Below, one piece after another: positions 1 to 64,000 of a stretch of 64,000 bases of DNA. The position numbers and the translations under genes are program-made. A model generated the notes under the pieces. That model saw only the letters and a list, made by a program, of their open reading frames with translations. It made no database searches and was not told the origin of the DNA. The DNA is taken from positions 58,716,909 to 58,780,908 of the forward strand of contig CM034547.1 of assembly GCA_020055645.1 (NCBI GenBank), in the 5' to 3' direction. The number at the start of each line of letters is the position of its first letter. Positions within the stretch are counted from its first letter, which is position 1. Source of the stretch: Tomocerus qinae (lineage: Eukaryota; Arthropoda; Collembola; Entomobryomorpha; Tomoceridae).

Positions 1-127
1 AGAAGAAGATCAGTACTGATGCTAAGAATAAAATTTTAAAGATAAAATTAAAATTCACTTTTAGTTAAAAGTAAACTTAAAAGTCTGTTGTTTTTGTCAT
101 AATAGAAAAATGTAGATTACCACGTAC

Positions 128-3100
128 CGGTTGTAAATCTCCTCATATATATGTTTTGATGGCAAGGACACTTCTAGATATCTTAAATTTATGTCCACTT
201 TATATATAGTGTTCCTCGAAGCAGAATCCATGAATTCGTTCATTTCATTTCTATCACCAGGGATGACACTTTCTCCAAACCCTTGACAATAAAACAACAT
301 TCATTCATAAATACAAACACATTGGAGAGTGCATTCCTTTAGAAATATGTTCACAATCTATCTATATCTTCTTATTACCAGTGACAAAATTGATTAAAAG
401 CCACTAATCATACCATCACAGTTATAATTCTAAACATTGTACTTCAGTTGATTTAAAGTTTAGATTTTAACTCCGAAGTATTAACAACATAATCTGAAAA
501 TGCAATACAGCCTATCTTTGCCCTAGGTTCATAATGGTACCTATTTGTAAATAATCTAAGGAAATACTTTTACAATTATACGCTGACAATATTCAATTAA
601 CTGTCGCCTGTTACCGTCAGAATTATTTTCCTTTTCTTGAGAACTTAGGCACTGGTGAATAACCCTTCTGGAACTGAAAGGGGAGGGCTCTTTTTGCTTA
701 TTAGATAAATAGTTATCCATTGATTCGTTTTCATCTTCGTGTTCATGGTCAATCACAGCATCGACAGGCTTTGTTGGGTAGATACTTATTACAACTCTGA
801 AACCAACCCAAATAGACAGTGTGTGAATCAAAACAGTATGCACGACAAAATGTACAGAAAGTTTAACCAGTCAATATATACGGTGTGGAAACCAAGCACA
901 CTAATTCTAGAATACAGGCACTACACTTTTACTGTTTTTCCATTAAATGCAGTTATTTAAAGACATCAGAGTAATATCAGAAAACTGTACAGTCAATGAT
1001 AATATATGTGTGTGGATGTAGGTGTTACAGGGAGATTGAAAAGAAACACATGCAAAATGCCTAGGCTACATGTAAAGAACAAAATTTTGACTTTTAACCT
1101 AACCTAATTTAAATCAATTAAACTTCCATAAAAGTACATTGACAATCGGCAAGTTGTTTTAAATTAGGTTAGGTGCGTTAAAAAAATCTTAATTTTGGTT
1201 TTTCACTTTACATATAGCCTAGGCATTTTGCATACTATGTATGTCCGGTCTGTACAATTTCCTGTAACATAGGTACATATGAAGCATTTTCAATGTATAT
1301 ATTGACTATAACAAATGTTTTTTTTCAAATTATTTACTGTTACTTAGTTTTTAAAATTACCTTGGCCAGTCAAATCCTTGACATTGTAGCGATGTGGCAT
1401 CTATCTCAGGATCATCTGCCAAGGCTTTCGCAATAATTACTGTATCACTCAATTGAGTCTCCTAAAGACAGCAATGTTTTAAATTATAAACTATGTAAAA
1501 AATAATGTAACGCGTTAAAAAATAACTTGCCTTATAAAACAGTTGCACTTCATTACATTTGGTATCCAGTTCAATGATGCTAGAATTTGAGTTTAAAACA
1601 GTTTCAAATTTTAGATCCCTCAGTTGAAATACCACAGAATCACTTCTTATGTTTCGACTTCGAGATGAGGGTCGTTGCGGGTCATCATATGACCTTAGAT
1701 CAGGAATTGGAAACCTATACCACAGGTTCAGTAAAATTACAGTCCTCATAGTAGCCGTAGTATAACAATGCAAAAAACATTAATTATAACATTAGATTTT
1801 AGAAAGCAAAGTTATTTCAAGTTACCTGAAGTTCATTTCAGCGTTTGGCGATTGTAATTTTATTTTCACTACGGAGCTATCTTTACTATTGGTGTTGGTT
1901 TCGTCCTACAAAACAAAAAAATATCATTTGCCAAACTGCACGAATACCTCATTTTCTTTGTAAATGGCATGATCGTCTCTGATTTACCTGATATTTCAAC
2001 TGGTCTGCTTTAGACTCGGTATAGAAAGGCAATTGGGGATGTAAAAGCGAGTAAATTCTGTCGATTAATGAGATATCCACTTCGGATTTAAATGGTTGTA
2101 AATTGAAAATTAGTTTTGTTTTACTTATCGAAGCTCGGGATTTATAGCTTTTGTGATTAAATTCTATTCTTGCAGAATTGCACGGTCCAGAGTCAAAGTT
2201 TGGGAAATTTAGTATCTGCCAAAACACCAGCAATTCATTACATACAGTTTATACCATCTTAACTTAACATTAAAATATCATGTCTTCAAAGTCAACGAAC
2301 TTACTTCTACAATTTCTTGATCAGATTTCGCATAAGAGCTATTGGATGACTTAACTGCTTCCACAAGCTCACAGTACCCTAAGCTTACATGACCAGTTGT
2401 GATTGAATTCGCTGAGACTATGTTTATTGAGCCTTCCACTTTTAATGGGGCAGATATAAATCTGAAAACGTGTATAGATCCAAAAAATATTATGACGTAC
2501 CAACAGTGGACTATTACCATAAGGAAACGAAAAATTAGATTTGAAAAATGAATCTCGAAAACTATACCTACCTTAAATTACTGCGAGAACATGCACTCCT
2601 CAATTGGGTTCTAACTTTATCGATATCCTTTTTTCCAGAAACAGTAGCCCCAAACAGCCCAAGCTGTTGAAAGAAATCCCGAGAGTATTTCTTCATATTC
2701 TTCACACTAGCTGATTCTACGCCGTAGACGGGAGAAAGAATTAATACATCTTCATGCAGCAACACCACTGCAACACTAGCGAAACTAAGGCAAAATTTTG
2801 TTTTCTCAATACAGTTTTGATTTTGTTGTGGCTTCTGTGTACTGTAATATTTCGAAGATAGCGTAGTTGAGCATGTGCTTTCTGACATAGACTGTTGAAG
2901 AGACGAAGAGATGGAAGTCATGGAAGCATTCATGAAAGTCGAATTGACACTACTATACATTTCAGCTTTCGATTTGAAAGGTAGAAATTCTTCGTCACTA
3001 TCATCTTTAAAAAAACAATAACAACAAGAAGGTAAGAAATAAATATGGTATTTATCTTGTCTGGTGCTAACTCCATATGCAAATTTCATTTACCAGGCCT

Positions 3101-4981
3101 TTCACCAAGTATTTAAATTTCTGCAAAGACATCAAAACATTTGAGAATATACTTTATAAAATACCTAAACATGGTGATGACCAGCCTTGGGGCTGCTGAA
3201 GTCCTGGTAGCCCAATTCTTCCGGGATTGAGTTTGTCTTGTAATTCCTCTTCAACTTTTTTATAATCAAACGAATCCATTGGCTTTTCTTTGCAATACCT
3301 TCTTCCCGGAAAATCCCCACTTTAAAAACAACAACCACAATATTATATTAAAACTACAATTTTTTAAAAACTAATCATTACGTTATTTCCATAACTAATA
3401 ATATTATGCTTGACAAACCTATCAGCATTTAGATCTGGATTCAAGATTTCGTCAATTAGTCTATAAACAGTGTGCATTTGAATTGGAGTCATTAGGGTTA
3501 TGAGAGAACCAAAAGCGCAATCTAATATTAGCTGAGGTCCGCCAATTGAATCATCATTTTTTATTTGAATTTTTATTTCATGACGCCCTGAGAATTTCCC
3601 CAGCAATACAGCATTATCTTCTTCGGTTTCTTCTTTACTTGATAAATCTACATCGTCCTCCTAAAAAGCCAACGAAATCATGGGTTTATCAAAATAACTT
3701 CATATAGTAATCCCAAAACCCTTTTTTATCGATTTGGAATAAAAAAGAAAACTATTGTGTTTAGAAACATTACTGGTAATTAAAACTTCAAATTTAAACT
3801 TTGAAATAAATGTATCACCTCGGGGTTACAGTCTTTGAAGTAACGGCGATTTAAATTAAATTGATCGTGTTTAAATATATCGCTGTAGCAAGATACCCCC
3901 TCTAATGTAACTTTTTTGTGTGAAAACGCTGTTTCGTATGAACGAATTTCTTCTCTGGAATCAGAAGACGCTTCATCGGTGAATTTTAGTCTAAATTCAA
4001 TGGGATATAACACAATGAATACAATCAATTCTTAATCAGTTGCGAAAATCAAAAAGAAAGTACCGTTCCTTACAATTTTATTTTGAAATCGACAGCAATC
4101 CCAACATCGCTTCCTGTTTGGCTTCTTTCCACTCGAATTATAGAATCCCTTAGTATCATTTTGACACGAGATATCACTACGAAATAATTACATGATTTTT
4201 TTTTTAAAAATTGAGTAACAGATGAAACAAGAAAATGATTTAAGTTTGAGACAATCTTACTTGCGTCAATCGTTTGGGCACATCTTTCTAGTCCTGTTAA
4301 GCGTTGACTTGATTCTGGAGTTTGATTGATACACAATTCAGGTTCGTCATCCGAGTCTCCAATCTTTAAACATTCTTCAGCAAGCTGCATACTTGAGGCC
4401 ATACTAGCCCACATTGAGTCCAGCATAGAGCTTCCTTCATTGCGTAAAATTCACATTCATGTAAAATTAATGTACCTTTCTGTATAATGTCTAGTATACT
4501 GCAGTATACAACGTTAAACAACATCATTAAAAGTGCCAAATTTACCATTATCCAATCTCTTTTTCGGCTGCACAGTAATTTGCAACCCGCTTATTTCTAT
4601 TTCACAACTATCGTTCATGATAGATGACCATGGTATTGACACAGATATATTGTCCAAATGTCCCTCAATAAATTCAATAGGAATGTTCTGCTGCTCCGCC
4701 AAAACATTTAATGCCTAAATAAACATCATTACATTACTACACAATGACCCCTTCTTAATAGAATGATAGAATAGATTCATAGCTGATAGAATAGAAACAG
4801 AAACTAAATTCGCACAAACCTCGCAGTCCAATTCCACATTTGTCACATTCCCCGTTCCATTGTATAGATCAACGGTAAGTTGATCTAATGTCAGTTTTTC
4901 CTGAAGATACTGGCCAAGGTACCTTTGCAGCAAGTACCTGCTCACCCGTTTCTTTAAATTGTCTGTCCACGCTGCGAACAT
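128..4981 (-). CDS. ATG2: Autophagy-related protein 2 (ATG2), N-terminal part, runs off left edge
   Basis: ATG2 is a rod-shaped lipid-transfer protein that bridges the ER and the growing phagophore and works with WIPI/ATG18 and ATG9. Fifteen exons are readable on the minus strand: 4820-4981, 4546-4714, 4261-4434, 4075-4176, 3819-3990, 3419-3660, about 3166-3321, 2572-3004, about 2312-2463, about 1989-2213, about 1823-1905, about 1535-1713, about 1361-1461, about 570-798 and 128-281, giving roughly 900 residues, under half of a typical ATG2. The first exon holds the chorein-type start (SRYLLQRYLGQYLQEKL, LDQLTVDLYNG). The second holds EFIEGHLDNISVSIPWSSI and SGLQITVQPKKR, both diagnostic of ATG2. 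The exon at 128-281 ends in LPSKHIYEEIYNR, a pattern I recognise from mid-protein ATG2. The intron after the 1535-1713 exon has a GC donor (AAG|GCAAGT). I see no frameshift. The exon at 570-798 is the least certain. Confidence 0.93.
1049..1240. repeat. Imperfect inverted-repeat MITE in an ATG2 intron
   Basis: Two arms of roughly 80 bp face each other inside the ATG2 intron 799-1360. The left arm carries GCAAAATGCCTAGGCTACAT and a downstream AACCTAACCTAATTTAA. The right arm carries the reverse complements TTAAATTAGGTTAGG and TAGCCTAGGCATTTTGC. No coding capacity was seen. This is a typical non-autonomous terminal-inverted-repeat element; its family is not identified. Confidence 0.55.
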
Positions 4982-5526
4982 TTTTGGCTATTTTAAACGC
5001 TTACAGCGTTGGTAATGCCTTTGTTGCACTGGTATTATCTTATCTTCATTTCAATAACCTGGAGGAAGGATGAAGTTATTCAGATCTCAAAAATCTCAGA
5101 AGACCTATAAATCACAAACATTATATGAAAATGACTGCAGTTAAATAATAAATATTTATAAATCTTTAATTCATATCATTTTGTGCTTCCAAATTAACAT
5201 GATCTCAATTTAGACTGGACTCTTGGCTAGATATTTTAATTTTAATCACCAACTTGTTAAAACAACAAAAAGAGAAGCCAGCAGCACAGAGATTTTGTAC
5301 TTTTTACGCATTTCCCCGTCTGTAATTACATCAATTGTAAAAATGATAATCTATTTGATTAAATTTCGAATAAATTACTTTACTGCAGAATTATGGCTGC
5401 GAATTGCGAATACCACCAAATAAAACTGTTAAAATTATGAAAAATAAATTGTTATGATTAATGTTGGAAATCAACAGCTGATTGCAAACAGCTGAGATGG
5501 AATTCTGATATTTAATATTTGCAAAG

Positions 5527-5591
5527 GTATGCACCCCAACGCATACCTTCATGTGCTAAATTTAGTACATGGAGGTATGCGTTGGGGTACA
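5527..5591. repeat. Compact nested hairpin about 550 bp upstream of the ATG2 start
   Basis: Arms of about 26 bp at 5531-5556 and 5566-5591 are nearly reverse complementary around a short AT loop. Within the left half there is a second inverted pair, GGTATGC...GCATACC. The whole can form a long hairpin or smaller cruciform arms. It lies between the ATG2 start codon (minus strand) and the Harbinger element. It may be a tiny foldback remnant, and no promoter function is shown. Confidence 0.6.
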
Positions 5592-6238
5592 TTATTGAAA
5601 ACATTAATTTGCACACACGCACTTTTTACGCACTTTGCAATTTCTATAACTCAACTGCAAAATCTCTTGAGGCTTTGCAGTTGAGAACCGAATGCAAACC
5701 GAAACCGATACAAAGTGAAAATTAGTATTCACTCACATTAAATTTTCGTGGCCAGTAGCGCTTCCAGAATATATCCCATTGGGCCCAGTTCCTGCAAAAC
5801 GCAAAGTGCAAAATAACAGTAGCCTTTCACGCATATAACTCGCTTCCTACAGCAAGCTTCTTGCTTTTTCCATCGTGCGTTTTCTCCGCTAACTGTCGCT
5901 GTGTGATCCCACTTAAAAAACTGCGTGATTGCATAAAATTTAAGTTTGCGCCAGAAAGAAGCAGCAGAAAGCTAGATAGTAGCTGCACACTGCGTCTACG
6001 AATAGGTGGGATCACCCAACGCGGCAAGCTGCTACCGAAATTATTGTGTCGACACAGCTGTTCTAGTTTTTGATCATTCCATCCATTGCCGTCCAACTCA
6101 ATATAGTTCTCCGGCTTTAAAGAGCCATTAAATATTAAGTAATTCTGATTTTAATTACAATAGACGCGCACATCGGCCGCTTTTTGTAGGTAAACAGCAA
6201 GCTGGTCATCGGTAGAGTATTCTGAGGAGGGTAATAAA

Positions 6239-7425
6239 ATGGGTAAGTAAATAATTATTTGAGTCGACTCAATCAGCTATGATACCGAATCATTATATCC
6301 CTAATTAATATTTACAGCATCGAGTCAATGTGGAAACTGTGGAAGTCAAGACGGCCATTTCCGATCCAATTGCCCAAAACCTAAAAATTATTCATTGGAA
6401 CATTGGCACGCAGCAAAGAAACAATTCCGACGGGAGCATCCGGACGAAGTGAGAAAATTACGTGAAAGAAAAGAAGAAAACAGAAAGTGGCAAGAGGAGG
6501 GAAAGACTATACCCGTAAGAAAATCTATTTACATACAAAATAATCATAAATATATATATATATATATATAATAAAAAAGTATATTAAGTTCTGCTGTGTC
6601 GACACAAAGATATACAAATTGAATTATATATTTATTATTTCAGTTCTCCTTATTGAATGCAGCTACATGCAACATGTTGCAAACCTTGTACGATCTTTCA
6701 CAAGATTTGGACATTTTGGGTCGTCCCATAGAGTGGGAGGCAGTCAACAACGAACTGGACTCGCTTTTGCCTCTAATCCGAGAAATTGTTAACAATGGGA
6801 AAGGGGTATATATTTCAACAAGGTGATTATTATTGAATTTAGCAATAATGGTTGTTCAAAATGTTTTTTTGTTGTTCATGCAGTTTTTGTTTCAAAATCG
6901 CATCAAGGATATAGTTGATGGAGACATTTTTGTCTCCAGACTTAATGATCTGCAGGAAAGCAGAGACGAACTTGTGCAGCAAGTAAAGTCTTTCGTCAAT
7001 GGAAAACTGGGCAATTTGGCGCGTATGCATGCAAGGTAATTTTGCAGTTATGTGGGTCGACCCTTAACGTTGGTATAATTAAAGTCTAATGATGTTATTG
7101 TCCTTGTAAATATAGGAGAGATCCCGTAAGCTTCCTTCGCTATGTTTACGAGAACTACCCCCAAAATGCAAATTCACATTCGATGCTGAGCAGCTCAATG
7201 GGTCGTCCCTAAAAAAATATTTATTGAAATCTTTGTTGCACTATCATCCTGACAAACAAGCCAATTGCCAAGCAGACTGGAAGTGCATATGTGAGACATT
7301 ACTATATGCATATAATATATTATGGTCAAATTAATTAATAATTCATTTAACAAATATTGCTTTTTTGATTTGTAGGCGAAGCAATCACAAGGTGCCTTAC
7401 GGATGCATTTTCTCGATTTCAATAG
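6239..7425 (+). CDS. Transposon-encoded zinc-knuckle plus J-domain (HPD) protein, intact
   Basis: Six exons (6239-6242, 6318-6514, 6644-6805, 6884-7035, 7121-7290, 7376-7425) join in frame to about 244 residues with no break. Exon 1 is only ATG plus one base. The N-terminus has a CX2CX5HX4C zinc-knuckle-like motif (CGNCGSQDGHFRSNC, about residues 6-20), then a charged Lys/Arg/Glu stretch and helical middle. The C-terminus resembles a J-domain: LLKSLLHYHPDKQ with the HPD tripeptide, then WKCICEAITRCLTDAF. HPD is the Hsp70-contacting motif of DnaJ proteins. Exon 5 needs the acceptor at 7119-7120. Palindromes sit in introns 1, 2 and 4, in exons 3 and 5, and one overlaps the TAG stop. No Hsp70 or nucleic-acid binding is demonstrated; zinc and J-domain roles are inference from motifs. 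Confidence 0.72.
6550..6571. repeat. (TA)n microsatellite
   Basis: About eleven TA units lie inside the second intron of the J-domain gene. It is a simple repeat of no evident role. Confidence 0.8.
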
Positions 7426-7787
7426 GGTCGACCCTCTTTAGCTCGCCTGAGGAAGCGTTTACTGATATCCGATAAAATTGATTAATTTGTGTTTAATATA
7501 TTTATCATTAGTAAATGTATATGAAGTATAATTTCTATGCAAAATAAACTACAAGCCTATAAATGGACATGGATCTGATATTTGCCTTGTTTATCATATA
7601 CATAATATTATCATTAATAGTATCATCAGATAAAACCTAGATGAAATATTTTATACTATCCGCCACAAATTTATAGCAAAAATCATTTTACTTTTTTGCC
7701 TATACCAGATGAAAAGAAAAGCAAATAGAGTCTCTGCAACCTTTTGACCGGGATTGAAGTTAATAATCACAAGATAACTGGTTCAAT

Positions 7788-9260
7788 ATGGTAATGTATT
7801 TTTTGTTGAACAAGTATTTTTGAAACATAATTGACATTACAGAGTAGGTCGACCTAATAATAATTATTACGTAGTTACAGGTTAGTGATAAAAAGAGAAA
7901 AATTTTAAAGTTGCTTTTGCTGAAACGCTCAACTACGAAAAACATAAAGCGCAAATACTGGGTCCATCCAATTTTCCAAAATCGAAGTGTTGATGGCGAA
8001 CACATCAAGCTGGACGAAATGCTTAAAAAGTACCTGGACCGCTTAGCAGCTTATACCCGGATGTCACCAAACACATTTATGAAGCTGCTGTCTCTAGTAG
8101 GGTCGTCCCTAATGAAGAAAAGATTCTAACTGGAGAAAAGCTGTACCGGTTCGAATTAGGCTTTACGTTATTTTGAGGTAATTCATTTCTAAGTTCATTT
8201 GTTCATTTTAAAATTATTGTATACGAATTTCTATTATTTGTAGGTATCTGGCAACCGGTGACAGCTTCAGGTCTATTTCAACCAGCTTTAGCTTGGGCTA
8301 CACAACCGTTTGGGAAATTGTTCACGAAGGCCTTCCAGTCATTTGGAAAAAGCTAAAGGATCTCTACGTGAAAGTAATAATCAAATAAAAATAAGGTCGA
8401 CCTTATAATAATTTTGAATGTTTATTTTAGTTCCCTTCGACAGAGGAATGGGGGAAAATCGTGGATGGATTCTACGATAAGTGGAACTTCCCTAATTGTC
8501 TTGGGTCTATCGATGGTAAACATGTAGTAATGGAAGCTCCCCCCAATTCCGGATCACTGTATTTTAACTACAAAGGAACTTTTAGTATTGTTCTGCTTGC
8601 CACGTGTGATGCGGACTACAACTTTACATCAATAGACGTAGGAGGTTACGGCAAACAAAGTGACGGAGGAATTTTCTCAGGGTCGACCCTAGGACAGAGA
8701 TTAGCTGCAGGAACTTTAAATACTTGCGGACCCCGATATCTTCCTTTAACCACAACGTCTATGCCATGTTGTTTTATCGGTGATGAAGCGTTTCCTTTAT
8801 CTACAAGGTTGATGCGTCCTTACCTCTGGGAGGGGGTTAAATACTCCGAAGCGAGTATTTAATTATCGTCTTTCCAGAGCAAGACGATGCATTGAAAATG
8901 CTTTTGGCATTCTAGCATCACGTTGGCGAATCTTTCGGAGACCGATCGCCGCAGAGCCAAAGCAAGTTGAAAACATTGTCTTAGGTAAGCTATACAATTT
9001 GAGTCGACTCTCGAATTTTGGAAGGGAATGTAATCTTACTTTATCTTATAGCTTGTGTTGCGTTACACAATTTCCTGAAGAAGGAAGAAATGAAGCATGG
9101 ACCTGCTGAACGGTTTTACAATCCTGTTGGGTACGGAGACGACTCCATGGAAGCAAATGGTGAATGGAGAAATGAACACCCTCCTTCTGGACTTATTGAT
9201 GCTAGGCCTATATCGGTTGCAGCGCAGGAAAGGGCTTCCAAGAAAATGAGGAGGATTTGA
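7788..9260 (+). pseudogene. HARBI1-type PIF/Harbinger DDE transposase with two single-base frameshifts
   Basis: Exons 7788-7790 (ATG only), 7881-8177, 8244-8373, 8431-8984 and 9052-9260 give about 396 residues once two extra bases are allowed for. The protein catalyses excision and integration of the element. The N-terminal RKYWVHPI block, the YLATGDSFRSIS helix-turn-helix-like region and the RNase H-fold core are clear. The catalytic acidic residues are all present: Asp in GSIDGKHVV, Asp in KQSDGGIF and Glu in CIENAFGIL; ACVALHNFL follows as usual. One extra A lies in the AAAA run near 8117-8120, and one extra base lies near 8824 (between RPY and the Gly-Arg-Gly loop); each breaks the frame. 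Sequence error in runs is possible but recent decay is equally likely. Palindromes lie in introns 1, 3 and 4 and in exons. Confidence 0.9.
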
Positions 9261-9495
9261 TGAATTATTTTATGGATGTGGGTGCAGTGGATTGGCAACT
9301 GTCTAAAATAAATGCTTAGTATAGCGATGAAAGCATTTGTGTACAGAAATCATTTAATCTATACTGAGTGTAAAATAAATTGTAAATAACACAAATTGCA
9401 ACAAAGACGTAAATTTATGTATATTCCTTTATACTATTTATTAGATTGTAATTCTTTACACCATATTTTCATACATCTAGTACAGCTTTAAGGAA

Positions 9496-10750
9496 TTATG
9501 GATTATTTTGAGTCGACTCATTGGAGAGAGGTTGTTTTTCCCAAGTACCCATTGGGTACATTATTTCGTATAACAAGGATGAAATTCTCACCATTGCATA
9601 CGAAGCAGTTTGTAAGGGTACGTTTCTCAAGCTGTTACAAATTGTCATACCGAAATGGTAAAACTGGTCTTTTACCTCTTCTGGTTCTTCAAGCACCTTC
9701 AGTATCTTTTCATTTAGTACTGCTTCGTTGGCATCAGCTTTTCTTTTTACAACCTAATCATCCAATAAACAGATATTAGTAAAACAAATGCTAGTTTCAA
9801 TGAATTTATAAATGTTAATTGCTGATTAGTTTGCTTACTTTCCTAGTTGATTTAGGAGTCGACTCTATTCTTGCTCAAGTCTTCCTGTAAACGACATTTA
9901 AATATTATGATTAAATTATCTGCTATTGTAGCCATAATTATTGTTTGTATAATATATATGCAATTGGGTGATATTCGTACATGGTAACTTGCTCCATCGA
10001 CAACCCCATTTCCGGAATTTCCATCAGATGAATTCTCGGGAACTGAGGATTGATTGTCGTCAACAATGGAGTCGTCTCCCGGAAAGTTTGATTGAGTGCT
10101 GGAACAAAAATTTAAATACATAGGGTTAAATCCATCATTATAATAATTTCGCAAATATTACTTCCTCTCACTTTTCATTTTCCTCATTACAGGAGGACAA
10201 CACCCTGTCCATGGCGCTATAGTAGGGCCATGGCTTTTTTTGTTAGCTCCGTCTCCACTTTTACCCTTTAGAATCTTCTTTACTCTATAATAGTAATCTC
10301 GTAACGTCTTCCACTTCTTTCTGCAATAGTCTCCTGTGTCGACACAATATTTTAGTATTGGATACAAATAGTATTTTATAATTAAGTATATTACGTATAT
10401 TGTAATAATATATTTTACGCTTACCATTCACTTCCTTTTTTGCAAACTTGAGTCCAGTAGCGACATCATTCCAGGCGTCACTGATCACATCCCGTTTACT
10501 ATGTCTCGGATCACGACAGTCGTAAATAAAAGGACGACTCTCAACCTTTCGGATTAATTCGAAAACTGAATTGTCTCCTTCCTCTTCGTTTCCAAAATCC
10601 TGGACGACCTGGCTTTCAAACTGACTGTCGTTGTCCTCAATTTCGTGTGTCTAGCGATATACAAAAGAAAAAGATGTATATTCTGGTCATTTAGAAATTA
10701 TAGTTGTTAATAAAACAGTTAATAATTTGTGTCGACACAATTCTCACCAT
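9496..10750 (-). CDS. Transposon-encoded MADF-BESS DNA-binding protein, intact
   Basis: Five exons on the minus strand (10748-10750 ATG only, 10425-10650, 10162-10333, 9981-10098, 9496-9753) join in frame to 258 residues. The MADF (Myb/SANT-like) domain begins at VFELIRKVESRPFIYD, continues through SDAWNDVATGLKF and ends with CRKKWKTLRDYYYRVKK. After a low-complexity acidic/Ser/Asn linker, the C-terminus has a BESS-type interaction motif (FHFGMTICNSLRNVPL region followed by YAMVRISSLLYEIMY). In Harbinger transposons the Myb-like partner binds element DNA and brings the transposase to it; MADF-BESS proteins also self-associate through BESS. It is therefore the leading candidate reader of the palindrome array. 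One palindrome forms the 3' splice acceptor region of exon 3 and another encodes NESTQ just before the stop. Confidence 0.85.
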
Positions 10751-11075
10751 TCTGATCCTCCTGGAAAATTCAAAAAAGAACGGACGATATGTAGTTGATA
10801 TGTTGATAATCATAAAAAAGCGACATACAAGCAGTTTCAGCTTCGTCGGGACAAGCTTCTTGTTTTTTGTCGGCGCGTAAAAACTTTTTGCCGCTTCAGC
10901 AGAAACAGTCGCAGTAGAATCACTCACGCGTTTTTACGCGTTTCTGCAAAAAACAGCGGCAGTAAAAGAAAAAAAGCTGCAGCACAAAAATATGCTGCCG
11001 CAGCTAACTGCCTGTGCTATACAATCACTTTTTCTGCCTGACGCTTTCATCTTTCATCGCGATGGAGCCCAGTGC

Positions 11076-14059
11076 GATAACCCCAAGTATGGTAAGTCGC
11101 AGTAAGTAATTCGCAGTTTGTGGCTATTATAGTTATAGTCTCCAATTCCTTCCTATTATATTATGATATTATTATAAACTCAAAACTCGTGTGTTTCATA
11201 GTGAAGTTTAGTTTAGTATCGAATCGAGTAGTAAAAGCTACAAATTGCAATGTAATGTAATGCGTAATCAACTCGAGTTGTACTGTACAGTGAACTGCTA
11301 TATTAGATAGGTTGATTATACTGCTATATTAGATAGGTTATCATCTGAGCAAACCAAGGTAAAACTAAAAACACATTACTGAAACCAAAACTGCTTGACA
11401 TTCAATTATTGAGCACTTTAACGTAAAAATAAATTAAAGGATCACCTTTGACTGATTTATATAGTGTATATAATTAACGACGTAACTCCGATTAACTTTT
11501 ACACTTGTCTGCTAACTTGAATTGAAACTGTTGAAGCAATGGTTTTATTTACCAGTACTACTAATACAACTGGTACAAGTATAAAGTATAACCTTTATAA
11601 ATATCAATGCCATTGCCTATTTCATTCCACACACACATGCTTGTCATGTAAAGGAAGTATCGAATAGTACAATACAGAATACAGGCACAGTAAGTAGAGT
11701 TATTATAATACTCAGCAATGCTCCAATCCAATATATACAATACTGAACCTGTACACTGCTCGGACAGCTGAAGAACAAAATAAATACAAATACATGCATT
11801 CGCACAATAATAATATTACAACTTACCTAAACTCGAGAGATTTGGAATCGAAAACCCGAGTCGAACTTATCGAAAGTCTTTGTTTCATATGTACTCTTCA
11901 TCCAATCCAACTCCATTGAAAATGAACTCATTCAACTTCAATGACTTCAAGACTCAACTCTCAAATATTCAACTATTCAGATTCACGGTTTCATAGGTTT
12001 CATGTACTTTTTAGCTGCTTCAAACAAGATATTTTTAAACGGATATGACACAAAAGACACAGATGAAACTCAGATGAAATGAAACTTATTTCCAAAAGAG
12101 AAAGGAAGTTTCAGCACTTTTATCCAAGCATCTCATCAGCCCAGCAGTTGTTGATAAAAGAAAATAAATAAAATGCATAAGAACCATAATATACAAATAC
12201 AAATACTGACTGATGCGACAATATTATTATTTAATATTGAATATAACCATAATATTAAGTGGACGAAGTGATCTGACTTCCAACAACTCACAATTTCCGC
12301 ATTTAGGTGATACAAGTATGATAAATCCGTAAAAAGAATGTTTTAACGGTTTTATAGTATAATGTCATAATAATATAAAAAATACAAGAAAAACGGAAGA
12401 CGTGTTGCATTTGCATGTTCGATTTCCGAATACTAATGAGATTGCATTTCAGAGCCCAGAAGTCAGCAGTTCCTGTAAAAATGAGAAAAATTAAATTAAA
12501 TATCTTACTTAACCCTAATAGACAAATCTTCCCGATTTGATTCGAAGATTCGGAAAGTTTTGTCTAACTGTTGTCTAACATACTAACATCCAGCAGTCTG
12601 ACAAAGGCATCTTGCTGACAATGCTGACAATACTGAACGTATTGGTTTACTTACATATCGGTAAGATTAAGAATAAAGGTAACGGGGTTCGCTCGCAAGT
12701 TAATAAAAAAAGTCACTAACAGGGCTTAAAATTTTTATTGCATATTTTTTCGTTTCTGACGATTTGGGGGTGGTCATTTTTTTGAGTACCCGCCCACATT
12801 ATAGAAGAGATAGAAGTAGAAGACAAAAATTTGTGAAATGTTCAAAAAATAGACATAGGAAGGTTCAATATGTCTAGTTCTGGGGGGCATCCAGAGCAAG
12901 ACTTTGGCTTCCCGAATTTAAAAGTTAGCCAATTTTTGACTTCCACTTAAATCCACAATCTCTCGAAAGCCGACTTACAAGTCCGAACTTTAAAAAGTTA
13001 GCATTGGAAAATCGTAGTTGACTTGTGGATTGACAGCGGAAGTTGGTCTTGACTGCCTTTGTTATCCACATTCGAACTTCTGGGACCTTAGACTGGCTTT
13101 TCTAAGCCAACTTAATCATACTCCTCAAGACGGTGACTTCCGTAGAAATTAGCCAACATAATAGCAAAAATAATTGACCAAGAGTTATGATAATGCGATA
13201 AATTGTTAAATAAAGCAGTGGCAATAATCGGTGCGGTGGTGACCTTGATACATTTAGAAATCAATGCATGCAATGATCGTGATACACTTGATTCGAATAG
13301 GATTCGAAGAATTTTTTTAAAATTTACTTTATGGCCGTAGAACGTATGGTCTCAGATCCTTAGATAGGGAATTAACAAAAAAAGTTACTGGCAAATATGA
13401 TAGTCGAGAAATCATTTTCGTTTACATGCACCTGGGCTTTAAGAATAAGGTATTCCTGGAAACGACCAATTACTCTGACTATCATATTCCATGTAAATTT
13501 TTTTTAGAAAATTCGGATCTAGTCTGGGGCTTCTAAACCTACAAAAAAAGTGTAAATATACAAAGAAGGTTCATCGAAAGTTGAACTACAATCTTATTGT
13601 GGAAAATTTGACATTCAATCTTGGATCTACCTTGGATATTAAGATATCTTCAATTGAATTGCAACGTAACGCCCCCCCCCCCGAAATCGAAGAAAAGAAG
13701 GGAATTTTTGCCTTAAAACCAAAAATGAATATAGTATATATTTTCAATTATTATTTGTCGAGCCCCCTCCGAAATTTTTCCCTGGCTGCGGCCCTGCTGT
13801 ATTGAAATATGCATTAGTGAATACTATGCATTTATTGTATGACTACAGATGAAATCAGTTAGTTAAATTGGTTTCGTTGCAGTCACGTTGGTTCAATCAG
13901 GTGGATAATTGCTGTTATAAATAAGTAGACCACAAAGAAGTACCAAAAATAAGGTCGTACTTGAATTCGAATTTTCGGAAATAGTTTCATTGCAGACGTT
14001 CGTTCAAAATAAGAAAAGAGGTACCAAGAAGGATAAGAAAAATGTAAGGTAGTACTATA
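11076..14059. other. Intergenic stretch with no recognised gene
   Basis: I see no spliced coding pattern, tRNA or transposase here. It holds a short tandem duplication of ctgctatattagataggtt near 11298-11340, a 12-bp palindrome CAACTCGAGTTG at 11269-11280, an isolated GGTCTCAGATCCTTAG end motif near 13349 shared with elements at 24.6 and 26.6-26.9 kb, and a run of about 12 C near 13672. A 74-codon reading frame at 13581-13805 has no family likeness and spans the C run, so it is not called a gene. Confidence 0.6.
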
Positions 14060-14642
14060 CTGTTCATTCCTCATAGCAATGGTATTGTCCATTGCGGAGT
14101 GGCACTTGGATACGCATTCTGATTGGCTGAAATTTTTTGAAATCCAGCCTTCTGATTGGCTATTGCTATAACGAATATTTTATAGATTCCCCAGATGGGG
14201 GAATTTTAGCAACACCTTACAATTTACTACAGATTGCAATACACTGCATGATTATCATACACAGGATATTCGTATATATTCGTCGTAACTGATTCTGATA
14301 TCGGAGATTGCAGTGCGGACGTACTTAAGGAGGGGTGGTAACTTTCAGAGCAAGAAGGATAAATACTGTGACACTTTGCGAGGTGTGCATAAATTGCGAT
14401 ACAATATTATTAGCTCAATATCGTAAACAAACGCATTGAGGGTATTGCTTATTATTAGTTTGCTTTTCAAACAAGCCAAAAACTGTCCTCACTTCAATTT
14501 TGTTTGGTGATAATCTGACCTGAATCATAAATATCTGGGTAAGTACATTACTACCGTACTAACGACTTGTATCAGATAACGTTTTTTATATCTTAAAAAT
14601 ATTGCGATACTGTACCTAATATACCATTTAATTTGCAGTACA

Positions 14643-15968
14643 ACAATGAGTCACAAAACATGTGCATCTTTGCCTCCACAAAAAAGGCAATATATTATAT
14701 TCCAAAAGAGGTGGTAAGTACTTCATTTCTCTCCGCCTCATTTATTACTTTTAGGCATCAATCATCACTTAAAGTTAATTCAGTAAGAATAGTATACTTA
14801 TTATTTTAAATTAACAGGAAGACATTTTGGAAATGTCAAAACATTTGACACCAGATGCTTACCACTGCCTGACTTCTAAAATTATCAAGCGTAGTCCGTG
14901 CAGCCGCATCCAAATGAACTCTGCTAAAAATCTTATCGTGGAGATTAACAAGAAGCCAAAAGCTGCTATGCCTCCTAATGAGGGTCAGGAGACGTCTGTG
15001 AGTAGGCCCTCTAACCCGATTGACCTCGGTGCAGCACCAGTTCCTGGCCCCAAAATTTTAAATCGTGGTTTACCTCATTTCCCTACCGTAAGTCAGTTTT
15101 AATTGAGGATGTTTAAAAATATTAAATGAGTTGGCAAGATTTTAATTACACTATTATAATTGGAAATAGGTGCCGTTTATTTACAGAGGTAATTTGGTCG
15201 CTGAAGCTAAGGAGGTTTCTTTTGACGTAGAGAAATTAGAACTCCAGGGAAGTCATAAGCAAGCAGCGTCATCAATTGCCGTGGTCAATAAAAAAGCCAA
15301 ACTTTTACTGTGGGCAATTATAAATTATCCGAAAATATGCAAATATTTTACTAACCTAACAGTGATAACCAAGGAAATGGTAGCTAATGGAAAAAATTAG
15401 AGGAGGTTTGTGATTATCTTTTTTTAATTAATGATCTACTGGGATTACAATTACTTATTTTATGCTACTACTCACTCATGAAATTTCCACGAAATTAAAT
15501 ACAAATTAATTTTAACAGACATTGCCTTATATAAAGTCGTGTCTAAAAGGAAAAGTGGTCGTTGCAACTGAAATACAAAAATATTTGGAGTCATTGGATT
15601 TGAATGCTAACACCGTTGAAGCTAGTCAACTAATCGACATTCAAGATTTTTACGTTAATATGAAAAAACAGAAAGTTGGAATGTCGTATTTAAGCAAGCA
15701 TTTCTTTGGGGTCGACCGGCAAAACATAAATGGTCATCATTCGGCAATTATTGATGCCCGACTGACTATGCTGTGCTATCACCGGATGAAAAGATTTTTG
15801 AAAATCCACCCAAGTCTACAAAGTTTTCGCTGTCCTGAATTTGACGAAGAGCGATCTGCCGATAAAAAGAAAAAGGATCATCTAAAATGGGGAAAAATGT
15901 ACCTGTGGGTATGTAAAGCCGAAAAAATATCGTTCTCATCTGCAAGACCATTAGGGTATTTTTGGTAA
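14643..15968 (+). pseudogene. DEDDh (REX4/ISG20-like) 3'-5' exonuclease gene inside the transposon, decayed
   Basis: Exons are seen at 14643-14712, about 14818-15087, 15170-15411 and about 15520-15968. The DEDDh pattern of RNA/DNA exonucleases is visible: Exo I as FDVEKLELQG (Asp and Glu), strand ASSIAVVNKKAKLLLW, and Exo III as GHHSAIIDARLTMLCY (His-X4-Asp). The Exo II region VVVATEIQKYLESL has Tyr where the family normally has the catalytic Asp. At 15393-15402 the A run is one base short, bringing a stop (GKN*) before the donor, and the first two exons do not join in a clean frame. A basic Lys-rich tail follows the domain. The gene is probably cargo of the Mutator-like element, but it could be a captured host gene. 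Function now is unlikely. Confidence 0.6.
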
Positions 15969-16425
15969 CGCAAATTCAAAACTTTTTTGATGATGATAAG
16001 TGGGACTTTGGGGGATCAGCGACTCAAAGTAATGTAAATGATGACGAGTGGGAGTAAGTATTTTTATGATAACATTGGCTATTGGATGACACATGATCAA
16101 ACAATAAAATATTATATTATAATTAAAATGAATTTGTTATTTACACCATATTAGGATTGCTACCCAATAACATTACATATTATTATCATGCACTTTGAAA
16201 TAATGTAAAAATGTAGTAATTATAAATTTTGAATGAATTAAATTGTCACTCCGGGGTAATTACCATTACAAATCCCACTCGTGAGGTGTAAAATTTTTGA
16301 ATTTCTATCCTACACTCAAAAAATTATAGTCTATAAAGTAATTGCATTCATTTCTACATCCAAATAACATTACACATTATTGCAATTTACCATAAAATTT
16401 TTCCATTAATTAAATTGTCATTCAG

Positions 16426-17386
16426 TCATTCATTTAATCCAAATTTAGTTTTCATGGATTCTTGTACATTAACAAAAACACTCGAATCTTGGTAAGCTAT
16501 CATTTGTGAGTAATACATCCCATGCATTTCTTCACTTTTGAGAAATCCTTCGACAATTACACTTGTTTCCATAGAAGTGCTTGTTCCGTTATAGTTTTTA
16601 AAACATTTGTGCGGAGATTCAGGATGAACTAAACAAGTGTAGCAGCATTTATTTCGAATGTCGATGTGCAACAGTTTACCAGTTCGTACTCGATGATAAC
16701 CGCACAAACAGAAAGAGATTTGTATGAGTGTCCGTACGATAGCTTTCCCAACTACCGTCACAACTTATTGCTATACATGGAATACCATTATAGTAAACAG
16801 TTTTTTCATCTTCTAGGGCTAATCGTAGTTCTTCCTTGCCATTTTCTTTTAAATTTTGAATCAAAGATAGTTCTTGGTATTCATGTATTTTATATTCATT
16901 TGATTTGTATAATTTAAAATTAATTGGAGGGATATCCATTATTTTTAGTAAATCGAAAAGGGAAACATAGTCCCCACCAGATTCCATTGTTCCCCAAACT
17001 GCGGCAGTATTGATTGGTAAGGAATTGTTTTGAGAGTCCATCAAGACTGTAAACTGCCGACCGCAGTGGCCACATGCAATGTGAAATCTGCGACGCAGTC
17101 CAATCCATGTCTCTTTTAAAAATTTTAAATCACTTTTGAGGCAAACTTTCACATGCTTTTGTGTTTCTTGGATTAGTATTTGTAATGATTCGACTGAAAC
17201 AATTCTTCTTCCATTAATGTCCCGAATTTCGTTCTCTTTCTTCCTTTGATTTTCTAGCACAACAGGAATAAGCTTTTTTTGGCTTAAAGTTTTTAACTCT
17301 AGTCTTGATTGGTCTATGTCCGTATTTTTCACCCATCGTGCAAAAAATCGTCTACCGGGGTGTAGCCGTTTGGATATCCCACTCAA
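16426..17386 (-). pseudogene. Mutator-like transposase domain, frameshifted
   Basis: The N-terminal frame (17386 down to about 16700) has a basic start, a Cys pair (CGHCGR) and the conserved stretch YYNGIPCIAISCDGSW. After a short out-of-frame segment the family pattern resumes as RTGKLLHIDIRNKCCYTC, HKCFKNYNGTSTSMET, VEGFLKSEEMHGMYY and DSSVF. I recall this as the Mutator-like transposase domain family found in many animal DNA transposons. Two one-base deletions explain the breaks: one just after the DGSW codons near 16752 and one near 16690. The C-terminus stops at 16426, earlier than I would expect, so the gene may also be truncated. Confidence 0.75.
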
Positions 17387-19539
17387 ACGTTTGTACGAGT
17401 ATCACAATACTTCTTGTCTGACTGTCTTGTATACAATAATGTTGCCAATTAAATGAGGATTGTATATTTTGATCTATAGTTGACCACGGTGACACTGCTG
17501 AAATATGAATAATGAGTTACACTATTCATGCTTCACGTTTAAAAATAGGAATATCGTATCTTAATATGCAATAATAAACTATTCTGTTTACCCCGAATTG
17601 CTATGTATGCTCTTGCTCTACGACGTTTTGAGGATTGCAAACAATGATCTTATTGGATTCCCAGTCAATTCACGCAACTAAACACAGTCGGTGACAATTA
17701 CTGTTGAAATACAAAAAAACTAGTTATAATACTCCAAGATGTAGTTTATAAAAATGATGATTTCGAAACTACTAATTTGCAGTAAGAAATCAATCTTAAT
17801 TCGCAATTTTTTACCCGTATCAGCTGACGAGGATTTCAAGATCAAACAGAATGATATTTTCGAAGGTTTGGACTCCTAGTCGAGTCTGGCTTCTAAATCT
17901 GGTTGACCACGGTGATAGTTACTGCTGAAACATGAAAATATAATTGCAAAATTTGATGCTGCTAGTAATTTATATAATTAATATGTCACCTCGAATTAGT
18001 TCTCTTATACTTACCACCTCAACTTATCCTTTTCAGATGTAGAGTTTGATGAGGGGCGAGGTCAAGAATTTTAGGGTTAAATGATTAAAAAATTAAAACT
18101 GATAGGAAAATGTCAGAAATAACATTTCGTAATTCTAAAGGAATGCACAATCAACAATTGTACAATTGTGTTTGTTGGTTGTATTTCCACCATTATTTAT
18201 GAATACTCCGTGCTGTCCTCCCGCAATTTTTATCGCAGTTCTTAGGCAAAATTTTGCATGTAAAATCTTTAAAAAATGATTTCAAGATTTTGGAAAAACG
18301 TAAAAATATAACAAAAATGCCATAAAAAAGAGGGGAAAAAATGAGGGAGAGCATGAGGCGCCTTTTTTTGAATTTGTGTCTGCAAATGTGAACAAAAATT
18401 CAAAATATATTTCTTACGTGTATTTCCCCACTCAAAATCAAAATTTTCAAATTGAATTTTCGATGACTTAAAAAATGATTTTTGAAAATTGGGCTTTCAT
18501 GCTCGTTTTAAAAATCTTTGTAAATTCTGAAATAGAAAACCGCATGCCTGTACGTTTAGTCCATTGCTCTGAGTAATATACGCTTAAAGTCCCCACCCCT
18601 CCTTAAAGAAGGAGAAATTCTAGCGTTGATCTCCATCAATCAGAACTCAATTCCTGTGTCCTTTACCGAAGGAAAATAAAGAGTTCTGATGGAGATCCTT
18701 CTGTCGAACATCATCGAGCAGTATGTGTATCCCTGTATGGAAATATTTTATTTTTATTATTTATTTATGATCCCCATAAGTTTTTGCTATCTATTAACCC
18801 TATTCAGCGTTCTTTTCTAGCTCAGTTATTATTTTTGGTATTTTTGTTTGACGAATTATAGACCACACAGTTGGGTGGTGGAGCTAGAAAAGAACGCTGA
18901 ATATGGTAATATTTTGTACTATTATTATGCATTTTAATTATTTTAATTTTCAAATTTCAGTACTGATAGATAAGATTATTATTTATTAAGATAGTAGCAT
19001 CCTAGCATCTCTCGTTATATGTTAGCTAACTTTCAGACTTTATGCAAAATCCTTCTGTGTATAATATTATTACATGGTCTAGGTGGAGTCGTAAAATTCT
19101 GTGTTATTGTTATTGCTATAATAGATTTGAGTAAAATTATTGGTTTGCTACTGTCAATGCAGTAAAATAAAACCTAATGAGTCATCTGTTTGAAGCGGAG
19201 GCAGTTTATCAATAATTCACATTTCCCACTTCAACATCAGGGTTTTTAATTACTACACGTGGTAAATGATTCATATAGCAGAATGAGAACGTTACCTTGC
19301 AAAGTTATTTATAATCTTTGTGTGCATCCTGTGTATGATATTCGAAGAGTGCATTGCAATTTGTAGTAAATTGTAAAGTGTTGCTAAAAATAAAATTCCC
19401 CCATCTGGGGAATCTATAAAATATTCGTTATAGCAATAGCCAATCAGAAGGCTGGATTTCAAAAAAATTCAGCCAATCAGAATGCGTATCCAAGTGCCAC
19501 TCCGCAATGGACAATACCATCGCTACGAGGAATGAACAG

Positions 19540-20380
19540 TACGTCTAATATTTGGAAATATTTTCATTGTAATCTGTTAGATTCTGAATAGTGTGATGAT
19601 GTAATGTGTGTGACAAGGACAAGATACGTAAAATTTTAGATTGTCAAGGTGATATGGCATAAGGTAATTTCATGCTCGAAAAACTTGATTTTTTTTGCAA
19701 CCACATAAGAGGCAACATTCCCCTTTGACCCCTGCAGTTATCTGGTTTCCGTTGCCATTGGCAACGGGGAGCATAAAATTACCTTATGTCGCGTCCCATT
19801 CAATCTAAAATTTTACTGGTGTGTGAAATGCCAACCAAAATTATGTCTGTGTTAACTAGGTTACTAAATGTTTGCTACAAATAATCGTTATTATCCTAAA
19901 GTCGTATTGTAAAACGTAAATCATTCATTCTACTTGATTTGTGCATGAAAGTCGGACGACATTTCGGTCCTCTCCACTTTCATCTAAAATTGCTAGAAAA
20001 TAGTTGCTTTTCCAGATAGTTTCAATAAATTTAACTTAAAAACATACAGTCCATTGTGTTTGTGCTTCAATTCTGCTATCGTGGCAGTATTCACAATCCT
20101 TGGTCAGACGACCTTTTGACTTCTTGTTTCATTCATTCAAATTCAAATATGCCCCTCCTGTTGCAAGTTATGAGGAAATCTTTAAATACATGGAGAAATA
20201 GGTAGATAGATAAATAGATAGACAAAGAAAGAGGGACAGATTACTCGTATACAGTAATCTACCAATTCTGGAATAATAGTTATCGAGGTACTTCCTTATA
20301 CTTACAGTACAGTCCATTAAGTCTACAAGTGCACGGGCTTTAGAGTTGGATTTTTTGAGGTACTATCTCTAACTTTAATT
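19540..20380. repeat. Intergenic stretch holding a MITE-like inverted repeat (19629-19817)
   Basis: GTAAAATTTTAGATTG at 19629 is matched inverted by CAATCTAAAATTTTAC ending near 19817, with a second matched pair TAAGGTAATTTCATGCTC and GAGCATAAAATTACCTTA inside. A partial relative of the same left end occurs near 26121-26170. No gene was seen in the rest of this stretch. Confidence 0.55.
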
Positions 20381-22964
20381 CAGAACCCCCAGGCAATAAG
20401 GGCGGATCACAAATCGTAATTTTGTAAATTTAAAAACAATTAATTTAGCAATGCGAACCAGACCCGAATCCCAACCAAAGAGAACTCGACAGCATTGTTT
20501 AGCAAATAATGTAAAATGAAATGTAATTTGCAATACATTCAAATACCCGATAAGGTCTAGTTTAATACATTTATCAATATTTAAAGGAATCCTTATTGAT
20601 CGTACAAACACATAGATAAACACATACATCTTACATAAACGACATAACAAGGAGAGAGTTTTAAATAGAATTTTTTGTAAAAAATACTGTACCAAAGCTC
20701 TTTACATGAACAACGTAAATTTATAAATGAGGAAGATTTCTATAGAAATCTCTATACTGAGGTTCTAAATATTCCAACATTTTAACCAAATCTGCATATT
20801 TTTTAGAATCAATTTGTAGTTCGTTTTCATTGCGAACGTTAAATACAAAGTTTTGTAACCAATCATCAGTCCATGGCGGTCTTTGGTTGTGTCTCATTCC
20901 ATGTAAGTAGGGTTCAGATATTTGATGACGGAAAAATGCCCCTTCATCATGATTTTGTTTGCTCATTATTCCAGCTATGTCGTCAGATGTCATACGAAAC
21001 CATAATGACTGTGTGACTCGCAATGTAGGGGGTCTGGGAATAACCTGCAGTAAATCATCCATCGCTAAAAAGTCTTGGCGAGACATAATCTGTATTTTAA
21101 AGGGCTTCGAAGGTCTAGCCTGTTCGAATACAGTGATCCATTCTTGTGGGGCATAAACTTTGCAGATTTTTTTCTGTTTCTCAATGAGACCAAAGAGCCT
21201 ATCGCAAACTAGAAATGAGTGCCCACTAGAAAGGAACTTCTGTTCGACCGATGTGAAGAAACGTCTTTGTATCAAAAGTTTTCCAAAGGCAAGAGTAACA
21301 AAATTGTTATTTTGTCCTCCGCAACGATCGCTCCAAATTATTAAGCTTCGGACTTGATTTTCTGGCAATGGGTGGTAATTAGTCAGTATATATTTCCATA
21401 AACAAGAAAGCATTTCTTCTGATCCTCTCGTGGCCATTGTTTCAGTCCAGAAACACATGCTTGCATTATCAGATCCAGTCTCATAGATACAGTAATTGTA
21501 AGAGGAGAACTGACGGAGGTAGAACATCTCCTTATGAACCAAAGTGGGTGAAAAGAGAACCTAATTATCAGCAATATTATATTGTAACATAATATTACAT
21601 TTAAGCGTGATTAAAATACATTTGATTCTTTAATTTCATGCCTGCTGGAGGTCCACGCAAATATTTATCACAGAAGGTTCTTCTTTAGAGATTCTGATAT
21701 CTTCACGCATACTGATGTACCCATTATTGGCTATTTGATGATGCTCTTCTGTCTCCTGTTGAATTCTAAATCGATCTTCATCAGTTTCGGCAGTATTTAA
21801 TAATATAAACAGTTTTTCGCACACACTGCAGGTGTCAGATCTCAACTTAGAAAATCTTAAACCAGATTTCTTTAGTTGCATAGAATACGCACTCTTCAAA
21901 AATGGAGCTTTGATATTTTCAGGATGTGCATCAATGAAAAGTCTAAACATTTTACTCTCGTTTAGTCCTGGTGGCAAATATTCTCGAAGCGGATCGCCTC
22001 TGTTTCTCTTATAGTGAGATAAGGTGGTTGGGAAGCTTCTGATATGGTTGCTTATCAGATCTAAAATGTAGGCATCAAGACGATTTGGTCGGTTTGTATG
22101 AAGGCCTCGGAGATCAATTCCAATAATATCTCCGCTGAGTAGCTTTTGTTGTACGATCCGAACCCTTTTCTCTTTAATTTTAAGGATATCCATGAAAGAT
22201 ACTTGACACACTTCCAGCTTTTCACCCCCTTGTGGCAAAGTATACCTTTACAAACGTGTGTCCTTTTAATATTTAGTTTTAATGTGTATCAAATCAAGTG
22301 TATTAAATTGGATGAAATCTAACTTAAAGTTATTTTCTCTGCGTTGGTTCTCGTCGTTTCTGTTAGCATTTTCACGAATTACATTAGACAGCAAGAAAGT
22401 TTGTTGTAATTCATAATTTCCATTAGAATAAAAAGCATTGAATATAGCTTGTTTAGATTGTGTAGTCAGTAAACACCCTCTCTTTTGACATCTAACACTG
22501 CACTTTTTTCCCTGCCAAACAAACAATTTATTTAAAATTCTACAGATTTTTCATAAGGAGAATGCTAAAACTAATATAGCAGTGATAAACTCATTAATAC
22601 CTCCGCCGGAACTTTTCCAGGCACTGGAAATCCGGATGCATTAATAAATGGATGGCCGCTGTTTCTGTTCCTTTTTCGGACTTCATTTACCGTTAAATTC
22701 AAATTAATACTTCGCTTTCTTGTGGAATTAAGCTGTTTTAACTTTGAAATAGTTACCACTACTTTTTGATCCATTTTCTCCGAAGTTTCGGAACGATAGA
22801 CTTTCCCTTAAGTCTTTTAAATCTGATTCAAAAAATCTGTTTGAATTGTTACCGCATAGTCAGATTTCGGGTAACATGGTTGTGACATGCTATGACAACT
22901 TTCGAGTTGTCAAGGAAATTCCCCCTAACATTGGATGATCCGCCCTTCTTCCCTGGGGGTTCTC
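20381..22964. mobile_element. DNA transposon with DUF7869-like transposase gene
   Basis: Short terminal inverted repeats of about 28 bp flank the block: AGAACCCCCAGGCAATAAGG at 20382 and its inverse CTTCCCTGGGGGTTCT ending near 22963, both followed inward by GGCGGATCA. The right end continues cacccgg-free AT-rich DNA. An AATT tetranucleotide sits one base outside each end, a possible target duplication. The only gene inside is on the minus strand (20721-22774). The superfamily name is uncertain. Confidence 0.75.
20721..22774 (-). CDS. DUF7869-like putative DDE transposase, multi-exon, probably degenerate
   Basis: The C-terminal exon (20721-21560) carries YETGSDNASMCFWTE, IIWSDRCGGQNNN and LSSGHSFLVCDRLFGLIEKQ. 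The upstream exon (about 21642-22238) carries RCSVCEKL-type Cys motifs (DTCSVCEKLF) and ends in VINICVDLQQ. Asp of VDLQQ, Asp of SDRCGGQN and Asp/Glu of DRLFGLIEK fit an RNase H-like triad; this is inference. The exon pair is joined by an intron with a GC donor (CAG|GCATGA, 21561-21641). N-terminal exons lie at about 22266-22515 (GKKCSVRCQKRGCL) and 22603-22774. The join near 22240-22270 meets a stop without a clear splice solution, so the gene may be broken there. Proteins like this are abundant in arthropod repeats. Confidence 0.65.
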
Positions 22965-23194
22965 AATTATCCATAGAGATTTTATTATTATTATAATAAA
23001 AAAAGTCAAATTCATACACTTTATGGAATATACGCGTTACTGCCCGCTGTCATTGGTAACTGGTAGGAACCTACCAGTTGTCATTGGCAACAATCGGATA
23101 AGGGACGGAAAACGTCCCTTATAGATATTCACGCAAAGTGCCTAACTAAACCCTCCTTACGAAAAAACAGCCAAAGAGAAACCAAGGGATACCC

Positions 23195-23406
23195 CAAGGA
23201 TAGTATAGGGGAAGGTTCGGATACTAGCTGTTATTTTTATCGCCAAGGGTCACCCGGTGTCACCCCCGATGAGAGTAGTACGTAATTTCCATGTAAACCC
23301 CCTAAGTATGACTTCCGGTGACGTCACTCGAAGTCTATCAATCCCATGTAATGTTCCCACAAACTCCACCCACTTTTCAGTTGCATAGGTGATGTCCACA
23401 GGTTGA
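23195..23406. mobile_element. About 212 bp insertion with 8-bp target duplication GGATACCC
   Basis: GGATACCC stands at 23187-23194 and again at 23407-23414. A related copy of the surrounding repeat near 32265-32295 (inverted) reads straight across one copy of this word, giving an empty site. No coding capacity and no clear terminal inverted repeat were found in the inserted segment. Confidence 0.55.
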
Positions 23407-23432
23407 GGATACCCTAACCAGTTAAAGCTGTG

Positions 23433-24552
23433 GTGTATGAATTTAAGAGATGTGTAAGCAAAATAATTTGAAATTGCAAATCGGATTGCAACAAGTGTTA
23501 ACCTAATGAGAAAGAGGATTGTAAAAAACAACTTCTTTCCGATTTTCGATATACCGCCCCCTTTACTCAGGACACACCCCCCGAAGGTCGAAACGCTACT
23601 GGGAAATTACTCCGAAACTACTCGACCGATTTGGATAAAATTTTTTTTTAATTGAAGGAGACAATATTTTAGAGGGTGCACTTTCAGCGTTTTTCAAAAT
23701 TCGAACTCCTTCATGAAAAACGAATTTCAAAATTTCAAAAAACTCGTTTTTTTAAAAGTTTATTGCTTTTAGGACCAATCTTACTCTAATAGCTATACAA
23801 ACCGCATATTTAAGTATTTTATCAATTTGACCTCCAAAAATGTCAAAGGTCAACTTACTGAAAGTGCTGCAATACACCTTGTGTGACATATCAATCAGCA
23901 TCTACACACTTAAAGGAAAACGATTATGATGTAACATGTTCAAAAATTTGAAGTGGTACAATGTCAAAGGTGAAGCCAAGTGAAAGGCATATTAATAAAT
24001 TGTAAGACAATTACTTTTGACATTGTACCACTTCAAATTTTTGAACATGTTACATCATGATCGTTTTCCTTTAAGTGTGTAGATGCTGATTGATATGTCA
24101 CACAAGGTGTATTGGAGCACTTTCAGTAAGTTGACCTTTGACATTTTTGGAGGTCAAATTGATAAAATATTCAAATATGCGGTTTGTATAGCTATTAGAG
24201 TAAGATTGGCCCTAAAAGCAATAAACTTTAAAAAAAAACGTGTTTTTGGAAATTTTGAAATTCGTTTTTCATGAAGGAGTTCGAATTTTGAAAAACGCTG
24301 AAAGTCCACCCTCTAAAATATTGTCTCCTTCAATTTAAAAAAATTTTTATCCAAATCGGTCGAGTAGTTTCGGAGTAATTTCCCAATAGCGTTTCGACCT
24401 TCGGGGGGTGTGTCCTGAGTAAAGGAGGCGGTATATCGAAAATCGGAAAGAAGTTGTTTTTTACAATCCTCTTTCTCATTAGGTTAACACTTGTTGCAAT
24501 CCGATTTGCAATTTCAAATTATTTTGCTTACACATCTCTTAAATTCATACAC
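23433..24552. mobile_element. Foldback element copy A, about 1.12 kb palindrome
   Basis: The element is two arms of about 530 bp facing each other around a short centre (near 23975-24015). Outer ends are GTGTATGAATTTAAGAG and its inverse. TGTG lies directly outside both ends (23429-23432 and 24553-24556), a 4-bp target duplication. The arms show open frames in places but these are shared by both arms and both copies and have no family likeness. Copy B is at 29514-30632 in the opposite orientation. Confidence 0.88.
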
Positions 24553-24573
24553 TGTGCTTCAATAAATTCAATG

Positions 24574-26660
24574 GTCTCAGATCCTTAGGGATTTTCGTAA
24601 AAAAAGTTACGAATACAAGAAGTCTTGATTACGAATTTCGCATAAAATACCGACTCACATTTACCCTCTTTGACAATTTTTGCTAGTTTGTGGCTGTGAC
24701 AGGTAAAGGGTTTCAAAGAATATTATTATCTTGACCTTAAGGACGCTGTTTACGTTGGTTGCTAACGAAAAAAATATAATTTCCAAAATTTAACCCGTCA
24801 ATTGTCACATCCGAAACCCCATAGTTAACCTACCCGGCCATTCCACTACCTCAAGGGGAAGTTTTGGCAGTGCAATATTGATAAACAAGATGCTATCAAG
24901 TCAATAACAAAATGAATTCCATGCGGCATAAACGGCCGTCTTATGGTATAATATTTGTAAATCTATTGGTTAGTACTTTGGTTAGTACTATATCACTATG
25001 ACTACGGTGTCAATGCTTGTACTTGATGGCCGTTTATGTCACATGGACAATAGACATCTTTGATAGTAGTTATAACAACCATGGTTATAACTTAAACTTA
25101 CAAGTATGAATGCATTGAAGCAAGATGCAAACAAAAAAGATTTTGTACTAAAGTATTTGTAATAACATTGCCAATGACGACAGGTGGAAATGCTACTATA
25201 CAAGTCAGTATAGAAATCTTTATAATATAATACACTTCCCCGTTTCCTAGAAACTAATTTTTTGGAATTGCATTGACTTATGCCCTCGGTATTCCATCAT
25301 CAGCAATTCGGGTCAACCTCCATGCATTTAAAATTCATCATAATATCTTTACATCGACTGTTATAACTTCCGGAGGATCAGTCTGATTTTTATGGGACCT
25401 ACATTTTTGGAACCGTGGACTATCAAGGAACAAAAGTTACCATTCGGAATTTTGATATAGTTGTTTTAAATGCATTTAAAAAAATCAAATTCCCAAAAAA
25501 ATGAGTCATTTTTAGTTTTTTATAAAACGTTGATGTTTTTGGTCCATTTAAAGCAACTATATCAAAATTCCGAATGGTAACTTTTGTTCCTTGATAGTCC
25601 ACGGTTCCAAAAATGTAGGTTCCATAAAAATCAGACTGATCCTCCGGAAGTTATAATAGTCGATGTAAAAGATTTTTTAACATGCATTTTGATAGTCCCC
25701 TGTGGTTGCTATGCAGGGCCAAAGTGTAACCTTAACAAGTATTTTCATAGTTCCCCGACTATTCAAGGCTGAATTGATGTGGGTATTATTGGGGGCAAAT
25801 GCACCCCGGAAATCAAAGAAAAGGAAATATTTTTCTCAAAATACCAACCAATTTTGCTCTTCGCGCGATTTTAAGTGATTTTTAAAGCAATTTTTGCCTC
25901 ATTTTCGACACAAACAGCCTAAATTTTTGCAAATATGTCTTATTTAACATCCTTGCCCCCTTCGTAGTTCTTCTAAATACGGTACATGGGGTGTGCAATG
26001 CATTATCCTATCCTATACTTACTTTTAATTTATATATGTCATATACATGTAGTGCTGCAAATGACGTCACAAATATTTTTACCTTTACTTTTGAGATTTT
26101 CTAAGTGGATTTGCAAGGAAGGTAAAATTTTAGATTATCAAGGTGATGTGACATAAGTTAATTTTATGGTCGAAAAAGAAAAAACCGATTTTTTTTGCAA
26201 CCATAATGTAACTGCTAAAATCAGATTCTGTTCGTTAGAAGACATTAAAACATAAACTTTCATGAATTTATTGACACTTTTCATGCGTGTCGACTCGAGA
26301 CATTTACTTTTCCAATAATCATTTTTCCTAAAATTATGACTAACATAGATTAAGAACAAGAACGAATAAACAAATTATTAAAATACATATCATAGCAACT
26401 TAGCAACACATACGATTGATGATTGAGGGCAAGGAAAATATAATATACAATATACTGAAAAGGAATGGCATCGGCATATAAAATCAGTCTATTGGGGTTT
26501 TTAAGGACAGGGTATATTTTTTGAAACCCTTTACTTGTCTCAGCCACAAGTGGGGATGTTGCTAGGCAACTAGCAAGAATTCTCATAGAGGGTAAATGCA
26601 ATTCCGATTTTATGCGAAATTCGTACTTTTTTTAGGAGAATCCCTAAGGATCTGAGACCA
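24574..26660. mobile_element. About 2.1 kb element with GGTCTCAGATCC termini, no genes
   Basis: GGTCTCAGATCCTTAGGGATT at the left and its inverse at the right (ending near 26660) are followed inward by matched segments: AAAAAAAGT, ACGAATTTCGCATAAAAT and ATTTACCCTCT. Inside are smaller inverted repeats, including one at about 24912-25046 and a long hairpin at about 25340-25690 with arms over 100 bp. No transposase was found, so it is non-autonomous. Confidence 0.65.
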
Positions 26661-26918
26661 TTGGTCCTACACCAATACATTAAATGTAAAAAAGATTCGT
26701 CGAAACCTATTCTATGCAGGACATATTGAAAATTTTACATTTTTGTCTTCTACTTCAAGATATAAGGTTTAACGATAATATCTTGAAGCAGAAGACAAAA
26801 ATGTGAAATTTTCAATATGTCCTGCATAGAATAGGTTTCGACGAATTTTTTTCACATTTAATGCATGGGTGTAGGACCAATGGTCTCAGATCCTTAGGGA
26901 TTCTCCTAAAAAAAGTTT
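26630..26918. mobile_element. About 285 bp foldback sharing ends with the neighbouring element
   Basis: The arms run from GAATCCCTAAGGATCTGAG to its inverse near 26910, with GAAACCTATTCTATGCAGG and AAGACAAAAATG also repeated inverted around a centre near 26765. The left end is the same GGTCTCAGATCC terminus that ends the 24.6-26.7 kb element. Confidence 0.75.
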
Positions 26919-27270
26919 ATGTGTAATTTAAATGGGAATATGAAAGTCGGAAAATCTGTCCGTAACCAGGAACCCGGACTTTAATACAATCAGGCCACCC
27001 CTCGGAGCCTCGGGGGTTGATTATCAAAATACGTTTCAAAATTCGTAACGTCATTGGCGAGCACCCGTGGCAGATTTCTATGGAAAATGAAAAGTGGTAT
27101 ACGAGCTGACCAATGACGTCACAACGAATTTTAAATGTCAACCCCCGAGGGGTGGCCTGATTGTTCCGAAGCCCCAATACATTGATTTTAAATATGCCAT
27201 GCCACGGGTTGGATGATTCCCTTCGTCCCGCTTTCCTGGTTGCCATTGCCATTGACAACGCGAGGAGCAT

Positions 27271-27493
27271 GAAATGGTTGAGTTTCTTATTATAAGTCTC
27301 TGGTGGATGGGCGACCTCACTAAGGAATAATCATCGTTATTGCGCTCGATAGATGCCCCACCACTGCACTTAAGGTAACGTGCATATACAGTCAAATGCA
27401 GTGGTGGGACATCTATCGAGCACAATAACGATGAATTATTCCTTAGTGAGGTCGCCCATCCACCAGAGACTTATAATAAGAAACTCAACCATT
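27271..27493. repeat. Foldback repeat with arms of about 100 bp
   Basis: AATGGTTGAGTTTCTTATT and CCACCAGAGACTTATAATAA occur as inverse partners around a centre near 27385. The adjacent 26990-27163 holds another inverted pair (AATCAGGCCACCCCTCGG and CCGAGGGGTGGCCTGATT). No gene. Confidence 0.75.
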
Positions 27494-28960
27494 ATTATCC
27501 GCTCGTAAAATATATACAGACTCGTTGCTGTTTTGCTATGGATACGACATTTAACATGAATTTTCATATTCAATTTTCAAAAATAACCTTTTACCTACCT
27601 TGGGGATTTGTCACTGGTTGGGCTTGACCACGGTCAAATTTTGAATCACTCGAACTCGTGGCGACACAGCAGTACGTGCTTAGCAAATAATATAAATTAT
27701 AACCACATAAAACTACAAAAAATAGCAATAATCGCTGCTGGCAGCTACAACGACTACAACAAGACACTGCCACACATGGAGTCCCGGAAAATCTTTGTCT
27801 ATTTCTTCGGATTTCCGACCTATCCCAGGCAGAGTCCAAGTGTCCCGACCGACAACCAGCCACCTATCTCTCGGAGGTCGTACGGTTTTCTCTGAACCCA
27901 ACTTTAACGTGTAATCCAACCGCTGCTAGGCGCAGGCTGTTCCGCCGCGTTGTGTACCGAATTGTGATGAGAATGAGAGTGAGTGTTTTATTTCAGTCTT
28001 TTATTTGGTGTAAGTAAAAGTTGATGGCTGTCGACTTGATTGTCACCTCTCCACTCCATTATCTTCATTTTGTCGTCAATTTATTCAATTCAAACTTATT
28101 ATAATTAAGAAATGAGCACATAACTTCATTGTACTGGTGTCCTACGGCAATATCATGTAACCAATAATGTGCGATCTTCATGGTATTGACAAGTAAAAAT
28201 ATTAATCGATCACGGTACAACTTTTGTATCGTATAACAGTATTACTGCTTCTACGACACATAAGAAGAATCCTGCCCTGTTGTCCTATTTCAAACATCAC
28301 ATCCCTAACGACCTTAACCATTGCTACAGATCAAGAATGAAGAAACCCAACTTGGATTAAACTTGATCATTGACTCTGAATTGACAACTGAAGTCAGATA
28401 TCATAGTCAAGCAGTGAACGGCACAGGGGTGGTGAGTCATATCATTACAATTACATTTCAAAATTTTCTTTCCTTTGATAATTGATTATTTAACTAACTA
28501 ACCATTGGCAATTTGCCAAAGGTTAAACCGTCACTGTTTCATTTGCCTTCGTATTTTTGGATGATGGATGACTCAGAAAAATTACGCTTTAATAATTCAT
28601 AATTAATTTGCCTGGCACCAGCTGATTGCTTTATAAATGTGACTATGTGACCGCTGATACTATTTAGCTTGGTTCAGCTATAGCTAAGCAGTTTCATTCA
28701 CAAGCATCACTTAGAAATCAAATAACATATTAATATGGAAAAAAATACCAAGTGACACGGTTGAAGGTGGCAACTTTTCAAATTCATTTGTCAAATTGTA
28801 TGTGTCATTGGCATTCAGTATTGGCCTCTGTCTTCAAACTTGGGCTTTGGTCTTTCTTCAGGTTGGTTGCGTTTGATGTCAACTTCTATTTCATGTGATT
28901 TTGTCGTTGTATATCTGATAACTGTAGAAGATAGGATGAAGGATCAGACTGATCAGAGGC

Positions 28961-29045
28961 TTGTCTAGAATCTATACCCTTATTTGCCTAGCAAATGGGT
29001 CTAGTACTCATTTGTTAGGCAAATAAGGGTATAGATTCTAGACAA
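28961..29045. mobile_element. 85-bp hairpin MITE with 9-bp target duplication
   Basis: The sequence runs from TTGTCTAGAATC to its inverse GATTCTAGACAA with arms of about 36 bp. ATCAGAGGC flanks it perfectly on both sides (28952-28960 and 29046-29054). A 9-bp duplication is typical of Mutator-type transposition. Confidence 0.85.
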
Positions 29046-29204
29046 ATCAGAGGCAACAATAATATAGGTGATGTTGGATGTCAAATGAATTAAACAGCCA
29101 GTCCAATTTGATAATTTTTTACATTTCTCCCGCAAAAGTTATTTGTAAATTAAATGTAAAATCCTAATCAAGACTGAGTTTGAGAGTTCTAAAAGTACAC
29201 TTTT

Positions 29205-30755
29205 CAATAACAACTATTTGGCTAGATTTAGGCAGCGGATTATCGTTGCCTCAATTGCCCCTGTTGCCCCCTCCCCCGTTGCCCCTAGTTCAGACACTTA
29301 ACCTATTATCTTTGCCATTTGCTTCCCGTTACTATTTCTGCCTCTTTTTTGACCTAACCTAATTAAAAATAAACATATTGCTTGCTTGTTAGGCTTTAAC
29401 AATAAAACAGTTTATTTTTTATTAAATAAAATTAAAATTAAATAAATTATATTTTATTAGGTCAAAAAAGAGGCAAAAATAGTGACCGGATGCAACGGGG
29501 ACAATATATTAAAGTGTATGAATTTAAGAGATGTGTAAGCAAAATAATTTGAAATTGCAAATCGGATTGCAACAAGTGTTAACCTAATGAGAAAGAGGAT
29601 TGTAAAAAACAACTTCTTTCCGATTTTCGATATACCGCCCCCTTTACTCAGGACACACCCCCCGAAGGTCGAAACGCTACTGGGAAATTACTCCGAAACT
29701 ACTCGACCGATTTGGATAAAATTTTTTTTTAATTGAAGGAGACAATATTTTAGAGGGTGCACTTTCAGCGTTTTTCAAAATTCGAACTCCTTCATGAAAA
29801 ACGAATTTCAAAATTTCCAAAAACACGTTTTTTTTAAAGTTTATTGCTTTTAGGGCCAATCTTACTCTAATAGCTATACAAACCGCATATTTGAATATTT
29901 TATCAATTTGACCTCCAAAAATGTCAAAGGTCAACTTACTGAAAGTGCTCCAATACACCTTGTGTGACATATCAATCAGCATCTACACACTTAAAGGAAA
30001 ACGATCATGATGTAACATGTTCAAAAATTTGAAGTGGTACAATGTCAAAAGTAATTGTCTTACAATTTATTAATATGCCTTTCACTTGGCTTCACCTTTG
30101 ACATTGTACCACTTCAAATTTTTGAACATGTTACATCATAATCGTTTTCCTTTAAGTGTGTAGATGCTGATTGATATGTCACACAAGGTGTATTGCAGCA
30201 CTTTCAGTAAGTTGACCTTTGACATTTTTGGAGGTCAAATTGATAAAATACTTAAATATGCGGTTTGTATAGCTATTAGAGTAAGATTGGTCCTAAAAGC
30301 AATAAACTTTTAAAAAAACGAGTTTTTTGAAATTTTGAAATTCGTTTTTCATGAAGGAGTTCGAATTTTGAAAAACGCTGAAAGTGCACCCTCTAAAATA
30401 TTGTCTCCTTCAATTTAAAAAAAATTTTATCCAAATCGGTCGAGTAGTTTCGGAGTAATTTCCCAGTAGCGTTTCGACCTTCGGGGGGTGTGTCCTGAGT
30501 AAAGGGGGCGGTATATCGAAAATCGGAAAGAAGTTGTTTTTTACAATCCTCTTTCTCATTAGGTTAACACTTGTTGCAATCCGATTTGCAATTTCAAATT
30601 ATTTTGCTTACACATCTCTTAAATTCATACACTAAAGTAAAAGGTTAAGTGGCTAAACTAGAGGCAACGGGGGAGGGGGCAACGGAGGCAACAGGGGCAA
30701 TTGAGGCAACGATAACCCGCTGCCTAAATCCAGCCCAACTATTTTTTATTTTATC
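29205..30755. mobile_element. Foldback element interrupted by foldback copy B
   Basis: The left arm (29205-29310: GATTTAGGCAGCGGATTATC, then GTTGCCTCAATTGCCCC) is matched inverted by the right arm (30645-30750: GGGGCAATTGAGGCAACGAT). A second inner inverted pair, TGCCTCTTTTTTGACCTAA (from 29340), closes at 29457-29480. Copy B (29514-30632) sits between the arms. No gene. Confidence 0.75.
29514..30632. mobile_element. Foldback element copy B, about 1.12 kb palindrome
   Basis: This is the same element as copy A at 23433-24552 but inverted, with nearly identical sequence including the outer GTGTATGAATTTAAGAG ends. TAAA is duplicated directly outside (29510-29513 and 30633-30636). The two different 4-bp duplications, TGTG and TAAA, define the ends exactly. 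Confidence 0.88.
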
Positions 30756-31067
30756 AACTGGCCAAATTATTTAAAAGTATACTTAGTAAATACCCGAAAG
30801 TCTATTGGTAGATATCCGACAATCAAGATATGGTTTAGTTTTTTACCCATCCATATCCCTTTGATACTTTGATACCGGCTAACGACGACTGGTCCATTAG
30901 GCTATTAGGCCCTCCTTTTTTCAGCGAGTTTTATTTTTTAAGTGATTTACAGTGCCAGTGCCACCCTGTTTGCTTAGCTATAGTTAACAGGTGACATTAA
31001 CGCCACATTTCGCGTTCAATTTTATTAGACCAAAACCATTTTTACCAGTCGTCCAATTAAATTGCCT

Positions 31068-31235
31068 AATAAATTGAACAGCAGCTAAAATTGGCTAGTA
31101 AATTGGACAGCGGCTAAAATCGGCTAATAAATTGGACAGCGGCTAAAATCGGCTAGTAAATTGTACAGCGGCTAAAATCGGCTAGTAAATTGTACAGCGG
31201 CTAAAATCGGCTAGTAACTTGGACTGTGGCTAAAT
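31068..31235. repeat. 29-bp tandem repeat, about 5-6 copies
   Basis: Units built on cggctagtaaattgtacagc plus ggctaaaat repeat head to tail, with a few substitutions between copies. Confidence 0.85.
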
Positions 31236-32264
31236 TTGTTTTTGTTTGATTATTTAAGTATGCCACCAGACCAAGAATACTTTTCTTTACATTTCTCTAT
31301 TTTCTTATTTTGACCATTTACCTTATTCTAGCCACCACTTCTCAGTCATGTAACATGTCATCTAGGCTGATTTAGATGGCTAAACGGCGGTTACCGAACA
31401 TGGACTAATCAGCTATATTGTTTCCGGGAATAGTATAGGGATCCTCTATTCTGAAACCTTATTGCGAGTGTGAGCCACAAAAAGCGCGCAATGTATATAC
31501 TACAAAACACACGTTAGGGGGGCCCTACTCTTCGCCAGCTTGAGCATGAAAAATGCTATCTTCCATGTTTTAAATCATAAAAATATGAAATGTTTTTTAA
31601 AAATACTGGCTCGTTATTGCAATCATTGTAGGAACAAAAATATCTTCAAAATGTTCATATGTTGACCAGAATTAATTTTTTAGCATTAAGTGTGCTTTAA
31701 AATACAGCTTCCTACGCCCCGGCGTGGCTTTGGTCATTTACTTACGCGCCACGCATGAGCAAAGGAATGGAGGGTGCCTATTGGAAATGGTGACATATGT
31801 ATATCTATCAAAGGGATTAAAATGTAATGTCCGACCCCGAATTGAATTTTTCCCAATGAAAACTCATATCCAAATTTTTTTGAGTTCTTGACAAAATAAA
31901 ACTGTTGATCGTAGTGTCCAAAGGGAATAATAAAAGACTCTATTTTTAATAAACACCCCAGAATGTTCCCCTTCGAAAAATATCATTCAGGGATTTTGGA
32001 AAACGAATTGTCTTCTTTAGCTAATTATTTCCATTCAATCACCAATAATCATCTCTACGCATTAGCTTCCACCAGCAGTTCTCCCAAAAAAGTTGAAAAT
32101 ATAAATAAATTACTAGCTAATTCGTGACCAAATCTCTCGTGGGAATGTTAAATTGTTAAGTAGTATTTTTGCGGTATATTTTCAATCGGTCTGCATTCGT
32201 GCTTGTAACTACAGCAACGGTTTTAGGTTAGCGAGATTTAGGTATAAGCAAGGAGCTTTAACTG

Positions 32265-32445
32265 GTTAGGGTATCCCTTGGTTTCTCTTTGGCTGTTTTT
32301 TTATAAGGAGGGTTCAGTTAGGCACTTTCCGTGAATATCTATAAGGGACGTTTTTCGTCCCTTATCCGATTGCTGCCAATGACAACTGGCTGGTAGATTG
32401 TCCCTTATAGATATTCACGCAAAGTGCCTAGCTGAACCCTCCTGT
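32265..32445. repeat. Repeat related (inverted) to 23040-23190
   Basis: The segment AGGGTATCCCTTGGTTTCTC, TTAGGCACTTTCCGTGAATA and AAGGGACG...CGTCCCTTATCC is the inverse of the block near 23080-23195. It provides the uninterrupted version of the site hit by the 212-bp insertion. Internal short hairpins are present in both copies. Confidence 0.65.
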
Positions 32446-32841
32446 TTAAGCTGTTGACACTCCTTGGGTATAAGTAACTTGTATTGACTCAGAAACTCTA
32501 ACGCATATTTTCAAAGTGATACCTCTCGAAAGTCGCAAGTTTAAGAATATTGCAAAGGCTCTGAGTAGGACTTTTTTGCTAGGGTTAGGGTAGACATTTT
32601 AAACCAAAATACTTTATAATTAGCTATTGAGGGATATGATTAAAACGAAGCGAAAGCTCCGAAGTTAGAAGTCAAAGCTAAAGGCTTAGCTACGTAGTCA
32701 AAGCTCCTAGAGAGTGTTTGCTTCAAATCGTATGAATAAGCAAAAACTTTTGCTACGAAGCAATTGCTTTGCAATTTTAGCATTTGCTTCGCAATTTTTT
32801 CTGTTCACAAATTAGTCACTATGGTTCCACCCAAGATGTTT

Positions 32842-34382
32842 CCATTACAAGGTGAAGATATAGAGGGATATTCCCCGAGTTTGCACTCAATTCGAATTCT
32901 ACCTATACTGCCACAGAGGAGTTAGCACCCAAGCCGAAAGTAACCATGGTTATTTGGTTTGGGTGCCTCCTTCTCTATGGCAGAAAGTAAAGGGTAAAGG
33001 TTTATGGGACCATAAAAGAAGTCATTTTGTCCCTAAAAAGAGGTCATTTTGTCCCGGGTCCAAAGAGCCATAAAAGAAGTATATGGGGCACTACGAAAAA
33101 GTACAAAGAGCCATAAAACGAGTACTAAATTCCATAAACAATTAAAGAATTTTATTTAGTCAAAATTATAACAATATGAAAATTAAAATTGATAATCAGT
33201 AATAATATGTTCAGAAATGAGCAGTTATATCTTCATTGCAATGAAATTCACGGTTTGACTAGAGCTTTTGATACCCCTGGTGGTCACCCAGTTTTCTTCT
33301 TAATTGCAATACGTATGTTTTTGGCTTTCGGTGGAATTGTGAATAACTTATGCATGGTGGCGATTCCAATGTTTACATATATAACTTTTGTGAAACTTAA
33401 CTTTGATTGAAGTTTTTTACTTTAACCGACCAACTATTTTCAACGTCTAATAAAGCTTCACCTATAAGTCTAAGTTTAAGTATAAGCTTTACTTCATAAC
33501 CTATAAGTTTTTAACAATTTCCAACTGACAGTTTTTTAACAATTTCCAACTGACAGTTTTTTAACAATTTCCAACTGACAGTTTTTTAACAATTTCCAAC
33601 TGACAGTTTTTTAACAATTTCCAACTGACAGTTTTTTAACAATTTCCAACTGACAGTTTTTTAACAATTTCCAACTGACAGTTTTTTAACAATTTCCAAC
33701 TGACAGTTTTTTAACAATTTCCAACTGACAGTTTTTTAACAATTTCCAACTGACAGTTTTTTAACAATTTCCAACTGACAGTTTTTTAACAATTTCCAAC
33801 TGACAGTTTTTTAACAATTTCCAACTGACAGTTTTTTAACAATTTCCAACTGACAGTTTTTTAACAATTTCCAACTGACAGTTTTTTTAACAATATTTTC
33901 AATTTCTGATTCAGATTCAGAATCTGTGTCAGAATTACTAGAATGATAAGTTCGTTGGGAAGCCATTTTAAGCACACTGTCAGCCTTTGCAGTATTACTT
34001 TGCAACTGAAATTGCCTCGGAACTTGACGTAAAGCTAGCAAGGTATTAGGATACTCATTTCCATATTATGCTTATCTCAAGCTTATCTCATATTATTGTA
34101 TACAGATATCATGAAGGTATGTTTATTTTATATATAAGTAGTCATTTCTTTGATTTATTTATGTTAATATATCTATGGAACAATGTACTCCTTCTATGGG
34201 ATAAAAGACTTTTCCTATTGCCCTCAGTACCTCTTGTTATGGTCCCTTGTACTCTGGCCCAAAAGACTTTATTTTATGGACAAAATGACTTTTTCTATGA
34301 CCCCTTTTACCCTCACCCGAAAGTAAATACGGATTGGGTGCAAAAATCCGGGAAACCCCCTCTATGTCTGCACCTGGTAATG
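32842..34382. mobile_element. Long-TIR element carrying a 25-bp satellite
   Basis: The left arm from CCATTACAAGGTGAAGATATA and the right arm ending TATGTCTGCACCTGGTAATGG are degenerate inverse copies about 230 bp long, including CATAAAAGAAGTCATTTTG on the left and CAAAATGACTTTTTCTATG on the right. The interior holds the satellite at 33507-33889 and two short frames (33189-33410 plus; 33811-34041 minus, Ser/Asp/Glu-rich) without family likeness. Confidence 0.6.
33507..33889. repeat. 25-bp tandem array, about 15 near-identical copies
   Basis: The unit acagttttttaacaatttcc plus aactg repeats with almost no divergence, implying recent expansion or gene-conversion-like homogenisation. There are no unique spacers, so it is not a CRISPR array. 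Confidence 0.95.
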
Positions 34383-34590
34383 GAGTTGATATTAAACAAA
34401 TGCGTTACTATATAGAGTGACAAATTCGAGGCATCTTGGTTACACCAATCAGAGCCCACTGCAACTTGACATTTTGTCAAATCTGCTAATCTACCCTTTC
34501 TCTCGTCAGACAATTGGGAGGTGACGGTCATGGTTACTAAACAGACAGTAGCTATTGCTATTGAGCTTTAAAATAAATTCCTACTCTTTA

Positions 34591-36895
34591 TGTAACAATG
34601 GCGAAACGTCGTCGGTACAGAAAAGATACGAACCCTATCCCTTCAATACTAAAATCAGTTTCCATACGGTTAGATTTGTCGCCCGTCCGGTGTGTGTTAA
34701 AATGGGTTTTAACCTGTGAAAGCTATGTCACGCCTTACTGCCCTGTACGAAAGTCATTTGGATATGATCGCTAGGCTGTTTCCAGTTTCGGGGCAGGAAT
34801 GTGAAAAACATATAAAATTGGGCAATGGTTATTTTCAGTCTGCACTCTGTACATGTTCAAAAAAATTACCTCTTTATTAACCTTAATTGTAATTATCAAT
34901 TATTGAAACGTAACTCATTACAAATTAATGATAAAAACATGAAGCTACGGATGATGGATAGTTGTTATTAGAAGAAATCAATGAAATATTTACATTTTAC
35001 GTATTTAAATGAGAATACAGATATAGCACTGCACTTTGAAATAGTTGTGGAGGTCATTGTTGCGTCTCATTGGATGTTGTAGCCAGTAAGTCCAGGAAAT
35101 AAATAGCAAAGACAGGGGACGAAAGCGGTGAGAAGGCCGAGTTAAATTGCAATAAGGTACCCACATATTTAGAGTTGATCCACATATGTGTGTCAAGTAA
35201 GTCATAAGTATGTAAGCTTAAATTATAAAACAACTGTAAAAACTATGAGGTTAATTGCCCTAATTATAATTATTATCGTAATTCACATTATCATTCATCT
35301 GATATGCGATAGTGGCACAGTAACTCTCACTTAGCTTATTACACATTATGTACATAGTACATAGTAAATACTATTCGTATATAGTATATTCACAATTGCC
35401 TCAATGGGTGTAAGGGCAGATATTAGATATTGCATAGAAGAATGGGTAGGCTGAAGTGACAATATATATTCCTTCCGTCCGATATACCGATATGGCACTG
35501 TACTATATCTTATTATATTACAGATAGTACAGTGCAATATTCTCATTTAAATAAGTACTAAATAGAATCGGGTAATAAATAAACCAAAACCTACGGCAAG
35601 CCGTAACAAAAGCTCGCCTGATCAAAGGGGACCGTGTACACATTTTTTGGTGGAACAATAATAGAAATACATTTATTTTGATTAGTAAATTGTTATTCAA
35701 ATTAGTTCAATATTAATCTATTTTGATTTAAATAGATTAATAATGACTATTAAAATCAACAGAAAATCAAAATAAATTAATATTGACCATTAAAGTCAAC
35801 AGAAAATCAAAATAGATTAATATTGACTATTAGAATCAACAGAAAATCAAAATAGATTATTATTGACTATTAAAATCAACAGAAAGTCAAAATAGATTAA
35901 TATTGACTATGAAATTCAACAGAAAATCAAAATAGATTAATATTGACTATTAAAATCAACATAAAATCAAAATAGATTAATATTGACTATTAAAATCAAC
36001 ATAAATTCAAAATAGATTAATATTGACTATTAAAATCAACAAAAAATCAAAATAGATTAATATTGACTATTAAAATCAACATAAAATCAAAATAGATTAA
36101 TATTGACTATTAAAATCAACATAAAATCAAAATTGACTAATACTGAGTATCAAAATAAACAAAAAATCAAAGTTGATTAATATAGAGTATCAAAATCAAC
36201 AGAAAATCAAAATTGATTAATGTTGGCTATCATAATGAAAAGCAATTCGAAAAATATAAATTTAACTATCTATTTGCATATAAATGCGAAATAGATTTAT
36301 TTCCGTCCTATAATAGGTATTTTTCGGTTTTATTTACTTTATTATTAAATCTTAAATTAGGTCGAAGCGGTATTTAATATTTTGTACTATCCCGCTAACA
36401 ATCCATAGGAAGCACAATTGAACTTTTTATGTCCATTTAATGCCACATTTTCATTTTGACTATCAAAATGAAGACAAAGTGAGCGCGCGGCATCTCAGCA
36501 ACCTATGGACCAATGTGGTTCATTTTCAATAGGCTTTGTCACAGGTCCATGGGCAATGTTTTTGCCAAGTTTAGTTGAAATCCATCAATGTCTTCAAAAG
36601 TTATCGTGTAAACGGACGGACGGACGGACGGACTGTGCGATTCTATAAGCTGCCTTATCAGGCGAGCTAAAAATGAAAATAAACATTTAGCGAAAACAAA
36701 CTGGAAACAGCCTAGCGATCATATCCAAATGACTTTCATACAGGGCAGTAAGGCGTGACATAGCTTTCACAGGTTAAAACCCGTTTTAACACACATCGGA
36801 CGGGCGACAAATCTAACCCTATGGAAACTGATTTTAGTATTGAAGGGATAGGGTTCGTATCTTTTCTGTACAGACGACGTTTCGTCATTGTTACA
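34591..36895. mobile_element. About 2.3 kb element with 195 bp TIRs, no transposase
   Basis: The left terminus (34591-34787) and right terminus (36700-36895) are inverse copies: TGTAACAATGGCGAAACGTC, AAAGATACGAACCCTATCCC, GTCGCCCGTCCG, GTGAAAGCTATGTCACGCC and GATATGATCGCTAGGCTG all recur. Inside are the 40-bp tandem array (35705-36235) and a GGAC/ACGG microsatellite near 36614. No gene was seen, so it is non-autonomous. Confidence 0.82.
35705..36235. repeat. 40-bp tandem array, about 13 copies
   Basis: Units combine aaaatagattaatattgact, attaaaatcaac and agaaaatc. Copies diverge by a few substitutions, more toward the right end. Confidence 0.92.
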
Positions 36896-37334
36896 ATAAC
36901 ATAGCCGGATCCGCTTCCTGAGGTGATCCTCATTTCCGTAGCTTTAGTTATGAAGGAGAAGTTTTCGCTTTGGTTTTATTCATGCCGAAATAAAGCGATT
37001 GCTACTAATTGGAGCTAAAGTCATCTTTCTTTTCTTCTTGATCTCTTGACCCTAGAATGCGTAAAATACGTTTGAACGATTATCTCATTCCGTTCGAAAG
37101 TTATCGTTCTTACGGACGGACAGACAGACAGATTGGTCATTCCGGTAAAGCGGCTGCCGCTACTTAATATGGTGATGTTCACTCCCGACTCTTGATTCTC
37201 TTATTTCTTGCTTCATTCGTAATAATATTATTGTTTACGAAAAGGCATCAGTTTAGAGAGCGAAGTTGCATAGACCTGACAGAGAATCAAGAGTCATAAT
37301 AAGAATAGAATAAGGAAATCTTGATTAGGTATAG

Positions 37335-38240
37335 AGGTTTCCCACAATTAGTGACCGGTCACTAAATTAACATGAATAGGTATTGAAATGACTACAGTAC
37401 CTGCCTGTGTTATCCTGGAATTGTGGGAAACGTCTATTGGAGTCGTGAACTACTTAGTGTTCAGTGACAATGACAAGACGACTGGTTAGCTAAATTGGCT
37501 GACCGGCTGGTTAAAATTCTGTTAGCCAATGGCTAAAATGGCCAAAAATAACAAAATGGGATTATTTAAAATGAAAAAATCATTCTTGGCTTGGCCCGAA
37601 ATTTAAAAAATCCGGATTTTTGGATCTAGCCATTTTAGCCGACTGGCTGGGCAAAATAATTTTCAGGCGTCTAAGATTCCAGTCCCTCAGATATGGAAAT
37701 CTCTGATGAGTGGTGACTATGAAAATACATGTAAAAATTGCTTTACAACTCTTGGAATTCTGTCTAAAGTTCCTATCCCATTTTCTTGTGTGGCACATTT
37801 TTGGATTCCTGAATAGAGTTTTCCCACAATTGGTGGCCGGTCACCAAATTAACATAAGTAGGTATTGAAATGACTCCAATACCTGTCTGTGTTATCCTGG
37901 AATTGTGGTAAACGTCTATATACTGTCGACCATCCCGTTGTACAAAATAGACGATATGTTATTGTTATGTCTTGCGTTATCATGAATTCTAACAGATTTT
38001 GTGGTTTACAAAATTATAATAGTAATAAGTTATATTAATAAGTAAACATATCGTGTATTTTATACAATGGGATGGTCAACAGTATATTCAGGATTCCAAA
38101 AATGTACCATGTACCACACAAGAAAATCGGATAAGAACTTTAGACAGAATTCCAAGAGTTGTAAATCAATTTTTACATATATTTTCACAGTCATCAAAGA
38201 TTTCCATACCTGTGACCTGAGAGACTGGAATCTTAATGTG
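37335..38240. repeat. Nested repeats just upstream of BIRC6
   Basis: A block beginning CCCACAATTAGTGACCGGTC (37341) recurs directly at 37823 with few changes. Around the second copy a longer inverted pair is seen: AAATCTCTGATGAGTGG...GACAGAATTCC on 37700-37800 against 38080-38220. At 37919-38085 a smaller hairpin-ended element has ends ATACTGTCGACCATCCCGTTG and CAATGGGATGGTCAACAGTA. No gene. Confidence 0.6.
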
Positions 38241-38393
38241 ATTATAATTTTTTTGCTACTTCTTATGTTGTGAATGTTGTGATATGTTTTGAGTTGCCTA
38301 CAAAATAGTATTATTTATAGAGATTCATAATTTATTGATTTATGATTTGTAACTGATATCCCATTGTTCCTTATTTTAGGGGCTTGACAAATA

Positions 38394-41300
38394 ATGGATG
38401 TAGCAGAAGCCCTCAAAATGGACGGGGCACCTCTAGAGATTTGCCAAGGAAAAATGATAAATCGAATCGTCTATCATGAGAAATTAAACGTCATATTTAT
38501 TGGGACAGTTGATAGAGAATTGTTTGTAGTGGATCCTACACTTGGAGATATTCTCTACTCTACAACTCTAGGTAGCGTTAAAATCTGCATTTTTGCATTT
38601 CGTGTCACCGTCATTGCTAGGATTGTTTGTTGTTTTCAAAAAAATAATGGAAGGTGTCAAATAATTATGCGTGCTATTTTTTAGGCAATAATGAATTGGG
38701 AAATGCAGAAGACGAATTTCATTGGAATTTCGACGTTGGCCCTGACAAATTCATAGTTGTGGAGAAAAATAAAGTTGGGATTCGAAGTGAGTACAATGGG
38801 ATCCTTCTCTTAGGTTCTATTCTACAAACACCAATTCGAAGTGAAGATGATGTGGTGCAAATTGAGTTGAATAAAGCGGAGGTACTTTCTCTGCTAGTTA
38901 ATTATTTCTGCTCTCTATAAATTGTAAAGACAAGAAATTAAATCTTGTGTGAATTATTTTGTAGGCTGAAAGCTTGTGTCATTCTTTGGCTGCCGTTGAT
39001 GCTGTGAATGAAACAGATTCCGAAGAAGTAGAAAAATTACTAAAATTAATTGTAAACAAAGATGCAGACGCTAGTAGTCCACTGTTTTCCGTCAAAAAGG
39101 AAAAGGTAATGTTCGAATCTTTTATTGTACTTTGGCATTTTATTAATCAGATATTATAGAAATGTTTTTGATTTACAGTGGAATACCGTTAAGTTAGAGT
39201 TGCCTTATAAAAAACTGAAGCCAACGTTCAACACCATGGTGAGCGAACTATGGAAGAAAAATGCGTATATTCCACAGCTGTCTATAGCATCTTCAATATT
39301 AGAAAGATTAAATATGCTGCTTCTACCTGGAAAAGTTGACTCTGACTTGCCATTGGATAAGACACAAATGTTTAGCGAATCTGCACGTCTCAACACATTT
39401 GCTAATTGGCCTCACATGGATTATAAGTAAATCTATTCGTATTTTATGTACTCAGTATTTAAATTTATTAAGCAATAATGCTGGTCTAACACAAATATGT
39501 GTTTGTGGTTTCCAATAGATGGGCACTACCAGAGAAAATGGCCCAAGCAGGCTTCTATCACAATCCTAGCACCAATGGGGATGACAGGGCCATGTGTTTC
39601 ACTTGCAATGTGTGCCTAGTCAGTTGGGAGCCAACGGACGAACCTTGGTATGTACAAAAATGTATAATATTAAGTTATTTTAGTGAGTAATTGCTTGACT
39701 TTTAAATTTTAATGCAGTAAATGGTTGTAAAAATCAATGTATTTGGTACTGAAGTTAGATTACAATATACAATTACTATTAAATAATTAAATTGTTGAAA
39801 TATATGTACTCAGGTCTGAGCATGAGCGACACTCGCCGTTCTGTCCTTTCGTAAGAGGAGAGCACACACATAATGTCCCTTTGTGCCTTTCATATGCCAC
39901 ATTGCCAGCTTTTATTGTCAAGAAAGCCGCCAATAGCAATCCAATTTTAGGTAAATCGTCATCTTGTAATGCAGCTGTTGTTGGATACCGTAATGGTCTT
40001 GTCGTGGTTTGGGACATTGCAAAATTAGCGAAGGTAATAATTATGAAGATTAATATCGAGTACATATGGATGAAATAAGCTACTTATTTTAATGCAATTA
40101 AAAAATATAATGGGATTTTTATGTTATCACAGGAGGCAGTGGAATTTGAAGTCACAACAAAAGACATATCTTCTGAATCGCAAAATAATACCAGTTACTG
40201 TGATGTTGATTTAAAGCCAAAAGAAACAGTTTGTGTAATGGATTCATCAGATATGATGACGAAAGAAACTGTGGCAAAAGGTTCTTGTTTAAGCATTCGT
40301 GTATTATTTTATAACTTCTGAGTTTAAAACTACAATAATAACGAGATCTAATTCTTTACTTGTAGCGGAAGCATTGATAAATGTTGTCACGGAAGAAATA
40401 GTGAAATTAACATCCGTGGCTATCATAGGAACACCGCCTGTTAATGTAGAGTCAGATAAGCTAAACCAGTCTTCAATTGTTGTAGCTGGTACTTTAGTTA
40501 ACAATACCACAAATGCAAAATCAAAAACGAGTAAGAAAATGTCCCAGCCGTTTGTTCTTGTATATGGACTGAGTTCTACTGCAATTGCCGGAGAAGATAC
40601 TCTAAAACGTACTGAAGAGGTTTTTAAGGCTGCTGGCAGTACAGGTAAATTACCTGGTTGCGTTTAATTCAAACATTAAATAGTAAAAAAGTTAATTAAC
40701 TGTAATTGTTGGTTTTTCTTGTGTGCGCAGGGACAAAACAAGAAAGTCAAAATTACGAAGACGATATATTTGGATCGTACATCTCTGAGGGTGATATGTT
40801 GTCGGATTCTGTTAGTATTTTCAGTGATATGAACATGTCAGATGCATCTAGTACATTTGTATTGGACCAAATATCTGTGAATCATGGTTCAGTTGTAGTG
40901 CCATCAGGAAAGAAGAAAGTAGTAGGAAATAAAAAGAATGACACCAAAAGCAAGACATTTATAGTTAAATCCTCACCGAAGGTTGTACTGTCTCAAAAAC
41001 TAAGTTTGCCAGCTGATTTACTCTATTGTGATGTTATACGTGACTTGATTCCGTCGTACGATGGATCCAAGATGATTATAATAATGGAGCGGGAGTGTGA
41101 GGCAATACAATCTCTGCCAAAACCTTTCGGAGCAATGTTGACCTATAGTATCGTAACAGAAAATAATAACTTATTACTATCGAAGCAGTATTCCGCTGTA
41201 CGCAAAATTGATGAAAGGAGTGATGCAATTCTAAACTGTTGTCTAATACCTCCTGAAGCAAATGAGGCCACTATCGCCTGTGTGGTACGATGTGGTGATG

Positions 41301-44300
41301 TAAACATCTATGGTGTGAACGATCTTAATTTCTTGTATAAAGTAAAAAAACCCAGCAGCGACATAAAAATAACATCTGTCTCCTATTGCGGAAGTGAGTA
41401 TTTGAAAAAATTGTATTTTTGTAATTATAAAATAAATGTTGTAATTATAGCTAGTTTTTTAATTGGTATAGTTTCAATTATTATATTTCTATACGTTTAA
41501 TGTTCCAGGTTTTGAAAGACTATGTTGTGGAACAAGTTCTGGTACATTAGAATTTTATGCGCTGAGTAGCCAAACAGACAGCGAGTTTTTGGAAAGTGAA
41601 TTAATCGCCAATAAATTGGGAGGGTCAACTTTGCCGAGCCATAGGAGTGACGAAAAGAGAAAAACTGAAATAATCGATGAATCAAAATTGTATGTAAATC
41701 AGCCGCTGACTCTAAATTCAATGAAACAACTTTTACAATTGACTGCATTCGAAAATATTAAGCCATGCTTCTCTGCAAATGTTCCATCGTGTTGGGTCAA
41801 AATTATACAGGCTCAAAAAGAGCGGAAACATCCCCAACATTTACAGCACCATGATAGTGAAATCAGTGTTACCACTCTTTCCTGGAGACTTCAAAGAACA
41901 AAGTAATATATTCATACTAACTAGTATGTATCTAAGTTTTTGTCAATGAGATTAATTTTGAATCAATTTTTGTAGACATTCAAAAAAGGAGCATCTTTTT
42001 GAAATAACTTTACCGAAATCTTCTTATGTTGGCCATTTGGATTTGAAGTTTTTACTGCAAATGAGCTGTGGGTCTCTTCCTACGATCGAGATCACGCTGT
42101 ACCGAGCAATGAAGAGCAAAGGAAGAAATGGGTCTGCAGATGTTGATCGCGCAATAGATTTCGGTTCTCAACTGAAAATGAAAACCCCATCTAACGAATT
42201 TCTCAAATCAATAAATGCTGAAATAGTTTGCGGACCATTAGACTTAGGAACACATATAGATCTCTCTGCTCAGGGGGGAAATGTTGTTATGACTAGTCCT
42301 TCATTAATGCTGGTGAAAGGGAGAAACTTTTATCTTCACATTAAAGCCAAGACATCTGGTAAAAATGAAGCCAGCAGTTCTCCCGTATGACAAATTTAGT
42401 TATCCTTTGCTGTTGTTTTCGCTAATAATATTTTCGGAACAATTTTACTTGGTAGAAATAATTTCTTATGTTTTGTTGACAGACTCAAAAATCCCCAAAA
42501 GAAAAGGCTGAACCTCCCAACAAACCAAAGAGTTCCACTTCAATTTTCGTGAAAACTGGGAAATTGAAAGATGATATCCCGTTTTATGGAGCTGTATACA
42601 GTCCACTGGGAGGCATATACCCTGCACATAGTAAAATAATAGAAAGTGCTCAAGTGGAAACTGAAAAACGGAAGGATTACGGTGGCTGCGACTGGCTGCA
42701 TGAAATTTCGATTACTATTCGCCAAATCAAGCCAACTGGTCTTCCTAATGAAGAGTAATAAACTATTCTACATACAAATATTTTTCCCATTTAATGACCT
42801 GTGCTCTTGCACGTTATAACTGTCTGTGCATGCTTATTACAAACATGGCTTTTGTCGTAATGAATATTTGGCAGAAGACAGGATTTATTTTTGTACAAGA
42901 GTGCTACTATTTCCTAAGTTAATGGATTGTTTATCAGATACGACAGAAGAGCGCTGCTTACATCTTCGTCGTTTATGGAGAAACTATTGGATACTGCAGT
43001 TTTCGAAGGAGAAGAGAACACCTATGCTGCACAGAATGCAGCTCTAGACCTTTTAGTGTGGATTGCTGCTGTTAATTTATGTGGACCTCAAGTTGGAAAT
43101 AGCAACTACCAAGTGATCTTCACGCGTGCGATACAGTCGAAGTTGGGATCTTTGATTCTCCACGGCATTTTATTTGCTGACCGATCTACTGCACACAAGT
43201 GTGCGAAATTACTCGTTTTATGCATTGAGTAAGTATATAAATATTTAGTAATACCGAATTTTGTAGGAAATTGTTTCACTTGTTATTGTTTTGCAGTGCT
43301 GTTGAGACTTACCACGCTAAGGAAGAAGGAGAACCATTCTTATTATCTGTGTTGAACAGTCTTTTAAGCCTACTTCCATTTACAATTTCTTGTATATCTG
43401 CGGGATCCCTTCAATGGTTCTTCCTCCTACTCAACCGCGTACGTGGAGAAAATTTAGGGTTGGCAAGTGAGTCACTTTTAAGTCTTTTGAAGGATGTGTC
43501 CAACGAACTGAATAAGCGCACGAATCCTATGCACGCTCTCTTAAGAACGAGGTAAAATATTCAAAAGCTAACAATATTAATATCGGTTTCTTCAGTCATA
43601 CAACAAATAGTCTTTTCAATATATTGAGAAATGAAATCATTAAATTTCACTCCTTGTAAATAGATTCGGCCTGTATGGAACTCCTTTTGAACCAGAACTT
43701 TTTGAAATAGAGTTACCTCCAGTGACAAAATCATATTCTCATCCTTTGACATATGCGGGAATGTGTGGAGGAGACAACCCTGCTGCATCTATCGGTGCTG
43801 GTACATTTCACTTGTGGGGTCTTAAAGACGTCGATTTTCGTGATCTCCTTGTAGGAAATCCCATGAACATTCGGTTAGGAAAGATAGGAGTTCTCTCGCC
43901 AAAGCAGCAGATTCAAGGCCTTCTCGAAGTGGAGCCCTTACATTTCACATGCCATGCTGCCAGTGACGGAACTAGAATTGAAAAGATTGATTTAGGTGTC
44001 AGCGCAAGTTCATTTTCGGCAGTACCTTTGCCTCAGCCATGGGAGCCTTTTACAAATATGCCCACTGGAGAAGGGTCCAAAAAATCTGAACCTGATAAGG
44101 TAAATTGGCATTCAATTCAATTCACATTTATTAAAGTGCCAAAAAGTTCAAATCATACAGGATGATATAATATATCTTGATATTGTTGTCAACTACATGT
44201 CAAAAGAAGCGAATAAATTTTCGCTATCTTAAAACTAATTAAAAGGGCAAGACAAACTAAACTAAAAGCACTTGTATTATAACCTATCTTCCTTGGATGG

Positions 44301-47300
44301 ATCAGTTTCTTATGTTCTTTCAGATACACAAACTGTTTTTTTGTTGGTTTCCTTTTGATAATTTTGGCAATTTTACTTTTCAAAGATAAAAAATGTTAAA
44401 AAGAAACAAGCAAATCATTTGTGTTGTGAAACTTGAAGATATAGTAGCATGCAATGTTTTTCTTACATGGTCATTTAAAATAAGAATTGCAAATATTTGT
44501 ATTTAATTTGCAATTTTTTAGTAGCATAGTTTTGTCCCAATTATTTATTATTTGATGCCAACGATAGCAAAGTAATAGTAGAGATAATTAATCATGTAAA
44601 TTTTGGTTGCAAAGGTTGAACAAATCATGATGCTGCAAAAAGCTCTGAAAATGGACAATAACGACGCATACTACGATGTGTTGTCAGACTTAAAATTTAT
44701 GGAAAGCAATGTCAATGTGATAGAGCTCCCTTACCCAACTCCAGCTGATGCCGCTCTGGCACACCTTAGCCACATGCCAATGGATCCAAACTGGAAAAAC
44801 GTCGGAGTGCTCACAATGGTAATGCCACCGTCAGGCAATCCTAGTCCAGCTCCTGGACCCTCTAAACTTCTATACGGTCCTTTTATTCAGCCTACGATGA
44901 GTCATCTGTCAATTCCTCTTGTTCCTAACTGTCCACAGCCGCACCAAGCTGCGAACAAAGCTTTAAATGCTCTAATGGAGACGGAACAATCAAAGCCACA
45001 CCCCTCTACGTCCGCTGCGCCCCCCTCAGATGCAGGAAAAGTAGAGAATGACGGTCTTCGTCTCCTACTCTCACCCTGGCAGCAGATGATGTACGTTCCT
45101 CCTCAACAGGCTCTCGTTATAGACAGAATGCACTCGGGAGCTCGTAGGTTTGTTGTCCTCGACTTTGGTGCTCCCATTCTTCTCACTGATATGGTCATCC
45201 CTTCTTGCAATGACCTCGTATCCTTATCGATTGACATTTGGCTGTATCGTGAAGAAAACGATGGTCAGCGACTTGTCGTCGCTTCTGACATTGGCATGAG
45301 GTCTTTGGTCATCTGTGATTTACAACCCCCTCCCATTTGTCGCTATCTAAAGGTACGTAAAAAATGTTTTGTTTTTTGGCATATTTGTCAAGGATAAGAA
45401 ATAAATCTGATGGCAGTAAACATAATAAAATTATAAATATCTTTGTGATTTTTGCGTTTATTGAGTAAGTATGGTATTATAATCCGTTTTTTTAAAAAAA
45501 ATTCCGTACATTTGCGTATTGATTGTGTTAACTACTTACTCACTTTTGTGTTAATTTATGCCTGTTTTATTTTTTGTCTAGATTACAACGATTGGACGCT
45601 ACGGAATGGGAACGACAAAATGTAGAATACCTGTAGGGATGTTTTATGGCCATACAACTGTATTGCCGAATGATTTGAGGACCATGAGCTCTTCTTTACC
45701 TAATGATGTTACCGTTTTGTCTCCTACTAATGTTCAGGTGGTTAATTGAGCAAATAAATAAGCCCCTTATAACATCGCTTTACAAATTTAGTACTTTTGT
45801 AAATGATGGAATGAACTTTTTCCTGTATTCACAGACTCATCTGTCAGTATTGTCGTATTTAGTCGAAGATATTGGATGCCGTTACCAACTTGCGTGTGCC
45901 AAATTAAGGCGACTACTTGAGCCGTTAATGAAACCAGAGTTATCATCTTTAGACCACATTTCGTATTATTTACCGAAAGGAAGAGAAAGATCAAAATTGG
46001 GACTGAATACTGTATCGGACCAATCTATAATTGGGGCATATCAGGTAATTTGTCATTTTATATTGTTTTATATTTTAATTTTCGTGATGTATTATATGTA
46101 ACATGACATTATTTCATTTTGGTTTTAGGACTGTATAACATTGCAGCAGCAACTGAATGTTGCAAAGAATGTGGTGAAGCGGCTCCAAAAGTCATTGAGT
46201 CCGTTTCCAAATAGGAATATTAGCAGTAACACTTCTGCTCAACTAACTGAGATATGTACAGATAAAGTTCATTTGCTCTCGGAATTTTTAATTGAGTCTT
46301 TGCTCGGAATTAGCTTTTTGGCATTGAGCAACCCACCCCCTGTTGTAAGATTCAACCTATTACCAATTTGGTATCATATTTATATTATCAAATAGTTAAT
46401 TATATATTGTGATTTGGATGTTTTACAGCCTGTTCCTTATTCTTTGTATTCAAATATGAACAAAAATATGTGCGAGGCTTTGTTCAGAGACATTTGTGTT
46501 TTGGAGAACGGCCAATGTCAGTTATCCACGTGCACGCTAATGCTAAGATCCTGTGGTTTCCAACCGTGGTGGGGAAAGTTCCTAGCTTCGACTCTCAAAA
46601 ATTTATTTTCGTCGTTGAACAGTTCTTTATTTCCTCAAGATCGGTATGCTGCGTTTCATTTTGTCATACCATTATGTCGTTTACAACGGGATTCCCCCAA
46701 AGATTTTAATTCGTTTTTGTTTTAGTGTATTTATTCTCCTTGTGTACCTTGGACAAAAGGCCCTATTAAGTGGACAGAATTCCTCAGTATTAGAGAGTGC
46801 TATGGATCTGCTTTCTGAGTTGCTAACACCAATTGAGGACAGCACTGGATTTTTACGATCTAAAGTAGATATGACGCTTTTGGGTTGGGTGGTGATGTAT
46901 TTATGCTTATGTCTCGACGGTGTAAACTGCACTCTTGTCTCCAATAATTCAGATAACAATTTAAATTCTAATTCTGGAAGTGTCAATGGAAATCGGAAGT
47001 CTAAGGACAAAGAAACCAAAGATGGTAAGTGGACCTGCCTGTCAAGTTGTTTTTGAATGATAAATTAGGGTAATAAGTCGAGTGATTTGCTTTTTGATCC
47101 TTTAGCCGTTTGCATATCTTCGAGGTGGGACTTCATTCAAGGGGAAAGTGCTCTTTATAGAAAAATTAGTGGACCAACGAAAGTGGTTGGCGCTGGAGGG
47201 TTTAAAAGACGTATACAGAAGAAAATTTTAGCAACGAAGCAAAAACTAGAAGAACTGGACAGCGTCGCTGCTGGCTTAGGATATACTAATCAGATGGTAG

Positions 47301-50300
47301 TTGGATTTGATAAATTTGTTTTGTGAAGTTGACAATTATGCTCGGCCCCGAGGCCTGGATTAATTGTATTTTCCCTTTGTATAACTTCAGCAAACCGTAG
47401 GCGGCCTAGGAACACAGTTGTCTGCCCTTGGAAATAAAATAGAAGCAATAAAACAAAAGCAAGCAAATATTGGCAAAAGTCTGAAACTGCAGTCTTCAAA
47501 GGTAACCTTTGACGTACGTAAATATAAAAAAAATAATTACGTGTCGTCGTCATCATTTATTGAGTATTGGTCTTTAGATGTAATTATTGTGATTAAACTT
47601 GCAGCACTTTAAGGATTTGTTACAAATAAAGAGATCGGAGATGCTTTACAAACGAGGGATAATGTGTGGGAAGGAGGGAAAAGAAGACTGTACACCTAAT
47701 GCTGACGTAGAAATTAATTTGAATTTGAATCCTAACCTTTGTCTAGCAGTAGCTAAAAGATTAGGGTTATTATTACTACGAATGGATTCCACTTGCCATT
47801 CAGATGTCTACCTCATAGTATGTAAAGCCTTGGCTCGCATCTCTACAGCCTGCAGACCTGCCATCACTATCGGCTCCATATTCAATGCGGAACAACTTAT
47901 CAGTCTCGTCCTCTCTGCAGTGGGCAGTGACTACGTTCGACAGAGAAATTGGTCATCGTCGTGGATTTCACATGCCATAATGTGCCTCATTCAGGATATT
48001 TTAGAAGGTATATTGTGTATAACCTTAAAGTGAGTACTTTGTTGTGAATACTACCCACAGAATGGTATTACAGTAATACATACTAATACCCATTAAGAGA
48101 TCTCAGATCTGCCAGGAAACTGTCCTTTGATCACTTATATGAACACACCTAGACACCACATATGTTTTCACGCTTTCTCCTCCCTAAAAAACTTTCACTC
48201 CACTTTCATCAATTTAAAATGAAAACTTATTTAGAATTTAAACTATCACACAGTTGAAACGAAAGTAAGTTTCATTTTTTTAATGTTATGAAAATAGTTT
48301 CATTTTCCCAATTGACATGATGAAAGTGCTGTTTTCTCTCAAGAATATCTATACTGTGGGCGAATATTGATATTTGAAGAATGATGAAAAGTTGATGTGC
48401 CATGTCTAGCCAGGGTAGTAGTGTTGGTGGGAACGGAATTCGAATTGCTTATATTAATATCTATCATAAGAATTTTTTTTAATTAATAGGGGAACGACTA
48501 TTTCCGGCAAAGAATGAAAATAGATTGCATGAATCTAGTTCATTAAGTGAAGATATAATGTCAGGAGTAGAAGAAGCTTCAAATATCATGCAAATCCCTG
48601 CAGCGGATGAAATTAGCATGGATGACGTTGATGCAGGTATGTTATTCAATTCTCAATTCTTTTACCTGAATATGACGTAATAATTATGTGTTGTTGGTCT
48701 GGTCTGATTGGCGTTTTAGTGAACGATATGCTTGGGGCTATGTCTGGAGCTGCTCGGATAGAAAATTTAGACTCAGAAGACAGTGACTACGAGGAAGTGA
48801 TCGGAGATTTCAGTTTCAACCCCACAGAAAATCGACACAGTTGTAGCAATTTAAAGAAAAGCGGAAGTTTGAAGAAGTTGACTCCTTGTGTTACCAGTAT
48901 TTCTACAGCTTTAGATGCCAGACTGGAAAGCGGTGTTGAAAGTACGACGGAATTACGATTAAGAATGATGGCTGTTGTAGATTCCGAAGTGCTTACCCAG
49001 TCCCTGAAAGCTCCAATTGACGTTAGTTTTTCTAATGTTAAAGTATTCCACCAATGAAAGTGACGAAAGGTAATGAATTAAATAAAAATTTTGCAGATTC
49101 CTGGGGAAATAATGAAAAATATAGCTTCTGCAAAAGTGTCTCCAACAGAAGAAACGATTTCACAATCTTCTGTAAATTCTTGTCAACTTCTAGCTTCTTG
49201 TTTTGACAAAATATTCCTAATGATGTCCTCGGAGGTAGGAAAATGAATGCATTATTATGCTATGTAATTTGCAATTGTTCGTAAATATAAATGTTTTCTA
49301 TTAAAATCGTTGTTTTCAGAACTGCTCTGTAAGTATAGAGAAAGTTTTGCAGCTATGGATTAGTATTAACATGGATATTCCTGGTACAGATGATATTCAC
49401 ACAATTAAACCTGCGGTACCACTCTCCTGTGATTCAATTACTTCACTTATGATGGCATTGACCAAGTAACTTAGAAATACTAAAATTGTCAGAAAAATCT
49501 CTTTTCCTTATCTTTTCCAAAAGCATGCTTACTTTGAGAATTTATCTTCTTTCAGAAACACTGGGATAGGAGTTCAAGAATGGGGTTTAGCCTTTCAATG
49601 TTTGTCTCTAGCAGCAAACCAGCGCACTCTTAATAGCAACACAGGGCAATGGCTGTATATTATGAGCGAAAAGCATTTCCCAGAAATGATACTTAAATTT
49701 ATTTCTGGTTCAGGAATGAATCTTCAGAAAAATAACATAGTTTCGGTAAGTTATAATAATTAATAGAGGAAAGTAGAAGGGAGAATTTCAATTTATGTTT
49801 TTGGTTTAGGCGGGACCCACAGTATGCCAGCACTTTTATAACTTTTTGCTACGTCTTCGTCAGTTAAGTAATGATACTCCATGGACACCTTGCCTTAAAG
49901 AAATCCTGTTAAGAGTACTAAGTCTGTTTCTGTCCGGCCCCTTCCTAAATTCTGACTTTCCGTTGGATGCATTCAACAAATTCTTGGATAGAGTTACCTG
50001 TCCAGACCTGTCTTATGAAAATCCATCTACTGTTATCCACATCATTGAGCAATTCGGTATGGTCTAATCTAAATGTTAATTCTTCAGTTTGTTTCCCTTA
50101 TTTATAAACAGGTGAAATTACTTTAAATATTTATGCACTATTTTTGCAGCGCAAATATTGCATCTTTTCGTATTTTTTCCGAATAAGATAACGATTCGAT
50201 CAGTAGGCGATATGAAAGCTCTGCCTACAACTTCCTCTGCTACAAATGGAATGAATAACGATGCAAAATTGGGAAAGACACAAAATTTTGATCATATTAT

Positions 50301-53300
50301 CTTCCGTCTTGTTTCTTTTATGGCTTCTTTTGTCAGCTTACCCTACAAAACGGCTGCTACTGTAAGAACAAGAAAATAATCGACTTTGCAGAAAAATGTT
50401 TTCAGTTTTATCTGAATAAATTATTTTTGCTTTCAGTCTGACAGTGAAGTACACGAGTTTCTGGCCCAAATGCCTATTACATCCCATCTGAAGGAATACG
50501 AGCGGAATGTAACGGAATATGTAGCAAAATGCGATGTCCCTCCTAAAACAATTGCTGATATTGGTGAGTACTGAGAAGTAAAATACAGCATGCATATTTT
50601 TAAGTTTTTAAAGAGAATAACTTGCAACAAATGGTTTTATTAAACACTTTAGTTCTCCAAATGGAATCTACTATGATGAGAATTTTATCAGTGTTGGCAA
50701 ATCCAAATGGTATCAATGTACTCGTGAGTGGAGACTTATTAAGTGCCTTTAATATCATGGAGACATCTTCCCCTACGACTGTAGTTGATTCTGTGATACA
50801 CCTATTTAGCAAACTTTGCAATAGCGCTTCCCATCCACAATGGACCATTAAACCACTCTTTCGATTTCTGTCTAGTAAGTTGACTTCCATACGTACTTTA
50901 TTTTTATTTGTCATGAATCCATTTAAAGTGTTGCAATTATAAAACAGAATCTCCATATGACGATTTCTACTGCCCACTGATTGTATCTGAAACATTTGTA
51001 CTGATGGTTCTAAAAGTAATCAGTAAAGAAGAGCACTTAAAAGAATTTACGGAACTTAAATGTGTAGAGGTAATTATTAATTCATTTTCAATTCCTCGTC
51101 ACGTTCGGCCACCTCAAGTGCCCATCTCAGTGTATAATGTCTGATTTTTTTTGCAGTCTATATGTGAAAAGCTGGTAAATAGTACTCAAAAGTTTTTTAG
51201 CAGTTGTCCAACGTTTGTATCCATTTTAACTCAGTACATTGGGAGGAACGAGACAAATGCAATGTTCGGCCAGAAGAAGTTTGGAAATGAAACTATCGAG
51301 ACTGCCGATGGTTTAATAAATGTCGCACCACTAGGTTAGGAGTTAGTTACAGAGTTCAATCAATTGAAATTAGTTACTAGATGAATGTAGAAGGAAGCAG
51401 TAAAAATAATTATATTTTTTCCAGGTTCTATAACTTCCACGAACTTTTCTGCTCATCCCTCGGAAGTACTTCTTCAGGCAACTCCACCACACCGAAGAGC
51501 AAGAACTCCCGTTTGGTCCTATCACTTTTTCCCCGAAGAAGCTTTCCTTGAGTTAATTGTAACGTTGCCATGTGCAGTTCTTCTAAAAGAAGTGCAAATA
51601 GTTCCACATATGACATCCATATCTAGTAAGTAACATAAATCCCCAAGCGTAAATAAAGGCTTTCCAATGTGTGACACTTATTTTTGTTAACTTTTTTGTT
51701 TCAGCTGCTTGTCCTTCGGCCATCATGGTAGAAGTGTCTCGAGACCGAAGTAATTTAACACTCCCTATGGGGCCTCCTGTTTATTGTGGAGGAATGTCCT
51801 GCATTAATATTCAACTCACACAACCTGAAGTAGCTCAAACGGTTTTGTTGCGTCTTTTTAAACCAAAGGATTCAAATAACTTAGGGCTTTCTCAAATTCG
51901 CCTCCTTGGCAGCACAACGTTCAGTGAGGCTGCTTTACAAGGGCTCTCACCTGCTGATAATGTTAAAAGTTTAGAATCCAGGTGATCTTTAACCTTATTA
52001 TTACTTTCCTATTAGCCCTTGAATTAAAATTTGCAGAGATTTATTTGCAAATACTGTTTTTAATTTCTGTAGATTAGTATAAGATCTTAAAAGTGGTATT
52101 GATACCAATTTACTTGGCATTCCATTTTCGTTGTCTTTGTCTTAAAGAATAGTTTTTCTACTGATTTAAAGCATTTTGTTATAAAATTATTTCTTTATTC
52201 CGTACGCACATTAATAACATTTAAATTTAAAAAATCGTCTTTTTAAGAACCTTACGATAAAATATAATTTCCGCCGCTGTATTAATGATTGCTGATAGTA
52301 ATTAAGGCATTTATGTAATATTATATTATTTTGTATTGATGTTGTCATAAATAGTTTATTTCTGTATCTTAGCGCTCATTGGATGTATATCTTGGACCGA
52401 GCTATGTCCGTGTCGGAAGGAAATGAGGAATTACAACATTACGTGATTGAGACTGCAGTGAACATTCCTGACATGCTTGAATCTTGCTATTCAATGTTAG
52501 TAGCCCCTGTCGTCAGCGGAAAAGCTCAGGAAGTATATCTTCCGCACGTAGCTTCCGTTTTATTCCAGTTTGGAAGTCATCGAAAAGACGTTGGAGAACA
52601 ATTAATGATGGCATTACTTGGGCCTGTTCAGATGGGGTTTTCTCATGGTATTACTGTCTTTGTTTATTTAATTTTTTATCTTTTTTATCGTGCTACTGTT
52701 TTGTGTTTCATATTTGTGCTGATTTGATGTTCTTGCTTCGCAGGAATGGTTGCTAATTCAAATCCACAATACACTGGAGGATTGTCTCAACTGAATACTG
52801 TAGTAGAACTTGTATTTAAACTTTGTTGCAATATTCCTGACTGGGGATACGGAAATCTAGTTACGGTTGTGAAATGGCTCGAGTCCTGTGCTGATAGAAA
52901 TATATCGGTAAGTCCGTGTCGTTGAATACGTACATTTAGCGTTACGAATTTGTATAACTGAGGGTTGATTTCTTTTGAATAGAGGGTAGGTGGCCCTAGT
53001 AATAATGGAATAGTACCTGAATACGTTCAATCTGTAGCAGCTGCATTATGGTCAATAGCTGCAATAGGAAAAACTGATTTATCACAAATAGCCACTCCAA
53101 GTCTTCTCAGGTAAATATTCAGTTCATGTATTACTTCCATTTAATTCATATCTAATTAAATATGAATAAGAAATAATCATTTGGCAATTTATGATCTAAG
53201 GAAATTGTACGATTGGTCACTGTTGTTGGATCCTTGGACAGAGCTTAAAGCTACATTGGATCATGTAATGTGCGCAGTTTGTTTTAGTAAACCCTGGTTG

Positions 53301-56300
53301 TTTGGGTATCTAATGCACTGTATTGGGATTGTCAAGCTTATGGATTGGGTCGGTAAGTGTCTGTTTTATGATCTTGACAAAGTAATTTGTATTTTGGTTT
53401 TAATTTAAATATATATTTATCGTTTAAGAATCGGATAAGCCCATAGAAGAACTATTTTACACTTGGTATGAAGAAGGAAGCACATGGGACCGAATCCAAG
53501 TCAAAGATTTAGCGTGTCTTAAAGGAGTTTTAAATGGTGGTGTGCTTATGACATTAGGGAGAGCCGCTCAATCTCAGACATCTTCCAATATGCTGCAGGC
53601 CTCACATTTCTTAGTTAACTTAAACGATGCTATAATGGGTAAGTTTCGAATTGATTTACTTAGCTAAGTTAGCTATTAGCTGTTGTTATGATTTTCGGAA
53701 ACGTCTTTATTATAATATATGCGTTATAGATTTCTGGAACCATTACACAAACAAGTGGAGCGTCCCAGATCCTCTTTCACGTAAATTCTTAACTTTTTTG
53801 CTATTTTAAGACATGTTTGGTTTATGTGATACTATGGTTTGTGGTTTTGTTTTAATAGATTTGCTCTCCACGCCACTTCTTGTAGAGATTTTATCTTTTT
53901 ATACTGAATTGTGTCGAGTAAATGAATTCAAAAATTGGTTTGGATCTCACGGGTCGGGATTTTGGCTGCCAATTTTAAATCTTCTGTCTACTCTCACTGG
54001 TAGTCTTAAATCTGCGTTTTTCGGCTCGAATGTTTACGATTTAGAATCGGTTGTCATCAGTTTTTTGGCTCGTTGTTGCTGGTCTCACCCTGAGAACCAA
54101 AAGATCATTGCTTCCTGTCTACGAGAAATAATTTTGCAACAAAAGGCTACACCGCACAGTAAGTTGTGAAATTAATAAAATATATTCTAGTATATATATA
54201 GTATTGTCTAACATTTTTTTGTGATGTAGAAGCAGTTTTCCTCCACTCTATGTCGTCATTTTGTCGTAGACTTTTAATTCAGTTACTATTGGATAATGAA
54301 AAAGTAATAGTGCATGTCAAAAGCTCTTCTAAGTACCCATTGAAAACCCCGATGTCAACTTTGCCTCTCAAGGACAAGCATCCATCCATGGGAGTAAATG
54401 GAGGAGATCGTATTTTCTATATGAGCACTCATGCCTATTGCTACGAACTTATGAAATTAATCGGTAAGCGTAAAACCAGAAAGAAAACTTTCCATACATG
54501 ATACAAAAACTTTTAGATTATAAAATATATTTTACTTAAAAGAGAGTATTATTAACCGTTTTAGAACCTTTTGGAGTGTCTTTGGAAAAAATGGCTACGA
54601 CAGCTACGGACCCAAGCAGATATTTAGCTGTAATGAAAAAGGACCAAGGACTGATTGAGGCAGGATTAGAAATGATAGATCAATTACAGTTATCAATGAT
54701 GACGGGAAATGCTGCAAAAGACAAACGTGCTCTGGCCGATGTTAAACGACCCATTAAGACTGCTTCTAAGAAATTAAAGCCAGACGGACTCGTGGATATG
54801 AAAAGTGGAAACTGTGATCCAGACAAATCGAAGGGACCCACTTTGGTACGAATAAAACAATTCGAATTATTAGTAACTTTTTACAAATCTGACTGGTAAT
54901 TCTTATGAACTCATTAGCAATTATTTTATTATTTTTATTGACATAACTAAGATATTTATCAGGGTTTTTGTCGTAGTTTCAAATGTATGAAGTGAATAGT
55001 GTTATTAACACCTATTATGTACCAAACGGTAACAAACGCTTAAAACACAGTGTGTCTTCAGCATTTGCTTGAAAAGCTCTGTCTTCCATCTCCAATAATA
55101 ATTGTGATAAACAATATAATTAGGTTTTGGAGCCAGAAGAATTTCCGGATGTAAAAGTTCCTCCGAATGTACCTCTTGCTACTATTATGTCTGCTGTGCG
55201 CCATCAAAAGCCAGATGCGTTTTTAGATATTTTAGTATTCACAATGAGAACGGAAGTAGCAAGTAAGTCAATTAACAAATCTCTTTTATGTTATGCTAAG
55301 TAAGGTAGAGTAATTAGGATGTTGTGACTTCCAGATGGATCTCCATCGAATGTTTCTCCTTCAGCATCCACATCAAATTTCGCGAATGCGTCAGAAATTG
55401 AAGCTGTTGGAGCGAGCACTACGAAAGATGTAAACCGTAAGGATTCCGTTCCCGAAGTGTTCGATATCGTGCCGCTACCATCGACTATTGAAGTTTTCAG
55501 TAGAACTGGAGGACTTGGTTTGCTCGCAAAACATCTTCCTGTTGTGTATCCAGAAACGTTGCGCCAGATTGTTGTTGGTACAAAATTCACTGGAACAGTC
55601 GGAGTTGTGATGAACTTTGAGAAGGATAGTCCTGTTGCTGTAGCTGATCACGATTGGGTAAAAATTGAGAGCGCCGACGATTTTTATGACGTAAGCTATC
55701 GATATGTACAATTTTTAATGATCTTTGTTTTAATGCTGTGTATTTAAAACATTTGATCACATTTTAGGATATGATGGAAAGTATGGTCGCGACTTCCACT
55801 CCCGTTCCAAAACGATCCGCAGCTTCGTTAAGACAATTCAATCCGACCCAAGGCATCCCTCCGCATTCTATGGCGGCTTTCGGACTTTTTCTCAGCTTAC
55901 CCAGATTTTCTGAAGTTCTTCTCAGTGAACGAGTTGGTGCTCAGTGTATGCTGCGCTTAGTCATGGGAGTCACTGATGATGCTGATGGAAGTAAGTGTTG
56001 GATTAATGACTGACTTACTTTATTTATGTGAGATCTGATTTGTATTGAGATTTCCAAAGTCGCATTAGTGATAACATTTAGAGAATTGGTCACAGATTTG
56101 TATCAATTTTCAACTATGACATGATTCTGTCCATTGCACCATGTCATCGTAATACTTTTTGGAATTTTCGTAGAATAATTAATCCGATAAACTAGAATTT
56201 GGTAAATAATACAAATCCAATAAATGTTTGTGTATGTTGGAATTGTCTTTTCTCAGTTAAGGTTGGCAGTGATAATAGAGCTTTGTTTTTTGAGTGTACA

Positions 56301-59300
56301 ATCCAATAATATTCTTATTTTAATTTAACCTCTTCTCTATGAACTATGGTACTGACACTGCCTTTATGATTTTGCGTAATGTGCAATGTTACTTTGTTAT
56401 AATGTGCAATGTGTAATAGAGTGCTCTTTTTTATTCTAGATGATATATTTAATTCGGCTGTAGCTAAAACATTGCCCACTTTGCCATTTCAAGTTCTTCG
56501 TTGTTTATTGGATGTTCTCCCATTAAATTCGGAAGAGGGTCGAAGTTTGCGACGTGCCATGGTAGATGTTAAGGCGACTCATTTCATTTTAGCATGTTTG
56601 GCAGTTTTCACTCACCAGACATGCGATCCGTCTTTGATTCCGGGATTACAACACGAGGTATAAAACTCTTAAAAACAACACATTATATTTGATGCGGTAA
56701 TACTTAATCATTATGCCACTTGTTTTTGTAGTTGGTGATAGCTGCTACGAAAGCACAAGGAGGTTATCATGAAAAGGGTGGGAAGTCAGACGACAAGTCC
56801 CATGTTTACTGGGCGAAGGGGACAGGATTCGGGACTGGGAGTACAGCACAAAGCTGGGACGTAGAGTTGGCAATGCAAAAGAAGAAAGCAGAGGAAGAAA
56901 ATGTTACATGCTTATTGCATGTACTGTCAAGTTTCATTCATCCTAGAGCCAGTCATGACGATGAACGAGATTTAGAGAGTGAAATTATGGCCCAAGGGAG
57001 ATCTCAAGAATCTGATAGTGCTCATCACACCCTACCTCCTGAAATGCAGGAATTACTTAGAAATTCTTGTCTATTTCCAGCTATTGCAGGATATCTTCGT
57101 AACGATTCGGGTAAATTCCTAGACTTCTTAGTTTTTACAAAATCGGTTACTTAATGTAAAACTTTGTTAAATCATTAATTTCCTCAACTTTGTAAATTCC
57201 TCCAACTGATCAATTTTCATTTTACGGGTTTGGAATTTTATAATTGTGTGAAAGAGACAATTCTTTGTTCAATCTGATGTTATTAGTGCTTACTTTATTG
57301 TAGGAAGTCATTTAGCACGGAACTTTCCCAACCCTTAAGGGTGGCTTCCCACTATTGCTTGCGATGACCATAGGTCTCAGGGTCAGAGACAATTATATTA
57401 TTCTCGAAGTACCGGTTTGGGTCTAGGGTACATGTAGTACAGATTTTTGAAGAATGATTTTAAGTGCGCGAAATAACTTTTAGAAAAATTAGTTTAGGTA
57501 ATTTCCATCAAGTTACTTGCAAATACCTTCGTAGGGCTTTCGAATAAGCCACTCCTCTCCTCATAGCTGTACGCTTATCCAAAGGGAGATTTCCCTACTG
57601 ATAATACATTATATTGAAAGCTGCGGGTTCATTCATAACTAACGCTTAGCTGGCACAAAGTAGTTTTTGAGACTGACTATGTGAACAGCCTGGGGAAAGT
57701 TAAAGTATGGGAAGCCGTCCTTAATCTAATCCCATATAGAACAGTCACCAACAATTTCACCATAAGTTTTTACCAACAGGAAGTTTAGCCTCCTATATTT
57801 AAAATAGTTTGATAATTGTTCATTATATTTGTATTTTTTATTTTAGTTTTGGATATGGCTCGCCACGTTCCTTTATATAAATCCGTTTTACAATTCCTAC
57901 GATCTCTCGTGTCAAGTGCACAACTTCTGCCTCTGTTGGCTCCCTGGGAAAAACGATCCACTGAGGGAGTTGAAGAGCAGCCGATTTCATACTTATTGAG
58001 CAAAATGAAAGACGTTGTGGACAATTATGCTAAAAGACTGACGTATGTAACACTATCTGATTTTGAATCAGTCTTATTTATCTCTTTATCTACATTATGA
58101 TATTCAGGGCATATTTGTAATTGTTTTTAGAACTAATAGTAAAGGTGCTAAACCCGGTAAAACAAAATCAGCTGGGAAAACATTCGATGATCTGGAAGAT
58201 GAAGGATTAGCCTTGCTGATACCCGACATACAGACAACTGCAATTCACGTTGAGGTAATAGACTTTCATATTGTAGACTTATTTTTCCTAATATTTTGCA
58301 TATCTAATGATTTTTACGATGATTAATCATTTTATTTTATTTGTACAGAATGCTGTCAACTTGTTAATTATGAAGCAAGGACCTTTGGACGTGGAAATGG
58401 GAGATGACAGTACTCAGTCATTGGCACCAGTTCAAAAGACATTAGAAGAGAGATACTTAGATGAAATGAAGAAATTACAATTTGGTAAGGAAGAATTTAG
58501 CAGCATATACTGATAATAGCCTTTTGTAAGTTAAACTTTAATGTTAAATTGTTTTAGCCTTTTTTGAGATGATTGCGGAAGAAGAGGATGGAAGTGGGAT
58601 TCGGTTTTCTGTTTCGTATCACTATGAAGGGAATGTGAGAACAAATTGGGCAAGGAGTTTCCCAGCTAGACTGAAGCGACTGGCTCAGGAGAGCGTCACA
58701 CTTTCAACATCTTTACCAATAGCTTATGGAAGCACGATTTTTGTACGTTGCGACAATGATCGCCTAGATGTTATGAAAGTAAGCCAACCATATTTATTGA
58801 CGACGTAGTTTATGCCATAACAATAAGAATTCCAGATTAAAATAATTCCATTTTTAGGTTTTGATTACTGGACCAGCGGCTACACCGTATTCTAACGGGT
58901 GTTTTGAATTTGATGTATTTTTCCCCAATGATTATCCCAATTCTCCTATGATGATTAACTTAGAAACTACAGGGAGACAACGAGTTCGTTTTAATCCTAA
59001 TTTATACACTGATGGTAAAGTGTGTCTGAGCATTCTTAATACGTGGCACGGCCGACCTGAAGAGAAATGGAATCCTCAAACATCTAGTCTTTTGCCAGTA
59101 AGTTTCCACGCACTAATTGGAAAAATATGTTCTTAAACCTTCTTGTTGTTTGGTGCCGTAATGTTTAATATTTTTACCTCCAGGTTCTTGTCGCCATTCA
59201 GTCATTGATTCTTAACGCGGAGCCATATTTCAATGAGCCAGGATATGAAAAGTCTCGAGGGACTGATGCAGGAGAAAGGAACTCAAGGGAATACAACGCT

Positions 59301-59905
59301 GGGATTGAAATAGCCACTGTAGAGTGGGCTATGTTGGACCAAATTAGACATCCATCTCCTTGTTTTAAAGAGGTACGGGAATAGATACAAAAATTTAAAT
59401 CTAAGGTGGCATAAAATTAATGAAATATCTTTTCAGATTATACACAAACATTTTTGGATGAAAAGAGCAGAAATCATTAATCAATGTGAAAAATGGCTGG
59501 AAGATCTCGTAGTCACTTGCCGGAGCGACAAAAAAGCAGGGAAAAATGTAACTGGGGGTGCCGATCCTGTAACAGTATTTAAAGTATGGCTTTTCTCTAT
59601 TGCCCTTTTTACTTAGCAGTCAATAATATGGATAAAAATTAATTGGATGCCCTGTTGTTTGACAGAATAATTTAGCACTGTTGAAAAAGGAGTTTATTAA
59701 TATGAAGCCACCACCCGACTTGGAGGATCTGATAGATTTATATCCAACGAAGGCTGATGATGGAGCTCAGTGTTCCAGCGGGTCTTCAGATGATGTAGCT
59801 AGTTCAAGTGGGGGAAAGGGAGAAGATCAGCCCCCGGTATTGTCTAAGGAATTCGCTGTTGGAATGGAAGATGAAGAAGATGAAAAAATGTTGGTAGATA
59901 TGTAA
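38394..59905 (+). CDS. BIRC6: BIRC6/Bruce, giant BIR-repeat E2/E3 ubiquitin-conjugating enzyme, complete
   Basis: BIRC6 is a roughly 530 kDa E2/E3 hybrid that ubiquitinates caspases, IAP antagonists and LC3 and restrains apoptosis and autophagy. I can join 59 exons in frame, from 38394-38571 to 59666-59905, for about 4,643 residues, close to the usual 4,800-5,000. The BIR domain (about residues 245-330; exons 39179-39426, 39519-39647, 39814-40033) has [27 protein letters not shown] and the zinc ligands through [12 protein letters not shown]. The UBC domain (exons 58858-59097 and 59184-59372) has FPNDYPNSP and the active Cys in DGKVCLSIL (about residue 4,430), then LVAIQSLIL. The C-terminus is acidic. 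Introns are mostly 55-100 bp. The ATG follows a 3' splice site at 38378-38379, so an upstream non-coding exon exists. No disabling change was seen. Confidence 0.95.
57330..57745. repeat. MITE-like insertion in the last large BIRC6 intron
   Basis: The intron 57111-57846 is unusually long for this gene. CCCTTAAGGGTGGCTTCCCA near 57332 pairs with TGGGAAGCCGTCCTTAA near 57708, suggesting a degenerate inverted-repeat insertion. Exon borders remain intact. Confidence 0.45.
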
Positions 59906-60166
59906 TTATTTTAAACTTCTGACTTATTTGTCAAATCTGGTCAGTCGTGAGCTTTTCGCTCTCATTTTCCTTGATTATCATCTTAACTATATAAGTATTT
60001 AGATATAATATCAATGTAAAAAATTAAAATATCTTATAGTGTACTACATTTAATTGAATCGTATTATTTCTTAGTAAATGGATTGTAATGTAATGTCAAG
60101 TTTGTATTAAACCCTACCAGTTGTTGAGTTGTTCTGAAATGAAATACAAACATTTATTTATTTCTA

Positions 60167-60172
60167 AATAAA
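60167..60172 (+). terminator. Candidate BIRC6 polyadenylation signal
   Basis: This AATAAA lies about 260 bp after the BIRC6 stop codon in an AT-rich 3' region. Other AATAAA hexamers occur further on (for example near 61885), so use of this one is not proven. Confidence 0.35.
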
Positions 60173-60199
60173 CACTAAGTAAGTATACTAGTATGATTA

Positions 60200-63121
60200 C
60201 CACTAACTTCATGTCGCTAAAAAATCCATTTATTATTATTTCTTGACCTCATTCCAGCTCTACTTTTAGTAGAATGTTGATGTTGCAATTATTTTCACAT
60301 CCTGATTAGCATGAGTTCAAAAACATAAAAATGACATCTAGGAATTCCAATCATAGAAGTGAATAATTACTATTTCAATTAATGTCGTTATTTGATGTAC
60401 AGTATTATCACAGCAGTGTTGATGTAAATGGCGAGACATTTAATATTATGTATTAATGATATATTATGTAATAATTGTAGGTAGGTAGGTGGACATTTAC
60501 ATCGTAATTGTGACTTTATTCATATTTTTTGTATGAAATAGTTTCTGGATGCATATGTATACATTTTGTTTTATTTTGCGTTAGTGGGACTGCACAGATT
60601 TAAGTAGATTTGATTGTGCCAAATGAGATTTCTTCTAAATATTACTATATAGGTATATGAGTGTAACTGGGTGTTTAACTATATGTTTGCTAAAACTATT
60701 TAGACAGAGTAGGAGGGACATTTACTCGAAATTACTTATGCACTATAGTTTATACATAGAGTATTTTAAGCTTTATGGACTTTGGTTATTATTTGAACTT
60801 TCAGGTCAAATAGATCTTTAGATCTTTACAAAGTCCATAATGCTTCCGGGTAGCCTCTGCAAGTTGTTTTTTGAAATATTATATGCTATGGTACATAAGT
60901 AAGTTCACGTAATAAATAAATGATTTTGTCTTGCTTTAAGTGATTATAATTTTTGAGGTTGTACATATAATTTCGAATAGGAAATAAAAAGCAAGTCAAA
61001 ATGAATGAACAATAAAGACAGAAGGTCGTCGCTTCCAGTCTACAGTCTCGTTTTTCTATTGAAATACAAAGTAACACGGGCATTATTAATCTCTATTAAT
61101 ATTCACACCACACTAACAAGACATAATAAAGACATCATTAAATGTGTGAATTAAATTAGATAGCTACTATGTAGTGAATGGTAGCTTTTAACTGAGTACT
61201 TTGTTCCGTTGATGATTCAAATCTAATTCGTTACTACTACTGACTTGGGACATCAACATGTCAATAGATAAAACATCACAAAAATACATGCATGCTAATG
61301 CTAACTATTTATAACCTATGCATACTTATTTTTACGTAGGTAGGTAGTTTGTAGTTTCAACACACACATCATTACAAAGTACAGTACAGTGACACAAAAA
61401 ACACCAAATTCTACGCATACATGCAACTCAAGTCACAACAATGTAGGTATATAATTATTTTTTTGTTAAATCTCTACTTGTGTGAGACTACGATTGTTAT
61501 TCATAATGGGCCTCTACGGCCTACGCTCAACGTTTTACATACAAAAGTAACATTTATATTGAACTTAAATAAATAACGCCTACTTGAACTGAAACAATTA
61601 AATGCACTTTCGTGACTCATTCAAACATAAGCTACATAAAGTATACAACTATTTATAATGATAATAAATACACTATGCACATAATAATAACTGACTATAT
61701 ATTACACCGGGTACATCGTTTTTACACTAATTACAACTTTTAAAATTATGTATTCACAAGAACTATTCATATGCATGGTTGCTTAAAATAATTGTCGAGA
61801 TTCTTAAAATACGGAATAATACTTAAGTTTCGTAATTGCAGCTATAATTTGATTATATATAGCTTACAAAACAGTTGTACAAAATAAATAAAGGCACTGC
61901 TGAAACCAAATCTGCGTCTTTCTTAGAATGTGGTACAAAGGCTGGTCCATATCAGCTGACATTGACACTGACGAATAGCACGGGCATTCCGCAAGTGACA
62001 TTAACATTCCTTGCCAATTTTCATAATTGGCTTTTGGCTAACAACCAATGTATTTTACCGGGAAGAACACTAAAAAATAAATGGAAAGGGGACACTCGAG
62101 TTAATTACATCACAACACGACACATCTAAATACATCCTAATTGAATTTTTTGATTAAAAAAAACTTTGGCTTGGGCTTATAAAATATTGTAGCTTTCCAT
62201 CGCTTGAACAATCTTGAAATTGAGCCTTGTAGTGATCTAATTACTTTTACTACAATAGGACGTGAGAAAATACTTGCTTTAGCTTGGAAAATACATTTAC
62301 AATATTTAGTGCAATTAAATAATTAGATACAATTTTGCAGCAAATAGTATTATTCTCAATTTCATATAAAAGTTACTGTGGGTTAGAGAAAAATAAGCGT
62401 ATTGCTACGCAAGTGCATTTTGTGCTTTTCTTGTGCAGATTCAAAATTTGAAGTTCCAATTCTCCAGTGTATTTGCTATAAGCACATTAAGACAACAGTG
62501 TCTTCATTAGATACGAAAACACTACACTAGACAATGACAAATCTCAACTTGGATGTAAAAATCATGGAGCTGTCCACATAGTATTGAATCTTCCAGATAG
62601 TTTTCCTCTGACAAGCATGATGCATATAGTAGTAGTAGAACAAAAATGACTTGCACATTTGTATAATTTAGCTTCGCATTTGTAGTTCTTTTCATTGAGA
62701 TTGACTTTGAAGAGATTCGTGTATTCTGCTGTCTTGTTGACTGTAGAAGAACAAGTGTTTTCCTTTCTAAGCTTATTTAAATTGAGTTGAGATGTGTGAT
62801 TGAAAATGTGGGCGATCACTCCACTGATATGATATTATGGTATGTAGTAGACGAGGAGTGAAGGGAGCACAAAGCAAGGCAGTGGGAATCGTGATCTAAC
62901 ATGAAAACATGACATCTGCTCACGTCTTGCATTTACATGACATTTGAACCAAGTCCTTCCTTTCTCAAGCTCTTTGGAACGGACGCTCAGCAGCTTTTAC
63001 TTCTTGTGCTTAGTAGAGTATTTATATAATATTGTGTCTGTCTGTGTGATGTAATAGTTAGTTGAGAAGAAGATAGTTGTGTAAGTCATAGTACATTCAA
63101 GAACTGGCTCAACAGGAAATA
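60200..63121. other. BIRC6-Vang convergent intergenic/3' UTR region
   Basis: This AT-rich stretch between two convergent genes probably contains the long 3' UTR of Vang (minus strand) and the end of the BIRC6 transcript. Conserved coding patterns are absent. A hairpin GACTTTG...CAAAGTCC spans 60777-60837. Short open frames here (for example 61875-62129 and 62562-62819) have no family likeness. Confidence 0.5.
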
Positions 63122-63774
63122 TTAAACCGAAGTCTCGGAACTGAGTCTCAGAGTAAACTTGTTGCTTTTCGGATCCACTACTTGTTCTGTTAAATTAAAA
63201 TGCGGCAAAGCCGCAACACTCACTAGTAGACTCACGTCCCCATTTCTTAATAGGAAATTTGTATCTTTGGCAATTGTTCTTGAGACAGAGAAGTCACTCA
63301 CGAGCGCCCATGAAGATATGCTTCCTTCTCGACTCGCCTGCAATTATTCACAATTATTTAACTTATCTGTTTACTTTTCACACGCTAATCATACACAACT
63401 CAAATTTCATAGATAACACAAAAATGTATGAAATACCTGAAGCACGGGTTGATATGACAGATATTTGTCGAGAAAAGCACGAGGAGCCAATCCGAGACGA
63501 AGACAAGTCGCTGTTTAAAAATAATACATGCTCAGTCAACCACTTTTTTAATTATAGTGAAACACAAGCCATAATACCTGTATTATATTTTGTATACAAT
63601 AAAGTACGTAATATGTGAAACTTAATTCATTATACTTACCCAGATGACTGAGAACACTGTCAGCAGTGTGCCATGGTTGCTGTCGTGTCACCCTCAAGTA
63701 CTTTTGCAAGGGTCTTGCCAGTGAAGGGAACACTGCAGCGGCTGCCTCAACAGCGTCTAAAGGAACTGCAGGAC
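63122..63774 (-). CDS. Vang: Van Gogh (Vang/VANGL), last three coding exons, runs off right edge
   Basis: Vang is a four-pass membrane protein of the core planar cell polarity pathway that pairs with Prickle. Three minus-strand exons join in frame: 63640-63774, 63437-63510 and 63122-63337. They encode the conserved cytoplasmic tail: a stretch with ARPLQKYLRVTRQQPWHT, then RAFLDKYLS, SSWALVSDF, LPHFNLTEQVVDPKSNKF and finally LRLSSETSV. The terminal ETSV is the family's PDZ-binding motif. The exon upstream lies beyond the window (acceptor at 63775-63776). It is convergent with BIRC6. No damage was seen. Confidence 0.93.
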
Positions 63775-64000
63775 CTACAATACACAAATATTTACAACTT
63801 GAATACTTGGAGTTCATTGAACAACTTAAAATAGGAAACACAAAGGAAATAAATAACATTTATCATGCACACGTACACTTTGTCACTTGCATGACGTTTC
63901 TTAGAACCATTCCTGGGATAAGTACCAAGTGCAACATCATATAGGATGTACACATAAATAATTCATAAAATGGCAATGACACATGTTTTATATGTCCCAT

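Follow-up and report, generated by a model that had tools for sequence, protein, structure and literature searches.

The window, a 64,000-nucleotide stretch of the Tomocerus qinae genome, contains a full-length PIF/Harbinger element, delimited by the end bases shared among its copies (Table 1). The preliminary description had placed the element at 6045..10740, an interval that proved too short: the full element occupies 5821-11085 and is flanked by AGT at both ends (5818-5820 and 11086-11088). PIF/Harbinger elements generate a 3-bp target duplication, usually TWA. Several other copies are surrounded by TTA/TAA duplications, the mark of a 3-bp target duplication, and one copy of a second family (family 2) sits inside a tandem repeat with a 3-bp overlap. 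In a check for terminal inverted repeats, the ends AGCCTTTCACGC and TGGGGTTATCGC showed a weak resemblance by eye. Pfam detected DDE_Tnp_4 (E 8.7e-14) and, in a second gene of the element, MADF (E 7.2e-6), both above cut-off; with the 3-bp duplications, these matches bear out the earlier assignment to Harbinger. A single scan of viral contigs returned no relatives. Apart from published work, all sequence evidence comes from one genome.

The gene models of the window element were built by eye from open reading frames. In gene 1, the frame is interrupted in exon 5 of the window copy, where a C run varies in length among copies, and neither of its Pfam matches, DnaJ at E 0.0098 or zf-CCHC_2 at E 0.1, reaches the curated cut-off. 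One of the two 1-nt indels in the transposase gene is absent from 10/10 other aligned copies and the second from 9/10; despite them, the palindrome sites of this copy are whole. The gene 3 reading frame of the window has no match to Pfam BESS, while its relative in a third family (family 3) matches at 2.2e-9. Pfam also found a MADF gene in families 2 and 3; among the genes seen, a transposase and a MADF-BESS gene are common to the three families that bear the arrays described below.

Table 1. Features of the Harbinger element in the window (gene models and intron or exon placements by eye).
Feature	Position	Strand	Remark
PIF/Harbinger element, full length	5821..11085	+	5265 bp; shared end bases among copies
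Gene 1, zinc-knuckle-like N-terminus and J-domain-like HPDK segment	6239..7425	+	6 exons by eye
Gene 2, DDE_Tnp_4 transposase	7788..9260	+	introns by eye, start codon inferred; two 1-nt indels
Gene 3, MADF protein	9496..10750	-	BESS-like C-terminus by eye
Site TGTGTCGACACA	6045..6056		upstream of gene 1
Site TTGAGTCGACTCAA	6259..6272		intron
Site TGTGTCGACACA	6595..6606		intron
Centre variant TGGGTCGTCCCA	6717..6728		exon (L-G-R-P)
Site GGGTCGACCC	7054..7063		intron
Centre variant GGGTCGTCCC	7200..7209		exon (G-S-S-L)
Site AGGGTCGACCCT	7424..7435		over gene 1 stop codon
Site TAGGTCGACCTA	7845..7856		transposase gene, first intron (by eye)
Centre variant TAGGGTCGTCCCTA	8098..8111		exon (V-G-S-S-L)
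Site ATAAGGTCGACCTTAT	8391..8406		intron
Site AGGGTCGACCCT	8679..8690		exon (S-G-S-T-L-G; R-S-A-L-G in families 2 and 3)
Site GAGTCGACTC	9001..9010		intron
Centre variant GGAGACGACTCC	9135..9146		exon (G-D-D-S)
Site TGAGTCGACTCA	9509..9520		exon (E-S-T, minus strand)
Site GAGTCGACTC	9856..9865		gene 3, small exon or intron
Centre variant GGAGTCGTCTCC	10068..10079		exon (G-D-D-S, minus strand)
Site TGTGTCGACACA	10335..10346		intron splitting MADF domain
Near-site CCTGGACGACCTGG	10599..10612		CCTGGTCGACCTGG in the seven aligned relatives
Site TTGTGTCGACACAA	10727..10740		gene 3 first intron

All 13 occurrences of GTCGAC between 6045 and 10740 are perfect palindromes, three of 10 bp, seven of 12 bp, two of 14 bp and one of 16 bp. 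Five centre variants with symmetric arms start at about 6717, 7199, 8099, 9135 and 10068, confirming the 13 perfect sites and five variants originally reported; these 18 sites lie 122-421 bp apart. A sixth centre variant, at 10599-10612 and outside this count, also carries a T.T mismatch in its arms. As had been noted, the sites run across three genes, both strands, introns and exons, to which one stop codon is added (gene models by eye). The claim that GTCGAC elsewhere in the window lacks symmetric arms also holds, none of the four other occurrences (15711, 26289, 28030 and 37925) being a perfect palindrome; two of them had been listed one position too low, as 26288 and 28029.

Such an array far exceeds what shuffled sequence yields. 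Counting palindromes of at least 10 bp with at least 4 G/C and one common 6-bp core, 200 dinucleotide shuffles of the window element gave at most 2 per core against the 13 observed, so that the excess anticipated in the preliminary description stands. The word TGTGTCGACACA occurs 103 times genome-wide, compared with 22 for its reversed control, and among the matches listed (contig 1) 45 of 50 places lie inside element matches or within 700 bp of them. Besides that of the window element (family 1), two further, diverged Harbinger families of this genome carry tiled palindromes of their own, with the core GGCGCC in family 2 (5 sites) and WGCGCW in family 3 (7 sites). The core is thus uniform within an element and differs between families, and in all three families same-core counts far exceed those of shuffles. 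The sites are also more evenly spaced than under uniform placement, a null model that leaves exons outside it (P(random CV <= observed) <0.0001, 0.0041 and 0.0003 in the three families). Across families the pitch is 120-770 bp; the arrays start ~230-250 bp inside the left end and stop a few hundred bp short of the right end. Where sites of different families fall at shared positions, this may be no more than a consequence of their even spacing. A relative of family 2 (L040, 82-91%) has one site. Sister family 4 (L036-L038) and the distant loci L030, L031, L032 and L039 show no array above chance, which rules out arrays as a general Harbinger trait.

The sites are conserved beyond their surroundings. 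At each of the loci of 10 further copies, all nearly identical to the window element, 12-15 sites are present. Between the window element and its relatives L009 or L011, the ten central site bases have diverged by 4.8% and the rest of the element by 26.5% and 28.1%, respectively; the corresponding values are 7.0% and 27.1% for L009 against L011, and 7.0% and 27.5% for the window against L014. In two family 2 elements, 0/60 site positions changed against 186/3300 in the rest. The expectation that copies and relatives would hold the sites is therefore met in the 10 copies and for most sites in the relatives, with exceptions that count against the self-marking array proposed below: the 10068 site is absent in 5/7 relatives, the 10727..10740 site is imperfect in 7/7, and the site at 6045 has lost its right arm in L011 and L012. 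The 11 young copies, with 2/228 variable site positions against 66/5037 elsewhere, give no clear sign of site constraint. In six gene-less copies two sites are invariant (0/24 columns changed against 81/731, P 0.06) and a third is altered in 4/6, a pattern only suggestive of site conservation.

The arms vary from site to site and match within each site. Position 4 is matched at 13/13 sites where 4.4 would be expected, a value reached in 3 of 200,000 shuffles; its left base reads, along the element, T A T G G G G G A A A T T. In family 3, comparable arm matching was reached in 100 of 100,000 shuffles, the sites there having been chosen as palindromes. One arm change is compensated: site 6045, TGAGTCGACTCA in L009, L010 and L013-L015, has gone from T-A to A-T. 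One-sided breaks, including position 4, occur at 6045 (L011, L012) and 9509 (L013). The 7054 site of L011 and L012 reads AGGG-TCA-CCCT, a centre deletion with intact arms. The count of arm pairs disregards L009 at 8393, which is misaligned by a 2-base insertion. Matched variable arms are unexplained by ordinary dimer binding: a dimer indifferent to whether position 4 is T, A or G ought to accept unmatched arms as well, yet 13/13 match. The coupled arms are a sharp puzzle for dimer-recognition models. Both this arm matching and the core switch between families are additional to the preliminary description.

To our knowledge, how animal DNA transposons escape silencing is poorly understood. In the literature searched, no array of this kind is described for PIF/Harbinger. 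The CACTA element En/Spm likewise has repeated element-specific sites for an element protein, the 12-bp TnpA sites; these are subterminal and clustered at the ends, in contrast to palindromic tiles across genes. Zebrafish Harbinger3_DR, as described in a paper that cites it, pairs a transposase and a Myb/MADF partner with an element-specific DNA word as here, although its 9-bp motif, that of the Myb-like protein, is subterminal whereas our words run through the element body (PMC9710019). The earlier view that whole-element tiling is unusual gains some support from that motif and from L030 and L031, where a repeated 8-mer forms two groups flanking the transposase (positions taken relative to the transposase only). 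The closest parallel is with the Mutator-like VANDAL elements of Arabidopsis, in which, according to two papers, the element-encoded VANC protein binds family-specific arrays of a short motif that changes along with it, and removes silencing marks (PMC5735166, PMC10398659). In both cases a DNA transposon bears repeats of a short internal motif that differs per family, here as three cores in three families. VANDAL motifs form dense same-orientation arrays, not termed palindromes in the paper that describes them, and occupy introns, intergenic regions and noncoding DNA of the termini, with few in exons (PMC5735166); the Harbinger sites are single, evenly spaced, palindromic and partly exonic, with matched variable arms. 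Pfam scans of chosen ORFs found no VANC gene, and the transposase is of Harbinger type, another superfamily than Mutator. The array, with a putative anti-silencing role, would hence work like VANC/VANDAL without being a member of that system.

That related elements use different words in the same manner suggests that each marks its own DNA for a self-made protein. We hypothesize, giving this reading roughly even chances, that the array is a family-specific set of dyad sites for an element-encoded dimer, most likely the MADF-BESS partner. In each family, a dimeric protein of the element itself would bind the dyad-symmetric sites in double-stranded DNA, and their repetition would let it cover the element while leaving host DNA largely bare. 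Such a coat could protect the element from host silencing by holding its chromatin open, and could also recruit the transposase, with the outermost sites acting as subterminal sites of transposition. Coating, looping and escape from silencing, all put forward in the preliminary description, are candidate roles. A common core that switches between families is expected if one trans-acting partner sets the core. All five centre variants of the window are exonic (gene models by eye), as a coding compromise would predict; the argument is weakened by the intronic site at 9001, whose centre is TCGT or CCGT in all seven relatives. The exonic site at 8679 came at a price in protein sequence, SGSTLG standing where families 2 and 3 have RSALG. 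A MADF protein is a plausible binder in view of the genes carried. Published work describes MADF or Myb-like proteins as partners of PIF transposases, one of them binding a 9-bp subterminal motif (PMC9710019), homodimerization of BESS (PMC10573801) and recruitment of an acetyltransferase by a Harbinger-derived MADF protein (PMC11893794). Against a MADF-BESS binder stand the Pfam support in family 1, which is for MADF and not BESS, and family 4, whose MADF half-domain closely resembles that of family 2 by eye and yet comes with no array. The MADF segment of family 2 has no solved relative, its sole match being a 60S protein (E 0.36). Should the array prove to be an anti-silencing coat, VANC would have an animal counterpart whose grammar is defined and evenly spaced. 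The three cores of three related families in a single genome are a natural experiment on protein-site pairing.

The clustering of arm classes along the element and the two sites kept by gene-less copies would also fit arm-specific dimers (T, A, G) of the transposase or of two to three element proteins, serving transposition or avoidance of self-insertion and not expression. We regard this as unlikely, since family 3 has several arm types with only two genes seen, and transposition requires the ends and not exonic sites 2 kb inside.

Selection might instead act on self-complementarity, the sites forming hairpins or pairing with one another in single strands, be it in RNA from either strand or in DNA that is single-stranded or cruciform, while the loop, TCGA or GCGC, is what a protein recognizes. 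The arm matching in the window element and family 3, the compensated change at 6045, the 7054 site that loses its centre and keeps its arms, and the centre variants that retain theirs all favour such pairing; symmetric arms were, however, the criterion by which the variants were selected and thus carry no independent weight, and the compensated event is single, with one-sided breaks beside it. Isolated site hairpins as RNA are weak (0.0 to -6.5 kcal/mol; family 1 mean -2.5 kcal/mol, two sites 0.0), a one-strand RNA hairpin has no need of a palindromic loop, and Rfam at gathering threshold found no known structured RNA among the sites. One family 3 site (L034 3411-3426) falls, by eye, between the AATAAA of the transposase gene and the 3' end of the MADF gene; being apparently intergenic and untranscribed, it favours DNA over RNA. 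We thus rejected sense-strand RNA hairpins and consider the wider pairing explanation rather improbable. More speculative still is a self-complementary tiled code in which base-pair symmetry and not fixed sequence is conserved, read through pairing by the element's own proteins; its family-specific centre and free but matched arms would tell self from host through extruded hairpins or strand pairing, and we hold it to be a long shot.

Insect architectural proteins can be dimeric, and the sequence evidence does not point to any particular binder, so a host DNA-binding protein captured for expression, insulation or sparing from silencing could be imagined. This too appears improbable to a high degree, since a host factor would favour one core where one genome holds three, and the family 1 word seldom occurs beyond the elements. 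An origin by chance, from low-complexity sequence or as an artefact of duplication deserves almost no credence, being contradicted by the shuffle controls, by conservation of the sites in diverged relatives, by the arrays of two further families and by site flanks without long shared sequence, the last of which rules out local duplication as the origin of the array. Insertion of a small palindromic element at 8679 was likewise rejected, as families 2 and 3 align there gap-free, with substitutions only (by eye).

The window contains a full-length copy of a PIF/Harbinger element (family 1), whose genes are listed in the table together with neighbouring features and features of related loci. Within the genome examined (334 Mb, 115 contigs), nine matches cover the whole query, the window copy included, and four further copies are each present in two pieces; our copy alignment comprises 11 of these 13 matches, the window copy among them. 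The window copy is flanked by AGT, and several copies carry flanking duplications of TTA or TAA. Its transposase gene contains a one-base indel absent from all 10 other aligned copies and another absent from nine of the 10. The zinc-knuckle/J-domain-like gene, an unusual cargo for a Harbinger element, was not encountered in family 2 or family 3 of the same genome among the nine ORFs scanned of the 59 listed for L034 (family 3) and L017 (family 2). The inverted repeat just outside the element represents another, separate repeat or small element, and the abutting copies may reflect a preference for inserting at the termini of related elements.

Features of the window element, its surroundings and related loci
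Feature	Location	Coordinates	Strand	Remark
PIF/Harbinger element, full-length, 5,265 bp	window	5821-11085		ends fixed by copy comparison
Gene for zinc-knuckle/J-domain-like protein	family 1 element		+	by eye from ORFs
J-domain-like HPDK segment and zinc-knuckle-like start of this extra gene	window	7116-7334 and 6305-6571		both below Pfam cut-offs
Gene for DDE_Tnp_4 transposase	family 1 element		+	by eye from ORFs
Gene for MADF protein with BESS-like end	family 1 element		-	by eye from ORFs
Near-perfect inverted repeat, 64 bp	window	5529-5592		32-nt arms, 91% complementary, no spacer
Exons resembling, presumably, autophagy protein ATG2	window	4514-4987	-	
Family 1 copy abutting a 71-76% relative	L012 and L009	near 1480 and near 6556-6590		about 3 and 34 bp between aligned ends
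20-bp perfect palindrome near right end of family 2 elements	L017	5022-5041		AAGTTGAAATATTTCAACTT; matching places in L016, L018 and L019
Family 2 copy inside tandem repeat array	L017	about 1848-5271		
High-copy repeat adjoining family 3 element	L029	285-1168		inner inverted structure

As the preliminary description had proposed, the element is tiled with palindromes: all 13 GTCGAC motifs inside it lie in perfect palindromes of 10–16 bp, and none of the four others in the window lies in such a palindrome. Interspersed among the sites are five variants with a GTCGTC or GACGAC centre and symmetric arms; these were picked by requiring symmetric arms, so their symmetry is no independent evidence. 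At most two palindromes with a common core arose in any of 200 dinucleotide shuffles, and the 10 other aligned copies hold 12–15 same-core palindromes per locus, neighbours included. The first core lies 228 bp from the left end, and from the first site to the last the spacing is more regular than under random placement (CV 0.34 for 19 sites, which include one imperfect near-site, and 0.25 for the 13 perfect ones).

That related elements would hold the sites at matching positions was mostly borne out: the central ten bases are strongly conserved, but several sites (10068, 10728, 6045 and 9000, named by position) are lost or imperfect. Between the window copy and its diverged relative L009, these bases differ at 9 of 188 positions across the 19 sites, against 1278 of 4828 elsewhere; the corresponding values are 9/188 against 1311/4663 for L011, 9/128 against 866/3151 for L014, and 13/186 against 1240/4572 between L009 and L011. 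Exonic sites are likewise much less diverged than other coding positions (6/101 and 7/104 versus 550/2573 and 567/2578, with approximate exon limits). Among the seven relatives scored for retention, three of them with internal deletions, site 10068 is missing in five, 10728 is imperfect in all, the right arm of 6045 is gone from L011 and L012, and all seven show a variant centre at intronic site 9000. By our gene models, the window copy has all five of its centre variants in exons, where the choice of sequence is constrained by coding; the variant centre at intronic 9000 in the relatives shows that coding is not the sole cause. At position 8679, family 1 encodes S-G-S-T-L-G with a site, and families 2 and 3 R-S-A-L-G without one. 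Gene-less copies weakly suggest constraint, with 0/24 variable columns at two sites versus 81/731 elsewhere (P 0.06), and a third site is changed in four of six. The 11 aligned young copies revealed no clear constraint at sites (2/228 variable versus 66/5037 elsewhere).

The arms adjoining the cores are matched although they vary. Position 4, the arm base outside the 6-bp core, is T, A or G depending on the site (in order, T A T G G G G G A A A T T) and is matched in all 13; shuffling right arms among sites gave 4.4 expected matches and reached 13 in 3 of 200,000 shuffles. Including the centre variants and near-site, 19 of 19 match, these being selected sites. In families 3 and 2 (five sites in the latter), whose sites were chosen as palindromes, the observed totals were reached in 100 and 1,599 of 100,000 shuffles, respectively. 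Across 91 position-4 cells in six relatives, 83 pairs are unchanged, four changed on both sides and four are broken (6045 in L011 and L012, 9509 in L013, and 8393 of L009, which is misaligned). A single event accounts for the two-sided changes, all from T-A to A-T at site 6045, in L009, L013, L014 and L015; L010 shares it. One-sided changes are commoner at positions 5 and 6.

Arrays with other cores were found in two further families. Family 2 (L016–L019, L033) has five GGCGCC sites, all with symmetric arms in L017 and four of them perfect in L018; between L017 and L033, 0/60 site positions differ, against 186/3300 in the rest. Family 3 (L029, L034, L035) has seven GCGC-centred sites of 14–16 bp; in L034, seven of 11 GCGC motifs have symmetric arms and the remaining four at most one arm pair adjoining the core, and the L035 stretch, which holds part of an element, has four sites. 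Spacing is again more even than random placement (CV 0.16 and 0.17), with the first core 241 bp and, from coordinates, about 250 bp from the left end, respectively. By eye, four slots are common to the three families: the last transposase intron, the MADF-splitting intron, upstream of or at the transposase gene start, and a position ahead of the BESS exon. At each of these slots the families differ in core, which fits common descent with concerted core change, although even spacing alone could yield the same picture. No such arrays were found in family 4 (L036–L038), whose alignable DNA is about 70% identical to that of family 2, or in four more distant loci (L030, L031, L032, L039). L030 and L031 carry a repeated 8-mer in two groups flanking the transposase, as would be expected of classical subterminal sites.

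We hypothesize, at about even confidence and from sequence pattern, that the palindromes form a self-marking array: the element's own dimeric protein would bind them, and the bound array would probably serve anti-silencing and transposase loading. We place this reading first because a transposase and a MADF-BESS protein occur in all three families (among the same nine scanned ORFs), and because of published precedents. PIF transposases have a Myb-like/MADF protein as their partner, which in Harbinger3_DR recognises a subterminal motif of 9 bp (PMC9710019); BESS directs homodimerisation (PMC10573801); a MADF protein of Harbinger origin recruits an acetyltransferase (PMC11893794); and VANC proteins bind family-specific motif arrays of VANDAL elements, removing silencing (PMC5735166; PMC10398659). 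The BESS match falls 0.8 bits under the cut-off in family 2, and the window ORF has no BESS match in Pfam. Counting against self-marking are family 4, with a MADF half-domain similar by eye yet no array, the site losses in relatives, the weak signal in gene-less copies and the absence of clear constraint in young copies. Nor does simple dimer binding predict variable but matched arms. These are better accounted for if self-complementarity itself were selected, the sites acting as hairpins or pairing single-stranded; we consider this unlikely, given weak predicted stability and one family 3 site apparently between transcripts.

We rate the array as a variant of the motif arrays already known from self-recognising DNA transposons, in which the arm coupling may be new in kind. 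No comparable description was recognised in literature whose coverage excludes most subscription papers and Repbase reports, which is thus no proof of novelty.

The 20-bp palindrome of family 2 is unlike the array sites, and the repeat adjoining the family 3 element recurs at dozens of genomic positions. In the tandem array around the family 2 copy, the other units represent the empty site and show an overlap of 3 bp.
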